Positions 1 through 64,000 of a DNA stretch of 64,000 bases are shown piece after piece. Source of the DNA: Psychrobacter sp. P2G3. GTDB lineage: Bacteria > Pseudomonadota > Gammaproteobacteria > Pseudomonadales > Moraxellaceae. The stretch lies in assembly GCF_001593285.1 (NCBI RefSeq), contig NZ_CP012529.1, forward strand, positions 1,612,001-1,676,000, in the 5' to 3' direction. The translations under genes were made by a program, and so were the position numbers. Position 1 is the stretch's first letter, and each line of letters begins with the position of its first letter. The notes under the pieces were generated by a model, which was not told where the DNA came from, searched no databases, and was given only the letters and a program-made list of their open reading frames with translations.

Positions 1-7
1 TGGATCA

Positions 8-1159
8 ATGACTATTGCATGCTTTAAGCCAAAATGGATGGATGAAGAGATCGAAATGCTGCACGAGAGTGCGCTCAAAGTATTTAAAGATTGGGAGGCC
101 CATGATGAGAAGTGGCGTGAAAACGGTATGCTCGATCGTGAGGCTTGGTTAGAAGCGGGCGAGATGGGTTTTTTGTGTGCTTCAATGCCAGAAGAATATG
201 GCGGGGCAGGTGGTGATTTTCGCCATGAAGCGGCGCTGATTTATGCGCAATCTGAAGCCAATCAAGCGGGCTTCGGTGGCTTTTTGCATTCAGGCATCGT
301 CGCCCCTTATATTTTGCATCATGGTACTGAAGAGCAAAAGCAAAAGTGGCTACCCAAAATGGCAACGGGTGAGTTAATCGGCGCGATTGCTATGACTGAG
401 CCAGGCACAGGCTCAGATTTGCAAAACATCAAAACCTACGCAGTCAAAGAAGGTGATGATTATATTATCAATGGCTCAAAGACCTTTATCACTAACGGTC
501 AACTGGGTAATTTAATCATTGTTGCCTGCAAAACTGACCGATCTCTTGGTGCTAAAGGCGTATCGCTTATAGTTGTCGAAACCGATAATGCTCCGGGGTT
601 TGAGCGTGGCAAAAAGCTTAAAAAACTTGGTATGGCATCACAAGATACCTCAGAGCTGTTCTTCAATAACATGCGCGTGCCGCAAGCCAATTTATTGGGT
701 ACGGTTGAAGGGTTAGGTTTTGCGCAATTAATGCAAGAATTACCGCAAGAGCGTTTGATTGTAGCACTGGCAGCAATTGGGGCGATGAAATTAGCACTGG
801 ACTTGACCATTGACTATACCAAAGAGCGCACCGCTTTTGGCAAACCTGTTTGGAGCTTTCAAAATACTCGCTTTAAGCTAGCAGAATGCAACACGCATTA
901 TATTGCCTCAAGCGCCTTGTGTGATGCTGCTATTGAAGCGTTGATCGAAAATAAGCTCACGGTGCAGCATGCTGCCTTAATCAAATATTGGGTGACAGAA
1001 AAACAATGTATCGTGATGGATGAGTGCGTCCAGTTATTTGGTGGTTATGGCTATATGATGGAATATCCGATTGCACGTTTATACGCTGATGCGCGCGTAC
1101 AGAAAATCTATGGCGGTACCAACGAGATTATGAAAGAGCTGGCGTCACGCTTTATGTAA
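8..1159 (+). CDS. Acyl-CoA dehydrogenase
   Basis: Predicted flavin-dependent acyl-CoA dehydrogenase for the first step of a cytoplasmic beta-oxidation spiral, making a trans-2-enoyl-CoA. The 383-residue length is normal for the family. The protein shows the PEEYGG segment near residue 62, the AMTEPGTGSD flavin/substrate loop near residue 127, FITNG near 155, ERTAFGKP near 273, and the C-terminal QLFGGYGYMMEYP and KIYGGTNEIMKE signatures. The ATG is only 7 bases into the window, so a start further upstream cannot be excluded and no ribosome site can be judged. It is followed 80 bp later by a thiolase and then by a FadJ-like enzyme and a racemase-like protein on the same strand, probably one operon. 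Substrate chain length cannot be read from the sequence. Confidence 0.9.
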   Translation: MTIACFKPKWMDEEIEMLHESALKVFKDWEAHDEKWRENGMLDREAWLEAGEMGFLCASMPEEYGGAGGDFRHEAALIYAQSEANQAGFGGFLHSGIVAPYILHHGTEEQKQKWLPKMATGELIGAIAMTEPGTGSDLQNIKTYAVKEGDDYIINGSKTFITNGQLGNLIIVACKTDRSLGAKGVSLIVVETDNAPGFERGKKLKKLGMASQDTSELFFNNMRVPQANLLGTVEGLGFAQLMQELPQERLIVALAAIGAMKLALDLTIDYTKERTAFGKPVWSFQNTRFKLAECNTHYIASSALCDAAIEALIENKLTVQHAALIKYWVTEKQCIVMDECVQLFGGYGYMMEYPIARLYADARVQKIYGGTNEIMKELASRFM

Positions 1160-1239
1160 GCGTCTCGTTTATAAATAATCAAAAATTTCACTAAGACCAT
1201 TTCATTAAGACTATTTTATCAAGACTATAAGGATATAGC

Positions 1240-2448
1240 ATGATTCAGACGGCTTACATTTACGACGCCATTCGTACCCCTCGCGGTAAAGGCAAAGCAG
1301 GCGGCAGCTTAAATCAAGCGACCCCCATTTGGCTGGTACGCACTTTACTTAATGCCATGCAACAGCGTAATGATTTAGACACTAGCTTGGTCGACGATGT
1401 CGTGCTCGGCTGTGTGACCCCAATCGGTGAACAGGGCGCAGATATTGCCCGCATTGCGGTGCTTGATGCGGGCTGGCATGAAACTGTCGCTGGCGTGACA
1501 TTGTCGCGTTTTTGCGCCTCTGGCCTTGAATCAATTAACTTGGCAGCGAGTAAAATCATGTCAGGTATGGAGGATATGGTCGTTGCAGGCGGTGTGGAAT
1601 CAATGAGCCGTGTAAAAATGGGCGCAGATGGTGGCGCTTGGTTTATGGATCCGCGGGTAAATTCTGTGACTGGCTTTGCCCCGCAAGGCGTTGGTGCCGA
1701 TACCATTGCAACACTTGAAGGTTTTAGTCGTACAGATGTTGATGCCTTTGCTACCGAGTCGCATAACCGTGCTGCTAACGCATGGGCTGCTGGTTACTAT
1801 GACAATGCGGTGATACCTGTGCATGATTTAAATGGTCGTTTGCTTTTAGATAAAGATGAGACCATTCGTCCTAATACTACCGTTGATACTTTAGCAGGGC
1901 TCAAGCCTTCGTTTGCATCGCTTGGTGCTATGGGCTTTGATAGCGTCTTGCTGGACAAATATACCAATATCGAGCGTATCAATCATGTGCATCATGCTGG
2001 TAATTCCTCTGGTATCGTTGATGGCTCTGCGCTTTGCCTTTTGGGGAGTGAGGCTGCGGGTAAAAAAGCAGGGTTGCGTCCGCGTGCGAAAGTCATTATG
2101 GCGTCGGTTATTGGCTCTGAGCCCTCTATTATGCTGACCGGTCCGACACCTGCTTGCCAAAAGGCGCTCAAAAAAGCCGGTATGACGGCAGCTGATATTG
2201 ATTTATGGGAAATCAACGAAGCGTTCGCCGCGATACCGATGAAGACAGCGAAAGATTTGGGTGTCTCATTGGATAAAGTCAACGTCAATGGTGGCGCTAT
2301 TGCGATGGGACATCCATTAGGAGCTACTGGAGCCATGCTGCTCACCACTGTGCTTGAGGAGTTAGAGCGTCGTGACCTAAAAACGGCCATGATTACGCTT
2401 TGTATCGGTGGCGGTATGGGCATCGCGACTATCATTGAGCGTGTATAA
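1240..2448 (+). CDS. Acetyl-CoA C-acyltransferase (thiolase)
   Basis: Thiolase, 402 residues, closing the beta-oxidation cycle by thiolytic release of acetyl-CoA. The active-site cysteine lies in [10 protein letters not shown] near residue 91. The C-terminal catalytic motifs are also present: NEAFAAIP, the histidine in [15 protein letters not shown], and the second cysteine in [16 protein letters not shown] sits just before the ATG. It lies 80 bp after the acyl-CoA dehydrogenase and 56 bp before the bifunctional hydratase/dehydrogenase, so it most likely acts as the FadA/FadI partner of that enzyme. It is distinct from the second thiolase at 24.1 kb, which resembles 3-oxoadipyl-CoA thiolases more closely. 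Confidence 0.92.
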
Positions 2449-2504
2449 GCTATCTGTAAGACGATGGTTAAATAATAAGTTTGAATTTAAAAAAAGGAAT
2501 AATA

Positions 2505-4691
2505 ATGAGCATGGATTGCACCCAAACGATTAATGAGTTGGCAGATTTTTCTGCTGAGCGTGACGATGGCAATATCGTAATAGTCACTATTAACCAAACC
2601 GCGCGTAAGATGAATGTGATTGATGATACTTTTAATCACTCATTTGCGGTATTGGTCGATGCTTTCACAAACGATGAGACGGCTAAAGGGCTTATCTTAA
2701 CGTCAGGTAAAGAGTCTTTTATCGTTGGCGCTGATATTGACCAGCTTGCGAGTATTCAAACCCACGAGCAAGCGTTTAAATTGGTTGAGTCGCTCAAGGC
2801 AAGCCTACGTAAACTTGAAAAATCTGGCAAACCTGTCGTTGCAGCGATGACAGGTTCGGCGCTTGGTGGCGGGCTAGAAGTTGCGTTGGGCTGTCATTAT
2901 CGACTCGCCATCGATTCAGCTAGAACTAAAATTGGATTGCCCGAGGTGAAGTTAGGCTTGCTACCCGGTGGCGGTGGTACTCAGCGTCTCATGCGCCTAC
3001 TCGGTATGCAAAAGTCGCTTGAGATGATGACCCAAGGTAAAATTGTCAGTGCTATCGCTGCTAAAGAGATTGGGTTTATTGATGCGATAGCTAGTGACAA
3101 AGACGATATGTTAAACAAAGCTAAAGCGTGGATTAAGGCCAATCCTGATGCACAGCAACCGTGGGACAAAAAAGGCTTTAGCATTCCTGGTGGCAATGCG
3201 AATCATCCAAAGAATGCGCAAATGCTATCTGTTGCGCCAGCTATGGCGTATCAGAAATCTCACGGCAATTATCCTGCTATTATCCATATCATGTCTTGCG
3301 TATTTGAAGGTAGCTTACTTGATATCGATGCTGCGCTTGAGGTCGAATCGAGCTACTTTGCTGCTTGTGTACTCTCGCCTGAATCCAACAATTTAATCAC
3401 TTCTATGTGGACGCAATTAAACCAGATTAAAAAAGGACAATCGCGTCCTAACGGCTTTGATCGACAAAAAGTAAATAAGGTTGCGGTACTTGGCGCAGGC
3501 ATGATGGGTGCTGGGATTGCATATGTTGCCGCCAAAGCGGGCATCAATGTGGTGCTATTAGACACCAGTATTGAAAATGCCAATAGAGGTAAACAATATT
3601 CAGAAAAGCTACTTGATAAAGCCATTAATCGCGGACGCTCAAACGATACCAAAAAAGAAGCGTTATTAAGTAAAATTCAAACCACCACTTCCTATGATGA
3701 TATTGCAAGTTGTGATTTGGTCATCGAAGCGGTATTTGAAAATCGCGATATCAAAGCCAAGTGTACCGAACAAGCAGAAGCCGTCATTGCTGAAACGGTC
3801 GTTTATGCTTCTAATACGTCGACCATTCCTATTACGAGCTTAGCCACTGCAAGTAAACGTCCTTCTCAATTCATCGGGCTGCACTTTTTCTCACCAGTCG
3901 ATAAGATGCCTTTGGTTGAGATTATCATGGGCGCGCAGACTGATGATGAAACCTTAGCAAAAGCCTTTGATTTCGTTTTACAAATTGGCAAAACGCCTAT
4001 CGTCGTCAACGACAGTCGCGGCTTTTATACCTCGCGCGTATTTGGTACGTATGTCTCAGAAGGTATTGCGATGTTAGGTGAGGGCGTGCATCCACGTCGA
4101 ATTGAAGTGGCAGGTCTCAAAGCTGGTATGCCAATGCCGCCGCTCGCGCTGCAAGATGAAGTGTCGCTTGATTTATCTATGCATATCATGGAGCAATCCA
4201 AAAAAGATACGCTCAGCGAGGGCAAAGAATGGGTCAGTCATCCATCTGCTGCAGTGCTTAATGTGATTGCAAAAGACCACGAACGCTTAGGTAAAAAGGT
4301 CGACAAAGGCTTTTATGATTATTCGCAAAATGATGAAGGTAAAGGCGATAAGAGATTATGGCCAAAACTTACTGAACTGTTTCCACCCATTGATGAGCAG
4401 CCAGACATGCAAGAGCTGATAGATCGACTGCTCTATATCCAAGCCAACGAATCGGCTCGTTGTTACGAAGAAAATGTCTTGCGGGCTGTTGCTGAAGGTA
4501 ATGTAGGGTCAATCTTTGGTTGGGGTTTCGCCCCACATCAAGGGGGTACGCTCCAGTTTATCAATGCGACAGGTGTAGAAAAGTTTGTTAAGCGTAGTCA
4601 TGAGCTGGCAGCTAAGTTTGGCACGCGTTTTGAGCCTGCACAGATTCTGATTGAGATGGCAAAAAAAGGCGAGGTATTTTCAGATGACTGA
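2505..4691 (+). CDS. Bifunctional enoyl-CoA hydratase / 3-hydroxyacyl-CoA dehydrogenase (FadJ-like)
   Basis: Multifunctional beta-oxidation alpha subunit of about 728 residues. The N-terminal crotonase domain (about 1-200) shows GADIDQLAS, GGGLEVALGCHYR and the catalytic-loop LPEVKLGLLPGGGGTQR. An NAD-binding domain follows, with the Rossmann motif GAGMMGAGIAYVAAKAG near residue 328, then the 3-hydroxyacyl-CoA dehydrogenase C-terminal domains (GLHFFSPVDKMPLVEII; DSRGFYTSR). I start at the ATG with AAAAAAGGA 6-8 bases upstream; an in-frame TTG at 2481 would add eight residues but lacks such a site. The 3' end overlaps the next gene by 8 bases, indicating translational coupling. Length and architecture fit FadJ/FadB, but an assignment to either would need phylogeny. 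Confidence 0.92.
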   Translation: MSMDCTQTINELADFSAERDDGNIVIVTINQTARKMNVIDDTFNHSFAVLVDAFTNDETAKGLILTSGKESFIVGADIDQLASIQTHEQAFKLVESLKASLRKLEKSGKPVVAAMTGSALGGGLEVALGCHYRLAIDSARTKIGLPEVKLGLLPGGGGTQRLMRLLGMQKSLEMMTQGKIVSAIAAKEIGFIDAIASDKDDMLNKAKAWIKANPDAQQPWDKKGFSIPGGNANHPKNAQMLSVAPAMAYQKSHGNYPAIIHIMSCVFEGSLLDIDAALEVESSYFAACVLSPESNNLITSMWTQLNQIKKGQSRPNGFDRQKVNKVAVLGAGMMGAGIAYVAAKAGINVVLLDTSIENANRGKQYSEKLLDKAINRGRSNDTKKEALLSKIQTTTSYDDIASCDLVIEAVFENRDIKAKCTEQAEAVIAETVVYASNTSTIPITSLATASKRPSQFIGLHFFSPVDKMPLVEIIMGAQTDDETLAKAFDFVLQIGKTPIVVNDSRGFYTSRVFGTYVSEGIAMLGEGVHPRRIEVAGLKAGMPMPPLALQDEVSLDLSMHIMEQSKKDTLSEGKEWVSHPSAAVLNVIAKDHERLGKKVDKGFYDYSQNDEGKGDKRLWPKLTELFPPIDEQPDMQELIDRLLYIQANESARCYEENVLRAVAEGNVGSIFGWGFAPHQGGTLQFINATGVEKFVKRSHELAAKFGTRFEPAQILIEMAKKGEVFSDD

Positions 4692-5793
4692 TGATTCAAG
4701 ACCGAACAGTTCGATATCAAATATTGCGAAAGACATGATGGCTGACTGTCTAAACGGGCTCAAGGTTGTCGATCTCACGCGTAATCTCCCTGGTCCATTC
4801 GCGACGCGCTTACTCGCCGATCTTGGTGCAGAAATTATCAAGATTGAACCAGAGAATGGCGACCCAGGACGTGCGTTTGGTGAGTTGTTTAAGGCTTTAA
4901 ACCATGGCAAATATTGTGAAAAGGTGGGTTTTCGTAGTGAAGCAGGCATCGAAGCAATAAAAGCACACATCAAAGATGCGGACGTGATGCTTGATAGCTT
5001 TCGCCCTGAGGTCCTTGTTGGAATGGGTTTAGATGCCGCTACTTTACATGCTATCAATCCAAAACTGGTGATGGTTTCTATCACAGGCTATGGTATTCCA
5101 GAGGCGCTTGATGCATCAGCTAAAGCTTGGGCAGCAAAGGCTGGTCATGATATCAACTTTATGGCAATGAGCGGCACCCTTGATCAACTCAAAACAGCCT
5201 CAGGTGACCAAGCCATGCCCAATATGCAATTTGCAGATTTGGCTGGCGGTAGTGATACCGCAGTGATTGCCTTACTGGCAGCGGTATTTGCTGCTAAGAA
5301 TACAGGGCGAGGTCGACACATTGCCGTGAGTATGACGCACAGCTTGTATCATCATCTGGTCATGCCAAAAGCAACGGCTGATATGATGGAAAACATAAAT
5401 GGACAACGCCCAGAGCCACATCAGGACTTTTTAGGTGGCATGTTGCCATGCTATCGCTTGTATAAAACGCAAGACGGTCGCCATATGGCAGTCGGTTCAT
5501 TAGAGTTTAAGTTCTGGCGATTATTATGCGAGACCTTAGACTTATCTGAATACGTTGATGCTCATTGGCAGCGTGGATCAATGCCTAATACAGTTGAAAG
5601 TAAAAAAGCTGAGCAGGCAATGACAGAGAAATTTGCCAGTCAATCAATTGCGCATTGGCAAAAAGTATTCGCAGAGGTTGATGCTTGCGTAACCCCTGTA
5701 CTTAATCTAGCAGAAGCTCAAAGCCATCCTCTGTTTGCGCATCAAGATAAGCATCAAGCAATAGCAGCATGGCAGGTTATTGCTAGTGTATAG
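4684..5793 (+). CDS. Alpha-methylacyl-CoA racemase-like CoA-transferase family III protein
   Basis: Member of the CaiB/BaiF family, about 369 residues. It carries the opening LNGLKVVDLTRNLPGPFATRLLADLGAEIIKIE pattern of the family (cited only as a pattern, residues about 20-50), and a GHDINFMAMSG segment that matches the histidine-containing loop of alpha-methylacyl-CoA racemases better than that of CoA transferases. It is therefore more likely a racemase that lets 2-methyl-branched acyl-CoAs enter the upstream beta-oxidation enzymes. The chosen ATG overlaps the stop of the preceding gene. A pair of ATGs at 4735/4738 would start right before the conserved domain and remains possible. A terminator follows 48 bp after the stop, closing the operon. 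Confidence 0.8.
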   Translation: MTDDSRPNSSISNIAKDMMADCLNGLKVVDLTRNLPGPFATRLLADLGAEIIKIEPENGDPGRAFGELFKALNHGKYCEKVGFRSEAGIEAIKAHIKDADVMLDSFRPEVLVGMGLDAATLHAINPKLVMVSITGYGIPEALDASAKAWAAKAGHDINFMAMSGTLDQLKTASGDQAMPNMQFADLAGGSDTAVIALLAAVFAAKNTGRGRHIAVSMTHSLYHHLVMPKATADMMENINGQRPEPHQDFLGGMLPCYRLYKTQDGRHMAVGSLEFKFWRLLCETLDLSEYVDAHWQRGSMPNTVESKKAEQAMTEKFASQSIAHWQKVFAEVDACVTPVLNLAEAQSHPLFAHQDKHQAIAAWQVIASV

Positions 5794-5840
5794 ACTCAAT
5801 TAAACGTCATTTACATCCTGTAGCAAAGAGTTAACCATAA

Positions 5841-5865
5841 AAAGGCCCCGATAAGGGGCTTTTTC
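5841..5865 (+). terminator. Rho-independent terminator of the beta-oxidation operon
   Basis: AAAG-g-CCCC and GGGG-CTTT arms enclose a GATAA loop, with one bulged G, and run into TTTTT. It lies 48 bp after the racemase-like gene and matches the end of that operon. Confidence 0.8.
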
Positions 5866-6250
5866 GCATCTTTAATAAACTTTTATGTCATCTCTTTAAT
5901 TTCTAGTAAGCACAATTAGCTCTTGATAGTCCAAATATAAATAGTGTTATTTAAACTTTCAGAATATCTCTGTTTTTTTCCGTATAGTCTTATATTTATA
6001 ACAATATATCTATGGGTATTAGCTGTACTTATACATAGTATTATTTTATATCGTTTGACTGCAATTATGTAGCGCCATATATTGAATGACTGCCGGAGAT
6101 GACTGGTCTAAGAATAGATAGTTGATATTTTTTCAACTGTCTATTTATTTATCATTAGTATTTTTAATATAAAAACACCTATTAGCTGGTATTAATGGGC
6201 CGATAACTATTATTTATATAGAAATTATTTATAACAAGGGACTGTTTAGA
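5866..6250. other. AT-rich intergenic region with a hairpin
   Basis: No gene is seen in these 385 bp. The only clear structure is an inverted repeat at 6113-6145 (13-bp arms AATAGATAGTTGA and TCAACTGTCTATT, one G-T wobble, T-rich loop), followed by TATTTATC. It could be a second terminator or part of the leader of the deacetylase gene. AAGGGA lies 10 bases before the next start codon. Confidence 0.4.
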
Positions 6251-7276
6251 ATGAAAATATATAGCCATGAAAACCAAATGCTCCATCATCCAAAAACATA
6301 TTTTTCTCGTGGACAAATGCGTGAACCACAAGAAAAGCCTGAGCGTTTAACGGAGTTACTAAAAGCGCCAGAAGCGATGGGATTAGAAGTTATCACTGCC
6401 AAAGATATAGGTATTGATCCAATATTGGCTGTACATGCCTTTGATTACGTCGAGTTTTTGAAGCATGGACATGATGAATGGATGGCGGTAGATGAGGAGA
6501 TGGGAGAGGAGGTTCAAACGACCGTTTATATCCCAAATAATCCTGGTCTTGGAATCTTAGCTAAAGCAGCTAAATATCAAGCTGATGGCAGCGCACCTAT
6601 TGGTAAGCATTCATGGACATCAATCTACTGGTCTGCCCAAACGGCGCTTAATGCTGCAGATTCATTATTGGACGATGCGACAAGTCAAAACGCTATCCAA
6701 GTCTGTATCACTAGACCTGCAGGTCATCATGCGCGCAAAAGTGCCGCTGGTGGCTTTTGCTATCTAAACAATGCGGCAATTATCGCTGAGCACCTCCGTC
6801 AAAAATACCAAAAAATAGCCATCATAGATACTGACATGCATCATGGTCAGGGTATTCAAGAAATATTTTATAACCGTAAAGATGTGCTCTATACCTCAGT
6901 ACACGGCAGTCCTATTAATTTCTATCCAGTAGTTGCAGGTCATGAGCATGAAAGAGGTGAAGGAGAGGGATATGGGTATAACATTAATTTTCCCATGCCT
7001 CATGGTACGGATGAAGATGGGTTTTTTGATCAAGTCGATAAATCAATAGCATCTTTAAAATTGTTCAATCCTGACGTGATCGTCCATGTCTTAGGATTCG
7101 ATGTTTATAAAGATGACCCTCAAGCTAAATGTGAAGTCAGTACGCAGGGTTTTAAAACTTTGGCGCAAAAGCTCAAAGCATTAAGCAAACCAGTCATTGT
7201 CTTAGTAGAAGGCGGTTACTGTATAGAAAAGCTTAATGAGAACCTACAGGCATTTTTATCTGGATTCACTGAATAA
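6251..7276 (+). CDS. Acetylpolyamine amidohydrolase-type deacetylase (HDAC superfamily)
   Basis: Zinc-dependent deacetylase of the histone-deacetylase fold, 341 residues, predicted to remove acetyl groups from acetylated amines in the cytoplasm. The histidine dyad is H159-H160 in RPAGHHA. The zinc ligands are D195 and H197 in DTDMHHGQG and D284 in LGFDVYKDDP; the catalytic tyrosine is Y323 in EGGYCIEKL. From memory these fall at or within one residue of the corresponding residues of the Mycoplana ramosa acetylpolyamine amidohydrolase, which supports that subfamily over class I HDAC-like acetoin enzymes. It leads a cluster with two transporters and a ThDP enzyme on the same strand, so the true substrate may be an N-acetylated catabolite rather than a polyamine. 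Confidence 0.87.
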   Translation: MKIYSHENQMLHHPKTYFSRGQMREPQEKPERLTELLKAPEAMGLEVITAKDIGIDPILAVHAFDYVEFLKHGHDEWMAVDEEMGEEVQTTVYIPNNPGLGILAKAAKYQADGSAPIGKHSWTSIYWSAQTALNAADSLLDDATSQNAIQVCITRPAGHHARKSAAGGFCYLNNAAIIAEHLRQKYQKIAIIDTDMHHGQGIQEIFYNRKDVLYTSVHGSPINFYPVVAGHEHERGEGEGYGYNINFPMPHGTDEDGFFDQVDKSIASLKLFNPDVIVHVLGFDVYKDDPQAKCEVSTQGFKTLAQKLKALSKPVIVLVEGGYCIEKLNENLQAFLSGFTE

Positions 7277-7363
7277 GAAAGTAGCGATTAATAAGTAAAT
7301 AAGAAACCTCTGTTGAAAGGACTTCAACAAGCAAGATGTATGAAAATACAGGGAGAGTTAACT

Positions 7364-8791
7364 ATGTATGATTCGCAGGAACGTTTAATTTTAGGCTTTT
7401 TAATTGTTATATATTTCTTTTTCTTATTTGGTGTATCACTTTATATCAATAAAAAGAGCATTAAAACCTACGATGATTTTAACGTTGCAGGAAGGTCGGT
7501 ATCCCTATTCCCACTTATACTAACCTTCGTAGGTACTGCGGTTGGTGGTGCTACTCTTTTAGGATTTATGGAAAATGGTTTTTTATTTGGAATGGGTCAG
7601 CAGTGGTTAAATTTTTCGATTTTCCTTGCCGGTGTGGTAATGCTTGGGTTCTTCTTAAAGAGAATTCGTGCGCTTGGTGAAAAGTATGAAATGGTCACTA
7701 TTGCGGATTTTACGGTCTTAAGATTTGGCGAAGGTGCTAGAATTCCTACGGTAGCCAGTACCATGGTTGCTTATAGCGCAATAACAGGATTACAGTTCGT
7801 AGCTATTGCTACTATCATCAATTTAACTATGGGTCTTGATATAACCACGGGTATTTTAATCAGTTGGGTGATGCTGACATTGAAGACCTATTTTGGTGGT
7901 ATGAAATCAGTCATTTGGCAAGATGCATTTCATGGCACGATACAGACAATCGGCATCTTTATTCTATTTGTCATCGTTATTATAGCTTCTGGTGGTTTAG
8001 AGGCAGTGCAACTTAATGTAGCAGCGTCTGATCAACCTGATTTTTTGAATATCATGGGTATTCCACCTTCTGAGGTGTTCGTTTATCTGTTGACTATTGG
8101 TGCTTACCAAATGGTTAGACAGGATTTATGGCAAAGGTTCTGGGCTGCTGGAAGCGCTAAAACAGCTAGAACTGGGTATTGGATTGCTATTATCTTAGGT
8201 GCTGTAACCGCTTTTATGATTATTGCCATTGGCGTTATGGCTCGCTTTGGACTCAATTTGGGAGAAATTGATTCAAACTTGACTTACTACGCAGTAATTA
8301 GTGATGTATTTAGTTTCCCAATGGTTGTAGTAATGATTATTGCCCTGCTCGCAACGGTTATTTCAACAGCAGATTCGTTCTTTATGGCAGGCGCTTCTTC
8401 AATTGCAAACGATATTATTAGACCAAGGCTAAAAGAGACACCTGATCTTGATAAGCGGTTATTAAAATACAGTCGTGTATCTGTCATAGCAGTTTCTGTC
8501 CTCTCACTTCTACTTGCCCTTTATATCCCTCAATTGGTTAGTTTATTTGTGACAGGTGCTGCTATGTTAGTGTCAAGCTTATTAGCACCAGTTGTTGCTG
8601 GTTTATTCTGGAAAAAAGCCACTCGATTGGGCGGTACAACCGCAATGTGGGTCGGTTTAATTGTAGCTGTCATTTGGCAAGTGCTTGGTCATCCATTTGG
8701 TTTACATCCTGTATTTGTAGGTCTGCCAGTTTCGATGCTACTAGTTGTTTTTGTGTCATTAGCAACAAGCGATTCAAGTAGTGAGATTTAG
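7364..8791 (+). CDS. Sodium:solute symporter (SSS family)
   Basis: Integral membrane transporter of about 475 residues with some 13 hydrophobic segments, predicted to couple solute import to sodium. The TM1-2 region carries the family pattern YDDFNVAGRSV ... TFVGTAVGGATLLG, where the second part contributes to the central cavity. A later TADSFFMAGASS segment matches the conserved Na+-site helix (TM8 region). I begin at the ATG with GGGAGAG 6 bases upstream rather than at the in-frame codon at 7313, which would add an unconvincing 17-residue leader. It lies 87 bp after the deacetylase gene and upstream of an Nramp-fold transporter and a ThDP enzyme, so it probably imports the cluster's substrate, which is unknown. 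Confidence 0.85.
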   Translation: MYDSQERLILGFLIVIYFFFLFGVSLYINKKSIKTYDDFNVAGRSVSLFPLILTFVGTAVGGATLLGFMENGFLFGMGQQWLNFSIFLAGVVMLGFFLKRIRALGEKYEMVTIADFTVLRFGEGARIPTVASTMVAYSAITGLQFVAIATIINLTMGLDITTGILISWVMLTLKTYFGGMKSVIWQDAFHGTIQTIGIFILFVIVIIASGGLEAVQLNVAASDQPDFLNIMGIPPSEVFVYLLTIGAYQMVRQDLWQRFWAAGSAKTARTGYWIAIILGAVTAFMIIAIGVMARFGLNLGEIDSNLTYYAVISDVFSFPMVVVMIIALLATVISTADSFFMAGASSIANDIIRPRLKETPDLDKRLLKYSRVSVIAVSVLSLLLALYIPQLVSLFVTGAAMLVSSLLAPVVAGLFWKKATRLGGTTAMWVGLIVAVIWQVLGHPFGLHPVFVGLPVSMLLVVFVSLATSDSSSEI

Positions 8792-8966
8792 ATCTTTTAA
8801 TTGAGTGGAGTTGGCTAAGTTTTGTTCAATTAAAAACAACAAGGATGTTTGGTATGAGGATTTCGATTCTAAAAGTGCTCGTGCTCGCTTATGGCGACAT
8901 TTATTCCAAAGTAATGAGTGCGACTAATAGTCAGATTAAATTTTCTATTATTAATGTGAGGTTTCT

Positions 8967-10241
8967 ATGTCTAAACAATTAACTTCTATTCTAAATAATA
9001 GCGATGTGCAGAAAAATTTTAGCTGGCGTACGCTTGGTCCTGGTATTTTATTGGCATCGGCAGCTATTGGCGGCTCGCATTTAATATCCTCTACTCAAGC
9101 TGGAGCAACTTATGGTTGGCAGCTTGCAGGTCTCATAATCATAACTAACCTATTAAAATATCCATTTTTTCGCTTTGGTACCGATTATGTCTATGGTACC
9201 GGTGAGTCTTTAATTGCTGGTTACTATAAAAAATCAAAAGTTTACTTGGGTGTTTATCTATTTTTATCTATGTTTGCATCAGTAGTAGGCACGGGTGCTG
9301 TTGCCTTGCTTTGTGCTGCTATTTTAGGATTTATGTTGCCTGACAGCCTTGGGCTATCGACTATTACGCTATCTGTCATTGTCATGGGCATCTCTTGGGT
9401 ATTTCTGGTCGCAGGACATTACAAGCTGCTAGATAGCGTCAATAAGTGGATTATCATTGCGCTAACGTTTGGATCTTTAATAGCCGTTATTGTCGCTGCT
9501 GGAAAACCTACCGTGATGACAGCAGATTTTGTAGCAACGTCACCTTGGGATTTAGCGACTTTAGGATTTCTTGTTGCACTGATGGGTTGGATGCCTGCGC
9601 CAATGGAGTTTTCTGCTATTAACTCGATGTGGATATCGGCAAAAATTAAAGCCGAAAATACGACGCATCGCCAAGGGCTTATTGATTTCAACGTAGGTTA
9701 TAGCGTCTCTACTATTCTAGCACTGGTATTTTTGGCATTGGGTGTATTTGTTCAATACGGCTCTGGTCAAGAGATTCAAACGGCAGGTAGTGATTACATT
9801 GGTCAATTAATCAATATGTACACAGCTACTATCGGTGAATGGTCAAGATTCCTCGTCGCTTTCGTGGCATTCATGTGTATGTTCGGTACTACACTCACCA
9901 GCGCAGATGGAACAGCGCGCGCAAATTCTGAATGTTTACGACTTTTTAAAGGTAATAAAGAGATTACCAATAAACAGATATTTTTTTGGACAACCTACGC
10001 TATTGTTGGAGGATTGATCATCATCATCTTCTTTACTGGTCAACTGGGCTCAATGCTTAAATTTGCAATGATAGCTGCCTTTATTGCAGCACCCATTGTC
10101 GGCGGATTGAACTATGTATTGATTAAAGATCATAAAAAATTATCCACGCTAATGAACGTATGGGCAATCTTGGGATTAATATTCTTAACAGGAATTGCTT
10201 TGCTATTTATCGCTAATTTATTAGGACTTTTTACTATTTGA
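8967..10241 (+). CDS. Nramp-fold (APC superfamily) transporter without canonical metal-binding motifs
   Basis: Membrane protein of 424 residues with about 11 hydrophobic helices and overall resemblance to the Nramp family. The TM1 loop reads GPGILLASAAIGGSH (residues 24-38) where Mn/Fe transporters have a DPGN motif. The TM6 segment reads GWMPAPMEF (207-215) where they have MPH. The methionine and histidine that coordinate transition metals are therefore not evident, and import of Mn2+ or Fe2+ is unlikely; an organic or other cation substrate is inferred. GTGAGG precedes the ATG by 6 bases. It sits between the SSS symporter and the ThDP enzyme, 64 bp before the latter, and is probably co-transcribed with them. 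Confidence 0.8.
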   Translation: MSKQLTSILNNSDVQKNFSWRTLGPGILLASAAIGGSHLISSTQAGATYGWQLAGLIIITNLLKYPFFRFGTDYVYGTGESLIAGYYKKSKVYLGVYLFLSMFASVVGTGAVALLCAAILGFMLPDSLGLSTITLSVIVMGISWVFLVAGHYKLLDSVNKWIIIALTFGSLIAVIVAAGKPTVMTADFVATSPWDLATLGFLVALMGWMPAPMEFSAINSMWISAKIKAENTTHRQGLIDFNVGYSVSTILALVFLALGVFVQYGSGQEIQTAGSDYIGQLINMYTATIGEWSRFLVAFVAFMCMFGTTLTSADGTARANSECLRLFKGNKEITNKQIFFWTTYAIVGGLIIIIFFTGQLGSMLKFAMIAAFIAAPIVGGLNYVLIKDHKKLSTLMNVWAILGLIFLTGIALLFIANLLGLFTI

Positions 10242-10305
10242 TATTTGAGCAAATAAATAGTGTTCTTACCTGATTCTCAAAGAAAATAATATTAAGGAGA
10301 TTAAA

Positions 10306-11958
10306 ATGAGTAACATCATTCATGGTGGTCAAGCAATCGTAGATAGCCTGCAATTGCACGGAGTCAGTCGAACGTATGTTGTTCCAGGTGAGAGTTACCT
10401 TTCAGTATTAGATGGATTATATGATGCTGATATCCAGACGGTCGTCTGTCGTCACGAAGCTGCCTGTACCTATATGGCAGATGCTCATGGCAAGTTTACC
10501 GGTCAGCCAGGTATTGCTATGGTGACACGTGGGCCGGGTGCGGCGCAAGCCTATACCGGTATTCATACTGCATGGCAGGATGGCGTTCCTCTTATATTAT
10601 TCGTTGGTCTCATCCCTGTAGCTGATAGGGGTCGGGAGTCTTTCCAAGAATTTGACCCTAATCAGTGGTTCTCCAGTCAATGCAAGCGTGTCTTTATATT
10701 AGACGAAGTATCAAGGGCGTCTGAAATTGTGGCTAAGGCTTTTCATGCAGCATTAGAAGGACGGCCTGGTCCTGTTGTCGTGGGATTACCTGAAGATATT
10801 ATCCAGCAGGAGTTCCATGGTCAGATGCATCCGGTGATACCGGTAGCTGAGGGCTGTATCGCTGCTGACAAGCTTGATATTATTAGAGATGCTTTGTCAA
10901 AGGCTTCGCAGCCATTGATTTTTGCTGGAGGTCAGAATTGGTCTTCTGATGCATCCAAGCAACTAACCAAGTTTGCAGAAGATAATCATCTGCCTGTTAT
11001 TCATGATTGGCGCGCCTCAGACCGAGTTGCTTTTGACTCTCCAGCACATGCAGGCTACCTAGGTTATGGACGTTCCGATGACTGTGCAGCATTAATTGAA
11101 AATGCTGATATATTGCTCACGATAGGTACAGTGTTGGGCGATGTTGCAAGTGATGGGTATCGTCTACGACAGTCTTTTGATAAGCCTAATTATATTGTCA
11201 ATCTAGATACCAGTTTACGCGGTCATAGTGGGTCAGTTACTGAACATATTGTCGCTAGTCCCATTAGCTTCGTTGAAGCTATTAGTAAGTTGGAGATAGG
11301 AGGATCAGATTCTCGTAAAGACTGGTTTAATTATTGCCATGAGCAGCAAAGAAAAGATTGTGCATTTCCAGAGGTAAAAGCTGAGCAAGATGATACTTCT
11401 CAGTCTTATGCCAATATGACAGAAGTTATCCGAGAGCTTACTAAGCTCTTACCGAAGGATGCTGTGTATAGTTTTGGGGCAGGCAATCATTGTTTATGGG
11501 CTCAGCGTTATTTACCCACTCATACCTTTCCAAGTCAGCTTAGTACTAGAAACGGTGCGATGGGTTATAGCTTGCCAGCAGGTATTGTCGCGGCGTTAGA
11601 GTCACCAGATCGTCTGTCAGTCGTAGTAACTGGAGATGGTGAATTCATGATGAATGAAGCAGAGTTATCAACCTCCATACGCTATAACGCACCTGTTTTA
11701 ATTATCCTCATGGACAATCAGCAGTTTGGCACTATTCGCCAGCATCAAGAAGCACATTACCCTGATAGAGTATCGGGTACGCAGCTACAAAACCCTGACT
11801 TTGCTGCATTAGCAAATGCCTTTGGTGCACATGGTATACGAATTGATAATAATAGAAATATTAAGTCCAGTGTAGATGAAGCAATGCGAGTAGTCCTAAA
11901 GGATAAAAAAACAGTGTTACTGCATGTGCTTACTGATCCTGAGGAGCTTATGCCCTAA
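10306..11958 (+). CDS. Thiamine-diphosphate-dependent enzyme, acetolactate-synthase-like
   Basis: ThDP enzyme of 550 residues with the three-domain layout of acetolactate synthase and its relatives. The activating glutamate is E51 in CRHEAAC. RGPGAAQAYTGIHTAWQDGVP is the Pyr-domain signature, a central Rossmann-like domain follows, and the ThDP/Mg motif TGDGEFMMNEAEL begins near residue 443. AAGGAG lies 7 bases before the ATG. No regulatory small subunit and no other branched-chain biosynthesis gene is nearby, so a catabolic carboligase, decarboxylase or hydrolase is more likely than IlvB. Context with a deacetylase, two transporters and a maleylacetate-reductase-like protein suggests it cleaves or decarboxylates a keto intermediate. 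The reaction cannot be fixed from sequence. Confidence 0.87.
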   Translation: MSNIIHGGQAIVDSLQLHGVSRTYVVPGESYLSVLDGLYDADIQTVVCRHEAACTYMADAHGKFTGQPGIAMVTRGPGAAQAYTGIHTAWQDGVPLILFVGLIPVADRGRESFQEFDPNQWFSSQCKRVFILDEVSRASEIVAKAFHAALEGRPGPVVVGLPEDIIQQEFHGQMHPVIPVAEGCIAADKLDIIRDALSKASQPLIFAGGQNWSSDASKQLTKFAEDNHLPVIHDWRASDRVAFDSPAHAGYLGYGRSDDCAALIENADILLTIGTVLGDVASDGYRLRQSFDKPNYIVNLDTSLRGHSGSVTEHIVASPISFVEAISKLEIGGSDSRKDWFNYCHEQQRKDCAFPEVKAEQDDTSQSYANMTEVIRELTKLLPKDAVYSFGAGNHCLWAQRYLPTHTFPSQLSTRNGAMGYSLPAGIVAALESPDRLSVVVTGDGEFMMNEAELSTSIRYNAPVLIILMDNQQFGTIRQHQEAHYPDRVSGTQLQNPDFAALANAFGAHGIRIDNNRNIKSSVDEAMRVVLKDKKTVLLHVLTDPEELMP

Positions 11959-12065
11959 GTTTAATGTAGGGTGTTTCTAGTAAAAAAACGGGAGTTTTTT
12001 AGAACATACTGGGATTATCCTCACTATCTATTAGCTTATATTGTATTATGATTTAGACGTCATAA

Positions 12066-12105
12066 TTAAAAGCTGGCTATCTAGATATAGATAGCCAGCT
12101 TTTAA
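12066..12105. terminator. Strong bidirectional hairpin terminator
   Basis: Perfect 18-bp arms (left TTAAAAGCTGGCTATCTA) enclose a GATA loop. The arms end in AAAA and TTTT, so it can terminate in either direction. It separates the ThDP gene from the LysR gene and suggests the regulator has its own transcript. Confidence 0.8.
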
Positions 12106-12139
12106 ATCATTCGATTACTCATATAGGCTTCAAAAGGTC

Positions 12140-13063
12140 ATGATGCAGAAAAAATTAGCAGATAGTCTAAATTGGGCGCTACTTCACGTGTTGATTATCA
12201 TATATGAAGAGGGAAGTATTAGTGCTGCTGCTGATCGATTAAACATTACCCAGTCAGCTGTTAGTCAAAATCTCAAAAAACTTGAAGAACAGCTTGAAAG
12301 CCAGCTTGTTATTCGCAATACAAAGCCTCTAGAGTTGACACCTATTGGTCGTTACTGCCTCCAAATTGCTCAGACGATGTTTACAGAGATTACCTCTATT
12401 GAGGCAATGAGAGGCAGTAACTCCCATCTTTTAGAAGGTGTGGTCAAACTATTGGTAGTCAGTCGCATACACAATCCAAAATATAATCAGTTTTTAGTGT
12501 ATTTCAAAAAAAAGTATCCCAATATTACGTTAGATTTAACTGTCAAATCTAGTATGGATATATTGAATAACTTAAACCAGAAAACTCCTGCTATTGGTAT
12601 TTGTTTGGCTAGACGTATTCCTGAGAACCTCAATAAAGAACTACTATTCAATCAACGCTATTATTTATACTGTGGCTACCATCATCCTTTTTTTTTAGAA
12701 AAAGAATTGAGCTTTGATAGTTTATTAAAAGAAGATTTTATTGCTTTTAATAGTGAAGATATCGGTGATGTTCTCTCACCAATCACTGTGTTTAAAGAGA
12801 GTCATGATCTAACAGGACGTATTAGTGCCTATACTAATAATCTAGATGAGGCAGTGCGTCTGATTTATACAGGATATGGTATTGGCGCTTTGCCTGATCA
12901 ATTTATTGCGGCTACTCATCTGGAGTCTAAACTTAGACGTTTGCCACCTAAGGAAGGTATTGCCGATGTTCCTGTATATATTTTCTGGCATGAACATCGT
13001 CCTTTATCCCTTCTTGAAGCAAAATTTATTGAAGAAATCGTAGCGTTTGATATCTCTCTTTAG
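12140..13063 (+). CDS. LysR-family transcriptional regulator
   Basis: Regulator of 307 residues. The N-terminal winged helix-turn-helix contains EEGSISAAADRLNITQSAVSQNLKKLEEQL (residues about 27-56, quoted only as a pattern) and RNTKPLELTPIGR. The remainder is a periplasmic-binding-protein-like effector domain. It is preceded by a hairpin terminator and followed by a maleylacetate-reductase-like gene 161 bp away on the same strand. It is the obvious candidate regulator of the flanking catabolic genes, although it is not divergent from its neighbours as many LysR genes are. The effector is unknown. Confidence 0.88.
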   Translation: MMQKKLADSLNWALLHVLIIIYEEGSISAAADRLNITQSAVSQNLKKLEEQLESQLVIRNTKPLELTPIGRYCLQIAQTMFTEITSIEAMRGSNSHLLEGVVKLLVVSRIHNPKYNQFLVYFKKKYPNITLDLTVKSSMDILNNLNQKTPAIGICLARRIPENLNKELLFNQRYYLYCGYHHPFFLEKELSFDSLLKEDFIAFNSEDIGDVLSPITVFKESHDLTGRISAYTNNLDEAVRLIYTGYGIGALPDQFIAATHLESKLRRLPPKEGIADVPVYIFWHEHRPLSLLEAKFIEEIVAFDISL

Positions 13064-13224
13064 ACGTAGCTTTAAGCTAATTGCTATTCTTAAATACATC
13101 AATCATGTTTAAAAAAATGGTCGAGGTTTTGATAAGACGTTGAAAGTAAGAAGATTTATACTTCATACTAATGATATTCCAGCGTATTTTCAGTGAGAGT
13201 TGTTTTCTAAATCAGGATGATATT

Positions 13225-14292
13225 ATGAAAGATTTTCATTACCAAGCTTTACCGCTCGACGTTCATTTTGGGAACGGTAAATCAGCTGAAGCCAAAGATA
13301 TTTTGATACAGCATGGTTATCATAAAGTTTTGGTAATTACGACACCTGGTCAAAAAGAAGCGGGTCAGAAGTTATCGCAGCAATTACAAGAGATTTCAGT
13401 AGGCGTGTATCCGCACGCTGTGATGCATGTTCTGGTAGAAGTCGCGGACAAGGCGGTAGCATTCGTCCAATCAAACGATATTGATTGTTGTCTGGCTTTG
13501 GGCGGTGGCTCTACGATTGGGCTTGCCAAAGCCATTGCTCTAAAGACGCATTTGCCGATAGTCGCCATACCAACTACCTATGCAGGTAGCGAGATGACGA
13601 CTATTTATGGCATCACTGAAAACAATCTAAAGACCACTGGTAAGGACATTCACATCCTACCCAAAGTAGTGATTTATGATCCAGAGCTAAATCTAACCTT
13701 GCCTGCGCAAATCTCAGCTTGTTCAGGTATGAACGCCATGGCACATGCGGTAGAAGCGCTATATGCTGACGATAAAAACCCAATCGTCAGTCTCATGGCG
13801 ATTGAATCTATCAAAGCATTAAAGTCTGCTTTGCCTGTAATTGTAAAGGACTTGACGAATATTTCAGCACGTCAGAGGGCAACCTATGGCGCTTGGTTGG
13901 CAGGGGTTTGTCTAGGTTCGGTTGGTATGGCCATTCATCATAAGATTTGCCATACCTTGGGTGGCACATACAATCTTCCACATGCTGAAGCCCATGCTAT
14001 TACGCTTGCGTATTCGGTGCATTACAACCGTAATGCTGATATTGAAGCCATGGATCGATTGGCAGAGGCTTTAAGTGTTAGTAGCCGTGAAGAGGTCGGT
14101 TTAGAAATCTATCGTTTAAATCAATCTTTAGGGATTCCGTTGGCATTAAAAGACATTGGCTTACCCGAAGAGGGGCCAGCTGAAGTAGCGCAAATTATTT
14201 GTGATAGTCCTTACTATAATCCTCGTGATTATGACTATGAGGAATTAAAAGATTTGTTAAATAAAGCGTATCAAGGACTGTCTCCTGCTTAG
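13225..14292 (+). CDS. Maleylacetate-reductase-like iron-type alcohol dehydrogenase
   Basis: Group III (iron-type) dehydrogenase of 355 residues. The N terminus, KDFHYQALPLDVHFGNG, is typical of maleylacetate reductases, and GGGSTIGLAKAIAL and PTTYAGSEMT are the NAD-binding and substrate-side signatures. The IHHKICHTLGG segment carries the histidines of the metal region. I start at the ATG preceded by AGGATGAT; the in-frame ATG at 13171 would add 18 unconserved residues. Maleylacetate reductase normally acts after hydroxyquinol or chlorocatechol ring cleavage, but no dioxygenase or cycloisomerase gene is in the window. The substrate may therefore be another enone acid produced by the adjacent cluster, or the ring-cleavage genes may lie elsewhere. 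Confidence 0.8.
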   Translation: MKDFHYQALPLDVHFGNGKSAEAKDILIQHGYHKVLVITTPGQKEAGQKLSQQLQEISVGVYPHAVMHVLVEVADKAVAFVQSNDIDCCLALGGGSTIGLAKAIALKTHLPIVAIPTTYAGSEMTTIYGITENNLKTTGKDIHILPKVVIYDPELNLTLPAQISACSGMNAMAHAVEALYADDKNPIVSLMAIESIKALKSALPVIVKDLTNISARQRATYGAWLAGVCLGSVGMAIHHKICHTLGGTYNLPHAEAHAITLAYSVHYNRNADIEAMDRLAEALSVSSREEVGLEIYRLNQSLGIPLALKDIGLPEEGPAEVAQIICDSPYYNPRDYDYEELKDLLNKAYQGLSPA

Positions 14293-14672
14293 GAGTTGCG
14301 TAAGAGTTGTCATTTAAAAGCGCTGTTCTAATGCTGTCAATATCCATGCAAAAGCATTGAATGATTTCTCAAAATTATATTGACTTAACTGGCTGTTGCA
14401 TTTTATGGAGATAGTCCGTTAGGTTAGTCCTGCTAGCCTAGAGCCTTTTGTATATCATTAAGGTTCGATAGTTTTGCTATGATTAATGTGGTAAATTGCT
14501 TGAGCTGCTAAAATAATGAAAGTAGTTGATTTATGACAGTAAATAACAATAGGTTAAGAAATTAAAATTGTGATTTTTAACGACGATAAACTGTTATGAC
14601 AGAAAACTGCAGAAAGATTACCCTCAAAGCAGTGTGACTATTTTGCCAATTAATTCTATGAGAAGGTTAAGG
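14293..14672. other. Intergenic region upstream of ppc
   Basis: These 380 bp hold no gene I can support. No convincing hairpin or repeated motif was seen; the ppc promoter is presumably in the AT-rich part between 14460 and 14640. Confidence 0.5.
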
Positions 14673-17453
14673 ATGATGATAGATAACAACGTATTACGTG
14701 AGCGCATGAGCTTATTGGGCTCATTCTTAGGGGCTGCGATTTCTCGCCAATCTGGTGAACAGACGGTACATACCATTGAAACACTGCGTAAAGGTTTTAT
14801 CCAACAACGCCGCGAGCCTAATGAAGCACAAAAGCAGGAGCTTATTGACTTCATTGCCTCTTTAGATAATCAAACCTTAAAAAACGTCATACGTGGCTTT
14901 TCTATCTATTTTTTCTTAGCAAATCTAAGTGAAGAAAATTACTTACGTGAGCAACGTCATACCCTGCGTGTCCAGTCTGAACAAAGCTGGGAAGGGTCGT
15001 TTCGTCGTACCCTGCTTGAGTGTCGTGAACGCAATATTGAACCTGCTCAGATGCAAGAGCTGATTGATCAACTCAAATTTATTCCTGTATTTACCGCACA
15101 CCCTACTGAAGCTCGCCGCCGTACGACGATGAATATCTTGCAAAGTCTATTTACTCATAGCGATGCTTTAAATAATCTTAATGAAGACAGTTTCGCCTAC
15201 GAGCAAGCGAAAGAACAAACGGCGCAAACGATTGATTTGTTATGGTCATCTGATGAAGTACGTACACGTAAGCCTTTGGTTTATGACGAGATAAATAATG
15301 GACTGCATTATTTTAACGCCAGTTTATTTAATGCCATTCCAAAGGTTTATCGTAATATTAAAAGAGCCATTATCGATATCTATCCAGAGCTAGCAGACTA
15401 CCCATTACCAGCATTTATGAGCTTTGGCTCTTGGATCGGTGGTGACAGAGATGGCAATCCATTCGTGACTTTTGAGACCACAGAGCTTGCCGTACTAATG
15501 CATGCTGATACCGTGTTGCGTCACTATCAAGTACTACTCAAAAAACTGCGCCGCCAGCTCATTCATAGCGATACCACTGTAACAGTCTCAGCTGAGGTCT
15601 ATACCAAAATCAAAAGTTACGATGAGCTCGACAGACGAGTCTTTGATTATAATCTCGATGATTATGGCAATGAGCCTTATCGTAGATTGCTTTCTTTAAT
15701 CCTTACTAAAGTCAACGCTACTAATCGCCTTATTCAAAGTAAAGGTAGTGATAGTGACGCTAAAAAAGATGCCTACGCCGACCCAGAAGAGCTGTTAGAA
15801 GACCTGCGTATCATTCGTCAGAGTGTGAATGGCCATGATACTGCTCATGCAGAAGGATTATTGCTCGATATGATTCGTCTGGTAAAAACCTGTGGCTTTC
15901 ATTTAGCCGCGCTCGATATCCGTCAAGAGTCTTCTTATCATAGTGAAGTGATTGCCGATATTTTTGCCAGTGCCTCTAATTTGCCAGACTATCAAACCCT
16001 GAGTGAAAGCGAGCGCCAAGAGTGGCTAACCCGCTTGCTTGCAAAGCCTGGTACACCGCTCATCTATACCGATAACTTGACTGATAAAACACGTGAACAA
16101 TTGGCATTGATGAACTCAGTGGCGACATTACGTAAGCTGGTAGGGCAAGAGACTTTTGGCAGTTATGTTATTTCAATGACTAATAACGCTAGTCAATTAT
16201 TAGAAGTACTACTATTAATGCGGTTTGCAGGCTTGTGCAGGGTTGATGATGCAGGTCAACTGTCTGCTGACTTACCAGTTGCGCCGTTGTTTGAGACGAT
16301 CGAAGACCTTAAAAATATTGACAAGATATTACCTGCCGTGTTGGATAATCCACTCTATCGAGGACTGCTCCAACACTCAGATAACACCCAAGAAATCATG
16401 CTAGGCTATTCAGATTCATCAAAAGATGGCGGCATCATTACCTCTGCATGGCAGCTTTATAGTGCGCAGCAAACCATCAACCGTATCGCTGAGGAATACG
16501 GTATCAAAACGCGCTTGTTCCATGGGCGTGGTGGGTCAGTGAGTCGTGGTGGCGGATCAACACATAACGCGATCGCAGCGCAACCAGCAGGTACACTACA
16601 TGGTCAGATTAAAGTAACTGAACAAGGCGAAGTACTCTATGCCAAATACGCCAATACCGATACCGCTGTATTCGAGCTGACCATGGGTATTACGGGTACC
16701 CTGAAAGCCTGCTCTACCAGATTCGTTGTGCAGCCCGCTGAGCTGCCAGATTATGAAGCGCTCTTTGCACGTTTGGCAGATGCAGGTGAGCAGCGTTATC
16801 GTGAACTGACTGATAATACTGAAGGGTTCTATCAGTTCTACTCACAGGTGACCCCTGTGCAAGAAATCTCTTTATTAAATATTGGCTCACGTCCAGCGCA
16901 TCGCAAAAAAGGCTTGCCAAGCAAAACGACTTTACGGGCCATTCCTTGGGTATTTGGTTGGTCATTGGCGCGTTTTACCTTACCTGCTTGGTATGGCGTT
17001 GGCAGTGCTCTACACAGCGTCAAAGAAGACGAAGAATTAATGAGGGAGATGAATAAGCATTGGCCATTTTTTAGCGTATTTATCAGCAATATCGAGATGG
17101 CTTTTACCAAGTCTGAGATGAATATCGCTCATGCCTATAGTCAGTTATGTGAAGATGAGGCTTTGCGTGAACAGATTATGAAAGCGGTCATCGATGAGCA
17201 CGATTTGACCTATTCAGGTCTAAATTCTTTGCTTAATCAAACGTCTTTGTTATCTAATCAGCAAAACCTTGCCGCCTCACTACAGTGGCGAAACGCTTAT
17301 TTAGATCCGATTAACTATATACAAATCGAGCTGTTAAAACGTGCCAGACAAAAAGACGTTACAGGCGTCGTCGATCATGATGAGCTTGACGTTGAAGATC
17401 CATTAATCCGTAGTATCAATGCCTTGGCCGCAGGTCTACGCAACACGGGTTAA
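14673..17453 (+). CDS. ppc: Phosphoenolpyruvate carboxylase
   Basis: Anaplerotic cytoplasmic enzyme that carboxylates phosphoenolpyruvate to oxaloacetate. The protein is about 926 residues, full length for bacterial PEPC. Signatures in order are FTAHPTEARRRTTM with the catalytic histidine (about residue 140), GSWIGGDRDGNPFVT, LGYSDSSKDGGI, FHGRGGSVSRGGG with the glycine/arginine loop, and the C-terminal RNTG that forms part of the allosteric site. Several in-frame starts exist (GTG 14634, ATG 14658, ATG 14673, ATG 14676); I choose 14673 because AAGG lies about 8 bases upstream. It is a stand-alone gene with a terminator 60 bp downstream. It could replenish oxaloacetate when the surrounding pathways feed acetyl-CoA into the TCA cycle. 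Confidence 0.97.
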   Translation: MMIDNNVLRERMSLLGSFLGAAISRQSGEQTVHTIETLRKGFIQQRREPNEAQKQELIDFIASLDNQTLKNVIRGFSIYFFLANLSEENYLREQRHTLRVQSEQSWEGSFRRTLLECRERNIEPAQMQELIDQLKFIPVFTAHPTEARRRTTMNILQSLFTHSDALNNLNEDSFAYEQAKEQTAQTIDLLWSSDEVRTRKPLVYDEINNGLHYFNASLFNAIPKVYRNIKRAIIDIYPELADYPLPAFMSFGSWIGGDRDGNPFVTFETTELAVLMHADTVLRHYQVLLKKLRRQLIHSDTTVTVSAEVYTKIKSYDELDRRVFDYNLDDYGNEPYRRLLSLILTKVNATNRLIQSKGSDSDAKKDAYADPEELLEDLRIIRQSVNGHDTAHAEGLLLDMIRLVKTCGFHLAALDIRQESSYHSEVIADIFASASNLPDYQTLSESERQEWLTRLLAKPGTPLIYTDNLTDKTREQLALMNSVATLRKLVGQETFGSYVISMTNNASQLLEVLLLMRFAGLCRVDDAGQLSADLPVAPLFETIEDLKNIDKILPAVLDNPLYRGLLQHSDNTQEIMLGYSDSSKDGGIITSAWQLYSAQQTINRIAEEYGIKTRLFHGRGGSVSRGGGSTHNAIAAQPAGTLHGQIKVTEQGEVLYAKYANTDTAVFELTMGITGTLKACSTRFVVQPAELPDYEALFARLADAGEQRYRELTDNTEGFYQFYSQVTPVQEISLLNIGSRPAHRKKGLPSKTTLRAIPWVFGWSLARFTLPAWYGVGSALHSVKEDEELMREMNKHWPFFSVFISNIEMAFTKSEMNIAHAYSQLCEDEALREQIMKAVIDEHDLTYSGLNSLLNQTSLLSNQQNLAASLQWRNAYLDPINYIQIELLKRARQKDVTGVVDHDELDVEDPLIRSINALAAGLRNTG

Positions 17454-17512
17454 TGGCTAGAGCAGCATATTCGTTGATTAAACATAGTAAAGCGATACAG
17501 GAATAATCAAAA

Positions 17513-17556
17513 AACCCTTCAAGCTATAATATATTAAGGCTTGAAGGGCTTTTTTA
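17513..17556. terminator. Terminator of ppc
   Basis: CCCTTCAAGC and GCTTGAAGGG form a perfect 10-bp stem around an AT-rich loop, followed by CTTTTTT. The A-run before the left arm means it could also stop transcription arriving from the convergent IclR gene. Confidence 0.85.
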
Positions 17557-17635
17557 TGTTTTAAAATTTTGTTCAATAAATTCGTAAGCGGTTTTTCTGA
17601 ATTTTTAAGATTGTTTGAGCTAATTAGAAAACGCT

Positions 17636-18481
17636 TTAGCTTATATAAATGTTGCCCTCGATATTATTCTTCATATGCAGCAACCGAGGAGCGATGTCTT
17701 CTTCTAATTTAGTACGGCTAAGAACAAAACTTGGCGCGCCACAATTAAAAGTCAGTAAGCCCTCAGTAGGGTGCATCATTGCAGTGGCGACGGCATTGAC
17801 GTCTTTTTGCCATTCGCTAATCGAAAAACAATATCCATAATCCTCATAATCTTTAAAGGCTTTATCCAGTCCTCGCCTAATCTTTAACCAATCATCTTTG
17901 TACTTACTACGAATGGCATCAAGGATGAATTCTTGCTCAGCAGGTGGCATACTGGCTAAGCAAGCTCGTCCCATGGAACTTAAATGAATGGGTAGGTATG
18001 AGCCTACATTGCGTCGCATGGTAGTCGTTCCAGACCCTTGCACTACATTTAGATACACCATCATCAGACGATCACGGGTTGCCATAGCAACTGCACTATT
18101 AGCATAATCCGCTAACTCCTCCATGTACGGTGTGACTAAATTGTTGATAGAGATATTCGCCATCATAGTATAACCAAACCCTAACACACCTGCAGAAAGC
18201 TGATATTTACTACTGTTGGTCGATTGCTTTAAATATCCTAATTTGACTAAGGTATAAGTAAGACGCGTAATCGTCCCTTTAGGGAGCCCCGTCAATTGAC
18301 TTAGGTCTTGATTGCCGAGATAAGGACGTTGCGGGGTAAAACAACGCAGCAGCTCTAATCCTCGGGCCAAAGCCGTGACAAACTGCCTGTCGTTTTTATC
18401 TCTCATGTCACTAATCGGCTCTAATAGCTCAATATGTGTTGATTCATTAGAGTTTTCGTCAGCAAGGGTATTAGTAGTCAT
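17636..18481 (-). CDS. IclR-family transcriptional regulator
   Basis: Regulator of 281 residues. The N-terminal winged helix is seen in FVTALARGLELLRCF ... LSQLTGLPKGTITRLTYTLVKLGYL (about residues 35-85). The IclR effector domain follows, with the HLSSMGRACLA segment near 167 and GYCFSISEW near 218. An N-terminal tail of about 30 residues precedes the DNA-binding domain. It is the last gene of the leftward arm of the dca-like cluster, behind the MFS carrier. IclR proteins related to PcaU and PobR control dicarboxylate and aromatic-acid genes in Acinetobacter, so this protein is the likely controller of the divergent beta-oxidation operons through the three palindromes listed separately. Confidence 0.9.
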   Translation of the reverse strand: MTTNTLADENSNESTHIELLEPISDMRDKNDRQFVTALARGLELLRCFTPQRPYLGNQDLSQLTGLPKGTITRLTYTLVKLGYLKQSTNSSKYQLSAGVLGFGYTMMANISINNLVTPYMEELADYANSAVAMATRDRLMMVYLNVVQGSGTTTMRRNVGSYLPIHLSSMGRACLASMPPAEQEFILDAIRSKYKDDWLKIRRGLDKAFKDYEDYGYCFSISEWQKDVNAVATAMMHPTEGLLTFNCGAPSFVLSRTKLEEDIAPRLLHMKNNIEGNIYIS

Positions 18482-18662
18482 ACAAGGTTTATTAGTCTCG
18501 ATTAAGTTAATGTGAACATTATAAAGAATACACTACTTAGGGTGTTTTATAAAAAAACAAAGAAAAGGTTGTACGCTAATAGTAGTCTGCACCTTTAATA
18601 AGACTATCTTAAAGGTACAGTTAAAAGTGTAGTTAAATTCTTAATACAGCTATTATAAGCTA

Positions 18663-18680
18663 TTTCGCTGTGCGGTATAT
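18663..18680. promoter_or_regulatory. Candidate IclR operator, copy 1
   Basis: The core CGCTGTGCGGTAT (18666-18678) matches two other copies at 21374 and 21488. It lies between the MFS gene and the IclR gene, about 185 bp upstream of the IclR start, and could mediate autoregulation. Confidence 0.55.
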
Positions 18681-18693
18681 ATATTGAATAATA

Positions 18694-19959
18694 TTACGCC
18701 TTTTGTGGGTCATACTGTTGCTCTTTGATGAACAAAGTTGGAATAAGGCCACATAAGAAGTACGCGCCTGCCATAAGTAATAAACCCGCCCCGATAGAGT
18801 TTTGCATGGCCATATAACCAATAGCGACAGGTGCAATAACTGAACCAAGGCGTCCGATATTGAATGCGCCGCCAATAGCAGTACCTCGAATAGCGGTAGG
18901 GAAGCTTTCGGTTAAATAGGTGGCATTGATTGCATAAGGGATACCATATAAGAAACCAAAGGTTATCATTAACCAACCGATGTTTTCTGGAGTATGCATA
19001 TAGACCAATATTGGAATAAACAGTGCGGTGCCCATCGTACCGAAGGCAAATACTATTTTACGACCAATTCTATCAGCCACTAGACCTGCCACTACTTTAG
19101 CAAACATCATGGTCAAATAGGTACCCGCCATATATAGAGCCATCTCTTTAAACTTAATACCCAGTTCAGTTTCTAGATAAGAAGGTAGCCAGTTGCTTAC
19201 CCCGAAATAACCAAACAGTAAAAGTCCTGAACTCATTGACCATAAAATGAACATGATGCGATGTTTTGGATTTTCAAATATTGCTTTATAAGGATTTTCA
19301 GGTTTTTGCAGCGAGTTTTTCGCGCCACTGAGTTTCAGTGCACGTGCCTCTTTCCAAGAATTTGGTTCAGGTATAAGAAAGTACATTGCTATCGATAGAA
19401 TAATAGGTAAAAACGTCAACAGGTATAGTGTGCGCCAACCATAACTAGGAATAATCCAAGCAGAAACGCTAGTGATCACTAAAGACCCTAAAGTAAAACC
19501 TGTCATCAACATCGCAAGCACAGTCGTTCTATGTTTGGTAGGTACCATTTCAGACATTAAAGTATTAGTGGCAATATATAAACTACCAAGACCCAAACAA
19601 GCGGTAAACCGTAATGCTATAAACTGCTCATAGCTCTGCACAAATCCACTAAAACCAGATAGCACGGAGAAGAGCGCTGTCGCAATCACGATAACACGTA
19701 CTCGTCCAAAACGATCACAGGCCCAACCGCCGAAAAATCCACCGATTGCCATGCCAAACAATGACCAACTGCCTAAAGCACCAGCTTGTACATTGGTCAA
19801 CCCAAACTCTAGCTTTAGACTTGAGAGTGTAAAGGCGAGAATACCAATATCAGCTCCATCACATAATAGAACTAAAAAACAAAAAAAGAAGGCCAATTTC
19901 CAAGGTTGCTTCTGGACAGAGCTTAAGCTTGAATCTGAAGTTATAGCGGCACTTTTCAC
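18694..19959 (-). CDS. MFS transporter, aromatic/dicarboxylic acid:H+ symporter type
   Basis: Inner-membrane carrier of 421 residues with 12 predicted helices. TM1 contains DGADIGILAF, resembling the DGFD motif of the aromatic acid:H+ symporter family. The loop 2-3 signature reads GGWACDRFGRVRV and its repeat in the second half is GLVADRIGRKIV. It lies between the IclR gene and an acyl-CoA dehydrogenase on the same strand. In Acinetobacter baylyi the dca cluster contains an MFS carrier, DcaK, in a comparable position. Import of a dicarboxylate or aryl acid that becomes the substrate of the adjacent CoA ligase is the simplest reading; the exact substrate is not visible. Confidence 0.85.
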   Translation of the reverse strand: MKSAAITSDSSLSSVQKQPWKLAFFFCFLVLLCDGADIGILAFTLSSLKLEFGLTNVQAGALGSWSLFGMAIGGFFGGWACDRFGRVRVIVIATALFSVLSGFSGFVQSYEQFIALRFTACLGLGSLYIATNTLMSEMVPTKHRTTVLAMLMTGFTLGSLVITSVSAWIIPSYGWRTLYLLTFLPIILSIAMYFLIPEPNSWKEARALKLSGAKNSLQKPENPYKAIFENPKHRIMFILWSMSSGLLLFGYFGVSNWLPSYLETELGIKFKEMALYMAGTYLTMMFAKVVAGLVADRIGRKIVFAFGTMGTALFIPILVYMHTPENIGWLMITFGFLYGIPYAINATYLTESFPTAIRGTAIGGAFNIGRLGSVIAPVAIGYMAMQNSIGAGLLLMAGAYFLCGLIPTLFIKEQQYDPQKA

Positions 19960-20106
19960 AATTTATATCCTTATTGTTGTGAGAATGAAAGACTATAGTC
20001 ATGGTGACGTGACTCAGGCATCTGCGTCCTAGCAAATACCTCAATACGCTTTGAGAATGTAAATATTCTTTAGTAATCAAATAACCAGTAAGCGAATAAA
20101 CGACAA

Positions 20107-21261
20107 CTACTCGCTAACTTCTTTGATCATATTGCGGGCGATAATAATTTGCTGGATTTGAGTAGTGCCTTCATACAAACGATATAAGCGCACATCACGA
20201 TAAAAACGTTCAATGCCATAATCCGCAATATAGCCCGCACCGCCATGAATTTGCACGGCTCTATCAGCAACTCGGCCGCACATTTCGGTCGCAAACATCT
20301 TGGCACATGATGATTCAGTAACGACATTTTTACCTTCATCGCGCAGACGTGAGGCATCTAGCACCATAGATTTAGCCGCATAAATCTCTGCTTTTGAATC
20401 AGCGAGCATGGCTTGAATAAGTTGAAAATTGGCTATCGGTTGACCAAACTGCTTACGCTCAACGGCATAGTGTAAGGCATCATCTAACATTCGACTTGCT
20501 GCGCCTGTACTCGCTGCAGCAATATGTAGACGTCCTTTATCTAGTACTTTCATAGCGGTTTTAAAACCTACACCTTCTACACCACCAATCAACGCATCAG
20601 CAGGCACTACGCAATTATCAAAGATAACATCACAGGTATGCGCGCCTTTTTGGCCCATTTTTTTATCAATTTTACCCAAAGTAATACCAGGGGTATCGCT
20701 CTCAACGATGAAGGCTGAAATACCACCCGATCTTTTATTTTGTGGATCAGTACGTGCCATCACAGTAAATATGCCGGCTTCAGGGGCATTGGTAATATAG
20801 CGTTTAGTACCGTTGATAACATAAGTATCGCCATCTTTAATAGCAGTGGTTCTTAATGAGGCAGCATCTGAACCTGATTCTGGTTCGGTCAAACAAAATG
20901 AGCCGATAATTTCACCACTGGCGAGCCTTGGTAGGTATTTTTGTTTTTGCTCTTCGGTACCATCAATGACTAGACCAGATGAGCCAATACCATTATTTGT
21001 CCCGATTAGTGAGCGAAACGCAGGAGATGTGCGCCCTAATTCAAATGCCAGTGTGACCTCTTCTTCCATAGTAACGCCAAGCCCGCCGTAAGCTTCAGGA
21101 ATAGTAAGTCCAAACAGCCCTAACTCACGCATCTGGCTAATAATGTCTTCTGGAAGACGATCGTTTTCTGCTACCCAATGTTCCATTGGTATTAATTGGT
21201 TGCTAACAAATTGGCGGATAGTTTCGGTGATTTGGTTAAGAGTTTCCCTATCTCTGATCAT
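20107..21261 (-). CDS. Acyl-CoA dehydrogenase (DcaA/glutaryl-CoA-dehydrogenase-like context)
   Basis: Flavoprotein of about 384 residues. Visible signatures are IPEAYGGLG, FCLTEPESGSDAASLRT, YVINGTKRYITNAP, ERKQFGQPIANFQ, and the C-terminal IHGGAGYIADYGIERFYRDVR and LYEGTTQIQQI. I start at the ATG preceded by AAGGAAG; the in-frame ATG at 21330 would add 23 unconserved residues. It is divergent from the hydratase operon, with a 304-bp shared control region. It should supply the enoyl-CoA for that operon, and in the Acinetobacter dca cluster the equivalent role belongs to DcaA. It is not closely similar to the acyl-CoA dehydrogenase at the start of the window. Confidence 0.9.
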   Translation of the reverse strand: MIRDRETLNQITETIRQFVSNQLIPMEHWVAENDRLPEDIISQMRELGLFGLTIPEAYGGLGVTMEEEVTLAFELGRTSPAFRSLIGTNNGIGSSGLVIDGTEEQKQKYLPRLASGEIIGSFCLTEPESGSDAASLRTTAIKDGDTYVINGTKRYITNAPEAGIFTVMARTDPQNKRSGGISAFIVESDTPGITLGKIDKKMGQKGAHTCDVIFDNCVVPADALIGGVEGVGFKTAMKVLDKGRLHIAAASTGAASRMLDDALHYAVERKQFGQPIANFQLIQAMLADSKAEIYAAKSMVLDASRLRDEGKNVVTESSCAKMFATEMCGRVADRAVQIHGGAGYIADYGIERFYRDVRLYRLYEGTTQIQQIIIARNMIKEVSE

Positions 21262-21371
21262 GTGATTCTTCCTTGTTTGATTAATACTTAGATTGATAGC
21301 GGCTTCATAATTGCCTTGAACAAATAGCATAATTGATAGTTTATTAAATTACAACACTTTTGGTTTAAATA

Positions 21372-21388
21372 ACCGCAATGCGGTATTT
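21372..21388. promoter_or_regulatory. Candidate IclR operator, copy 2
   Basis: AACCGCAATGCGGTATT, a near-perfect palindrome with the core CGCAATGCGGTAT, lies in the divergent promoter region about 110 bp upstream of the acyl-CoA dehydrogenase start. Confidence 0.65.
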
Positions 21389-21485
21389 ATTAAGAAATCA
21401 TAGTTCAATAAGTTCGTTTATTTTTAAATTTAACTGAATTTCACCCTTCACAAAGGAAAATAAACAGTATATATTGGTCTTAAAT

Positions 21486-21502
21486 ATCGCTATGCGGTAT
21501 TA
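21486..21502. promoter_or_regulatory. Candidate IclR operator, copy 3
   Basis: The core CGCTATGCGGTAT (21488-21500), flanked by ATAT and TAAT, lies 65 bp upstream of the enoyl-CoA hydratase start and 114 bp from copy 2. The two copies could act on the two divergent promoters. Confidence 0.65.
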
Positions 21503-21565
21503 ATTATTAATATATTTTAAAGATTGCGCTATTTTATCTAACGACATTATTTAAAGGACAGCATC

Positions 21566-22342
21566 ATGGAAGATCAAATCATTATTTGTGAAACATTAGA
21601 AAATGGCGTTAGTGTAATAAGACTGAATCGTCCCAAAGTTCGCAATGCTTTAAACACTGAACTACGCGAAAAAATGGCAGAGATTTTCATTAAATTAAAC
21701 GATGACCCAAAGACCAAGGCTATTGTGTTGACTGGTGGCGATAAGGTGTTTGCGGCTGGTGCTGATATCAATGATTTCTTAACCGCAAAAACGGTTGATA
21801 TCTATCTACGCAATAGCGAACGTTATTGGGATGCCATCACCAATTGTCGCAAGCCGATTATTGCAGCGGTCAATGGCTATGCGCTTGGCGGCGGCTGTGA
21901 GCTCGCTATGCATGCCGACATCATCGTCGCTGGCAAGTCTGCTAAGTTTGGACAACCAGAAATCAAAATCGGACTGATGCCAGGAGCAGGGGGCACGCAG
22001 CGGCTGTTTCGTGTGATTGGTAAACATAAAGCCATGAAGCTGATATTGACGGGCGACATGATAAGTGCAGAGGCAGCGGATCAAATGGGGCTGGTCTCTG
22101 AAGTGGTCGAAGATGAGGCGACTATTAAGCGTGCTATTGAAATCGCTGAACAACTAGCAGGTTACTCGCCTATTGCTTTAACCCAAATAAAAGAAGTCGC
22201 TAATCTCGGGGTAGATATGCCATTGCAAGGCGCATTGGCTTTGGAGCGTAAAGCCTTTCAGATTTTGTTTGATACCGAAGATCAAAAAGAAGGCGCGAAA
22301 GCCTTTTTGGAAAAACGTGACGCAAATTATAAAGGTCAGTAG
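21566..22342 (+). CDS. Enoyl-CoA hydratase
   Basis: Crotonase of 258 residues that hydrates enoyl-CoA to 3-hydroxyacyl-CoA. The oxyanion-hole segments are FAAGADINDF (about residue 62) and ALGGGCELAMHADI (about 108). The two catalytic glutamates are visible in GGGCELA and in GQPEIKIGLMPGAGGTQR. The C-terminal EGAKAFLEKRDANYKG is typical. AAGGA lies 8 bases before the ATG. It leads a rightward operon with a hydroxyacyl-CoA dehydrogenase, thiolase, CoA ligase and thioesterase. By position it corresponds to DcaE of the Acinetobacter dicarboxylate cluster or PaaF of phenylacetate degradation. Confidence 0.92.
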   Translation: MEDQIIICETLENGVSVIRLNRPKVRNALNTELREKMAEIFIKLNDDPKTKAIVLTGGDKVFAAGADINDFLTAKTVDIYLRNSERYWDAITNCRKPIIAAVNGYALGGGCELAMHADIIVAGKSAKFGQPEIKIGLMPGAGGTQRLFRVIGKHKAMKLILTGDMISAEAADQMGLVSEVVEDEATIKRAIEIAEQLAGYSPIALTQIKEVANLGVDMPLQGALALERKAFQILFDTEDQKEGAKAFLEKRDANYKGQ

Positions 22343-22453
22343 CTTGTCAAAGCATAGACTTCTCAAAGCATAGAGAGAAAAAGCAACTATAGTTTGAAAA
22401 CGAGACTATTCAACAAAAGCATATAAATTAACAAGACCATATAAAGGATTATT

Positions 22454-24061
22454 ATGACTGTTAACTCATTGGCCATTATTGGCACCGGTATTATGGGCAT
22501 GGGTATTGCCCAAATCGCTGCTCAAGCGGGCATTCAAGTGCTGTTATTTGATGCCAAAGCAGGAGCTGCTGAGCAGGGTCGTCAATCCCTTCAAGCGACA
22601 CTCGAAAAACTATCGGCTAAAGGCAAATTTACCGATGAGCAGCTACAGTCTACTTTATCGAATCTAACCGTGATTGAAGATATAGCCAAAATTGCCAATG
22701 TAGATGTCGTTGTTGAAGCCATTATTGAGAATTTAGAAATAAAACAACAGCTCTTTAAACAGTTAGAAAGCATCGTGACAGCCGAGACAATTTTAGCAAC
22801 TAACACTTCATCGCTAGCGGTGACCGCGATTGCCTCCGATTGTGAGCACCCAGAGCGCGTGGCAGGATTTCATTTTTTTAACCCCGTGCCATTAATGAAA
22901 ATCGTTGAAGTGATTCCGGGTATCTCTACTAAATCTTCAGTGGTTGAGACGCTTACGGATTTAGCCAAACGCATGGGGCATTTAGGGGTCGTTGCAAAAG
23001 ATACCCCAGGGTTTATTGTCAATCATGGTGGCAGAGCTTATGGCACAGAAGCCTTAAAAATACTAGGCGAGGGGATCGCTAGTTTTGAGGATATCGATCG
23101 TATTTTACGGGAAGGGGCTGGCTTTCGGATGGGACCATTTGAGCTGCTTGATCTCACTGGCATCGATGTGTCGCATCCAGTTATGGAATCGATTTATAAC
23201 CAATATTACTTTGAGCCTCGCTATCGTCCCCATCCTTTAACCCGTCAAATGCTAACGGGTAAAAAGCTTGGTCGTAAAGTGGGTGAAGGATTTTATCACT
23301 ATAAAGACGGTCAAAAATCAACAGTGGGTACGTCGCAACAATCATCGCCTGAAGCATCAGGTTCTAAAGCTAAATTTTCTAAAACAGGGTCTGATACCTC
23401 AAACCTAACAGTTTGGATTGGGGCAGATTTGGCAGAAGATAAACAACAGCTGGTTGAGTATCTAAACGCTAACGACATTACTATCGACGATAACGATAAG
23501 CCAAACTCTGACAGCTTAATATTGCTGGCAATCTATGGTGACGATACAACCAATGCGGCTATTCGCTATCAGGTTAATCCTAAACAAGCGGTTGCCATCG
23601 ATATGCTGACTGACTTATCCAAGCATCGTACGTTGATGCCAAGTATCGTCACCCAAGATAACTTTGTAGCGCAAGCTTATGCCATATTTGGTAGAAATAA
23701 TAAGTTCGGTAAAAGCTCGGATGAGGGTTCAAATGTTGCTGTCGATGCCACGCTAATTGCCGAAAGCACTGGTTTCGTGGCGCAGCGAGTCGTTGCGATG
23801 GTCATTAATTTAGGTTGCGATATTGCGATGCAAGGTATTGCCACACCAAAGGATATCGACAATGCCGTCAAGCTTGGATTGGGTTATCCGTATGGTCCTA
23901 TCTCATGGGGGGACGAGCTTGGTGCCGAGCGTATTTTACTTATCTTAGAGCGTATTTATGGATTAACAGGTGACCCACGCTATCGTCCGAGCCCATGGTT
24001 ACAGCGCCGTGCCAAGTTAGGCATCTCATTATTTACTCAACAGAGCAATTTTCAACGCTAA
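22454..24061 (+). CDS. 3-hydroxyacyl-CoA dehydrogenase (PaaH/DcaH-like)
   Basis: NAD-dependent dehydrogenase of 535 residues oxidising 3-hydroxyacyl-CoA (3-hydroxyadipyl-CoA in the best-matching pathway). It has the N-terminal GTGIMGMGIAQIAAQAG Rossmann motif, then GFHFFNPVPLMKIVEVI with the catalytic histidine, and KDTPGFIVNHGGRAYGTEAL. Two C-terminal dehydrogenase domains follow, the second starting near residue 432 (STGFVAQRVVAMVINLG). The two domains are joined by a Ser/Thr/Lys-rich low-complexity linker at about 285-315, which explains a length slightly above the usual 500 residues. AAGGA precedes the ATG by 6 bases. It lies in the operon between the hydratase and an oxoadipyl-CoA-type thiolase. 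Confidence 0.92.
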   Translation: MTVNSLAIIGTGIMGMGIAQIAAQAGIQVLLFDAKAGAAEQGRQSLQATLEKLSAKGKFTDEQLQSTLSNLTVIEDIAKIANVDVVVEAIIENLEIKQQLFKQLESIVTAETILATNTSSLAVTAIASDCEHPERVAGFHFFNPVPLMKIVEVIPGISTKSSVVETLTDLAKRMGHLGVVAKDTPGFIVNHGGRAYGTEALKILGEGIASFEDIDRILREGAGFRMGPFELLDLTGIDVSHPVMESIYNQYYFEPRYRPHPLTRQMLTGKKLGRKVGEGFYHYKDGQKSTVGTSQQSSPEASGSKAKFSKTGSDTSNLTVWIGADLAEDKQQLVEYLNANDITIDDNDKPNSDSLILLAIYGDDTTNAAIRYQVNPKQAVAIDMLTDLSKHRTLMPSIVTQDNFVAQAYAIFGRNNKFGKSSDEGSNVAVDATLIAESTGFVAQRVVAMVINLGCDIAMQGIATPKDIDNAVKLGLGYPYGPISWGDELGAERILLILERIYGLTGDPRYRPSPWLQRRAKLGISLFTQQSNFQR

Positions 24062-24129
24062 GAGCTAGACCAATTTAATAAACTCTATATTTCAATAATG
24101 CAAATTCTCAAACACAACAAGGAACAGTT

Positions 24130-25332
24130 ATGTTAGACGCCTATATTTATGATGGATTAAGAAGCCCTTTTGGTCGCCATGGTGGAGCATTAGCAACCGT
24201 GCGTCCTGATGACTTAATCGCCACAGTGATGAAAACTCTGGTCGAAAAGCACCAATTACCTAACGATATCTTTGATGAAGTACTGATCGGTAACACCAAT
24301 CAGGCCGGTGAGGACTCACGCAATATTGCTCGTAATGCTGCATTGCTAGCGGGACTAGATGTCACAACGCCCGGTCAAACCGTCAACCGTCTATGTGCCT
24401 CGGGATTATCTACAATTATTGATGCTGCTCGTAGCATTACTTGTAATGAGGGTGACGTGATTTTAGCGGGTGGCGTTGAGTCAATGACCCGTGCACCCTT
24501 TGTCTTTGCTAAGACCGAGCAGCCTTTTAGTCGTGAATTTAAAGTATTTGATACCACTATTGGCAGCCGGTTTCCCAATCCTCTTTTGACTAAAGAGTTT
24601 GGCAGCGATAGCATGCCGCAGACGGGCGATAATGTCGCTCGCAAATACGGTATCACTCGTGAAGAGGCGGATAAATTCGCAGCAGCCTCGCAAGCTAAAT
24701 ATCAAACCGCCAAGCAAGCTGGGTTCTTCGATGATGAAATAACGCCAATTATGGTATCGCAAGGTAAAAAATTACCTGAAAAAGCGATAACAGAAGATGA
24801 GCATCCTCGCGCCACATCTACTGTGGAAGCACTGCAAAAACTGAAACCTTTAAATGAGAATGGCGTAGTTACAGCAGGGAACGCATCGGGCATTAACGAT
24901 GGGGCGGCTGCGCTGATTATTGGCTCAAAGCAAGCAGAAGAAAAGTTAGGCTTTAAACCTATCGCCAAAATTCTATCTTCAGGTGCCATGGGTGTTGAGC
25001 CCAGTATTATGGGCGTAGGCCCTGTTGAAGCCATTAAACTGGCATTGAAACGTGCCAATTTGACTCTTGATGATATGTCCATCATTGAGATTAATGAAGC
25101 ATTTGCCTCGCAAGTTCTGGGTTGCCTTAAGGGTTTGGATATAGATTTTGATGACAAGCGCGTCAACCCCAATGGCGGGGCGATTGCCGTCGGGCATCCG
25201 CTGGGTGCATCAGGCGCAAGACTTGCGTTGAGTACAGCGCGCGAGCTACAGCGCACGGGCGAAAAATACGCGGTAGTTAGTTTGTGCATTGGTATCGGGC
25301 AAGGGCTTGCCATGGTGATTGAACGAGTCTAA
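24130..25332 (+). CDS. 3-oxoadipyl-CoA thiolase-like acetyl-CoA acyltransferase
   Basis: Thiolase of 400 residues. Its N terminus, DAYIYDGLRSPFGRHGGALA, is characteristic of the PcaF/PaaJ group that splits 3-oxoadipyl-CoA into succinyl-CoA and acetyl-CoA. The active-site cysteine is in NRLCASGLST; NEAFASQ, GGAIAVGHPLGASGA and the second cysteine in LCIGIGQG complete the site. AAGGA lies 7 bases before the ATG. No beta-ketoadipate ring-cleavage genes are nearby, so adipyl-CoA made by the adjacent beta-oxidation enzymes is the more likely source of substrate. This places the cluster closer to dca than to pca. Confidence 0.88.
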   Translation: MLDAYIYDGLRSPFGRHGGALATVRPDDLIATVMKTLVEKHQLPNDIFDEVLIGNTNQAGEDSRNIARNAALLAGLDVTTPGQTVNRLCASGLSTIIDAARSITCNEGDVILAGGVESMTRAPFVFAKTEQPFSREFKVFDTTIGSRFPNPLLTKEFGSDSMPQTGDNVARKYGITREEADKFAAASQAKYQTAKQAGFFDDEITPIMVSQGKKLPEKAITEDEHPRATSTVEALQKLKPLNENGVVTAGNASGINDGAAALIIGSKQAEEKLGFKPIAKILSSGAMGVEPSIMGVGPVEAIKLALKRANLTLDDMSIIEINEAFASQVLGCLKGLDIDFDDKRVNPNGGAIAVGHPLGASGARLALSTARELQRTGEKYAVVSLCIGIGQGLAMVIERV

Positions 25333-25380
25333 CTCTATTAATACTCTCGCCATAATATTTTATTATCAAGGACGACAATA

Positions 25381-27105
25381 ATGACTACCATACTCAACCA
25401 ACATGAAGATTACCAACAAGCCGAAGAAGCGTACGGTTTTCCTTTGATTATCAAACAGCTGCTAAACCGTGCAAAAGTTGCCTCTACTCAGCAAACCATT
25501 AGTTATGCCGATAAGGTCACTTATACGTATGCTGAATTTTTTAAGCGTGTTAACCGCTTGGCAAACGTACTTAAAAACATGGGTTTGCAAGCAGGTGATG
25601 TGGTTGCGGTTATGGACTGGGACAGTCATCGTTACCTTGAAGCGTATTTTGCCGTGCCTATGTCTGGCATGATTTTGCAAACCGTCAATGTACGCTTGGC
25701 TGAAGATAAAGTGCTGTATACCATCAATCATGCTAAGCCTAAAGCCTTGTTATTAAATGCTGAATTTGAGCCAATGGCGAAAAATTACCGTCATGAAGCC
25801 CCTTCTATTGAGAAAATTATCTGGCTTGATGATGCTGGTTTCGAAGGTACTGGTTTTGATGATGCTGAGTATAGTGAAGACAATATAAAAGCTAAGCAAG
25901 TTAGCATGCCAGATTATGTCGAAGGTGAATATGAAGCCATGCTAGCTGCGGCCAGTGATGAGTTTGATTTTCCAGATTTCGATGAAAATACCATCGCTAC
26001 CACATTTTATACCAGTGGCACGACGGGAGACCCAAAAGGCGTCTTTTTTACCCATCGACAGATCGTATTACAGACGCTATCGAGTACCCTTGCATCTGCA
26101 CTCAGTGCCGAAGGTCAAGGTGCTCGCTACAATGATGTCTACATGCCGATGACGCCATTATTCCATGTGCATGCATGGTGTTGGCCGTATGGGGCAACCA
26201 TGATAGGGCTAAAACAAGTGTATCCAGGCCGATATGTATCCGAAGTATTGGTTGATTTAATTGAACGCCATAAAGTCACGCTGTCACATGGTGTCCCAAC
26301 CATTTTACAAATGTTAATTAAAGAGATGGCCACCCGAGGTCGCAAGTTTAAAGGCCTTAAGTTATCAGTAGGGGGTTCCAAATTAAACGAAGGCCTAGCT
26401 GAAGCCGCTCTTGAAAGTGGAATAGAGTTTATCTCGGGGTTTGGGATGTCAGAGTCATGTCCTGTACTCGCCAGAATGGCATTCGGTGATCAGACAAATG
26501 CGATGACAACGACAGAAGAGATCAATTATCGTTGTCTTTCTGGCTCACCAATTATGCTGGTATCGATGGAGATTTGGGATGCAAACGGCAAAGCTTTACC
26601 AATGGATGGTGAGTCGACAGGGGAGCTGGTTGTGCGAGCGCCTTGGCTGACCCAAAGCTATTTTAAGAATTTAGATGCTGGCAATGAGTTATGGCGCGGT
26701 GGTTGGATGCATACCCAAGACATTGCCTGTATTGCCCCTGATGGCACGCTAAAGATTACCGATAGACTCAAAGACGTCATCAAGTCAGGTGGCGAATGGG
26801 TATCCTCACTTGAAGTCGAAAATATTTTATCCTTTCATCCGAGCGTTGCTGAAGTGGCCGTCATTGGAGTAGCGGATGAAAAATGGGGCGAGCGTCCTTT
26901 AGCATTGGTAGTCTTGAAACCTGAGCATGTCGATATCAAAGCGGACGCTATTTTAGCGTTAGGTCATCAAGCGGTTGAAAAAGGCTATTTACCAAAGTAT
27001 GGCGTGCCAAGTGAGATAAAGTTCTTAATAGAAATGCCAAAAACCAGTGTGGGTAAGCTCGATAAGAAAAAGATGCGCATGATGTACGCAGAAAAATTAA
27101 TTTAA
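25381..27105 (+). CDS. AMP-forming acyl-CoA synthetase
   Basis: ANL-superfamily ligase of 574 residues activating a carboxylic acid through an acyl-adenylate. The P-loop-like motif is FYTSGTTGDPKGV near residue 208. The A5 region is GFGMSESCP, the A7/A8 hinge is KDVIKSGGEWVSSLEVEN with the preceding DR, and the catalytic lysine is in KTSVGKLDKKKM at the C terminus. It resembles medium-chain or aryl-acid ligases (AlkK type). In Acinetobacter the dca cluster uses a two-subunit CoA transferase (DcaIJ) at this step. Here a single ATP-dependent ligase appears to have taken that role, which is inferred from gene position. Confidence 0.88.
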   Translation: MTTILNQHEDYQQAEEAYGFPLIIKQLLNRAKVASTQQTISYADKVTYTYAEFFKRVNRLANVLKNMGLQAGDVVAVMDWDSHRYLEAYFAVPMSGMILQTVNVRLAEDKVLYTINHAKPKALLLNAEFEPMAKNYRHEAPSIEKIIWLDDAGFEGTGFDDAEYSEDNIKAKQVSMPDYVEGEYEAMLAAASDEFDFPDFDENTIATTFYTSGTTGDPKGVFFTHRQIVLQTLSSTLASALSAEGQGARYNDVYMPMTPLFHVHAWCWPYGATMIGLKQVYPGRYVSEVLVDLIERHKVTLSHGVPTILQMLIKEMATRGRKFKGLKLSVGGSKLNEGLAEAALESGIEFISGFGMSESCPVLARMAFGDQTNAMTTTEEINYRCLSGSPIMLVSMEIWDANGKALPMDGESTGELVVRAPWLTQSYFKNLDAGNELWRGGWMHTQDIACIAPDGTLKITDRLKDVIKSGGEWVSSLEVENILSFHPSVAEVAVIGVADEKWGERPLALVVLKPEHVDIKADAILALGHQAVEKGYLPKYGVPSEIKFLIEMPKTSVGKLDKKKMRMMYAEKLI

Positions 27106-27214
27106 TCCAAAAAATTCTATTGATGATTGCAAAAAACAATTATTTGAGCTTACTGATGATTTTAACGTTTATTAATAATACCTGTGTTAATTGGCATTAC
27201 TAGAGGAGAAAACT

Positions 27215-27685
27215 ATGAAGGCTTTAGCTATATTACCGGAAATGCAAGAGACGCTGAATAAAGACAAACACCATCCCATGCATGGTTTTGCGGTTATCTA
27301 TTCTCAACAAGTAGAATGGGGCGATATGGATTCTTTTGGTCATGTCAATAATGTGGTCTATTACACTTATGCCCAAAACGCTCGTATTTACTATAACAGT
27401 CAATTAAATCTATTCAATGAAAAGACTTTTTCAGTCATGGCAGCGTCATCCTGTCAATATTTCAAACCAGTGACTTATCCCGATACCTTATGGATTGGGG
27501 TTCGAGTTAAGAAAATTGGTAATGCCAGCGTGATTCATGAATATACCTATTATAGTACGGCTATGAATACTATCGTCGCTAGCGGTGAATCAGTACTGGT
27601 ATATCTTGATAAAGCCAGTGGACAAAAGAAAAATATCGATGAAACAAAAAAAGCCGCGATTACTGCTTTTGAAAGTTTCAACTAA
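27215..27685 (+). CDS. Acyl-CoA thioesterase, 4HBT hot-dog family (YbgC-like)
   Basis: Hot-dog-fold thioesterase of about 156 residues. The motif VEWGDMDSFGHVNNVVYYTYAQNARI (pattern, about residues 36-60) contains the catalytic aspartate/asparagine region of the 4-hydroxybenzoyl-CoA thioesterase family. I start at the ATG preceded by AGAGGAG at 8 bases; the upstream TTG at 27191 overlaps that ribosome site. It follows the CoA ligase by 109 bp. A likely role is release of CoA from stalled intermediates of the same pathway. The C-terminal lysine-rich tail is not unusual. Confidence 0.82.
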   Translation: MKALAILPEMQETLNKDKHHPMHGFAVIYSQQVEWGDMDSFGHVNNVVYYTYAQNARIYYNSQLNLFNEKTFSVMAASSCQYFKPVTYPDTLWIGVRVKKIGNASVIHEYTYYSTAMNTIVASGESVLVYLDKASGQKKNIDETKKAAITAFESFN

Positions 27686-27811
27686 ATTAGGAGGCAAGTT
27701 TCTTTATATAAGGAGATGGTGCTGGTATTTATAAGATTAAAAAATACGGTAGCAATAGAAATTCAAAGGGATTTAAATGGATTTTAAATTAACACAAGGA
27801 ATGTATAGATC

Positions 27812-28843
27812 ATGCTTTATATAAAAAAGTTGTCTTTTGGTTTGGCGGTTCTGGGGGCATGTGTACAGGCACAAGCAATAGATCTTGTCACCAATGGAGA
27901 TACTACTTTAAGTATCGGTGGGTATGTTAAAGCGGAGGGTATCTTTTATTCTCCAGATGAAGGGGAGTCTGAGTTCAAAGGAAGTGGACGACAATCTCGG
28001 ATTAATCTTAAAACCACGAAGAACGTAAATGATAAAAAATTAACGGGTTTTATTGAAGGGGATTTTTATGGCAATGCCGCGAATGGCGGTTCAGACTTGC
28101 GGCTTCGTCATGCTTATGCTCAAGTCGATGATTTGACCGTAGGTAAGACATGGAATGGTCAGTTCTTAGCGGTCTATCCACTTTTGACTGATCAGCTTGA
28201 CTTTCGGGGCACGGGTTTGGGCACCATCTCTGGTGGTGGCGCTTATATTCGTCCAGATTTGACTGTGCATTACGTTCATAAAGGGCTTCGTTTTACGGCT
28301 CAAGAACCTGTTGATGAAGAAGCTAATTTGCCGGATATGGTTGTTAGCTACAAGGATAATATATCTGATCTTAGCTATAACTTGGCTGTTACTGCTCGTG
28401 AGGCTAAAAATGGAGAAGATTCGGATATAGGCGTCGGTGTCTCTTTGGCTGGTAAACTAAAGCTGGGTAATGATTCGCTACATGCGAGCGTATATAACGG
28501 TAAAGGGATGGGCGTTTATTCCACAGTATGTGTTGGAAGAGTCCTTGGTGCGACTAGCGATTTAGATTGTGATGCCGAAGACGGTAAGCTTGTGTCGCAA
28601 ACTGGCTTCACTGTAGGGTATAGGCATAAGTTTACAGAGAAACTGATGAGTAACATGCGTTATGGTGAGATTAACGTAGATGATGAGGTAGATACCTCTG
28701 TGAACGTAAAAAGCATCAACCTTGTCTATGAGTATTTACCAGATCTGGATATTGGTATTGAGTGGAGAGATCGAAGCGATAAGACCACTTTAGAAGTGAG
28801 AAAAGGTCAGCAAGTTGAAATAATGGCCAAATACGAATTCTAA
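27812..28843 (+). CDS. DcaP-like outer-membrane porin
   Basis: Outer-membrane beta-barrel of 343 residues. A signal peptide of about 22 residues ends at AQA, followed by alternating strand segments such as SIGGYVKAEGIFY, GSGRQSRINLKT and FIEGDFYGN. The protein ends in EIMAKYEF, with a terminal phenylalanine as expected for Bam-dependent barrels. The pattern matches the DcaP family of Acinetobacter, a dicarboxylate-selective porin encoded in the dca cluster. It lacks the long N-terminal coiled coil described for some DcaP proteins, since the mature chain enters the first strand within about 15 residues. AAGGA lies 11 bases before the ATG. It completes the uptake route with the MFS carrier. Confidence 0.82.
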   Translation: MLYIKKLSFGLAVLGACVQAQAIDLVTNGDTTLSIGGYVKAEGIFYSPDEGESEFKGSGRQSRINLKTTKNVNDKKLTGFIEGDFYGNAANGGSDLRLRHAYAQVDDLTVGKTWNGQFLAVYPLLTDQLDFRGTGLGTISGGGAYIRPDLTVHYVHKGLRFTAQEPVDEEANLPDMVVSYKDNISDLSYNLAVTAREAKNGEDSDIGVGVSLAGKLKLGNDSLHASVYNGKGMGVYSTVCVGRVLGATSDLDCDAEDGKLVSQTGFTVGYRHKFTEKLMSNMRYGEINVDDEVDTSVNVKSINLVYEYLPDLDIGIEWRDRSDKTTLEVRKGQQVEIMAKYEF

Positions 28844-28883
28844 GCTGAATAGTTAAGTTTAGAATTGACAGTATAATTTATGA

Positions 28884-28919
28884 AGCTATTCTAGATAGGT
28901 AAAATAATCTAGGATAGCT
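28884..28919. terminator. Probable terminator after the porin gene
   Basis: AGCTATTCTAGAT and ATCTAGGATAGCT form a 13-bp stem with one wobble around a 10-nt loop. The downstream T-tract is weak (CTCTTAAC), so the assignment is moderate. Confidence 0.5.
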
Positions 28920-29032
28920 CTTAACTGATTCTATTTGGTTGGTAAGTTGTGAAAGTAAATTAAAGGCTTTTATTGAATTACGGCTCATATAGTTCAGTAC
29001 TGGTAAATTGCAATTAAATAGACTTACATTTA

Positions 29033-29833
29033 TCAATGCGCTTTAGTACTAGCCCGCTGTTTAAACACTAATAAACAGACAATGATAAAGCCTAATAGTG
29101 CTGCGGAAGCGCCAAAGCGACTCAATGCAAGACCACCATGATCAATAGGCTTATCTAAGAAGTCACCTAATACCGCTCCTAAAGGGCGAGTCAAAACGAA
29201 GGCACTCCAAAATAAAAGCGTTTTTGATATTCTAGTGCCAAAATGCATCAAAGCAATAAGCACCAATAAAGAGCCAAAGATGATAGCACTCGTTGTGTAG
29301 CCCATGCCTTTGGTATCTGCGACCCAGTCGCCTAATGCGGTACCAAGCGTCTGCGAAAACATAATAGTCGTCCAGTAAAACACCTCCGCTTTGGGTTTAC
29401 TAATACTGTCGACGGCAATGCTCCCCATCGTTTTTTGCCATATAACTAAACACATCACAAGTAGAGCGACTAGTAACGCTGAGCCGCCAGCGTAGCCAAT
29501 TCCTAATGATCTCGTCACATAATCTGCTATCGTTGTTCCTAAAGTCGTTGTCGCGATAATCGTCGTCCAATATAACCATTTATTAAACGAGTTCGCTTTA
29601 ATTTGGGTGGCAACCGCTATGCCAAATAGGACAGCGAATATACCAGTACTGACGATGTAGCCTAGGTTGAGCGACATTGATAAGGCGTCGCCTGCTGTCT
29701 CACCAAGTGTCGTAGCAGCAACTTTGATTATCCAAAAAAGTAAGGTAACCTCTGGAACTTTGGATAAAGCATTTAATACTGGATCGTTATCTGAAACGCT
29801 GGATGAGTATTGAGCTTTTAAGGTTGTATTCAT
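29033..29833 (-). CDS. COG4705-type multipass membrane protein
   Basis: Inner-membrane protein of about 266 residues with four internal repeats of roughly 55-60 residues. Each repeat begins with an aromatic pair and carries a T-L-G-x(3)-[GA]-D type motif: FWIIKVAATTLGETAGD, LYWTTIIATTTLGTTIAD, FYWTTIMFSQTLGTALGD and FWSAFVLTRPLGAVLGD. This repeat pattern matches the uncharacterised COG4705 family, often found beside two-component systems. No biochemical function is known to me. An in-frame TTG at 29860 is an alternative start. Its promoter carries a CTTGAC-N5-CTTAAC box of the PmrA/QseB type, so it probably belongs to the envelope-stress regulon of the neighbouring genes. Confidence 0.75.
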   Translation of the reverse strand: MNTTLKAQYSSSVSDNDPVLNALSKVPEVTLLFWIIKVAATTLGETAGDALSMSLNLGYIVSTGIFAVLFGIAVATQIKANSFNKWLYWTTIIATTTLGTTIADYVTRSLGIGYAGGSALLVALLVMCLVIWQKTMGSIAVDSISKPKAEVFYWTTIMFSQTLGTALGDWVADTKGMGYTTSAIIFGSLLVLIALMHFGTRISKTLLFWSAFVLTRPLGAVLGDFLDKPIDHGGLALSRFGASAALLGFIIVCLLVFKQRASTKAH

Positions 29834-29887
29834 GGATGGATTCACTCTATCGATAAGCAAATTTAGTGTCCTGTTGTAGACATTACT

Positions 29888-29921
29888 AAACTATCAATAG
29901 AGGTGTTAAGAAAGTGTCAAG
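29888..29921 (-). promoter_or_regulatory. PmrA/QseB-type box and -10 upstream of the COG4705 gene
   Basis: On the minus strand CTTGAC-ACTTT-CTTAAC (29905-29921) is followed after exactly 11 nt by TAGTTT (29888-29893). It has the same layout as the boxes at 34026, 34244 and 40996. Confidence 0.65.
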
Positions 29922-29972
29922 ATACAGCTATTTAGATCTAGAAAGCTTCCATGAAAAGTTCAATTTATTGAT

Positions 29973-31625
29973 TTAGAAAACCAGCGTCATACAAAGCCCT
30001 CGATTACTATTCTGACTTGAAGTTGCCGAAGTGGAGTCGTTCATAAAGACATCTATACCTGCCTGCTCGCAAATTGACTTGACGATAGAGAGGCCTAGTC
30101 CAGTGCCTGTTATTTCTTGTGATTTCTTGCTGGCACTATCTGATCTTGATGCGCTTATATTATCGCTGAATTGATCAGCTGTACTTGGTACTTGATTAAG
30201 CCTTACAAAGGGCTCAAAAACATTCTCATAATCACTAGGATGAATACCTGCGCCTGAATCTATTATCTGCAACACCAATCTGCCACTTAAGGTTTTGGAT
30301 AAATTATTTAATTTTCCAGAGTGAATCACATGTGAGCCAAAATTGTACTGAGCATTTAAAGCCGATTTATCCAAACTGCCTGAGTTTTGCTTAAGTTGAT
30401 AGAGTTTAACCATGACTTGACCATTATCTGGTGTATAAATAATGGCGTTTTGAATCAGGTTTTTGATGAGCATTAATAACGAAGTCTCATCTATATCTAC
30501 TTTGCTATTAGGTTGCAAGTCAACGGTCAGCTCGATGCTTTTATTATCAGCAATGGGAATGAGTAAGCCAATGACTTGTTCGATAATGAAGTTAACGCTG
30601 GTTGGTGTTTCTTCAGGATCGAGCGCTGTATTGATATTGCCAGCTCTAGCGAGCGTTAATAACTGCTCAACCAAACTTTGATTGCGTTTCAAGCGAATAG
30701 CCAGTTTATCAAGACCTTCTGACATAACGGTGTCATTACTAATACGCTGTAGTCGTTGTAGCTGTAATGAGATAGCAGTGAGCGGCGAGCGCAGTTCATG
30801 GGCAGCATCAGCGATAAAGCGTTGCTGACGTTCAATACTAATTTTTACTAAAGCCAATAGTCTATTTAAAGATGCTGCTAGTGGCAGCAATTCAGAGGGC
30901 AGTCTACCAATCGATAAAGGACTTAGGTCATTCTCATTACGTGCGCTTATCTCATAGTGTAATTGGCGCACAGGTTTCATCATTCGCCACATGATAAAAG
31001 GGAGTAAAAGCAGTAATAATGCTATACCGATAATAAGGGGTAAAAAAGACTGTAAGGCACTGGCTTTGGCTAAATCGTCTTGTAGATCCGTTTGTTGGCG
31101 TAAGATTAGGGCTACTTTTTCATTAGTATTCAAAGGCTCAATCTTGACATTACTTCTATAAGTTCGCCAAGTATGGTCATCAATGTCTTGATCACTTATT
31201 CCTATTGGAATATTAGTTAATAATGCCATCGGTATAGGTTCTGAGTAATCATGCTCGTCATCACTTTGATCGTTCTGATAATCTTCTACCCCGTTACCGT
31301 TACCGTTATCGAGTGAGGCAGAGAGTATGACTATATCAACGGTGATAGCACCATCATCGTCATCGGTATCAAAGTGAATGTTGCTGCGGGCATGCTCGTC
31401 ACTGTATGAATAAGCAGCATTATTATTTAAACCACTAATATTAAGCGACTGCTCTAACAATGCCGCAGTATTTTTTAAGTTATCATCTTGAAAGTCATTT
31501 ATCTCGTTATAGCTGTACCAAAATCCATAACCACCAGCGACTATTGCCAATAGCAATAATGACAAAACAGACCAAAAGATAAGTTGGAACTGTAGTGAGT
31601 TAAAGAGTTTACGGAATTTAGGCAT
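29973..31625 (-). CDS. Sensor histidine kinase (QseC/PmrB-like) with an acidic sensor domain
   Basis: Membrane histidine kinase of 550 residues. TM1 lies near residues 13-32. A long periplasmic domain (about 33-195) is rich in Asp/Glu, including DTDDDDG and QSDDEHDYSEP. TM2 is near 195-215, followed by a HAMP-like segment. The phospho-acceptor H-box is ADAAHELRSPLTA, and the N, G1 and G2 boxes are NLIQNAIIYTPDNG, IDSGAGIHPSD and GTGLGLSI. It lies 53 bp after its response regulator and is probably co-transcribed. The acidic sensor patch suggests binding of divalent or trivalent cations or cationic peptides. At 550 residues it is longer than typical QseC because of insertions in the sensor and the ATPase domain. 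Confidence 0.9.
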   Translation of the reverse strand: MPKFRKLFNSLQFQLIFWSVLSLLLLAIVAGGYGFWYSYNEINDFQDDNLKNTAALLEQSLNISGLNNNAAYSYSDEHARSNIHFDTDDDDGAITVDIVILSASLDNGNGNGVEDYQNDQSDDEHDYSEPIPMALLTNIPIGISDQDIDDHTWRTYRSNVKIEPLNTNEKVALILRQQTDLQDDLAKASALQSFLPLIIGIALLLLLLPFIMWRMMKPVRQLHYEISARNENDLSPLSIGRLPSELLPLAASLNRLLALVKISIERQQRFIADAAHELRSPLTAISLQLQRLQRISNDTVMSEGLDKLAIRLKRNQSLVEQLLTLARAGNINTALDPEETPTSVNFIIEQVIGLLIPIADNKSIELTVDLQPNSKVDIDETSLLMLIKNLIQNAIIYTPDNGQVMVKLYQLKQNSGSLDKSALNAQYNFGSHVIHSGKLNNLSKTLSGRLVLQIIDSGAGIHPSDYENVFEPFVRLNQVPSTADQFSDNISASRSDSASKKSQEITGTGLGLSIVKSICEQAGIDVFMNDSTSATSSQNSNRGLCMTLVF

Positions 31626-31678
31626 AGCATTTAACTTTTATAGGTGATAGCTAGGGTTTTTGAGTTATTCATTTAAAG

Positions 31679-32338
31679 TTAGGCATTGCTGATGTACCAC
31701 CCAAGCCCACGAACATTCTTGATTCTATCTTGCCCGACCTTTTTGCGTAAGCTATGAATCAAAAACTCAATGGCGTTACTCTCAACTTCACCGCCCCAAC
31801 CATATAACGAATCCTCAAGTTCACTTTTGGACATGACTTTTTCAGGTGACAACATAAAGGTAATGATGAGCATATACTCTTTTGCGGTTAAATCGATAGG
31901 ATTGCCATCCATCATGACTCGTTTGTGCGCGGTATCTAGACTGAGATTACCAACCGTCACTTGATTGTCAGCCTTGCCTTGAGCTCGGCGAATAAGCACT
32001 CTCATGCGTGCAAAGACTTCTCCTAACTCAAAAGGCTTGACGACATAATCATCAGCCCCTGAGTCTAATCCTGCAATTCTGTCTTTTAATTGATCACGCG
32101 CGGTGAGTATCAACACTGGTGTTTCAATCTTGGCATCGCGAATAGCAGTCAACACGCCCATGCCATCAACCTCTGGTAAGCCTAAATCTAATAAGATGAT
32201 GTCATAAGGTTGCACCCTTAATGTCAGTATGGCTTGACGACCGTCTTTGACCCAATCAACCGTATAAGCCTCATCTTGCAAGGCTTCACTCAGACTCTCG
32301 CCAATCATCAAGTCATCTTCGACTACCAATACTCGCAT
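31679..32338 (-). CDS. OmpR-family response regulator (QseB/PmrA-like)
   Basis: Response regulator of 219 residues. The receiver domain has the acidic pair in VVEDD, the phospho-acceptor D51 in ILLDLGLP, threonine in LILTARD and lysine in VVKPFEL. The winged-helix DNA-binding domain (about 125-219) ends in VRGLGWYI. AAGGATAT lies 7 bases before the ATG. It is the first gene of a regulator-kinase pair. Its promoter region contains the remains of a deleted pepSY gene together with that gene's regulatory box, so the pair now appears to be driven by what was once the pepSY promoter. It may share DNA targets with the PmrA-like protein encoded at 38.5-39.2 kb. Confidence 0.92.
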   Translation of the reverse strand: MRVLVVEDDLMIGESLSEALQDEAYTVDWVKDGRQAILTLRVQPYDIILLDLGLPEVDGMGVLTAIRDAKIETPVLILTARDQLKDRIAGLDSGADDYVVKPFELGEVFARMRVLIRRAQGKADNQVTVGNLSLDTAHKRVMMDGNPIDLTAKEYMLIITFMLSPEKVMSKSELEDSLYGWGGEVESNAIEFLIHSLRKKVGQDRIKNVRGLGWYISNA

Positions 32339-32374
32339 GGGATATCCTTATAGATGTGGTTCAATGCCGCTATT

Positions 32375-32480
32375 TTAGTCATCGTCGTCTAACTGACTAC
32401 TGATAACTTGACCTGTCATGCTATCTATAATTAAACCATAGTTCTGTGTGCCCTTGGCAATTTCAATTTCGCAAAAACGG
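32375..32480 (-). pseudogene. Remnant of a pepSY gene (C-terminal codons only)
   Basis: On the minus strand the last about 33 codons read CEIEIAKGTQNYGLIIDSM, then TGQVISSQLDDDD and a stop. This parallels the end of the intact PepSY protein at 34306 (VYDIEVVKGNQIYDVSIDA ... TGKVLSSQVDVEDDD). Upstream of the fragment the sequence switches directly to a copy of the intact gene's 5' leader: GCTGACAA-CCGTT and the AAG-TTCTCCTAT-TCTTATTT region near 32490-32540. Nearly the whole coding sequence has been removed by an internal deletion, leaving promoter, leader and C terminus. No start codon is available, so it is not expressed as a PepSY protein. Confidence 0.8.
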
Positions 32481-32531
32481 TTGTCAGCCGTTTCGATATG
32501 AGTCCATCATACAAAATAAGATATAGGAGAA

Positions 32532-32548
32532 GCTTAGCGCAGATTAAG
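32532..32548 (-). promoter_or_regulatory. PmrA/QseB-type box retained in the pepSY remnant, upstream of the QseB-like gene
   Basis: Minus-strand CTTAAT-CTGCG-CTAAGC, followed after 11 nt by CTTATT. It matches the intact pepSY promoter (CTTAAT-TCCCG-CTAAGT at 35006). It now precedes the response-regulator gene by about 195 bp. Confidence 0.55.
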
Positions 32549-32576
32549 CATTTGATTAGAAGTTCAAATTCACTGG

Positions 32577-32603
32577 CAAAAAAAGACCCTATAATTTATA
32601 GGG
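32577..32603 (-). terminator. Terminator of the dgkA-PAP2 unit
   Basis: On the minus strand CCCTATAA-ATTATAGGG forms a tight hairpin followed by TCTTTTTTT. It lies about 30 bp after the PAP2 stop codon and insulates it from the response-regulator promoter. Confidence 0.85.
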
Positions 32604-32633
32604 CAGAAGCATTAGGTAGGTTAGTGCTAATAG

Positions 32634-33401
32634 CTATTTAACTGAGTCTACTGTACTGTTTAAAATAAGATTACGTTCTTTGATAATAGCTGCGCTTTTA
32701 AAAAATACGCTGGCAAGCGCACAAGCTATCGTTAGTGAGAGTAACATCGATACTAGTGTATGACTAAAGAAATGATCCCCAAACAGCATCTTGTACATTC
32801 CCATTGTCCATCCTAAGGCAGTAACTATTGCAAGTGTTTTATAGCGATACTTATGCAAAGTGGGTAAAAATGCTAATCCATATAAGGAAAAACCTGCGCT
32901 AGCATGTGCCGCTGGGAAGCATTTGGCTGGCGTTTGGGCAACTATATTTTGCCAGAGATTAAGATAAGGAAGATCACCATTAAATAATGTTAAGTGATTG
33001 GGGCAACTAACATGGGTGACACCTTTTAATAGTGCAATAGAGCTTGGCACTGCAATCAAAATAATAAGTAAGTAACCTATTTCACGAACTGATAAAGGAA
33101 TAATAAATCTATCGAGCTTACTACGGTTAATGGTAGAAGCAGTATTCGAAGGTTGTCTGTATTTGATAATTAACACGATTATCAAATACATTGCCACTAG
33201 GATCAAAAGTGCTTTAGGTCCATCATAAAAGATAAAAGCGTAAGGCTGAGCGCCTTTTTCTAGAAACCATTGCCCATTGGTATAAAAAAGCTCACTAATA
33301 CCAACATCAAACTGACTATGCTCAAAAGTTAGACTCGCAATGACAGTTAAGCACAAAAGCTTAAGCCACGTCCAATTAGCTGAGTTATTTTCTAAAGTCA
33401 T
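32634..33401 (-). CDS. PAP2-family membrane phosphatase
   Basis: Membrane phosphatase of 255 residues with about six helices. The three PAP2 signatures are recognisable in the variant form common in lipid phosphatases of this group: KGVTHVSCP near residue 127, CFPAAHAS near 162, and GDHFFSHTLVS near 210 with the catalytic histidine. Such enzymes dephosphorylate undecaprenyl pyrophosphate, phosphatidic acid or lipid A. I start at the ATG preceded by AGGGTG; the codon before it is an in-frame TTG. It is 44 bp downstream of dgkA. PAP2 genes adjoin phosphoethanolamine transferase genes in Moraxellaceae (as next to mcr-1), so a role in recycling or remodelling lipids after lipid A modification is inferred. 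Confidence 0.85.
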   Translation of the reverse strand: MTLENNSANWTWLKLLCLTVIASLTFEHSQFDVGISELFYTNGQWFLEKGAQPYAFIFYDGPKALLILVAMYLIIVLIIKYRQPSNTASTINRSKLDRFIIPLSVREIGYLLIILIAVPSSIALLKGVTHVSCPNHLTLFNGDLPYLNLWQNIVAQTPAKCFPAAHASAGFSLYGLAFLPTLHKYRYKTLAIVTALGWTMGMYKMLFGDHFFSHTLVSMLLSLTIACALASVFFKSAAIIKERNLILNSTVDSVK

Positions 33402-33448
33402 CAAGACACCCTACTCAATTTATTAGGTTGTAAAAGCTTAAGTGTTGT

Positions 33449-33922
33449 TCAATGTAAAAGGCTTAATAACGCCATTATCCATAAAACAAATAACAGTAAT
33501 AACGCCAAAAACTGCGCAGCAGAGCCGACATCTTTCGCTATTTTAGCTAATGGATGTTGCTCCATCGAAGTATGATCGACACTCGCTTCAATACCAGTAT
33601 TAATGAGCTCAACGATAAGGGATAAGAAGGAAGCGATCACAAGCATCATTTTGATACTGATGCCAAAAGGCATAAATATAATGACCATGAACAATATTAG
33701 ATTGAGCCAAAAAATCTGCCTGAATGCCGCCTCGAACTGATAAGCCGCTTTAAAACCATCTATAGAATACCCCGTAGCTTTTAAAATACGAGCCAGACCT
33801 TTTTTACCCTTAACATTATTTGCAAAGTTATCCGCTACCATTAAAGTATCAGGTGTTTTTTGGTTGTCAGAATGGGAGTTTGTGTGGTCGTTGTCGAGAG
33901 TAATGGGTTCGATATGATTCAT
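33449..33922 (-). CDS. dgkA: Diacylglycerol kinase
   Basis: Small integral-membrane kinase that phosphorylates diacylglycerol to phosphatidic acid. The core (about residues 38-157) has three helices and the signatures FRQIFWLN, the catalytic ELINTGIEASVD and KDVGSAAQFLAL. A hydrophilic N-terminal extension of about 37 residues makes it longer than the 122-residue E. coli enzyme. Phosphoethanolamine transfer from phosphatidylethanolamine to lipid A leaves diacylglycerol, so co-regulation with eptA makes metabolic sense. The promoter carries the same CTTAAC-type box as eptA. It forms a likely operon with the PAP2 gene. Confidence 0.92.
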   Translation of the reverse strand: MNHIEPITLDNDHTNSHSDNQKTPDTLMVADNFANNVKGKKGLARILKATGYSIDGFKAAYQFEAAFRQIFWLNLILFMVIIFMPFGISIKMMLVIASFLSLIVELINTGIEASVDHTSMEQHPLAKIAKDVGSAAQFLALLLLFVLWIMALLSLLH

Positions 33923-34008
33923 ATTGATTGCTTAATAGTCATTAATATTCGGGTATGTAGCAGGTTTTAAGAAGCGTGTTAAATACTTAGTAAAATCAGC
34001 AGACTTTG

Positions 34009-34042
34009 AGTATATGACAGAGAAGATTAAGAAAGCGTTAAG
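34009..34042 (-). promoter_or_regulatory. PmrA/QseB-type box and -10 of dgkA
   Basis: Minus-strand CTTAAC-GCTTT-CTTAAT (34026-34042), then 11 nt, then TATACT (34009-34014), a good -10. The dgkA start is 87 bp further on. Confidence 0.75.
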
Positions 34043-34072
34043 GTAAAACTAATATCTGTTTTTATACATAGC

Positions 34073-34120
34073 AAAAAGCAGTAGCTGACACCTTGTTCTA
34101 TTATAGTATCAGCTACTGCT
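34073..34120 (-). terminator. Terminator downstream of pepSY (or of a small RNA)
   Basis: The 15-bp arms AGCAGTAGCTGATAC and GTGTCAGCTACTGCT (minus strand, one mismatch) are followed by TTTTTGC. It lies between box C and the dgkA promoter. Confidence 0.75.
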
Positions 34121-34222
34121 ACCTACTAACGTTGAAGTTAAAATATAATGTAAGTGCAATCATCGATCTAATTATTTTTTTAATGATCCCAGCTAGGAGA
34201 AGGTCACTGGTTAGCACTTAAA
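34073..34222 (-). ncRNA. Putative small RNA under a PmrA/QseB-type promoter
   Basis: Box C (34244-34260) with its -10 CATACT (34227-34232) points leftward into about 150 bp without a convincing gene, ending at the hairpin terminator at 34073-34120. The only ORF inside is 14 codons without a ribosome site. A regulated small RNA of about 145 nt is the simplest reading; an unused or shadow promoter is the alternative. This is inference from promoter and terminator spacing only. Confidence 0.35.
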
Positions 34223-34226
34223 TCTT

Positions 34227-34260
34227 AGTATGGGCTTGGCGCTGTTAAGAAAACGTTAAG
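34227..34260 (-). promoter_or_regulatory. PmrA/QseB-type box C, after pepSY
   Basis: Minus-strand CTTAAC-GTTTT-CTTAAC (34244-34260) is a perfect hexamer repeat, followed after 11 nt by CATACT. It sits 46 bp after the pepSY stop and about 320 bp before dgkA. Confidence 0.65.
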
Positions 34261-34305
34261 ATAGGATAATAGCTAAATTTAAAACTCATTCTTTTGGCTC
34301 GTTCT

Positions 34306-34902
34306 TTAGTCATCATCCTCCACGTCAACTTGACTACTTAACACCTTACCAGTATTGGCATCTATGCTCACATCATATATCTGATTGCCTTTGACGACTT
34401 CAATGTCGTAAACAGATTGACCTTTTTCTAGCTCGAACTCAGCACTAATTATTTTACCATTCACACTTTGTGCTGCTTTTTGCATGGCCCTAGTTAGCGT
34501 AACTTTGGCCTGCTTCATAGCACTGTATTCAGCCATGTCCTCTTTATCTAGTTTTTCTTGCTCAGTCTTGAGAACTTTACCCGTATTGGTATCAATCTTG
34601 ACTTCATAAGCCGTACCGTTTGATACAAACTCAACTTCATATTCGCCCGTTACGGCACCCTTGCCATTATCATCATCGTCGTCATAATCGAATTCTGCGC
34701 TGACCAGATCACCTTTAGCATTCTGTTTAGCTATCTCAATTGCCTGCGTTAAGCTGATTTTACTTTGCATGGCGCTAACGGCTTCACTTGAACCAGTTAC
34801 CGCTTTGATATTGGCGGCAGGGGCTGCTATAGCGGTTGCACCTACACCTGCAATAGTAAGGGCGACAATCATTGATTTGGTTAACACTGATAAGTTTTTC
34901 AT
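34306..34902 (-). CDS. Secreted protein with two PepSY domains
   Basis: Periplasmic protein of 198 residues. A signal peptide of about 25 residues (MKNLSVLTKSM ... GATAIA) is followed by two PepSY repeats. Each has an ISLTQAIEIAKQ/VTLTRAMQKAAQ helix and ends in KIDTNTGKVL / SIDANTGKVL. An acidic run YDDDDDNGKG lies in the first domain, and the C terminus is VEDDD. PepSY modules inhibit proteases or modulate sensor kinases, so a role in tuning the nearby histidine kinases is plausible but unproven. I start at the ATG with AAGGATG 7 bases upstream. A second, deleted copy lies upstream of the QseB-like gene. Confidence 0.85.
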   Translation of the reverse strand: MKNLSVLTKSMIVALTIAGVGATAIAAPAANIKAVTGSSEAVSAMQSKISLTQAIEIAKQNAKGDLVSAEFDYDDDDDNGKGAVTGEYEVEFVSNGTAYEVKIDTNTGKVLKTEQEKLDKEDMAEYSAMKQAKVTLTRAMQKAAQSVNGKIISAEFELEKGQSVYDIEVVKGNQIYDVSIDANTGKVLSSQVDVEDDD

Positions 34903-34988
34903 AAGATTCATCCTTTTTATTAAGTCAATTTCTGACACACCGTTAACGGTTTTGTCAGCTACCTTGTGGGTATGAATCTATATTACGA

Positions 34989-35022
34989 AATAAGACATAG
35001 GAGAAACTTAGCGGGAATTAAG
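34989..35022 (-). promoter_or_regulatory. PmrA/QseB-type box of pepSY
   Basis: Minus-strand CTTAAT-TCCCG-CTAAGT (35006-35022), then 11 nt and CTTATT. It is less perfect than the eptA and dgkA boxes but is conserved in the deleted pepSY copy at 32532. Confidence 0.55.
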
Positions 35023-35167
35023 GGTTTAATTAGCGAGTGAATATAATAAACATTGCTTACTTATCGGAGTTAAATCACTATCTAAATAGTATTAGCTACA
35101 CTCGAAAGGGCATCTATCTGTTAACTTAATCGTTGTTGTAGCGTATTTTGGAATAAAGAAGTCATTG

Positions 35168-35200
35168 AATATCAAATATCAAATATCAAATATCAAATAT
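35168..35200 (+). repeat. 7-bp tandem repeat, (AATATCA) about 4.7 copies
   Basis: Four perfect AATATCA units plus AATAT lie about 77 bp upstream of the corA start, in the region between the divergent pepSY and corA genes. The unit number could vary by slippage and alter promoter spacing. Confidence 0.8.
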
Positions 35201-35276
35201 TTAACCACTCTCATTTTTGGCTTGAATAGCAACCTTGTTAAGCTTTTGATCAAAGGTGTTTCTATAGGGGGAAGTG

Positions 35277-36257
35277 ATGTCAGAAAAATTCTTACAAAAC
35301 ACGACACTCATCGCGTATTCATCCTCACGAGTATCAAAACTACCTTGTGATGACATTACCAAGTTGAACTTTGAGACACAGGGTGACGAGGTTTTTTGGC
35401 TCAATACATATGGGCTGAGCGAATTAGACGAGATGAGACAAATTGTCATCCAAAATCAATTTGATGACTTCTTAATTAAATTACTCCAAGATGATGACCA
35501 TGCCAACAAGGTTATCGAACTGGATAACGTATTGTTCATCGCTTTAAAAGTATTGAAAACTGATGATAAAAATTTAGACAGTGAACAACTGATTTTTGTT
35601 GTATCGGCAAATATGTTATGGAGTTTGCAAGAGAATATTGGCGACCATTTTCAGTGGATTCGTGATCGCTTGATTCAAGGTAAAGGGCAAGTACGAAGCA
35701 AAAGAGTCGATTACTTAATCTTTCTTTTGATTGAATCACTGATAGCAAACTATGAGGAGACGTTTGAAAAATTATTGAATGCTGACAGTGACTCTATAAA
35801 GGTGACGAATATTAATCCAACTCCTTATTTTACTGAAAAGGTTGAGGAGCAAAAACGTCGCATGTTAAATTTTAAGAAAGCGACGCTAAGCTTGCGTAAT
35901 ACGATTGTAAAACTAGAGACAATTAACATTATCGCTATGGAAAGCAAATATTTCATAGAGCTCAAAGAGCAAGCAAACAATTTAATTGATGAAATTGATT
36001 TTGAGTTGTTTGAGCTTGACAGTAAAATCAACCTAATATTCTCAATTCAGGGACATCGTTTGAATGAAATCATGCGTACCTTGACTTTGGTGTCAGTGGT
36101 ATTTATACCATTAACATTTTTGGTAGGCGTTTACGGCATGAATTTTGAGTACATACCTGAGCTAAAGTGGCACTATGGTTATTTTATTTTACTTAGTTTG
36201 ATGGTAACGATAACAGTGAGCATTATTATGTATTTTAAGAATAAAAAATGGTTTTGA
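35277..36257 (+). CDS. CorA-family divalent cation transporter
   Basis: Transport protein of 326 residues with the CorA layout: a long soluble cytoplasmic funnel domain (about 1-265), then two C-terminal helices. The signature YGMN is in VGVYGMNFEYIPEL at the end of TM1, and the protein ends in a short basic tail (YFKNKKWF). It should carry Mg2+, or Zn2+/Co2+ as in ZntB-like members. I start at the ATG; a GTG immediately before it is in frame. AGGGGGA lies about 6 bases upstream. It is divergent from pepSY inside the lipid A island, where Mg2+ supply is relevant to two-component signalling. Confidence 0.87.
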   Translation: MSEKFLQNTTLIAYSSSRVSKLPCDDITKLNFETQGDEVFWLNTYGLSELDEMRQIVIQNQFDDFLIKLLQDDDHANKVIELDNVLFIALKVLKTDDKNLDSEQLIFVVSANMLWSLQENIGDHFQWIRDRLIQGKGQVRSKRVDYLIFLLIESLIANYEETFEKLLNADSDSIKVTNINPTPYFTEKVEEQKRRMLNFKKATLSLRNTIVKLETINIIAMESKYFIELKEQANNLIDEIDFELFELDSKINLIFSIQGHRLNEIMRTLTLVSVVFIPLTFLVGVYGMNFEYIPELKWHYGYFILLSLMVTITVSIIMYFKNKKWF

Positions 36258-36329
36258 AACATTCCTATTGATGATGTAAGTTAATACCACTCAGTATAGT
36301 TGTATAATCTGAATCCTCATTGATAAGGT

Positions 36330-37025
36330 ATGATTAAAATTATGGCACTATCATCAGATACGTTTCTTAGTCATTGGCGTTTGCTAGGTAGTCTGTTGAT
36401 GGGGCTTATCGTTGGGATATCAGCAACCAGTATTTGGTCGTTGTCTTTTAGTACCAGCTTTATTATAGGATGGGACTGCGCCATTCTTGTTTTTCTGAGC
36501 ACTATCATAATCATGCTACGAAAAGATACGATGCACGAGCACTTAAATAGTGCTAAGCAAAGCAAGTTTTCGATTTTAAGCTTGATTATAGTTTCAAGTT
36601 TCATTTGCGTTTATGCCATCGCTAAACAAACTCAAATTGGTAAGAACTATCAAGACCTTATGTTTGCTCTAAGTATTAGTCTGACTATTGGGACGATATT
36701 CATTACTTGGCTGATGATTCAAATTATTTTTGCCATGCAGTATGCCTATTTATATTTTTCTGAGGCGCAAAAAGGTCATATTTTACCCTTAGCTTTCCCT
36801 GAAACAATGATGGAGACTAACGCTGATCGGAGGACACCAATTGACGTCAGTTTTGAAGATTTTTTTTATTGTGCAGTTGCTATCGGTACTTCAGGTCAGA
36901 CCGCTGATATTGTCTTTACCTCTAAAATAGGTCGGAATCTGGCTACTCTTCACAGTATCATCGCCTTTGTCTTTAATTTAGTCATTATTGCCTTACTGAT
37001 TAACATCATTGCCACTTACTTGTAA
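36330..37025 (+). CDS. DUF1345 membrane protein
   Basis: Membrane protein of 231 residues (or 227 from the ATG at 36342) with five to six hydrophobic segments. The C-terminal half carries the family pattern SFEDFFYCAVAIGTSGQTADI and the HSIIAFVFN segment of DUF1345 (COG4291). Function is unknown to me. It is 72 bp downstream of corA on the same strand and converges with the pmrB-like gene. The ribosome site does not clearly choose between the two ATGs (AAGG is too close to the first and too far from the second). Confidence 0.8.
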   Translation: MIKIMALSSDTFLSHWRLLGSLLMGLIVGISATSIWSLSFSTSFIIGWDCAILVFLSTIIIMLRKDTMHEHLNSAKQSKFSILSLIIVSSFICVYAIAKQTQIGKNYQDLMFALSISLTIGTIFITWLMIQIIFAMQYAYLYFSEAQKGHILPLAFPETMMETNADRRTPIDVSFEDFFYCAVAIGTSGQTADIVFTSKIGRNLATLHSIIAFVFNLVIIALLINIIATYL

Positions 37026-37062
37026 TACATTAGGACTTTTAAAGGCAGTCTCTTAGTAGAAG

Positions 37063-38409
37063 TTATGTATAATAAATACTAAAGGTACTGCCGCCTGAAT
37101 CATTGGCTTGATGGGTAAGTTGCCAGCCCATATGCGCCATGATGCGCTGCACGATGCTAAGACCCAATCCTGTGCCTTCAACCTTATAACTAGAATATCC
37201 TGTTGACAATACCTCTGTATCCAACTGCGTATCATTATGCGGTTGCTCTAGACGTTCAAATCTCTCATAAAGCAGGGGCATCAAAGCTTCAGGAATGCCC
37301 AGACCTGTATCAGTAACGGTGATTTTTTTATCATCAATAGTAATAACTACTTCACCCTCATCCGTGTATTGAAAGGCATTTTTTATTAGATTCCCCAGTG
37401 CCATTTTTAGCAGTTCAGGTCGTACATAGGCGAAATACTCTTGTTCAGCCACGACTGTGCAAGTCACCGTCTTATAGCGCAGCAAGTACTTTAAGCGCTC
37501 TACTTCATTTGAAGCAATATTGTTGATAGAGGTTTGCGGCGTGTCTAGTTTTTCAGGCGCACGAGAGAGCAATAATAAAGCGCTGATAATCTCAGAGGTT
37601 TCTTTGGCAGTATTGCTAATGCGATTGGTAAATTCGTTCAAATGGCTGTCGCTTACTAATTGTGAGGCCAACACTTCTGACGCACCCATGATGATAGTTA
37701 ATGGCGTGCGCAGCTCATGGCTAACATCACCGGTAAACAACTGCTCGCGCTTTAGATACTGCTCAAGCTTATGGTTTTTCTCATCAATGGCTCGCGCTAA
37801 TACGCCAACCTCCGATGGCAAATGAGTCAATTCGGTTAAATTTTGATGATCGGTTTCTACTGCTTTTTTTAAGTCTAATAAAGGTTTAGTAATTTGCCTA
37901 GAGGACAACTGAGAGAATATTGCGGCAATTAATAAACTTAGAATAACGGCGACTCTTAAGGCATTGGCAAATATATCTTCTAAGTGTTCAAATATCGCCA
38001 AAACAGGGTAGTTACCCATCACCATCTCGGTGCCTTCTAAGTAAGTCAAAATATATTTCTGTTTATCTTGTTGATGGATAAAGAAATGAAGGTTACTTGC
38101 ATGTGAACCCGATTCCGTATTTATCGTGATAGAAGTTTCCTGCACCGTTTCGGTCGCTATAGCTTTCAAACTTTCAGGCGCACTGCCATAGCGATAAATT
38201 TTTATGCCTGGATCTGCGACATAGACAGTTTGCTCACCCTCTTTTTCTCGACTAAGCTCTAACTGTTGTAGCAAGCGAGCTTTGACCAAATCTTGCTCTA
38301 TTCTGACTTCAGCATACATAAAAATACTGACGAAAGTTGCGCAAAGCAATATTGCGAATAAGAAATATGATATTCGAAACTTGTTAACGATAGAGTCAAG
38401 ACTAAACAT
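37063..38409 (-). CDS. pmrB: Sensor histidine kinase, PmrB-like
   Basis: Membrane histidine kinase of 448 residues. TM1 is near residues 13-31, a periplasmic domain spans about 32-145, TM2 is near 150-170, and then the phospho-acceptor H-box VSHELRTPLTI. The N-box is NLIKNAFQYTDEG, and the G boxes are VTDTGLGIPE and GTGLGLSI. It is the last gene of an eptA-regulator-kinase series that matches the pmrC-pmrA-pmrB order in Acinetobacter, hence the symbol. It is predicted to sense envelope conditions such as cationic peptides or metals and to phosphorylate the adjacent regulator. It differs from the other kinase here, which is 100 residues longer with an acidic sensor. Confidence 0.82.
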   Translation of the reverse strand: MFSLDSIVNKFRISYFLFAILLCATFVSIFMYAEVRIEQDLVKARLLQQLELSREKEGEQTVYVADPGIKIYRYGSAPESLKAIATETVQETSITINTESGSHASNLHFFIHQQDKQKYILTYLEGTEMVMGNYPVLAIFEHLEDIFANALRVAVILSLLIAAIFSQLSSRQITKPLLDLKKAVETDHQNLTELTHLPSEVGVLARAIDEKNHKLEQYLKREQLFTGDVSHELRTPLTIIMGASEVLASQLVSDSHLNEFTNRISNTAKETSEIISALLLLSRAPEKLDTPQTSINNIASNEVERLKYLLRYKTVTCTVVAEQEYFAYVRPELLKMALGNLIKNAFQYTDEGEVVITIDDKKITVTDTGLGIPEALMPLLYERFERLEQPHNDTQLDTEVLSTGYSSYKVEGTGLGLSIVQRIMAHMGWQLTHQANDSGGSTFSIYYT

Positions 38410-38508
38410 GGCATTTACTTCGTAGGGAAAGACAGTAAGAAGAGTGATAATAATTACGAAAAATACTACTTATAATAAGAATAAGCAGCTAAAGCCTATT
38501 ATCGGATT

Positions 38509-39195
38509 TTATACCTTGTCTGGGTCAATAATCTGATAACCAACACCGGGTACGGTGATTAGCATGGTTTTAGCAAACGGTTTATCGACTTGTGCACGCA
38601 CACTATGCATATGGGTACGCAATGCATCGCTACTTGGAATATCCTCACCCCATACCTTTTCCTCTAATTCATTCTTGCTGACGACTCTAGGTGCAGCGCA
38701 CATCAATGTATTTAATATTTTAAACCCTGTTGGTGTGAGCTTTAATGATTGGCCTTCTCGGCTAATCGTATGCTCCTCAGTATTCAAAGACAGTTTGCCA
38801 ATCTCTATACTGTGCCCAAAGTGGTCATCTTGATGTCGACGTATGAGGGCTTTGATACGTGATTCTAATTCAACGAGTGAGAAGGGCTTAACTAGATAAT
38901 CATCGGCACCACTATCGAAGCCTGCAACTTTATCCAAAATCGTATCGCGAGCTGTCAGCATCAATACTGGGGTTTTATTATGCAGTTCTTCTCTCAGCTT
39001 TTTACACAGTTTTGTACCATCCATACCAGGTAGCATCACATCTAGTAGAATAACGTCATAATAATTATTTGAGGCCAGCGTTAAGCCACTAATCCCGTTA
39101 TGAGCGTTATCCAGCTCAAAGCCCTTTGGCTCAAAAAAAGCATAAATATTGGCCACGATATCGGGATTGTCTTCAATAATAAGTATCTTATACAT
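38509..39195 (-). CDS. pmrA: OmpR-family response regulator, PmrA-like
   Basis: Response regulator of 228 residues. The receiver domain has IIEDN, phospho-acceptor D52 in ILLDVMLP, TARD and LVKPFSL. The winged-helix domain follows (about 130-225) with the HMHSVRAQVDKPF recognition-helix region and VPGVGYQI. The start is the ATG of MYKILIIEDN; the in-frame codon at 39222 would add nine residues. It lies about 45 bp after eptA and about 100 bp before the kinase. The TTAA-type direct repeats spread over this island are the natural targets for a PmrA-type regulator, though the QseB-like protein could bind the same sites. Confidence 0.83.
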   Translation of the reverse strand: MYKILIIEDNPDIVANIYAFFEPKGFELDNAHNGISGLTLASNNYYDVILLDVMLPGMDGTKLCKKLREELHNKTPVLMLTARDTILDKVAGFDSGADDYLVKPFSLVELESRIKALIRRHQDDHFGHSIEIGKLSLNTEEHTISREGQSLKLTPTGFKILNTLMCAAPRVVSKNELEEKVWGEDIPSSDALRTHMHSVRAQVDKPFAKTMLITVPGVGYQIIDPDKV

Positions 39196-39239
39196 AGGTG
39201 TCTCGTGCATAAATGCTAGCATTGCTTGGGTTAAAAAGA

Positions 39240-40937
39240 TTAATTAACAGTTTTAAAAAAGGTTGGTGCTGCTTTTACTTCATCGGTAGTAATACCGAAG
39301 AAGCCTAGTAAAGTAGGGGTAATAAAGTCGTGTGATACGGGCTGGTCAATCATGCTGGCGAGACTGCTTTTATCCATACTGTTGCCATCAATACCATTGC
39401 CAGTAGGCGACCAGACAATCACAGGCACCTGTTTTTGGGCGTCTGGCGCAATACTATATGGTAGACCATGCAGGTAGATATTATTTTCGCCCAAACTTTC
39501 TCCATGATCGCTGATGTATACCATCACCACATCATAATCCTGCTCATAAGCTTTTAGCGTATTGATAACGTTATTCAAGAAGTAATCAGTATAGCGAATG
39601 GCATTATCGTAGCCGTTGATGACGGACTGATCGTCGCACTTAGATAGCTCATTGGTCATACATACCGGCTGATACTCTTCAAACTCTTTAGGGTAACGTT
39701 GGTAGTAAGCAGGGCCATGATTGCCCATTTGATGCAATAAAATAAGCGTATCTTTAGCAGGTACGTCTGATTTTACCAGTTTATCAAAGCCATTGAGCAT
39801 GCCGATATCACGACATTCGCCGTCACAACTAGGATTAACATCTGACGTTTTATAATCCTCAAAAGTGACTCTATCCGCAACCCCTTTAGAGCTTGAGTTG
39901 TTGTCTCGCCAAACGACGTTGACGCCTTGTTTATGAAGAGTATCAAGCACGTTTTCATTATAGTCCGCACTACTGGCATCATAATCCTTTCTATCAGCAT
40001 AGCTGAACATGCAAGGAACGGAATAAGCGGTAGAGGTGCCGCAAGAGGTTGCATTATTGAAGCTATAAATATCTGGCTGGCTGGCCAGTAGTGGCATAGT
40101 CTCGCGCTGATAACCGTTTAAACTAATATGGTCAGCGCGAACCGTTTCACCGACGACAAATACCATCAATTTGGGTTTTACTTTACTAGTGCTAGTGACG
40201 GGTGTTATACGTTTGGCATCTGTCGCATGAAGTATTAGGGTATCAGGACGGCGCAATTCATCGACGTAATCGGTACCCAGTTTGATGACAGAGTAGATAG
40301 GAGTAATGGGGTTGGTATAACTACGAACCACTTTATGCTGGCGAAAAAAAGTGGCGTATTGATCACCAAAGGGTAATAGACAAACTGCTATTAAGGCAAT
40401 AGAAAGAATTAAAGTAACTGCTCGTTGCCATAATGCTCGACGTAAAGGAAGTCGCTTTATACGAATTTTAGCAATAATAATAGCAGGTATAACGCCTAAT
40501 AAAACGACACGAATAAAAAAACTTGGCGCCATTAGTCCCATCGCTTCTGCTTGGTCGGTTTGCAAGCTATTGATCAGCATACTACTATCGAATATTGTCC
40601 CATACCCATCGGTAAAATAACTACACACGGCAGCTATCATTACCATAGCAATTAGGACTGGTTTGGCGATTGGTCGATAACACAATAACTGAAAGAGTAG
40701 CCACATCAAGCCGAACAGTAAGCCTGTGATAGAAACTATAAAGCCAATATTTGTGCTAAAAGGATAAATACTTAGCACTTGCGCAAAAAAACCAATATTC
40801 GCGGTGGCTACTAAATAGAGGGTAACAATGATAATCAGATAATTAAGATTAATCTCGTAATTAAAGATTTTACTTATATGGCCTTTTTTAGTATTAGCTT
40901 TAGTATCATCAGTGTTAAGTGCTTGAGATATCGACAT
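39240..40937 (-). CDS. eptA: Lipid A phosphoethanolamine transferase (EptA/PmrC/MCR family)
   Basis: Membrane-anchored transferase of 565 residues. About five N-terminal helices (to about residue 200) precede a periplasmic sulfatase-fold domain. The first metal motif is VVGETVRADH, the catalytic threonine is in SCGTSTAYSVPC, and the zinc ligands are in SDHGESLGE and YLHGLPY. HQMGNHGPAYYQRYP is the conserved substrate loop. It adds phosphoethanolamine from phosphatidylethanolamine to lipid A, lowering the negative surface charge and polymyxin binding. The catalytic domain reads close to MCR-1, which itself derives from Moraxellaceae. I start at the ATG with GAGAAG upstream. It leads the eptA-pmrA-pmrB operon and has a clear PmrA-type promoter box. 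Confidence 0.93.
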   Translation of the reverse strand: MSISQALNTDDTKANTKKGHISKIFNYEINLNYLIIIVTLYLVATANIGFFAQVLSIYPFSTNIGFIVSITGLLFGLMWLLFQLLCYRPIAKPVLIAMVMIAAVCSYFTDGYGTIFDSSMLINSLQTDQAEAMGLMAPSFFIRVVLLGVIPAIIIAKIRIKRLPLRRALWQRAVTLILSIALIAVCLLPFGDQYATFFRQHKVVRSYTNPITPIYSVIKLGTDYVDELRRPDTLILHATDAKRITPVTSTSKVKPKLMVFVVGETVRADHISLNGYQRETMPLLASQPDIYSFNNATSCGTSTAYSVPCMFSYADRKDYDASSADYNENVLDTLHKQGVNVVWRDNNSSSKGVADRVTFEDYKTSDVNPSCDGECRDIGMLNGFDKLVKSDVPAKDTLILLHQMGNHGPAYYQRYPKEFEEYQPVCMTNELSKCDDQSVINGYDNAIRYTDYFLNNVINTLKAYEQDYDVVMVYISDHGESLGENNIYLHGLPYSIAPDAQKQVPVIVWSPTGNGIDGNSMDKSSLASMIDQPVSHDFITPTLLGFFGITTDEVKAAPTFFKTVN

Positions 40938-40978
40938 AACTAGGCTTCTCAAAAGAATTATAAGGAACGTAATTCTTT

Positions 40979-41012
40979 ACGATAGCAATTAGCCTGTTAA
41001 GAAGACGTTAAG
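40979..41012 (-). promoter_or_regulatory. PmrA-type box and -10 of the eptA-pmrAB operon
   Basis: Minus-strand CTTAAC-GTCTT-CTTAAC (40996-41012), then 11 nt, then TATCGT (40979-40984). The eptA start lies about 40 bp after the -10. Confidence 0.8.
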
Positions 41013-41077
41013 GTAGCTAAGCTAACAATATGACGAGTATTAGATTAAAACTATCTCGTGCTGTGCTGATAGTTAGC

Positions 41078-41117
41078 AAAAAGCCTTTGTATCGCTTGGC
41101 ATACAAGGGCTTTTTTA
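41078..41117. terminator. Bidirectional hairpin between the eptA and phosphonate promoters
   Basis: AAAGCCTTTGTAT and ATACAAGGGCTTT pair over 13 bp with one wobble. It is followed by TTTT on the plus strand and TTTTTGC on the minus strand. No gene ends immediately before it on either strand, so it may insulate two divergent promoters. Confidence 0.7.
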
Positions 41118-41157
41118 TATGTGAGGGGATCTGAACTTACGTTGATCTGACTTCGTA

Positions 41158-41202
41158 TTGTCATATTTTTTTCATCGAAATGTCATAACTGACAGATACA
41201 CT
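41158..41202 (+). promoter_or_regulatory. Pho box and -10 of the phosphonate operon
   Basis: Three half-sites spaced exactly 11 bp apart: TTGTCAT (41158), TTTTCAT (41169) and ATGTCAT (41180). They resemble the PhoB consensus CTGTCAT-N4-CTGTCAT. TACACT (41197-41202) lies 10 nt after the last half-site, the usual distance for a PhoB-activated -10. Confidence 0.75.
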
Positions 41203-41261
41203 GCTGACCTATCCAAGATGGATAATTAGATTGTTAATTATAAGCGATTAGGGAAGTTGAT

Positions 41262-42149
41262 ATGTTAGAGCTAAGACAGGTTACGAAGAGATATGATGAC
41301 AAGGTTATATTTGAGGATCTTTCACTTAAAATTAACAAAGGTGAGATAGTTTCAATCTTAGGGCCATCCGGCTGTGGCAAGACTACTTTACTGCATATGA
41401 TTTTGGGCTTAACTGACATTAGCGGCGGCCGCATCGCCTATAACGGCGAAGATATTACCCGCGTCTCTATGAGACAAAGAGGGTTTAATATTGTCTTTCA
41501 GGATTATGCGTTATTCCCCAATCTTAATGTCAAACAAAACATCGAATACGGTCTGCGTAACAATCCTAGTGTCAGTACACAACAAGAAGTCGATGAATTG
41601 ATCGATTTACTCGATATTAAGGCGCACCTAAGTAAGCGTATTCATCAGCTATCAGGCGGTCAAAAGCAACGTGTCGCGCTGGCACGTACGCTGGTCATGA
41701 AACCCAAAATACTACTGTTAGATGAGCCTTTGTCGGCATTAGATGGGGTGATTAAGGAAACCGTCAAAGAGCGCATTCGTGAAATCGCCGTGCGCTATCA
41801 GCTGACTACTCTAATTGTCACCCATGACCCAGAAGAGGCGATGACGTTATCGGATCGCATCCTACTGCTATCGGATGGCAAAGTGGCGCAATTCGCTGAA
41901 CCCGCTGAAATCATACACAATCCTGCAAATGATTTTGTCACCAACTTCATTCTAAATCAGCTCAATATTAAGCGTCGCAATATCTTAAGCTTATTTGCCG
42001 ATGGTATATCTGAAGCTGATCCACTAAGTAAATACACTCAAACCCAAAACTATGGACAGTATGAGGCTGATATTAGCCCCCGTCTTACTGATTCTAAAGC
42101 TATCGCTGTCCATGATAAGCAAAAGTCAAAAGATACGGTAAAAGGCTAA
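41262..42149 (+). CDS. Phosphonate (2-aminoethylphosphonate-type) ABC transporter ATPase
   Basis: ABC ATPase of 295 residues. The Walker A is GPSGCGKTT near residue 35, the signature LSGGQKQRVALA near 130, and the Walker B ILLLDEPLSALD near 152, followed by the His switch VTHD. The C-terminal extension (about 230-295) is of the PotA/FbpC kind. It leads a five-gene operon behind a Pho box with a fused permease, binding protein, FAD oxidoreductase and a phosphonatase-like hydrolase. This content matches 2-aminoethylphosphonate importers rather than the PhnCDE type. Confidence 0.88.
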   Translation: MLELRQVTKRYDDKVIFEDLSLKINKGEIVSILGPSGCGKTTLLHMILGLTDISGGRIAYNGEDITRVSMRQRGFNIVFQDYALFPNLNVKQNIEYGLRNNPSVSTQQEVDELIDLLDIKAHLSKRIHQLSGGQKQRVALARTLVMKPKILLLDEPLSALDGVIKETVKERIREIAVRYQLTTLIVTHDPEEAMTLSDRILLLSDGKVAQFAEPAEIIHNPANDFVTNFILNQLNIKRRNILSLFADGISEADPLSKYTQTQNYGQYEADISPRLTDSKAIAVHDKQKSKDTVKG

Positions 42150-42245
42150 TTTTGTAGAAGCTGACAGTGACTGAATCGGCAACTGACATACTGACTATAG
42201 ATGTCATAAATTAAAAACCTGACCATTTGATTGTTTTGGATGTTT

Positions 42246-43928
42246 ATGAAGCTTAGTAATCCACCCCAAGTAAAAGCCATTTGGCTCTTCGTGACGATTT
42301 TATTCATCGCTTTTCTGTTTGTACCCTTAGGTAAAATGCTGGCGTTATCATTAAATGTCGGCGATGGCATGGGCTTAGATAACTATAAAAGTATCGCAAG
42401 TAGTGATAGCTTTAAGCAAGTCATGCTCAATAGTTTTTTTGTGGCGACGGTGAGTGCGCTGAGCGCCACGCTACTTGCCTTTATCTTAGCTTATACCGTG
42501 CACTGGACCAATTTACCGAAGGGCTTTAAAAAGGTCATTAAAGTTGCTGCCTTATTGCCCATGTTATTGCCAACGGTGACCTATGGCTTTGCCATTATTT
42601 ATACCTTTGGCAAGCAAGGTTTATTGACCCAAATACTCGGCTTTCAGCTGTTTGAAAATATATACGGCTTTCAAGGAATGTGGCTTGGCTATACCATTTA
42701 TACCTTACCCATCGCCTTTTTATTACTCAATAATACCTTTCAGTATTTAGACAAAAAATTCGTTATCGTCTCAGAATTAATGGGCGACTCGTCTCTGCGC
42801 CAGTTTGACATGACGGTCATTCGCCCGTTGATTGGTACTTTTGCGGCGGCAATGATTCAATGTTTCTTTTTAGCCTTTACGGATTTTGGTATCCCAGCTT
42901 CTATTGGTGGGCAATATAAAGTCATCGCTATTGAGCTTTATACACAAATATTAGGGGCATCTCCTTCGTTTGAAAAAGGGGCGGTGGTCGCACTGTTTAT
43001 GCTCATTCCATCGATATTGAGTATTGCCATACTCTGGTATGTCGCGCGCTTTAATATCCGCTACGATTCGGTTGAAAATATCGACTTGCCTTCTTCGAAA
43101 ATCAAAGACCGAGTATTAGCCGTATTATCGAGCGTTATCTTGTTCTGCTTACTGATGGTCTTTGCGGTGATATTTATCATTCCGTGGATAAAGACATGGC
43201 CTTATCAAATGCAATTCAGCACGGAAACCGTCAGCAAGGTTTTAGAATCTGCCAATCTCATGCGGGTCTATAAAAACTCACTCATCGTAGCGGTATTGAC
43301 GGCTGTCTTCGGTACCTTAATCACTTACTTTTCAGCACTGTTGTGCGAGCGCTCAGGTTTATTCAGAATTGGTAAATTCAGTATCCAGAGTTCAGCTTTG
43401 GTCACCAACACGGTACCAGGAATGGTCGTGGGTATTGCCTATCTTATGATTTTTTCAGGCTCAGCAATTGCCAATACTATTTTTATTATCGTGATAAGCA
43501 ACATCATTCACTACTTCGCCACCCCTTATCTGATGAGTAAAAACGCACTGGCTAAAATGAACTTAGGCTGGGAGACGACGGCGAGTTTATTGGGCGATTC
43601 ATGGTTTACGACACTGCGGCGCATTGTGATTCCCAATTCATTCTTTACCTTAATTGAAGTCGCGTCCTTCTACTTTATCAGTGCCATGGTAACGATTAGC
43701 GCGGTTATCTTTATCTCTGGTGCCAAAACCATGGTGCTCACCACCAAAATCGTAGAGTTACAGCACTTTGCGCGCTTTGATGAGATTTTTATCTTATCGC
43801 TGATGATATTGCTGACCAATATCTGCGCCTTGATACTGTTTGCCATCATGCGTCATATACATAGCAGACGGCTCTACAGGACACCGAAAGCAACGGACGA
43901 AACGCTTATTGCACCAACGACGACTTAA
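42246..43928 (+). CDS. Phosphonate ABC transporter permease, two fused domains
   Basis: Permease of about 560 residues with some 12 helices, carrying two binding-protein-dependent transport domains in one chain. The EAA-like cytoplasmic loops are seen as VSELMGDSSLRQFDMTVIRPL (pattern, about residue 180) and ETTASLLGDSWFTTLRRIVIP (about residue 445). In the 2-aminoethylphosphonate systems known from Salmonella the two permeases are separate PhnU and PhnV; here they form one polypeptide, as in some 2-AEP and iron transporters. I start at the third in-frame initiation codon (ATG 42246, GGA 5 bases upstream); ATG 42240 and TTG 42231 are alternatives. Confidence 0.87.
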   Translation: MKLSNPPQVKAIWLFVTILFIAFLFVPLGKMLALSLNVGDGMGLDNYKSIASSDSFKQVMLNSFFVATVSALSATLLAFILAYTVHWTNLPKGFKKVIKVAALLPMLLPTVTYGFAIIYTFGKQGLLTQILGFQLFENIYGFQGMWLGYTIYTLPIAFLLLNNTFQYLDKKFVIVSELMGDSSLRQFDMTVIRPLIGTFAAAMIQCFFLAFTDFGIPASIGGQYKVIAIELYTQILGASPSFEKGAVVALFMLIPSILSIAILWYVARFNIRYDSVENIDLPSSKIKDRVLAVLSSVILFCLLMVFAVIFIIPWIKTWPYQMQFSTETVSKVLESANLMRVYKNSLIVAVLTAVFGTLITYFSALLCERSGLFRIGKFSIQSSALVTNTVPGMVVGIAYLMIFSGSAIANTIFIIVISNIIHYFATPYLMSKNALAKMNLGWETTASLLGDSWFTTLRRIVIPNSFFTLIEVASFYFISAMVTISAVIFISGAKTMVLTTKIVELQHFARFDEIFILSLMILLTNICALILFAIMRHIHSRRLYRTPKATDETLIAPTTT

Positions 43929-43995
43929 GTATGGTTATCGAATATACAAATCAAGCTTTAACAATTAAAACTCAACAAAATCTATAGGATAAAAA

Positions 43996-44988
43996 ATGTT
44001 TTCATTTAAAACGTTAATGATAGGTCTCACGTGCGGAATTATTTTGACAGGCTGTAGCTCAGCTTCTTCAGAGGGAAATAGCGCAGAGGAGGTCATCATC
44101 TATAGCAATGCCGACGAAGAAGCGGTAGAAGTCATCCAAGAAGTGTTAAATGAAGCAGGGTATGAAGGGCAATATATATTTCAGTCTTTTGGTACGGGTG
44201 AGCTTGGCGGGCGTTTATTGGCCGAAGGTAAAAATATAGAAGCAGATTTAGTCACCATGAGCTCATTTTATTTAGAGAGCGCGCAGGCAAAACATTCGAT
44301 GTTTAAGGATGTCAGCTTTGAGGTTAATCCCCAAGTAGCGGTTCCTAGTTACTATGCACCCATTCTAAGCTTTACTGGGGCGATTATTTTAAATACCAAA
44401 GAGATGGCTGCGCAAAATTTGCCTAGACCAACCAGTGCCAAAGATTTGGCAAAACCCATCTATAAAAACAAAATTGCGATGGTTGATCCCAATGGCTCAT
44501 CGACCGGTTGGTTGTTTGTGCAGAATATTACTGCTACGTATGGCATGGATGCCGAGGGGCAAACCATCATGAATCGTATTCGTGAAAACGCCGGACCAAA
44601 TTTAGAATTATCAGGTTCAGGTCCATTAAAGAAAGTAATGGCAGGTGAAGTGCCTATTGGCTTTGGCATGCGTCATCAAGCAGTTGTTAATAAAGCAGAA
44701 GGATTGCCTATTGATTACATCGATCCTAGCGAAGGTAACTATACGCTGAGTGAGTCGGTGGCTGTCATCGATAAAAGAGATAAAACCAATCCGAATGCAA
44801 TGAAAATGGCCGAAATCATCGTCAAAAATGCGCGACCACAGCTGTTAGAAATATACCCAAATATCATCTATGACGGTGAAACTGTTGCATCTGAGAACCA
44901 AATCAAAAATGTAAAAACCTATGCTGAGCCGCTTACCGCTGAGTTATTAGATAAGCACAGGGCATTTTTCCACGGTCAAAAGCTATAA
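43996..44988 (+). CDS. Phosphonate ABC transporter substrate-binding lipoprotein
   Basis: Periplasmic binding protein of 330 residues. The N terminus has a lipoprotein signal with the lipobox LTGC (Cys about 20), so it is probably anchored to the membrane. The mature part starts with an acidic linker and EVIIYSNADEEAVEVI, typical of the iron/2-AEP type binding fold (family 1 extracellular). The AMVDPNGSSTGW and GSGPLKKVMAGEVPIGFGMRH segments are the conserved ligand-site regions. AGGA is 6 bases before the ATG. It is placed 67 bp after the permease in the phosphonate operon. Confidence 0.86.
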   Translation: MFSFKTLMIGLTCGIILTGCSSASSEGNSAEEVIIYSNADEEAVEVIQEVLNEAGYEGQYIFQSFGTGELGGRLLAEGKNIEADLVTMSSFYLESAQAKHSMFKDVSFEVNPQVAVPSYYAPILSFTGAIILNTKEMAAQNLPRPTSAKDLAKPIYKNKIAMVDPNGSSTGWLFVQNITATYGMDAEGQTIMNRIRENAGPNLELSGSGPLKKVMAGEVPIGFGMRHQAVVNKAEGLPIDYIDPSEGNYTLSESVAVIDKRDKTNPNAMKMAEIIVKNARPQLLEIYPNIIYDGETVASENQIKNVKTYAEPLTAELLDKHRAFFHGQKL

Positions 44989-45061
44989 GCGTTACAACCA
45001 GCGCGAGCTAAATTTGAGATATAAGTTCTAATTTTATATTCAAAGAATAAGGAACATCAAA

Positions 45062-46204
45062 GTGCAGTTAACAAGCAAATTGTCTGAAAAAAAATACGAT
45101 GTAGTGATAGTTGGTGGTGGCATTGTCGGTCTTGCCAGCGCTTATGCTGCGGTTAAAAAAGGTCTGAGTGTGGCGTTGGTCGAGCGTGAGTCACAAAATA
45201 AAGATGCGTCAGTACGTAATTTTGGTTTTGTCACCGTGAGTGGGCAGCAAAGTGGCGCGCATTGGCAGCGAGCCATGCATACGCGTAATATCTGGGCAGA
45301 TATTGCTCCCAAAGCAGGTATCGAGGTGGAGCATAGCGGTCTGCATATGCTCATTCAACGCCCGGAAGCGATGGATATCGCTGAAGCATTTTTACAAACA
45401 GAGATGGGCGCGTCTTGTCGATTGCTGACGCAAGCTGAAATAGCAGAAAATACGCCTTATCTTAAAGACGGTTTGGGGGTGTTATATAGTCCTCATGAGC
45501 TCAGAGTCGAATCAAAAACCGCCATTGGCAAACTGGCGAATTGGCTAAGTCGAGCGCATGGCGTAGATTTTTATAATAAAACCACTGTGCATTCCATCGA
45601 GCTACCTATCGTTCATACCAGTCGTGGTACGCTGCAAGCAGAGCATTGTGTGGTCTGTCCCGGTACAGACTTGCATAGCCTATATCCAGAGACTTTAGCG
45701 CAGGCTAAGGCCAAACTTTGCACCCTGAACATGATGCGTGTCATGCCAAAAAAAGCATTTAAGCTAAATGCAGCGGTGATGTCGGATTTAAGCTTTGCGC
45801 GCTATGATGGGTTTGCCCAATTACCTGAAGCCCAAAAGTTAATCTCATTGCTGGATAATATTCAGTCAGCTGAGCGCAAAGCAGGCGTCCATCTGATTGT
45901 AGTGCAATCTGCTGACGGTTCTCTCATCATTGGTGATAGCCATGATTATAACGATAGAGAGCTGCCATTTAGAGATGTGCGAGTTGATGATTTAATCATT
46001 AACGAGTTTCATCAAGTGATGGATATTGGCGAGATTGATATCGTGCAGCATTGGTTAGGTGTTTATCCCAGCGGTGATAACGTAGTTTTTAAAGCCTCAC
46101 CAGAAAAAGGCGTGGTTGTCGGCTCTGTCACTAGCGGCACTGGCGCATCGACAGGCTTTGCATTTGGTGAAGAGTTAATTCATTTAGTATTGGAGTCAAA
46201 ATAA
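45062..46204 (+). CDS. FAD-dependent oxidoreductase of phosphonate catabolism (DAO family)
   Basis: Flavoprotein of 380 residues of the glycine-oxidase/D-amino-acid-oxidase fold. The dinucleotide motif is VVIVGGGIVGLASAYAAVKKG near residue 14, VRNFGFVTVSG follows, and the C-terminal flavin contact is GSVTSGTGASTGFAFG. It matches the subgroup found with phosphonatase-like hydrolases and 2-AEP transporters. It is predicted to oxidise an aminoethylphosphonate, possibly N-methylated, to phosphonoacetaldehyde, substituting for the PhnW transaminase that is missing here. The start is a GTG with AGGA 8 bases upstream. Its stop overlaps the next start (TAATG). Confidence 0.83.
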   Translation: MQLTSKLSEKKYDVVIVGGGIVGLASAYAAVKKGLSVALVERESQNKDASVRNFGFVTVSGQQSGAHWQRAMHTRNIWADIAPKAGIEVEHSGLHMLIQRPEAMDIAEAFLQTEMGASCRLLTQAEIAENTPYLKDGLGVLYSPHELRVESKTAIGKLANWLSRAHGVDFYNKTTVHSIELPIVHTSRGTLQAEHCVVCPGTDLHSLYPETLAQAKAKLCTLNMMRVMPKKAFKLNAAVMSDLSFARYDGFAQLPEAQKLISLLDNIQSAERKAGVHLIVVQSADGSLIIGDSHDYNDRELPFRDVRVDDLIINEFHQVMDIGEIDIVQHWLGVYPSGDNVVFKASPEKGVVVGSVTSGTGASTGFAFGEELIHLVLESK

Positions 46205-46938
46205 TGAGTACAGATATTAATAGTATTAAAGAACAATTCAATCATATCAAACTATGTGTTTTTGATATGGCAGGCACGACTGTCAATGAAGACAATCTCG
46301 TTTATAAAACGGTACGTGATGCGATCAATCAAGCGCTTAGCGATGACGATAAAGTGGATAAAGAAGTTGATTTAGATATCTGCTTAGAATTTGGCGCTGG
46401 CAAGGAAAAACGCCAAGCTATCAGCGATATACTAAATGAATTGGATATCGCTGAGGATGAGGTTGAACCACTTACCGATACAGCATTTACGATTTTTAAA
46501 ACCAGTTTAGCGAAGGCTTATACAGCAGATACCTTGACTACCTTTGATGGCATGCTGGAGCTGTTTAATAAGCTAAAAGCCAGTGGTAGAACAGTGGTTT
46601 TAAATACGGGCTATGACGCAAAGACTACCAATAAGATATTAACTATTTTAGGGTGGTCAGTGGGTCGCGAGATTGATGCACTAATTACAGCTGATGATGT
46701 GGTGAATGGTCGCCCTGCGCCAGATATGATTACGCTTGCCATGGACAAATTTGGTATTGAAAATGCACAGCAGGTGTTAAAAGCGGGGGATAGTGGCATC
46801 GATATTGAAGAAGGGAAAAATGCCAATTGTGGCTTATGTATAGGCGTGTTGACCGGCGCGCAAACCAAAGCACAGCTTGAAAAGTCTTCTCCAGATATAG
46901 TATTGGATAAATTAACTGATATGGCTCAGTTGATTTAA
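46204..46938 (+). CDS. Phosphonatase-like HAD hydrolase
   Basis: HAD hydrolase of 244 residues. The nucleophile is D21 in FDMAGTT, where the Ala at the acid/base position and the Gly-Thr-Thr match phosphonoacetaldehyde hydrolase rather than ordinary phosphatases. Motif II is LNTGYD, and motif IV is KAGDSGIDIEEGKNAN. Lys67 in GAGKEKRQAI is a candidate for the Schiff-base lysine of phosphonatases. It should cleave phosphonoacetaldehyde to acetaldehyde and phosphate. It is coupled to the FAD oxidoreductase by a 1-base overlap and is the last gene before a terminator. Confidence 0.85.
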   Translation: MSTDINSIKEQFNHIKLCVFDMAGTTVNEDNLVYKTVRDAINQALSDDDKVDKEVDLDICLEFGAGKEKRQAISDILNELDIAEDEVEPLTDTAFTIFKTSLAKAYTADTLTTFDGMLELFNKLKASGRTVVLNTGYDAKTTNKILTILGWSVGREIDALITADDVVNGRPAPDMITLAMDKFGIENAQQVLKAGDSGIDIEEGKNANCGLCIGVLTGAQTKAQLEKSSPDIVLDKLTDMAQLI

Positions 46939-46980
46939 AAATCAATCTATAAGGCAAGTCTATAAAGTAATACTCTGCTG

Positions 46981-47022
46981 AAAGCCTTCTATGTTATGTA
47001 AAAATAGCGAAGAGGGCTTTTT
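46981..47022 (+). terminator. Terminator of the phosphonate operon
   Basis: AAAGCCTTCT and AGAGGGCTTT pair over 10 bp with one wobble, and TTTTAT follows. The LysR gene converges from the other side. Confidence 0.8.
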
Positions 47023-47088
47023 ATGGTTTTGACGAATGAATAATTAATAGGGTATCAGCCCTTGATTGATAGCTATAAAGAAAGGCTC

Positions 47089-47973
47089 TTATGCCTGTTG
47101 GTCTAAGGTAATAACCGCCTGCTTTAACCACGTGCCAGCCTTACCTAACGGCTTTTCTTTATGCCAAATCAGCTCAACCGCAACGGGCCAACTGTGCTTA
47201 TCAAAATCCAGCTTTGGTGATACCAAAGAGCCATCCTTTAACGCATCAACGATAATATGCTCAGGCACCAACGCCCAACCAAGGTTACGTTGCACCAGCT
47301 CAATAATCACCCACTGACTCTCAACCCACCATACATCGGCGGCAACCCGTAGGCGTGATTTTTCTTTACTCTCGTTGCGCGTTGCAACAATGAGCTGACG
47401 GTATCTTTTTAAGTCCTCCCAGCTGACCACTCGGTTCGCTATTTCATGCTCAGGCGCACAAACCATTTTAAGTGGAATCCAGCCTAAGGTATGAAAACTA
47501 ATAGCCGATGGCAAATCCTCTTGGCTCCACATAATGCCTAGATCCGCGCGCTTTTCTAAAATCAAACGACTAACATCTTCCATGATGGGCAGCAGCAATT
47601 CTAACTCCACCGTAGGAAACAAGTTATCAAACTCATCGAGCAATCGCGCCAGCCACTCTGATGGATAGAGATCATCGACTGCCAGCACCAAACGGCTTTC
47701 GACACCTTCACTTAAGCTTTTGGCCACCCCGAAGAAATGCTCGCAGCGCTCCAGTATTAAATACGCTTCAGCTAGTAGCCGTTTACCTTCCTCCGTCAAT
47801 TCAGGATAGCGACTATTTCGAGTAAATAACACGTTGTCCAAGTCGATTTCTAAATTTGCCACCGCCGCACTAACCGATGACTGTGCTTTGCCAAGCCGCC
47901 GTCCTGCTGCTGAAAACGAGCCCGTCTCTACCGTTGCCACAAATGCTTGTAGTTGCTCTAAAGAAAAGTTCAT
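47089..47973 (-). CDS. LysR-family regulator (AceR-like by position)
   Basis: LysR regulator of 294 residues. The helix-turn-helix lies in VETGSFSAAGRRLGKAQSSVSAAVANLE (pattern, about residues 15-42). The C-terminal effector domain contains the VLAVDDLYPSEWL segment near 97. It is divergent from a PACE-family efflux gene, with 100 bp between the starts. In Acinetobacter the PACE gene aceI is controlled by the divergent LysR-type AceR in the same arrangement, so the same role is inferred here. Confidence 0.88.
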   Translation of the reverse strand: MNFSLEQLQAFVATVETGSFSAAGRRLGKAQSSVSAAVANLEIDLDNVLFTRNSRYPELTEEGKRLLAEAYLILERCEHFFGVAKSLSEGVESRLVLAVDDLYPSEWLARLLDEFDNLFPTVELELLLPIMEDVSRLILEKRADLGIMWSQEDLPSAISFHTLGWIPLKMVCAPEHEIANRVVSWEDLKRYRQLIVATRNESKEKSRLRVAADVWWVESQWVIIELVQRNLGWALVPEHIIVDALKDGSLVSPKLDFDKHSWPVAVELIWHKEKPLGKAGTWLKQAVITLDQQA

Positions 47974-48073
47974 GTATCGGTTTTTCCTATAGACAGTAAC
48001 TTTGATCTATTAGTTTAACAGATACAATAGAGTCAACTAAGTAATATGAATGTATATTCTATAAGGATTAATC

Positions 48074-48520
48074 ATGCGAACTCATAGAGATCGTATACGT
48101 CACGCTGTTGGATTTGAAATAATTGCATTAATACTATCCATTCCCATTATGAGCTTCTTTTTTGATTTTGATATCAAAGATATCGGTGTTATTGCCATTG
48201 TAGGTTCTATCATAGCAACTATATGGAACTACGGTTTCAATATTGTCTTTGATAAAAGCATGGTAAAGTTTAAACGCAGCACATTTAAGACCCCAGCGAT
48301 TCGAGTGCTTCATGTACTGCTATTTGAGGGTGGTCTGCTGCTTCTATATCTGCCCATGGTCTCATGGTATCTTGGTATTAGTTTATGGCAAGCATTTATT
48401 ATGGACGCGTCATTGGTTGGATTTTATCTGGCTTATACATTCTCTTATAACTGGGCTTATGACAAGATTTTCCCGATACAATATTTTAAATATATAAAAA
48501 ATAGAGCGGTTTCTATATAA
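48074..48520 (+). CDS. PACE-family multidrug/biocide efflux protein
   Basis: Inner-membrane protein of 148 residues with four helices arranged as two repeated bacterial-transmembrane-pair units. The first unit shows RDRIRHAVGFEI and WNYGFNIVFDK; the second shows RVLHVLLFEGGLL and YTFSYNWAYDKIFP. The conserved glutamate in TM1 (GFEI), required for chlorhexidine export by AceI, is present. Substrates in the family include chlorhexidine, acriflavine and short-chain diamines such as cadaverine and putrescine. AAGGA lies 6 bases before the ATG. The divergent LysR gene is the likely regulator. Confidence 0.9.
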   Translation: MRTHRDRIRHAVGFEIIALILSIPIMSFFFDFDIKDIGVIAIVGSIIATIWNYGFNIVFDKSMVKFKRSTFKTPAIRVLHVLLFEGGLLLLYLPMVSWYLGISLWQAFIMDASLVGFYLAYTFSYNWAYDKIFPIQYFKYIKNRAVSI

Positions 48521-48614
48521 GTCGAGCTAACAATACTTTAAGTTATATCTGATGTTGATGGGTGCTAGAATAGACTCTAAATTTAAATTTTTCACCTAGA
48601 TAAAATCGGTGATT

Positions 48615-48653
48615 AAGCCTTTTAGACTATAAAATATATAGTTTAAAAGGCTT
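48615..48653 (+). terminator. Terminator after the PACE gene
   Basis: AAGCCTTTTAGACTATA and TATAGTTTAAAAGGCTT form a 17-bp stem with one wobble, followed by TACTGTATTTT. The U-tract is poor but the stem is strong. Confidence 0.65.
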
Positions 48654-48733
48654 TACTGTATTTTAAAGCCGATGAAACACTTCTGTATTTAGAATTAATT
48701 TTGAGATTCTTAGAAACTTATTAAGGAAAGGTT

Positions 48734-49873
48734 ATGCATATCACTGCCAATTTCGATGCAGGTAATATTGACGTTATTAATTTAGACGATAAAAAGGATA
48801 TCCAGTTGGCTATTCGTCCAGACGTTGGTGGCGAGTTTTTCCAATGGTTTAACTTTCGTTTATCAGGTCAGGTTGGTGAGCAATATGTCCTCAATATTGT
48901 CAATGCAGGGGAGGCGTCCTACGTTAAAGGGTGGCAGGATTACCAAGCCGTTGCTTCGTACGATCGGGAATATTGGTTCCGTCTGCCAACCACTTATAAA
49001 GATGGTAAGTTAACCATCGTGGCAGATTTAGAATGTGACACCATTCAAATTGCTTATTTTGCCCCTTACAGTTATGAGCGTCATCAAGATTTATTAGCCG
49101 CCGTACAAACGCATCCGTTAGTGACGTTAGAGCATTTGGGTGAAACCATTGATAAGCGTGACTTAACTTTAGTGAAAATCGGTAATGGCGATAGCAATAG
49201 TGAGGTGAATAAACGCAACATTTGGATTACTGCGCGTCAGCACCCCGGTGAGACGATGGCTGAATGGTTGGTTGAGGGTCTGATGCATAGCTTGTTAGAT
49301 AGTGATAATGCCACCGCTAGGTTGTTGTTAGAGAAAGCGAACTTCTATATTGTGCCGAATATGAACCCCGACGGTGGTGTGCGCGGACATCTGCGTACCA
49401 ATGCTGTCGGTACTAACTTGAACCGTGAATGGTCAAATCCAAGCTTAGAAAAAAGCCCTGAAGTGTTCCATGTGATTAACAAAATGGAGGCGACAGGCGT
49501 TGACCTGTTTTATGATGTGCACGGCGATGAAGCGCTGCCTTATGTGTTTCTTGCTGGCTCTCAAGGGACGCCAAGTTATAACGATCGCCTCGCACGTCTG
49601 CGTGATAAATTTTCAGACGTGTTGAAATTAGCCAGCGCTGATTTTCAGTCACAATTTGGTTATGACGTTGATGCGCCAGGTACAGCAAACATGACTGTCG
49701 CAACTAACTGGGTGGCAGAACGTTTTGATTGCCTTGCCAATACCTTAGAGATGCCTTTTAAAGATAACGATAATCTACCTGATGCAGACATGGGCTGGTC
49801 ACCAGAGCGTTCTATCAAACTAGGAGAGGCATCGTTGATTGCGATGTTGGCGGTGGTGGATGATTTGCGTTAG
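48734..49873 (+). CDS. M14-family zinc carboxypeptidase
   Basis: Zinc carboxypeptidase of 379 residues without a signal peptide, so probably cytoplasmic. An N-terminal beta-rich domain of about 125 residues precedes the catalytic domain, as in the cytosolic carboxypeptidase subfamily of M14. Zinc ligands are the His and Glu of RQHPGETMAEW and the His of YDVHGDEALPY. The substrate-binding loop is NPDGGVRGHLRTNAVGTNLNREW, and the catalytic glutamate is in NTLEMPFKD. AAGGAAAGG lies close before the ATG. It stands alone with a terminator upstream. The natural substrate, peptide tail or murein peptide, is unknown. Confidence 0.87.
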   Translation: MHITANFDAGNIDVINLDDKKDIQLAIRPDVGGEFFQWFNFRLSGQVGEQYVLNIVNAGEASYVKGWQDYQAVASYDREYWFRLPTTYKDGKLTIVADLECDTIQIAYFAPYSYERHQDLLAAVQTHPLVTLEHLGETIDKRDLTLVKIGNGDSNSEVNKRNIWITARQHPGETMAEWLVEGLMHSLLDSDNATARLLLEKANFYIVPNMNPDGGVRGHLRTNAVGTNLNREWSNPSLEKSPEVFHVINKMEATGVDLFYDVHGDEALPYVFLAGSQGTPSYNDRLARLRDKFSDVLKLASADFQSQFGYDVDAPGTANMTVATNWVAERFDCLANTLEMPFKDNDNLPDADMGWSPERSIKLGEASLIAMLAVVDDLR

Positions 49874-50111
49874 TGAATGATTCAGACCAACGTGTAAAGC
49901 TAATAACCAGTTTATGTTGGTTTTATGGTGAATATGTAGCACTTTCCTGCTTACACATTCGCAAAATAAATACTTTCTTTCAATGTTCTTATCGATAGTA
50001 ATCGGCAAGCACAATTTTTTCGTTCTAATCTAATGAGCACTATAACCATAGGAATGAGATTTAAATATCTAAAACCACAAAGTTTTATTATCCTCAAAGG
50101 AGGAGCTGCTA

Positions 50112-51152
50112 TCAATAATTGACGTTAATGCTTACGATGTCGGAGTAGTTATCAGGTTTAAAATCGGCACTGGGGACAGTAACATAGACAGTCTTTAGTT
50201 GAGAGGTTCCATCGCCAGTACCTACTACGCCGTTCCCTACGTTATTCGAGGTAGCGGTGTTTCCCCATATATTTCCACTTGCACCATCAGTTGAATGCAG
50301 TTGATAAGGTATCTTATCGGTATTGCTGCCAGTACCGCTCATGACACCAGCACCATCTATACTGTTATTGGAGGGCATCAAGCCAATATTATAGGGTGCA
50401 CCATTTGTACAGGTCACGCCAATCGCGCTAGAATTATTGCCCATGATATTGTTTCTATTTGCAGAATGAGAACCTAAATTGACATCAGTGGTAGAGGTAA
50501 CTGAGCAGCTTGGAATTACGGTCGCTTGAACGGTAAATGGGAATCGAATACTATTCTGACTTTCCGTCGCGCAATTGGATGAGTTTAAGTCTTCATCGGC
50601 TTTATATGTCAATGCGGTATGGTTGCTATTAAAGTTATTGGTATAAGTGCCTGGTGTAGCAAGAGCGTTATTTGCGAGTAAAGATACATCGATAAAAACA
50701 CTTCCTCTGATAGTAGATTCGGTACCTGCGAGGCCTGGTCTTCTTGGCATGATAAGCGGTCCCGTATTGTATTCTGAACCATCATTCCGTGCGCCCCAAG
50801 GCTTATTATCTATTGTCATGGCGAATGCTAAGGAGGAGTTAGTGTCAGACTTATTCCTCATGTACCGAGGGTTAGTGATAATGGGAATATAATCGCCATC
50901 ACCAACTGCAAGGCAAACTGACACATAGCCGTCCCTGAAACCTCCGTTGGTACAGGTATAGTCCAATCTAGTAGTAATCGTGGCATTATTAATATTAGCG
51001 AGAGTAATCTTATCACCAATGTTTACAAGGCTTGGAGTCATACTTGCTGTGCACTCAGTACGAAGTAAAGATCCGGCCCATACATGATCCATAGGTAACC
51101 ACCATGCACCTACTATCAAAAATAGGCTATATTTCCATCTTAACAATTTCAT
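50112..51152 (-). CDS. csuE: Csu-type pilus tip adhesin (spore-coat-U domains)
   Basis: Secreted protein of 346 residues with a signal peptide of about 26 residues (ending VWAG). Two SCPU-type domains follow: an N-terminal one with a Cys pair (TECTAS and YTCTNGG; CLAVGDG) and a C-terminal one starting at PSCSVTSTTDVNLG and ending in DIVSINVNY. Two-domain SCPU proteins form the tip of archaic chaperone-usher pili, as CsuE does in Acinetobacter. The start overlaps the usher stop (TAATG). It is the last gene of the operon and shows the usual length for CsuE. Confidence 0.85.
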   Translation of the reverse strand: MKLLRWKYSLFLIVGAWWLPMDHVWAGSLLRTECTASMTPSLVNIGDKITLANINNATITTRLDYTCTNGGFRDGYVSVCLAVGDGDYIPIITNPRYMRNKSDTNSSLAFAMTIDNKPWGARNDGSEYNTGPLIMPRRPGLAGTESTIRGSVFIDVSLLANNALATPGTYTNNFNSNHTALTYKADEDLNSSNCATESQNSIRFPFTVQATVIPSCSVTSTTDVNLGSHSANRNNIMGNNSSAIGVTCTNGAPYNIGLMPSNNSIDGAGVMSGTGSNTDKIPYQLHSTDGASGNIWGNTATSNNVGNGVVGTGDGTSQLKTVYVTVPSADFKPDNYSDIVSINVNY

Positions 51153-53626
51153 TATTCTTCTACCTTTTGACAGATGAGAGGACCGATTAGTGGAATATCG
51201 TCGCCCTGTTTATAATAAACAAAACTGACCGTACAACTATCCTTAGAGGGCATGATTACTTTTAGTACATTGTGCTCATCTAAGGTATCCAAATAGACTT
51301 CGCCATCAAATCCAATAACTGCTGAAGGTGCATTTTTGTTCGTAAGTAACTGTACTTGACTGCCTAACGGTAGTGGCTGGTTATCGCTGTCTGTGAGGAT
51401 AACAGAGGCAGAGCGCACCGGTGTGATGCCAAAGCTTACTAATACTCCTGCGCGGTCAGTCGGTGTGGCTTCAATATTCACCTTGTCAATACGCAGGTCA
51501 GCAGGCAAATCCATGGGGTCAATCGCAATCTTATTGTCTTGGTAAGCGTTCAATGGCGTCACCAATAACAGCCCCCGCTTATTTGTTGTACCAATGGGAC
51601 TGTTTTGCAGCAGTACTGGTACATCAGCGATACCATCAGTGGAGACCACGGCAAAACCATTATTGATTTGGCGGGCGGCAAATAAGCCTCCGCCCATCAT
51701 TACCAGCGCGCCTGTACCACTGGCATAAGTAGAGTAGCTATCGTTGTTACTACTGATACCAGCCTGTAATCGACCGTATGGACCAAGATAATTCAATTCG
51801 GCTAGGCCATCGGTACTGCTGTTATTAACCGTACTGTTATTACCTGTACTGTGCCTTGCTTGTGCGCGCCAGCCTATGCCGCCCACACCTGGTGTTGATT
51901 GCGACACATCTGTTACCAAGTCATGACGATCGTTGGTGCTCTGCAGACTACTGTTCAGCGAGATATTACGGTCTAAGGATAGCGAGGCGCCAAAAGAGAC
52001 ACTATTATTATCAGAGTTATGGATATCATGATTGTAATTGGCGTTCAGGCTCAGGCGTCGCCCAAAGGATTTTCGCCAAGAGGCGCTGGCAAACTGTGAG
52101 GTCTCTTGCTGCGCAAAAGCGATCTGGTTATAACTGAGACCAAAACTGCCTAGAGATTGGGTGTTATAACCTGTTGAGAGTTGTTCACTTCGGCGGTTGG
52201 GAGCATCCCCGTAGCGTGTGGCGACGTCACGGTAGTCACCTTGAGTACCGGTAGCATTGAGACCAATATGGAAGCGACTGTTATTCCAAGAGTAATTTGC
52301 ACTGTATTGCGAGCCACTTTCACCTTGGCTGTCGCTACCCGCTAGTGAGGCAAATAAGACGCCGCCTTTACTGCCCAATAACCAAGTGCCACCGACACCC
52401 GCATTACTAAGACCGTCAGTCACTTCAGCATGGGTTTCGGCGGTAAAGCGATCACTGACCCCATAGCGCCAAGTGCCAAAGCCAGCAATATCGCTGCCGT
52501 AATCAAAAGATTTGAGCCCATAGTTTTGGCGTACGGCACCAAGCTCTACTGACCAATCAGACAGCCCTGGCTGTAGTAAACGATGGGCATCATAAAGTGA
52601 GAAATTAAGCGTGGTGTTTTGTCCTAACGCATCAGTCAAGACGAGCTGGGCATTGCCCGCACCGCTAAAGCTGGGCGCTGTATGCAGCTCAAAAGGACCG
52701 GCGGGTACGTCACCGCTGTATTGCTTGAGACCATTAATATACAGCTCGACCGCTGAGGGCAGGGTGGCAGAACCAAAAAACGACGGCAAAGGCGTGGTGG
52801 TCATATAGGGCTGCAGGTCAAAATTAGTGCCAAATTGCAGTCCGCCTAAGCGCGTCGACCTGGTCCATGACAGTGCCCCTGTGAGGATGTCGCCAGCGCT
52901 GACGGTGAGCAGCTTATCAGGGAATGATTTGCTCCAACTGCTATCCAAACGCACCGTGCGGCTGTCCCAATCATTGCGATTAGTATCGCTACCGGCAAAG
53001 CGATTGCCAGTCGTCAGGGCAGTAGAGCTTAATACACCGAGGTCATTAAACGCGCGCAGTTCTGTATAAGCACTTAGGCTGGTCGCGTTGTTTTCGGTTT
53101 GGGTACCATAGAGGTTGTAATTTAACAGAAAACCAGGCGAGGCGGTCGGTTGTGGACGCCTGCTATTGCGGGTATTAACGACGGTGGTGGCAAGGTTGAG
53201 CATGTTTAGCGGTGCAATGAGGTTGAGCGTTTGCTGACGTGCATCATAATCAATCTTGATATCGGGTAGGGTGTTTAGCGGTATTGGTTCGAAGTTGTCA
53301 GGCGGCACTATAAAGCCGAGTTGCTGCAATACGTTGGTACTGGCCCATAATTGCTCATTATAGTATTCGAAGGACGCTAAGCCCTTATCAGCGCCGTTAA
53401 GCTTAACCTCCAAATAGAGATCAAGCTTGTCTGTATGGTCATTTTCGTCACGATTATCACGGTCTAAATCAAGCTGTGCGAGACTGTCGTTGGGAAGGTC
53501 TGTAGAGGTAGCTATGATATCGTTTGGTTCGATAGCATGGCTGATAGGTATCATTAAGGTTTGCAATAAGGCTATTTTAGCGATCGGAAGTGTCCAGCGT
53601 AACGTCTTGTATCGTCTCAGTTCCAT
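51152..53626 (-). CDS. csuD: Csu-type outer-membrane usher
   Basis: Fimbrial usher of 824 residues. A signal peptide precedes the periplasmic N-terminal domain (YLEVKLNGADKGLASFEYYN, about residues 50-70, pattern). The 24-strand pore includes the plug-region motif GALSWTRSTRLGGLQFGTNFDLQPY and FFGSATLPSAVELYINGL, and C-terminal domains follow near residue 700. It exports and assembles subunits delivered by the CsuC-like chaperone. The start overlaps the chaperone gene by 50 bp; a later ATG (MIPISHAIE) would truncate the signal peptide, so the long form is preferred. Confidence 0.9.
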   Translation of the reverse strand: MELRRYKTLRWTLPIAKIALLQTLMIPISHAIEPNDIIATSTDLPNDSLAQLDLDRDNRDENDHTDKLDLYLEVKLNGADKGLASFEYYNEQLWASTNVLQQLGFIVPPDNFEPIPLNTLPDIKIDYDARQQTLNLIAPLNMLNLATTVVNTRNSRRPQPTASPGFLLNYNLYGTQTENNATSLSAYTELRAFNDLGVLSSTALTTGNRFAGSDTNRNDWDSRTVRLDSSWSKSFPDKLLTVSAGDILTGALSWTRSTRLGGLQFGTNFDLQPYMTTTPLPSFFGSATLPSAVELYINGLKQYSGDVPAGPFELHTAPSFSGAGNAQLVLTDALGQNTTLNFSLYDAHRLLQPGLSDWSVELGAVRQNYGLKSFDYGSDIAGFGTWRYGVSDRFTAETHAEVTDGLSNAGVGGTWLLGSKGGVLFASLAGSDSQGESGSQYSANYSWNNSRFHIGLNATGTQGDYRDVATRYGDAPNRRSEQLSTGYNTQSLGSFGLSYNQIAFAQQETSQFASASWRKSFGRRLSLNANYNHDIHNSDNNSVSFGASLSLDRNISLNSSLQSTNDRHDLVTDVSQSTPGVGGIGWRAQARHSTGNNSTVNNSSTDGLAELNYLGPYGRLQAGISSNNDSYSTYASGTGALVMMGGGLFAARQINNGFAVVSTDGIADVPVLLQNSPIGTTNKRGLLLVTPLNAYQDNKIAIDPMDLPADLRIDKVNIEATPTDRAGVLVSFGITPVRSASVILTDSDNQPLPLGSQVQLLTNKNAPSAVIGFDGEVYLDTLDEHNVLKVIMPSKDSCTVSFVYYKQGDDIPLIGPLICQKVEE

Positions 53627-54338
53627 TGATCATTGCCTTGAATTTACCACCTGTCGTTAGTGCTGAGGGCGGTGTTTTCAGTGTCCAGTACATGGTAGCG
53701 CCTGGTAAAACATAACCCAGCAAACCTTTATGGACATCAATGCTAGTACCAGTCGTATCTACAAAGCTTAGGCTTGCCAGTTGGGCATGACCATTACCGC
53801 TATTGTGGACCCGTAACTTTATCTGCTTACCCTCTGGCTGCACGTGCGTGCTCCATTGCAGTTTTGGGGCGGTCTTGACAACACCAACAGGCTGTACAAA
53901 TACGGGTAGGGAATAGCTCAATGCAAACTGTAAGCCACTTTTTTGGTCAGGGGATTTAATCGGTAACTCATTAACCAAAACTCGGTAGCTATCTTCTACA
54001 GCGCCACTGCCGTGCGGCGGTGCTTTGGCACGGATAATTCGAATTAATTGCTTGTCGTTAGGGTTGAGCTCAATCATTGGCGGACTGGCCAATAATCCTC
54101 GTGATAGTGTGAGCTGATCGCCTGTTTCATCCTGCGACCAGTGGTACACACGCACTTGCGCATGCACCACATTGTCACCGGTATTACTTAGGGTCAGACC
54201 ACTGGCATTTTCTCGAGCTTGTATGCTTAAGGAGATGGGAGAGACCTGTAGGCCACTCGCCATCGCCCAATTGCTACACAGTAGAAAGCTTGAGATCACA
54301 CTATATTTTGCAACACGGTGTAACCAGAGATTTAACAT
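53577..54338 (-). CDS. csuC: Csu-type periplasmic pilus chaperone
   Basis: Chaperone of 253 residues. The signal peptide ends near AMASG, and two immunoglobulin-like domains follow. The first has LQVSPISLSIQARENASGLTL and the motif NDKQLIRIIRAKAP, whose basic residues anchor subunit C termini. The second starts near PKLQWSTH. The long F1-G1 loop and overall layout fit the archaic (sigma) chaperone-usher class. It lies 5 bp after the major subunit and overlaps the usher gene, so all four genes should be co-transcribed. Confidence 0.88.
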   Translation of the reverse strand: MLNLWLHRVAKYSVISSFLLCSNWAMASGLQVSPISLSIQARENASGLTLSNTGDNVVHAQVRVYHWSQDETGDQLTLSRGLLASPPMIELNPNDKQLIRIIRAKAPPHGSGAVEDSYRVLVNELPIKSPDQKSGLQFALSYSLPVFVQPVGVVKTAPKLQWSTHVQPEGKQIKLRVHNSGNGHAQLASLSFVDTTGTSIDVHKGLLGYVLPGATMYWTLKTPPSALTTGGKFKAMINGTETIQDVTLDTSDR

Positions 54339-54343
54339 GGATA

Positions 54344-54850
54344 TTAGTAAGCTACAGAAACGGTAATGGTTTCTGTATAAGTGTCTGGTTTAACAACGTT
54401 GAGGTTGGTGGCTGTGACGTTTGCATATACTTCATGTGGTATGTTAGTTCCCATACCTGTTCCTGTTCCACCCTGACTACCATCAGTCCAAGGAATAATG
54501 CCTGCTGAGTCAGAAGTCATTTGATACTCGATAGTATCTACGTTATCTGACGTACCCTTCATTGTGCCAAGACCAGCAGAGTTTACAGCGCTTGGTAACA
54601 TCGAAATAGTATAAGGCGTACCTGTGGAGCAGGCTACATTAAGGGTACTAGTTCCAATTGCTGGAGTTACGCCTGCATCAACAGTTCCTAGGCTAATATC
54701 ATTGCCTGCTACTACTTTACAGTTAGATTCAACTGTCATAGTTACATCAAATGTGTCACTAGTCGGACTAGCAGCATTAGCACTAGACATAGCAACGAAA
54801 CCACCAAGAGTAACTAATGTAGCGGTCATTAAGGATTTTTTAAATTGCAT
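54344..54850 (-). CDS. csuA/B: Csu-type major pilin (spore-coat-U domain)
   Basis: Pilin of 168 residues with a signal peptide of 24 residues ending in SANA-ASP. A single SCPU domain follows, with DTFDVTMTVESNCKVVAGNDISLGTVD at its start, a disulfide pair in SNC and VACSTGTPY, and the terminal DTYTETITVSVAY donor-strand end. I start at the ATG with TGGAGAT 6 bases upstream; an in-frame extension to 54982 carries no signal-like sequence. It is the first gene of the operon. The csuA and csuB minor-subunit genes that follow csuA/B in Acinetobacter are absent here. Confidence 0.88.
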   Translation of the reverse strand: MQFKKSLMTATLVTLGGFVAMSSANAASPTSDTFDVTMTVESNCKVVAGNDISLGTVDAGVTPAIGTSTLNVACSTGTPYTISMLPSAVNSAGLGTMKGTSDNVDTIEYQMTSDSAGIIPWTDGSQGGTGTGMGTNIPHEVYANVTATNLNVVKPDTYTETITVSVAY

Positions 54851-55692
54851 GGTAAATCTCCAGAGGTTTAGATCTTTTAGGGTTTCAGTAATGGAATGCA
54901 CCGTAATCAGTTGAATACGATGTGCTTGCCGAGCTAGATAGCAGAAATCACGTCTTTTTGGCAATCTAGAACCCACTGGCATAAGATAGTTACCTGAGGC
55001 GAACTGACTCTTTTGGTTACGGTAACTACGACTATCGTCAATATTTGTTACTAAAGCATGACAGGGTTGCTATAGAAGTTTGTGACTAACATGTATCCAC
55101 GCTAATATCCAATTTTCCACATATATTGTTGACCGATTAGTCACTGCAAAAAATCTAATTTAACATGCCAAAATCCTATCGGATAAAGCTTCACAAATTA
55201 ATATACCTAGCACCATCTGAACGGGTAGCTATGTCCGCAATAGACTCACCTTTATATGTAACAAAACTTAGTGGTGTTAGATGCAATTCAACAAGCATCG
55301 GTTGAATGTAATAAGTTCAAAAATGAGAGTCATTGTAGTGATAAAGGAGTTCAATGCTTGTCTATTCACTACGCGGAGAGAATGACAGAATCGGAGGTTA
55401 AAGGTTCTTTAGTTTAATAAGATCCTTTTAAATAGTGCGGTTGGTTATGTTTAATGTTTTGAATATGAAAGACGAAATGGTCATAATTTAAAAATATCAG
55501 TTTTGGCTGGCTGACTCAAGCAAGTCAACCTCCGATAAAACGGGGCAGTTCAAACAGAGTTATGAGTATATAACACACCCTAATACCTCCTAATTTTTTT
55601 AAAGATTTTAAAGCACTCATCGCATAAAAAAATTGAATAACCTAGAGAAAATTTTGGTAGTTTATACTCAAGTATCTGTTTTTATTTTAGAT
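54851..55692. other. Long intergenic region between the csu operon and the DMSP-type cluster
   Basis: This 842-bp stretch has no ORF I can support. It includes the csu promoter at its left end. The segment at about 55500-55600 (around CCTCCGATAAAACGGGGCAG) looks unlike the flanks and may be a scar of a lost element, but I cannot match it to any IS end. Confidence 0.4.
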
Positions 55693-56748
55693 TTATAGTG
55701 TTTTGACAGGTGTTGAAAAATAGTGCTCAATATCCGACTCAGTTAGATCTTCTAGTTCGCTCGGAGCCCATTTTGGAGAACCGTCTTTATCAACTAAAAC
55801 GGCACGAATACCTTCATAAAAGTCAGCTGTATCCATGAAGTGAATGGCCATGTCCTTTTCCATCTCAAGGCATTCGTTAAGCGATTTATATTTTCCATTT
55901 ATTAATTGCTGAAATGTAACTTTTAATGAGGTAGGCGACTTTGAAAGAATGTTATTTAATTCTTGTGTGACCCACTCATCACCATTAATTGACTCACTTC
56001 GTAAAGACGCTACTATTTCTTCTACTGTATCATATTGAAAATGTTGGTTTATTAATTCTTGATGTACCTTCAGTTCTGAAATATCTAATGCACTTGTACC
56101 GGTTGCGGTAAGTAATTCCCCTAGATCTTTAAGAACTGATGCAGATGACCAATCTTTAGTTAGTAATTTTTCTTGTATAGTTTCCCACTCACTGCTTTCC
56201 ATATAGTAATCAGCTGTACCAATATAGATAGCATCATTTGCTTTTATAACCTTTGCGGTCAATGCAAGATAACGACCTATATATCCCGGTAGTTGATTGA
56301 GAAAAAAGCTTGCTCCAACATCTGGAAAAAATCCAATGTTCATTTCAGGCATCGCCCATTTTGTTTTTTCTGTTACGATTCGGTGAGATGCTCCGACGGA
56401 AAGTCCGACTCCACCTCCCATAACAATGCCATTCATATAGGCCAAAATAGGTTTTGAATAGTTATGTATAAGTGCATCTAGGCGGTATTCTGTTGAAAAG
56501 AACTTCTCTGCATAAGGTATGACATCTTCAGCTTCCAAATCATAGAATTTTCGCATGTCTCCTCCTGCACAAAATCCTTTTTGACCCTCACCGTACAAAC
56601 AAACAAACACTACGTTAGAGTCTTTTTCCCATTTTTCTAAAGCATTCGTTAACAGTTCAACTACTTCAGTATTAATAGCGTTTAGGACTTCAGGTCGATT
56701 TATTTTTAGCCAGCCAATACCGTTTTTTACTTCTGACGTAACAACCAT
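55693..56748 (-). CDS. 3-hydroxyisobutyryl-CoA hydrolase-like protein (candidate 3-hydroxypropionyl-CoA hydrolase)
   Basis: Crotonase-superfamily hydrolase of 351 residues, the usual length of the HIBYL-CoA hydrolase group. Signatures are FCAGGDMRKFYD near residue 60, NGIVMGGGVGLSVGASHRI, and the catalytic-loop MPEMNIGFFPDVGASFFL with the conserved Glu and Asp. The C-terminal half has the helical extension (SKSPTSLKVTFQ) typical of these hydrolases and lacking in hydratases. AGGAG lies 10 bases before the ATG. In this cluster it could release 3-hydroxypropionate from 3-hydroxypropionyl-CoA made from acryloyl-CoA, an activity known for the family. A role in valine catabolism is the alternative, but no other valine genes are near. 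Confidence 0.85.
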   Translation of the reverse strand: MVVTSEVKNGIGWLKINRPEVLNAINTEVVELLTNALEKWEKDSNVVFVCLYGEGQKGFCAGGDMRKFYDLEAEDVIPYAEKFFSTEYRLDALIHNYSKPILAYMNGIVMGGGVGLSVGASHRIVTEKTKWAMPEMNIGFFPDVGASFFLNQLPGYIGRYLALTAKVIKANDAIYIGTADYYMESSEWETIQEKLLTKDWSSASVLKDLGELLTATGTSALDISELKVHQELINQHFQYDTVEEIVASLRSESINGDEWVTQELNNILSKSPTSLKVTFQQLINGKYKSLNECLEMEKDMAIHFMDTADFYEGIRAVLVDKDGSPKWAPSELEDLTESDIEHYFSTPVKTL

Positions 56749-56899
56749 TGATACGAACTCCTAAATTTTGTAATTTAAAATTATATAAGTTTATGGGTTT
56801 TTTATAAAAATATGAGTGATTGCGGTTAACTATCATAAATAACAGCTTGATAGTAAGTTCCAAAAAATAAATTTAATAAAATTATCAGAGGATAGTATA

Positions 56900-56945
56900 A
56901 GCATGAATATAGTCGTTTAATAAAAAATATGACTATATTCATGCT
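56900..56945. repeat. Perfect 15-bp inverted repeat between two crotonase genes
   Basis: AGCATGAATATAGTC and GACTATATTCATGCT flank a 16-nt A/T loop. It lies 25 bp after the stop of the upstream crotonase gene. No T-run follows, so it could be a terminator without a U-tract, an RNA stability hairpin or an operator. Confidence 0.55.
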
Positions 56946-56970
56946 GTTCTCATGTATTATGCTATGAAAG

Positions 56971-57762
56971 TTAATCTTTAAAAGTAGGTTTGCGTTTTTC
57001 CATAAAAGCATTAACGCCTTCGATCATGTTTTCTGTCTTAAATAATTGAGCCCATTGTTCTGATTCTATTTCTAAACCTTTTTCTAAGGTTGTTGCCATA
57101 CCTTCATTAACAGCTGTAATAGTTGCTTTGATAGATTCTGAGCTTTTATTGAGAGCAATTGATTCAGCCAGTTTTTTCGTTTCATCCATTAATTCTGAAA
57201 GTGGCACTGATTTATTAACGAGACCTATTTTTTCTGCCTCTTCTCCACTTAAAAATTGTCCAGTTAGTATGAGTTCTAATGCTTTTGCTTTATTTGTTAT
57301 ACGCGGAAGTCTTTGAGTCCCGCCGAACCCAGGTATCAAACCTAAATTTAACTCTGGTTGACCCAATTTAGCTTCATTGGCTGCAATCCGTAAATGACAG
57401 CTCATGGCAAGCTCTAACCCTCCACCTAAACAAGCGCCATTAATTGATGCAATAACGAGTTTTTTAGAAGACTCAATTGTATTCATAACGGCTTGTGCAT
57501 CTTGGGATAACTTCTTTCCTTTTTCTTCATCATGAAAAGCGTCAGTAAACTCTTTTATATCTGCCCCAGCAACGAACATTTTCCCTTTACCGGTTATAAC
57601 AATTACCTTGATACTTTGATCTGCTTCCACATAGTTAAAACACTCAGATAATCCGTTGATTGTTGTAGTACTTAATGTATTAGCAGGCGGGCTATCAATA
57701 GTTATGTAGCCAATTCCGTTTTCTGTACTTAAATTTATGTTAGAAAATTCTTTAGTTTCCAT
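56971..57762 (-). CDS. Enoyl-CoA hydratase (candidate acryloyl-CoA hydratase, AcuH-like)
   Basis: Crotonase of 263 residues. The oxyanion segments are FVAGADIKEFTD and CLGGGLELAMSCHLR, and both catalytic glutamates are present, in GGGLELA and in GQPELNLGLIPGFGGTQR. The ending is NAFMEKRKPTFKD. It is therefore a competent hydratase. In a DMSP-cleavage cluster it would hydrate acryloyl-CoA to 3-hydroxypropionyl-CoA, as AcuH does. I start at the ATG of METKEFSN, which has a GGAG about 11 bases upstream; an in-frame ATG at 57819 would add 19 residues. It is transcribed leftward away from the TetR gene. Confidence 0.85.
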   Translation of the reverse strand: METKEFSNINLSTENGIGYITIDSPPANTLSTTTINGLSECFNYVEADQSIKVIVITGKGKMFVAGADIKEFTDAFHDEEKGKKLSQDAQAVMNTIESSKKLVIASINGACLGGGLELAMSCHLRIAANEAKLGQPELNLGLIPGFGGTQRLPRITNKAKALELILTGQFLSGEEAEKIGLVNKSVPLSELMDETKKLAESIALNKSSESIKATITAVNEGMATTLEKGLEIESEQWAQLFKTENMIEGVNAFMEKRKPTFKD

Positions 57763-58353
57763 TGCTCTTTCTACTCCGTTCAGATTATTTTTAATAGCGT
57801 GTCTATTGACAAGTATCAATTATGAATATAACTCAAATTATCGTATCTTAATAAAATTAAAGCTTTAGCTAAATTAGATATTCTAATTACTGTAATTAAA
57901 ATATTTGTTTACAGTATGAGTGTAATGTCTTTAGTTCTCAGCGTCAATAAAAATCTGACCGGATAGAATAATTTTTTCGTTTGTCATGATATACGAGTTG
58001 CAGAAATGATGTTTTTCATCATGTGGTAGCTGATTTAGCTAAGATGTATGGTGTAAGATACGATGATATTGATAATTCAACGAAATAGCTGAAATACCTA
58101 TGGAAGTTACTGATATTTTTATACTTTTAAGAAAGGAGTAGATACTTTCCATATAGTATTAGTCGGTTTCCATCCAATCTTTCATTACTAATTAACGTGT
58201 TTTAATGCTATGATTTTAAGAAGGATTGAATGGTTTCGATAGCATAGTGACCGTTCAAAGAGGACCTTTTTAGCATTTTACTTAACTATCTTGCTTTCAG
58301 TGAGAAATAGTAAGCAGCTATTAAGCAATATTTTGGAGTGGAACAACTGGTAG
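57763..58353. other. Divergent control region between the hydratase and TetR genes
   Basis: No intact gene is seen in about 590 bp. Two imperfect dyads are candidate operators: TACTGTAA with TTTACAGTA at 57888-57916, and TTGAATGGT with ACCGTTCAA at 58226-58258 (15-bp spacer, one mismatch). The second lies about 100 bp upstream of the TetR start. A non-functional reading frame with an undisrupted run of about 30 codons ends at 58088. Confidence 0.4.
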
Positions 58354-58362
58354 GTGGATTTA

Positions 58363-58959
58363 GTGACTAAGAGAGCAGAAGAAAGAAGAAAACAGGTGTT
58401 ACGTGCAACACTTAGAGCAATCAATGATAAAGGGTTTAGCGAAGTTACGCTTCAAGATATTGCAGATTACACTGACTTTAGTAAAGGTGTTATCAGCTAT
58501 TATTTCAAAAACAAGGAAGATGTCTTCTATCATTTACTTGAATGGATGACCGATCGCATTTTCCAAAATGAGTATGTCGCTATCCAAAAAGAAACGACGG
58601 CTATCGATATGATGCGCGCGTATGTTGATACTGTGTTTAAGAGTCCTAAAGATAACAAAATATTTTATAGTGTTTATCTCGAATTTTTGGCTCAAACGAA
58701 AAAAAATGAGAGCTTTCGTGAAGTGAACAATAACTTCTATAAGAATTGTTGGTTCTTAGGTAGTGAAATTATTGAAAAAGGAAAATCAGAAGGGATTTTT
58801 AAAAATGTAGATACGGTAGCTGGAAGCCATATGATTCGTGCTTTGATTGATGGTTGTCTTTTACAGTGGTTGATGCGCGATGACGAAACGCTGCACGCTT
58901 ATTACCGTGAAACTTGTTATGAGACGATTATTACTTATCTAAACCATAAAGCTCCCTAG
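58363..58959 (+). CDS. TetR-family regulator, BetI-like
   Basis: Regulator of about 198 residues. The N-terminal helix-turn-helix has GFSEVTLQDIADYTDFSKGVISYYFKNKEDV (pattern, about residues 22-52) in the layout of BetI and related TetR proteins. The C-terminal ligand domain contains the ALIDGCLLQWLM segment near 168, also BetI-like. BetI senses choline, a quaternary ammonium compound, so a sulfonium or betaine ligand is plausible. The GTG at 58363 is preceded by AGGTGG at 6 bases and is my choice; GTG 58354 would add three residues. It is the only regulator in the DMSP-type cluster. Confidence 0.85.
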   Translation: MTKRAEERRKQVLRATLRAINDKGFSEVTLQDIADYTDFSKGVISYYFKNKEDVFYHLLEWMTDRIFQNEYVAIQKETTAIDMMRAYVDTVFKSPKDNKIFYSVYLEFLAQTKKNESFREVNNNFYKNCWFLGSEIIEKGKSEGIFKNVDTVAGSHMIRALIDGCLLQWLMRDDETLHAYYRETCYETIITYLNHKAP

Positions 58960-59105
58960 AAGATATAATTTCTCCTTTTTAACAATTTTTTCTACTCAAT
59001 GTAAATTTCAATCGTAAAGAATCCACTAAGATTTTGTGAACTAATCGCTCTCCTATATGTTTATCCAAATGGTTCGATAGGGGTCAGTTGTTATGCGACC
59101 TAGAC

Positions 59106-59140
59106 GTAAAAGATAACAGTTATTACCTGTTATCTTTTAC
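59106..59140. terminator. Bidirectional terminator between the TetR and crotonase genes
   Basis: GTAAAAGATAACAG and CTGTTATCTTTTAC form a perfect 14-bp stem with a 7-nt loop. The A/T arms give U-runs in both directions. The two genes converge here. Confidence 0.8.
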
Positions 59141-59180
59141 ATATAAAACTACCTATTATTATATTTTGGTCGTTAGATAC

Positions 59181-59990
59181 TTATTTCCCTTTTAAAAAAG
59201 CGCTTAATCCTTCTTCACGAATGATTCGTCCTGCCTCTGCAAACTCTTGTTCCTGACTTAAGAAAAACATAGAAATCGCCGTTTCAATATTATAGTCAAG
59301 TGACTGTTTCAAGTTCATCATCTCGTACGTTTTATTGATTGTCATCTTTGTTATTTTAAGTGCTGAAGCAGGCACACTGACCATTTTTTCAGCCATCTTT
59401 ATCGCTTCTTCCATCAATTGCTCTTGTGGCACCACTTTATTAAAAATACCTAGACGATAAGCTTCTTCTGCATCAACAGAATCACCGGTATAAAGCAGTT
59501 CTTTCGCTTTTCTCAAACCTACAATCCACGGCATCATCAAGGTGGCTGGAGCAGCACCAAAGCGGATCTCTGGTTCCCCAATACTTGCTTTATCAGATGC
59601 GATAGCAAGATCGGCAGAAAACACCCAATCTGCTGCTACGCCATAAGCGTAACCATCCACTGCTGCAATTACGGGTTTTTTTAGATCCCATAATTTTAAT
59701 CCTACCCGTAAAAAGGTTTCTAATTGTGCACGGTATACTTCTGATGGCTCATCGCCAATGGGGGAAGGCAGATCCATAGACTCTTTTAAATCTGCACCTG
59801 CAGAGAAATTCCCCCCAGATCCTGTAAGTATCACTACTCTTACATTTGAGTCCTTTTCAGCTTGATCCAATGCTTCCCATATATCTGCGGTCATTTGTTC
59901 TGTTACTGCATTTAATTTTTTGGGACGATTGAGAGAAATCGTAGCAATATTATTAGTAACTTCATATATAACTGTCTGATATTCTTGCAT
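59181..59990 (-). CDS. Crotonase-family protein with atypical oxyanion segment
   Basis: Crotonase-superfamily protein of 269 residues. The first oxyanion segment is normal (FSAGADLKESMD), but the second reads AYGVAADWVFSADL where hydratases have GGG-x-EL, so the glycine run and the first catalytic glutamate are missing. The second glutamate is kept in GEPEIRFG. It may be an isomerase, a hydrolase or an enzyme acting on a charged acyl-CoA, and resembles CaiD-type proteins in context only. I start at the second ATG because AAGGA is 8 bases upstream of it; the ATG at 59999 is too close. It lies 39 bp after the BCCT gene, which is upstream in the same operon. Confidence 0.8.
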   Translation of the reverse strand: MQEYQTVIYEVTNNIATISLNRPKKLNAVTEQMTADIWEALDQAEKDSNVRVVILTGSGGNFSAGADLKESMDLPSPIGDEPSEVYRAQLETFLRVGLKLWDLKKPVIAAVDGYAYGVAADWVFSADLAIASDKASIGEPEIRFGAAPATLMMPWIVGLRKAKELLYTGDSVDAEEAYRLGIFNKVVPQEQLMEEAIKMAEKMVSVPASALKITKMTINKTYEMMNLKQSLDYNIETAISMFFLSQEQEFAEAGRIIREEGLSAFLKGK

Positions 59991-60029
59991 ATTTTCCATC
60001 CTTTCAAAACTTGAGTGTAGTATTAATTG

Positions 60030-61640
60030 CTATAGCTCATATACTTCTTCTTTAATCTCAACAGCTGTTTTTTGCTTTTCTTTGTGCAAACTCATACTAG
60101 CTAAGTCAATAGGCCCTTCTTGCCATTGAGGATCGAGATGTGCTTCTGTTTTTAACATCTTCATTAATGAGATGACCAGTAATAGGATTACGAATATAAA
60201 AGGTATCGCTGTCAATATTGAAGCTGTTTGTAAAGTCTTCAAATCCCCACCTAAGACCATTAAAGTGCCAGGCAAGATAAATAAGGTTAATGCCCAAAAT
60301 AGTCTATTCCATTTAGCAGGCTCTTCATTAATACCAATATTTGGTGTTGTTGCTGAAGCCATCATGTAAGCTGCTGAGTCAAAGGTAGTGGCTAAGAATA
60401 TTAAGGCGATGAAACTAAATACAGCGACTACTAAGGTCCCAAAGGGAAGGGTGCCAATGACTTGAATAATGGTTGCAGGGGCACCGACTTCTTCTAGTAA
60501 TCCAGTAACTGACAATACATTAGTTAATTCCAAATGCATTGCATAATTTCCTAATATTGAAAAATAAGCGGTGCAACCTAACGTACCCCAAGCTACTCCT
60601 CCTAAAATTACTTGCCTAATAGTTCTTCCTCTAGAGATTTTAGCAATGAATAAGCCCATGAATGGCGTATAAACAATCCACCATGCCCAGTAGAAGACAG
60701 TCCAACTTTCTACAAATCCTGAACCACTTACTGGGTCTGTATATGTATTCCAGCGCACGAAATTACTGAATAACATGCCAATACTATTGGTGCCCATTTT
60801 TAAAATAAACTCGCTTGGCCCGACCAATAAAATGTAGCTCAAAAGTATAATAGAGCAGATAATTGCTAAATCGCTTAACAATTTTAGACCGCGTTTTAGG
60901 CCCGAGTAGGCACTCCATGTAAATAAAGCGGTACATAGTACGAGTACAAATATGGTCATTGACATTGAAGCTTCTATTCCTGTTAGGCTGCTTAGTCCCG
61001 CTGCTACTAGCGGTGTACCAAGTCCCAAGGAAGTACCTGCAGCTCCCAAGATCCCAAACATAAATATAACATCAATCGCTTTTCCTAGTGCTCCGTCTGC
61101 ATGTTTTCCTATCACAATACGGCAAATCTCACTTAATCTCAAAATAGGTACTTTTAAAATATAATAGGAGTAAGCAATAGGTATAGCGGGTAAGACAAAG
61201 AATCCCCAAGCTGAGGGACCCCAGTGAAAAATACCATATGCGGCCGCTATTTCAGCAGCTGCTATCGATTTTGGTTCAATTCCGTAAGGTGGCGCCATAT
61301 AATAATAAGCCCACTCAATTGTTCCCCAGTAAACCAATCCTGAAGCCACACCCGCACAAAAAACCATGGCACCCCAACTGAAGTTTGAAAACTCAGGCTT
61401 TTCATCTTTGGTGCCGAATTTAATTTTTCCATGTTTACTAAAAAATAGATAGATTAAAAAGGCGAATCCTCCGGTCCCAGCCCACAAAAACATCATTCCA
61501 AAGTTTGAAGTCACAAATCCATTTGCTTGACTGACAATCTCACTACCTCTTTCTGGATATAGAACCAAAGGAAGACAGATAGCCACAATCAAAACAAATG
61601 TGGATACGAATATGAACCAATCAATTTTATTCTCTTTCAA
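60030..61640 (-). CDS. BCCT-family transporter (candidate DMSP/betaine importer)
   Basis: Transporter of 536 residues with 12 helices. The aromatic substrate box is seen as YWGTIEWAYYY, and the family signature as FYWAWWIVYTPFMGLFIAKISRGR (pattern, about residues 325-348). BCCT proteins import quaternary ammonium or sulfonium zwitterions such as betaine, carnitine and DMSP. The start codon is TTG with a strong AGGAG seven bases upstream. It lies directly downstream of the DddX-type gene (97 bp) and upstream of a crotonase gene, so it is most likely the DMSP importer of the cluster. A carnitine or crotonobetaine substrate is the main alternative. Confidence 0.88.
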   Translation of the reverse strand: MKENKIDWFIFVSTFVLIVAICLPLVLYPERGSEIVSQANGFVTSNFGMMFLWAGTGGFAFLIYLFFSKHGKIKFGTKDEKPEFSNFSWGAMVFCAGVASGLVYWGTIEWAYYYMAPPYGIEPKSIAAAEIAAAYGIFHWGPSAWGFFVLPAIPIAYSYYILKVPILRLSEICRIVIGKHADGALGKAIDVIFMFGILGAAGTSLGLGTPLVAAGLSSLTGIEASMSMTIFVLVLCTALFTWSAYSGLKRGLKLLSDLAIICSIILLSYILLVGPSEFILKMGTNSIGMLFSNFVRWNTYTDPVSGSGFVESWTVFYWAWWIVYTPFMGLFIAKISRGRTIRQVILGGVAWGTLGCTAYFSILGNYAMHLELTNVLSVTGLLEEVGAPATIIQVIGTLPFGTLVVAVFSFIALIFLATTFDSAAYMMASATTPNIGINEEPAKWNRLFWALTLFILPGTLMVLGGDLKTLQTASILTAIPFIFVILLLVISLMKMLKTEAHLDPQWQEGPIDLASMSLHKEKQKTAVEIKEEVYEL

Positions 61641-61737
61641 TTTAATACTCCTTCCTTAGAGTTAAATATCCTATGTGTCTTTTACCTTTTATCAGTGAAA
61701 CGAACTAATTAGCAGGCTATAGACGGTGTACAAATAG

Positions 61738-63867
61738 TTAGTTCACTAGCTCAGCATATTTTTTAACAGATGGATTCTCAACATTGATATTTTTTGCTGA
61801 TGCAAGTACATCTAGGGCAACAACACCTTCAACGCGTACAGATAAAGGGTTTATCTCGAACTCGACAATTTCCTCATAGTTTTCCATCGCAGTCTTACCC
61901 ATCTGTACAATAGAACCAGTGAGTGCTTCTAAATCTAGTGGTGTACTACCTCTAAAACCTTGTACACTTTTCCAAAGCATAGGTATACTTCGAACCATTT
62001 GCTCAGCTTTCTTATGGGAGATAGGTGGTACTGCTAAAACAACTTCATTGAACAGTTCGGTATAAATACCTCCTAAGCCAAATATAACTACTGGACCATA
62101 GTTTACGTCTGTTCTGTAAGCAAGAATGGTTTCAAAACCATCTGTGACCATCTCTTGAATCAGATAAAACGGAGAGTTAAGGTGCTCCATTTTTGCCCAA
62201 GCTTTCTTCAATTTCGCGTCATTTTTAATATTTAATGCAACGCCTCCCACATCGGTTTTATGAGCCAATCCTTGTGCTTTTAGAACGATTGGATACCCAA
62301 TCTCATTTGCATATTCAATCCCTTCTTGAAGAGACATCACTACTTTCTCTCTTGGAGATAAGAATCCATTTTTTTCTAATAATTCTCGCCCTTCATCATC
62401 ATGAAGAAGATATAGCTCTTGAAGGGCTGAAGACTCTTCTACCGGATATATTGGTGTATGATTCGTTTTTTCTAAAAAATCTTTGTACTGAAACATTGCT
62501 CGACAAGCAACCAGTGCGTTGCGACTACCTTGTATGACAGGAATGCCAGCATCTTCTAAGATAGACAGAACTCTAGGATCAAACTCTGTTTGAATATGGC
62601 TAAAATATAAAAATGGTTTGTTAGAGTTTTCTCTTAATGCAGCAAGATCCTTAGCAGGTGTACTGGTGAAATCGAATTCATGGTTACCTTGGCCAATTGG
62701 TGCATCTATTGCTACGGTTACAATCCCAATATTAGTATCGTTTACTAAAGTGGATAGACAAACATTTGATACTTCAGAAAAATCTTTACTACTCTTATCC
62801 CAAATATCTAAAGGATTAGATATTTCACCTAATTCAGTAAACTCACTCTTTAGCTTTTGATTGGTAGCATCTGAAAAATCAGGAAAATCAACACTATAGT
62901 CTTCAGCTAAATCGAGCAATATTCCTGCTTGTCCTCCTGATACCGTTACTGCAGATACTGTGTTTTGAGTGGGTAGGTATGGATATGATAATAATTGCGC
63001 TACTGCTACTGCTTGATCAATATCTTCCACAAAAAGCACACCATGTTCTTCGAGAACAAGTTTCTCAATCACATAGTCTCCAGCTAATGCTCCTGAGTGT
63101 GCATTAGCAGCCGCTGCTGATTTTACGGTTCTGCCAACTTTAATCGCAACAACAGGCTTTTTGTTGACGCCACATAAGTCCAATGCTTCTAAAAAACCTT
63201 TGTAATTGCGTATCGCTTCTATATATAAAATAATGACAGAGGTGTCAGTATCTTCCGCTAGTAAACTCAAATAATCATGCATTTGAACATCTGCTTCATT
63301 ACCTGTTGAATAAATCTTGCTGATTCCAAGTTTAGAGGCAATAAAGGCGTCGTTGACTGAACCGCTTTGAGAGATAATAGAAACAGGTCCTTTTTTTATG
63401 GGACGCAGCGGTCTATGTAAAGTACCAATGTATGGGGTGAACTGATTATGCATGTTAAAATAACCCATACAATTGGGTCCAACTATTCGCATGCCTGAAC
63501 TTGAAGCATGTTCAAGAATAGCTTTCTGTATTTTTTGCCCCTCTAAGCCGCTTTCCCCATAGCCACCTCCAGGAATTACCAGAGCTTTAGCATTTATTTG
63601 GCTAGCGTTACTAGCGACTTGAATCATTAGTTTCGGATTGACAAGTCCGATCACCACATCAATCGACTCTCCAATATCTAAAAGAGTTGGGTAGCATTTT
63701 GTCCCATCAATATCTTCATATCTTGGATTTACCAGATAAACGCTTCCTTTGAATCCCATCTGGCTTAAGTTTTCTAAAAGTACACGTGTTGCAAAGCGAT
63801 GATTAGCGCCAACTATAGCTACAGTGTGAGCTTCATTAGTTAATATCTGCAGATTGTCCTTTTTCAT
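61738..63867 (-). CDS. dddX: ADP-forming acyl-CoA synthetase, probable ATP-dependent DMSP lyase DddX
   Basis: Acyl-CoA synthetase of the NDP-forming superfamily, 709 residues. It has a CoA-binding domain (about 12-130), two succinyl-CoA-ligase-like domains (about 155-460) and a C-terminal ATP-grasp (about 480-700). The phospho-histidine is H257 in NAHSGALAGD. In the DddX enzyme of Psychrobacter sp. D2 I recall the key residues Tyr181, Asp208, His292, Trp391, Glu432 and Phe435. With a constant offset of 35 these fall here on Y146, D173, H257, W356, E397 and F400, all identical. DddX converts DMSP, ATP and CoA to dimethyl sulfide and acryloyl-CoA. An in-frame TAA upstream supports the ATG start, so the offset may reflect a longer D2 N terminus. 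Neighbouring BCCT and crotonase genes agree. Confidence 0.82.
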   Translation of the reverse strand: MKKDNLQILTNEAHTVAIVGANHRFATRVLLENLSQMGFKGSVYLVNPRYEDIDGTKCYPTLLDIGESIDVVIGLVNPKLMIQVASNASQINAKALVIPGGGYGESGLEGQKIQKAILEHASSSGMRIVGPNCMGYFNMHNQFTPYIGTLHRPLRPIKKGPVSIISQSGSVNDAFIASKLGISKIYSTGNEADVQMHDYLSLLAEDTDTSVIILYIEAIRNYKGFLEALDLCGVNKKPVVAIKVGRTVKSAAAANAHSGALAGDYVIEKLVLEEHGVLFVEDIDQAVAVAQLLSYPYLPTQNTVSAVTVSGGQAGILLDLAEDYSVDFPDFSDATNQKLKSEFTELGEISNPLDIWDKSSKDFSEVSNVCLSTLVNDTNIGIVTVAIDAPIGQGNHEFDFTSTPAKDLAALRENSNKPFLYFSHIQTEFDPRVLSILEDAGIPVIQGSRNALVACRAMFQYKDFLEKTNHTPIYPVEESSALQELYLLHDDEGRELLEKNGFLSPREKVVMSLQEGIEYANEIGYPIVLKAQGLAHKTDVGGVALNIKNDAKLKKAWAKMEHLNSPFYLIQEMVTDGFETILAYRTDVNYGPVVIFGLGGIYTELFNEVVLAVPPISHKKAEQMVRSIPMLWKSVQGFRGSTPLDLEALTGSIVQMGKTAMENYEEIVEFEINPLSVRVEGVVALDVLASAKNINVENPSVKKYAELVN

Positions 63868-64000
63868 GCATATACCTCTCTCAATAATTACTTAAAAACA
63901 GCTTATTTTTTACTAAAATTATCAGTATCAGAATAGCCTATATTTTCATCGTATACTTAATTATCTGACCAGTCAATATAAAAAAATATTAGCAAGGATT
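63868..64000 (-). promoter_or_regulatory. Upstream region of dddX with a short palindrome
   Basis: TGAC-CA-GTCA, a 10-bp palindrome at 63966-63975, lies about 100 bp before the start codon. GAGAGAGG precedes the ATG by about 7 bases. The region is cut by the window edge, so further promoter elements cannot be judged. Confidence 0.35.

What the first reader, a model, noticed from the sequence alone, without database searches (positions are those of the whole stretch)
55693..63867. Predicted DMSP-cleavage locus built on a DddX-type lyase
The 709-residue ADP-forming acyl-CoA synthetase keeps six residues that I recall as functionally important in DddX of Psychrobacter sp. D2 (Tyr181, Asp208, His292, Trp391, Glu432, Phe435) at a constant offset of 35: Y146, D173, H257, W356, E397, F400. 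A BCCT transporter, a BetI-like TetR regulator and three crotonases flank it. This fits uptake of DMSP, release of dimethyl sulfide and processing of acryloyl-CoA. The cited residue numbers come from memory; the sequence positions here were counted.
Basis: partly seen in the sequence, partly recalled or inferred. Interest (0 to 1): 0.92.

Follow-up and report, generated by a model that had tools for sequence, protein, structure and literature searches.

The report
DMSP-cleaving gene cluster of mixed origin

Summary
The 709-aa protein is an ortholog of DddX of Psychrobacter sp. D2 (7CM9; 1275 bits; offset 35 at all six residues) and the BCCT gene of D2 DddT. The system is known. The six-residue clue was weaker than it looked: His occurs in 103 of 103 non-DddX homologs and Trp in 95; Glu397 with Phe400 in 1. 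Missed: dddC and dddB just past the window end, completing dddBCXT. New here: (1) dddX-dddT-crot3, tetR, ech2 and a hydrolase are syntenic with Sporosarcina and Psychrobacillus loci (68-91% identity); two of three trees clearly nest Psychrobacter inside Bacillota. (2) In the 10 of 105 genus genomes with a DddD-type gene, dddD-BCCT follows iclR|dddB-dddC, where dddX-dddT stands here. (3) TTGACTGGTCA, overlapping the -35 box, precedes dddX in 6 of 7 dddX loci and is absent from 74 control loci. (4) ech2 and the hydrolase fit the open steps from acryloyl-CoA to 3-hydroxypropionate; the third crotonase has Asp for a catalytic Glu and may be a DMSP-CoA lyase. TetR binding, these enzyme roles and the direction of transfer are inferred, not tested.

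The parts
61738..63867 (-). dddX: ATP- and CoA-dependent DMSP lyase (ADP-forming acyl-CoA synthetase family), 709 aa
   Evidence: 7CM9 match 1275 bits over the whole length; DddX clade 100/100
60030..61640 (-). dddT: BCCT-family DMSP importer, 536 aa, TTG start
   Evidence: DddT (21ff) 1037 bits, ungapped 1-526; 12 of 12 listed residues kept
59181..59999 (-). crot3: crotonase with Asp124 in place of the first catalytic Glu, Glu144 kept; modified acryloyl-CoA hydratase or DMSP-CoA C-S lyase
   Evidence: 91% identical to the Sporosarcina BP05 copy; D124 and W125 in 37 of 37 clade rows; in 84 other homologs E in 75 and D in 9
58354..58959 (+). tetR: TetR-family regulator, 201 aa, nearest to BetI models; proposed repressor of dddX-dddT-crot3
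   Evidence: BetI models 72 and 67 bits, below cut-offs; 82% to the syntenic Sporosarcina gene
56971..57819 (-). ech2: enoyl-CoA hydratase, proposed acryloyl-CoA hydratase; ORF 282 aa, homology starts near residue 24, so the true start may be an internal ATG (codon 20)
   Evidence: best solved relative is 3-hydroxypropionyl-CoA dehydratase 5zai, 232 bits; E136 and E156 at the two glutamate positions
55693..56748 (-). HIBCH-like hydrolase, 351 aa, proposed 3-hydroxypropionyl-CoA hydrolase
   Evidence: NCBIfam 3-hydroxyisobutyryl-CoA hydrolase 419 bits, cut-off 274; 3bpt 243 bits, MPE and FPD motifs aligned (E135, D143)
63965..63976 (-). operator-like palindrome, TTGACTGGTCAG on the coding strand, overlapping the -35 box of dddX
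   Evidence: TTGACTGGTCA before dddX in 6 of 7 dddX loci
63948..63976 (-). sigma-70-type promoter of dddX: TTGACT, 17 bp, TACGAT
   Evidence: read by eye; similar layout (17-18 bp) in the five Bacillota loci, the -10 of L095 being poor; coordinates
57919..57947 (-). promoter of ech2: TTGACG, 17 bp, TACACT
   Evidence: read by eye; same layout in L003, L004 and L095; coordinates
57955..57966 (-). weaker operator-like site CTATCCGGTCAG just upstream of the ech2 -35 box
   Evidence: CTGTCYGGTCAA at the same place in L003, L004 and L095; coordinates

Best explanation
This is a complete DMSP cleavage and assimilation locus of the DddX type. DddT brings DMSP in with sodium. DddX uses ATP and CoA to make DMSP-CoA and then DMS plus acryloyl-CoA. 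Ech2 (and perhaps crot3) adds water to acryloyl-CoA to give 3-hydroxypropionyl-CoA. The HIBCH-like hydrolase frees 3-hydroxypropionate. DddB and DddC, encoded just past the window end, oxidise it through malonate semialdehyde to acetyl-CoA. The TetR protein represses dddX-dddT-crot3 by binding a palindrome over the -35 box until a pathway metabolite releases it. The block from dddX to the hydrolase is an import from Sporosarcina-like Bacillota, joined to the genus's own iclR|dddB-dddC in the place where other members keep dddD and a BCCT gene. Shown here: gene identity, synteny, residue conservation, trees, operator sharing. Shown in the literature for orthologs: DddX and DddT activity. Inferred: the roles of ech2, hydrolase and crot3 in this pathway, the DddB and DddC steps, TetR binding, and the order of gene gain and loss. 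The confidence given is for a DMSP cleavage locus; for the ech2-hydrolase route I would say 0.6, for TetR at the palindrome 0.65, for import from Bacillota 0.85.
For: Matches to 7CM9 and DddT. D2 genetics, enzymology and tested orthologs in PMC8163506. dddC (MMSDH family, 665 bits, cut-off 448.5) and dddB (iron-containing alcohol dehydrogenase) at L002 3210-5950, in the D2 order. Synteny with L003, L004, L095, and in part L007 and L096. In L003, L004, L007 and L095 dddB and dddC of another type (40-49%) sit between ech2 and the hydrolase, and an AcuI-family acrylyl-CoA reductase is beside tetR in L003 and L095. HIBCH tree nests the genus inside Sporosarcina and Psychrobacillus rows (98/93, 95/98); the crot3 tree puts the window's 5-row group in a 10-row group with Sporosarcina (96/93). 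Genus census: dddB in 20 of 105 genomes, DddD type in 10, DddX in 1, both in 0; the hydrolase in 4. Nucleotide similarity to the ten DddD loci stops at the dddC stop codon or within 11 bases of it. GC of the six imported genes 35.6-39.7%, dddC and dddB 43.5 and 42.7%. Operator counts.
Against: No trees were made for dddT, ech2 and tetR. GC3 does not set the imported genes apart (24-34% against 32% for dddC and dddB). The window's palindrome is imperfect (last base G, not A). A one-mismatch search of the window for TTGACYRGTCAA gives 2 hits and 9 of 100 shuffles reach that, so the site counts only through position and conservation; a genome-wide search used a pattern that ends in A or T and so could not find the window's own site (0 hits, 1 for the reversed control). 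Recombinant D2 DddC and DddB had no activity on acryloyl-CoA (compatible with a need for ech2 and hydrolase). D2 does not grow on acrylate. ech2-HIBCH also occur beside dddB-dddC in two genomes with no DddD or DddX found (L121, L122), so the pair is not tied to DddX.
Confidence: 0.93

Rival explanations
1. crot3 is a dedicated DMSP-CoA C-S lyase: in the cell DddX mainly makes DMSP-CoA, and crot3 takes the alpha proton with Glu144 and expels dimethyl sulfide, leaving acryloyl-CoA for ech2.
For: One crotonase is surplus once hydratase and hydrolase are assigned. crot3 was not seen in the fetched stretches (6.8-19.9 kb) of the 19 other dddB loci of the genus, ten of them with DddD, is present in the six main dddX loci, and is the best conserved of the shared proteins between window and Sporosarcina BP05 (91% against 77% for DddX). 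D124 and W125 are invariant in 37 of 37. In Variovorax paradoxus a cluster with three crotonases (a hydrolase, Ech-30, Ech-20) is proposed to do 3HP-CoA hydrolysis, acrylyl-CoA hydration and C-S elimination, and Ech-20 is stabilised by the CoA ester (PMC6370202 passages). DMSP-CoA is seen as an intermediate of DddX.
Against: Purified DddX alone makes DMS and acryloyl-CoA. The crot3 clade also occurs in L093 and L094 beside AcuI and a CoA ligase without DddX or a BCCT gene, so its role is not tied to sulfonium compounds. The DddX of L006 has no crot3 in the 5 kb held downstream.
Confidence: 0.25
2. crot3 is a second acryloyl-CoA hydratase (AcuH-like), kept because acryloyl-CoA is toxic.
For: PMC8163506 lists 1695, next to dddT, among AcuH and AcuI homologs of D2 (that 1695 is the crot3 ortholog is my inference from gene order). 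L093 and L094 pair crot3 with AcuI.
Against: The first of two glutamates essential in AcuH (Glu112, Glu132; PMC5651017) is Asp in the whole clade, while ech2 beside it keeps both.
Confidence: 0.5
3. The locus serves carnitine or another betaine, not DMSP.
For: BCCT, BetI-type regulators and crotonases are also found in carnitine and betaine pathways (recalled).
Against: DddX and DddT match proteins tested with DMSP far better than any other solved protein; none of the nine genes from iclR to the hydrolase is of CaiA or CaiB type.
Confidence: 0.03
4. Psychrobacter is the donor and Bacillota the recipients.
For: The DddX test against it is only borderline (p 0.044).
Against: Nested position in the HIBCH and crot3 trees, rarity in genus (1 of 105) and family (1 of 348; 4 of 261 in the order of Sporosarcina), lower GC.
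Confidence: 0.1

Closest known systems
dddBCXT operon of Psychrobacter sp. D2 (PMC8163506, PMC13270143)
   Same: Same four genes in the same order; DddX 80% identical, DddT aligned without a gap over 526 residues; D2 also has AcuH or AcuI homologs numbered 1692 and 1695 beside the operon
   Different: The parts of the papers that I saw do not describe the HIBCH-like hydrolase, the TetR gene, the operator or the Bacillota synteny; the D2 genome itself was not held
DddX cluster of Sporosarcina and Psychrobacillus (L003, L004, L095)
   Same: dddX-dddT-crot3, tetR, ech2 and HIBCH in the same relative order, 68-91% identity; promoter and palindrome before dddX
   Different: Their dddB and dddC are a 40-49% type placed between ech2 and HIBCH; AcuI lies inside the cluster in L003 and L095
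dddBCD-BCCT clusters of other Psychrobacter (L117-L120, L123-L127, L135)
   Same: Divergent iclR and dddB-dddC at 85-95% protein identity
   Different: DddD type (two CoA-transferase III domains) and another BCCT (29-32%) instead of DddX and its DddT; no crot3 or tetR seen
Thiodipropionate cluster of Variovorax paradoxus TBEA6 (PMC6370202)
   Same: Three crotonases with proposed C-S elimination, acrylyl-CoA hydration and 3HP-CoA hydrolysis
   Different: Other substrate and CoA-activating enzyme; sequences not compared here

Membership tests
DddX DMSP lyase | Homology above the authors' filter (over 30% identity, over 70% coverage) | tested here: met
   80% identity to D2 DddX over the full length; filter
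DddX DMSP lyase | His292, Trp391, Glu432 (plus Tyr181, Asp208, Phe435) | tested here: met
   all six present; Glu and Phe are the discriminating pair
DddX DMSP lyase | Groups with tested DddX away from other ADP-forming ligases | tested here: met
   18-row clade 100/100 that holds P0006, the DMSP lyase chain of 748 aa
[quoted passage not shown]
   needs an assay; shown for orthologs in PMC8163506
DddT DMSP transporter (D2 type) | A99, G101, W105, Y112, W140, S204, W313, F316, Y317, W320, W321, Y324 | tested here: met
   12 of 12 identical; list from PMC13270143 passages
dddBCXT operon | dddB and dddC upstream of dddX on the same strand | tested here: met
   L002 3210-4700 (MMSDH family) and 4760-5950 (iron-containing ADH); a shared transcript was not tested
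AcuH acryloyl-CoA hydratase (ech2) | Two catalytic glutamates | tested here: met
   E136 and E156
AcuH acryloyl-CoA hydratase (crot3) | Two catalytic glutamates | tested here: not met
   D124 in place of the first, 37 of 37 clade rows
3-hydroxyisobutyryl-CoA hydrolase family | Family model over its curated cut-off, active-site Glu and Asp | tested here: met
   419 bits against 274; MPE and FPD motifs aligned with 3bpt; that these are catalytic is recalled
BetI repressor | BetI model over its curated cut-off | tested here: not met
   72 bits against 201; 67 against 118

The most novel reading that the evidence does not exclude
The DddX pathway is in truth a ligase plus a separate C-S lyase. DddX chiefly charges DMSP with CoA, and the crot3 crotonase, with its Asp-Trp signature, is the enzyme that releases dimethyl sulfide in the cell. 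The set crot3, ech2 and hydrolase is a portable kit for beta-sulfur-substituted propionyl-CoA, moved between phyla and slotted into a host operon in place of DddD.
Probability: 0.2. Interest if true: 0.75.

Novelty: new member of a known kind. Interest (0 to 1): 0.45.

Why it matters
[quoted passage not shown] How DddX bacteria handle the toxic acryloyl-CoA was left open by the DddX authors, and a later paper still draws steps of that pathway as unconfirmed. This locus names candidate genes for every step and a candidate regulator with a binding site. It also suggests a lyase swap: one DMSP lyase standing where relatives keep an unrelated one, with parts brought across phyla. That gives a natural comparison of DddD and DddX within one genus.

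Tried and rejected
A remnant of the lost Bacillota dddB-dddC in the 222 bp between ech2 and the hydrolase: none found by eye or blastn against the loci. Plasmid carriage of DddX: 27 plasmid records matched, all below 60% identity, the 10 listed at 31% or less. tRNA genes as an insertion point: none in the window. Perfect inverted repeats in the tetR-ech2 gap as operator: found, but not the same between loci. The six-residue match as proof: reduced to two informative residues. A tree test of Bacillota against Psychrobacter without outgroup was uninformative and was redone with one. One Variovorax genome was searched with crot3; the best of 20 hits had 38% identity or less, not followed. Structure prediction was not run, since structures of close orthologs exist. 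Other DMSP lyase families (cupin types, DddP, DddY, Alma) were not searched for in any genome, so 'no lyase' here means no DddD or DddX at the cut-offs used.

Literature: PMC8163506 - outline and abstract, Results (parts 1 and 2 of 3, and the distribution section), the homolog-method section, Discussion, and passages. PMC13270143, PMC5651017, PMC6370202, PMC10686828 - passages only. Others - search listings and abstract starts. That the TetR gene, operator, hydrolase and mosaic are not in print rests on five searches of open-licence papers; 55 papers hold a word beginning dddx, many of them unrelated, 40 were listed, and I opened four of those; supplements and the D2 genome were not seen.

Rows dropped: P0016 (partial) and P0001 (near-copy of the window) from the residue counts. 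Homolog lists show the best 120 of 804, of 221 and of 4281. The HIBCH tree used 27 of 120 plus five window or locus rows; the crot3 tree 42 of 120 plus the window; the DddX tree 16 DddX-clade proteins, the window, the L007 protein and 6 of the others. The genome scan kept 79 loci of 234 confirmed stretches. L132 was cut by its contig (6.8 kb). In the 74 control loci (3.1-22.1 kb) ech2 also finds some relative in 63, dddC in 34, HIBCH in 4 and iclR in 1.
Full report
What is there. The finding covers six genes, all confirmed. On the minus strand, in order of transcription, are dddX (63867-61738), dddT (61640-60030) and crot3 (59999-59181), then, beyond tetR on the plus strand (58354-58959), ech2 (57819-56971) and a HIBCH-like hydrolase (56748-55693). 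The window stops 133 bases upstream of the dddX start. The genome continues with dddC and dddB on the same strand and a divergent iclR (L002 3210-4700, 4760-5950, 6191-6961). dddC scores 665 bits with the methylmalonate-semialdehyde dehydrogenase model (cut-off 448.5), dddB is an iron-containing alcohol dehydrogenase, iclR an IclR regulator. The genus is Psychrobacter by inference: the hydrolase of the same-genus genome G054 equals P0244 in the tree, P0244 is named Psychrobacter sp. Cmf 22.2, and both lie on contigs of 640,377 bases.

Identity. DddX matches the solved DMSP lyase of Psychrobacter sp. D2 at 1275 bits with offset 35; the next solved relative scores 258 bits. It lies in a DddX clade of 18 rows, 100/100, and among homologs identity falls from 56% to 34% at the edge of that clade. 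The BCCT protein matches D2 DddT at 1037 bits without a gap, against 286 bits for the best carnitine-type transporter; 12 of 12 residues on the DMSP route are the same (list from PMC13270143). P0001, 8 differences in 709, probably is DddX of strain P11G5, which was tested active.

How good was the clue? Of the six residues, His and Trp are common in the wider family (103 and 95 of 103), Tyr and Asp partly so (47 and 18). Glu397 (19) and Phe400 (5) are the telling ones; together they occur in 1 of 103, and all six in 0 of 103.

Neighbours across phyla. In Sporosarcina sp. BP05 (L003) the same genes stand in the same relative order: dddX 77%, dddT 83%, crot3 91%, tetR 82%, ech2 80%, HIBCH 72%. 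Psychrobacillus soli (L004, 70-90%, HIBCH cut by the stretch) and L095 (68-86%) agree. Metabacillus (L007) has dddX, tetR, ech2, HIBCH and crot3 in another order, and its two BCCT proteins are only 31-33% like DddT. L096 (L005), of Sporosarcina P13, holds dddX-dddT-crot3 and then ends. In L003, L004, L007 and L095, dddB and dddC of another type (40-49%) sit between ech2 and HIBCH. In our genome they are absent there, leaving 222 bp without a recognisable remnant, and the genus-type dddB-dddC stand upstream of dddX instead. As control, in 74 loci of other ADP-forming ligases none has dddT, dddB or tetR at E 1e-15, though 54 have some crotonase that crot3 detects.

The lyase slot. Of 105 genus genomes, dddB occurs in 20, a DddD-type protein in 10, DddX in 1, our own; the ten are all among the 20 and none has both. 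DddD was assigned by length (835-837 aa), two CoA-transferase III stretches in the one protein scanned, 88-99% identity of the other nine to it and position; it was not compared with a tested DddD. All ten read iclR | dddB-dddC-dddD-BCCT. Similarity of our locus to them ends at the dddC stop or within 11 bases of it. In G054 the order continues with ech2 (82%) and HIBCH (91%); in G098 with ech2 (82%) and two abutting pieces of HIBCH. There dddD-BCCT fills the place that dddX-dddT-crot3-tetR fills here. G027 and G028 have dddB-dddC-ech2-HIBCH with neither lyase. The remaining seven dddB genomes have neither lyase. The hydrolase itself is in 4 of 105 at E 1e-80: our own, G027, G028, G054. In the family, DddX is in 1 of 348.

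Direction. The HIBCH tree puts all Psychrobacter rows inside a series of Sporosarcina and Psychrobacillus rows (98/93, 95/98). crot3 agrees (96/93). DddX alone is borderline (p-AU 0.044). GC is lower in the imported genes (35.6-39.7%) than in dddC and dddB (43.5, 42.7%), but GC3 is not distinctive. I read this as import from Bacillota, with loss of the imported dddB-dddC. Whether dddX replaced a dddD that stood there, or the reverse happened in G054 and G098, is not settled.

Regulation. Before dddX stands TTGACTGGTCAG, a palindrome with one flaw, whose first six bases are the -35 box, 17 bp before TACGAT. TTGACTGGTCA stands before dddX also in L003, L004, L005/L096, L007 and L095. The second dddX of Sporosarcina P13 (L006) lacks it, so 6 of 7 loci; L006 has TTGACCGGTCAA before a FabK-like gene instead. 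The 11-mer occurs in 6 of 6 of these regions, in 0 of 74 other ligase loci (1.52 Mb) and in 0 of 19 other dddB loci (0.36 Mb). Related sites lie before acuI in L003 and L095 and before a FabK-like gene in L003, and a weaker one before ech2 in the window and three Bacillota loci. I infer that the TetR gene's product binds it. No site with up to one mismatch precedes dddB, which probably keeps its native IclR control.

Pathway. DddX gives acryloyl-CoA. ech2 has both catalytic glutamates and its best solved relative is 3-hydroxypropionyl-CoA dehydratase. The hydrolase is a 3-hydroxyisobutyryl-CoA hydrolase family member; such enzymes also take 3-hydroxypropionyl-CoA (recalled). In G054 it stands beside a DddD-type gene, and DddD's product is 3-hydroxypropionyl-CoA (PMC8163506). 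DddB and DddC then finish to acetyl-CoA, as that paper proposes. The D2 authors listed AcuI and AcuH homologs, 1692 and 1695 among them, and said that the fate of acryloyl-CoA was open. The own genome also has an AcuI-family gene elsewhere (C1:24183-25157), as another exit.

The surplus crotonase. crot3 is with dddX in the six main loci and was not seen in the other dddB stretches of the genus. It has Asp for the first catalytic Glu, with a Trp next to it, in 37 of 37 close relatives; among 84 further homologs 9 have Asp. Either it is a modified hydratase or it removes dimethyl sulfide from DMSP-CoA. The Variovorax thiodipropionate cluster offers a parallel with three crotonases. Against: DddX alone suffices in vitro, and relatives of crot3 occur without DddX beside AcuI and a CoA ligase.

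Verdict. The mosaic, the shared operator and the three-crotonase assignment are the parts worth following.

Noticed in passing
L006 9995-16951: Sporosarcina sp. P13 has a second dddX (65% to the window's) followed by two type III CoA-transferase-like genes (one scanned) and a different BCCT, with no crot3, hydrolase or dddBC in the stretch: a DddX paralog in another setting.
   Followed up: partly
L093 4311-13997: A crot3 relative (64%) sits with an ADP-forming ligase (31% to DddX; by eye without the Trp, Glu and Phe), ech2- and HIBCH-like genes, AcuI and a sodium:solute symporter: perhaps a pathway for another beta-substituted propionate.
   Followed up: partly
L094 7197-12336: A crot3 relative (57%) beside AcuI, an AcsA-like ligase and an acyl-CoA dehydrogenase-type protein whose second-best model, far below cut-off, is 3-sulfinopropanoyl-CoA desulfinase.
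   Followed up: no
L121 and L122: Two same-genus genomes have dddB-dddC-ech2-hydrolase but no DddD or DddX found: possibly 3-hydroxypropionate users, decayed loci, or another lyase type elsewhere.
   Followed up: no
50112-54338: Pilus-type genes next to the locus: usher, PapD-like chaperone and a spore-coat-U-domain subunit; the usher gene has GC 48.9% against 40.9% for the window.
   Followed up: partly
L002 7318-9405: A HipA-family gene and a short integrase-core fragment (rve_2, 131 aa) lie just beyond iclR.
   Followed up: partly
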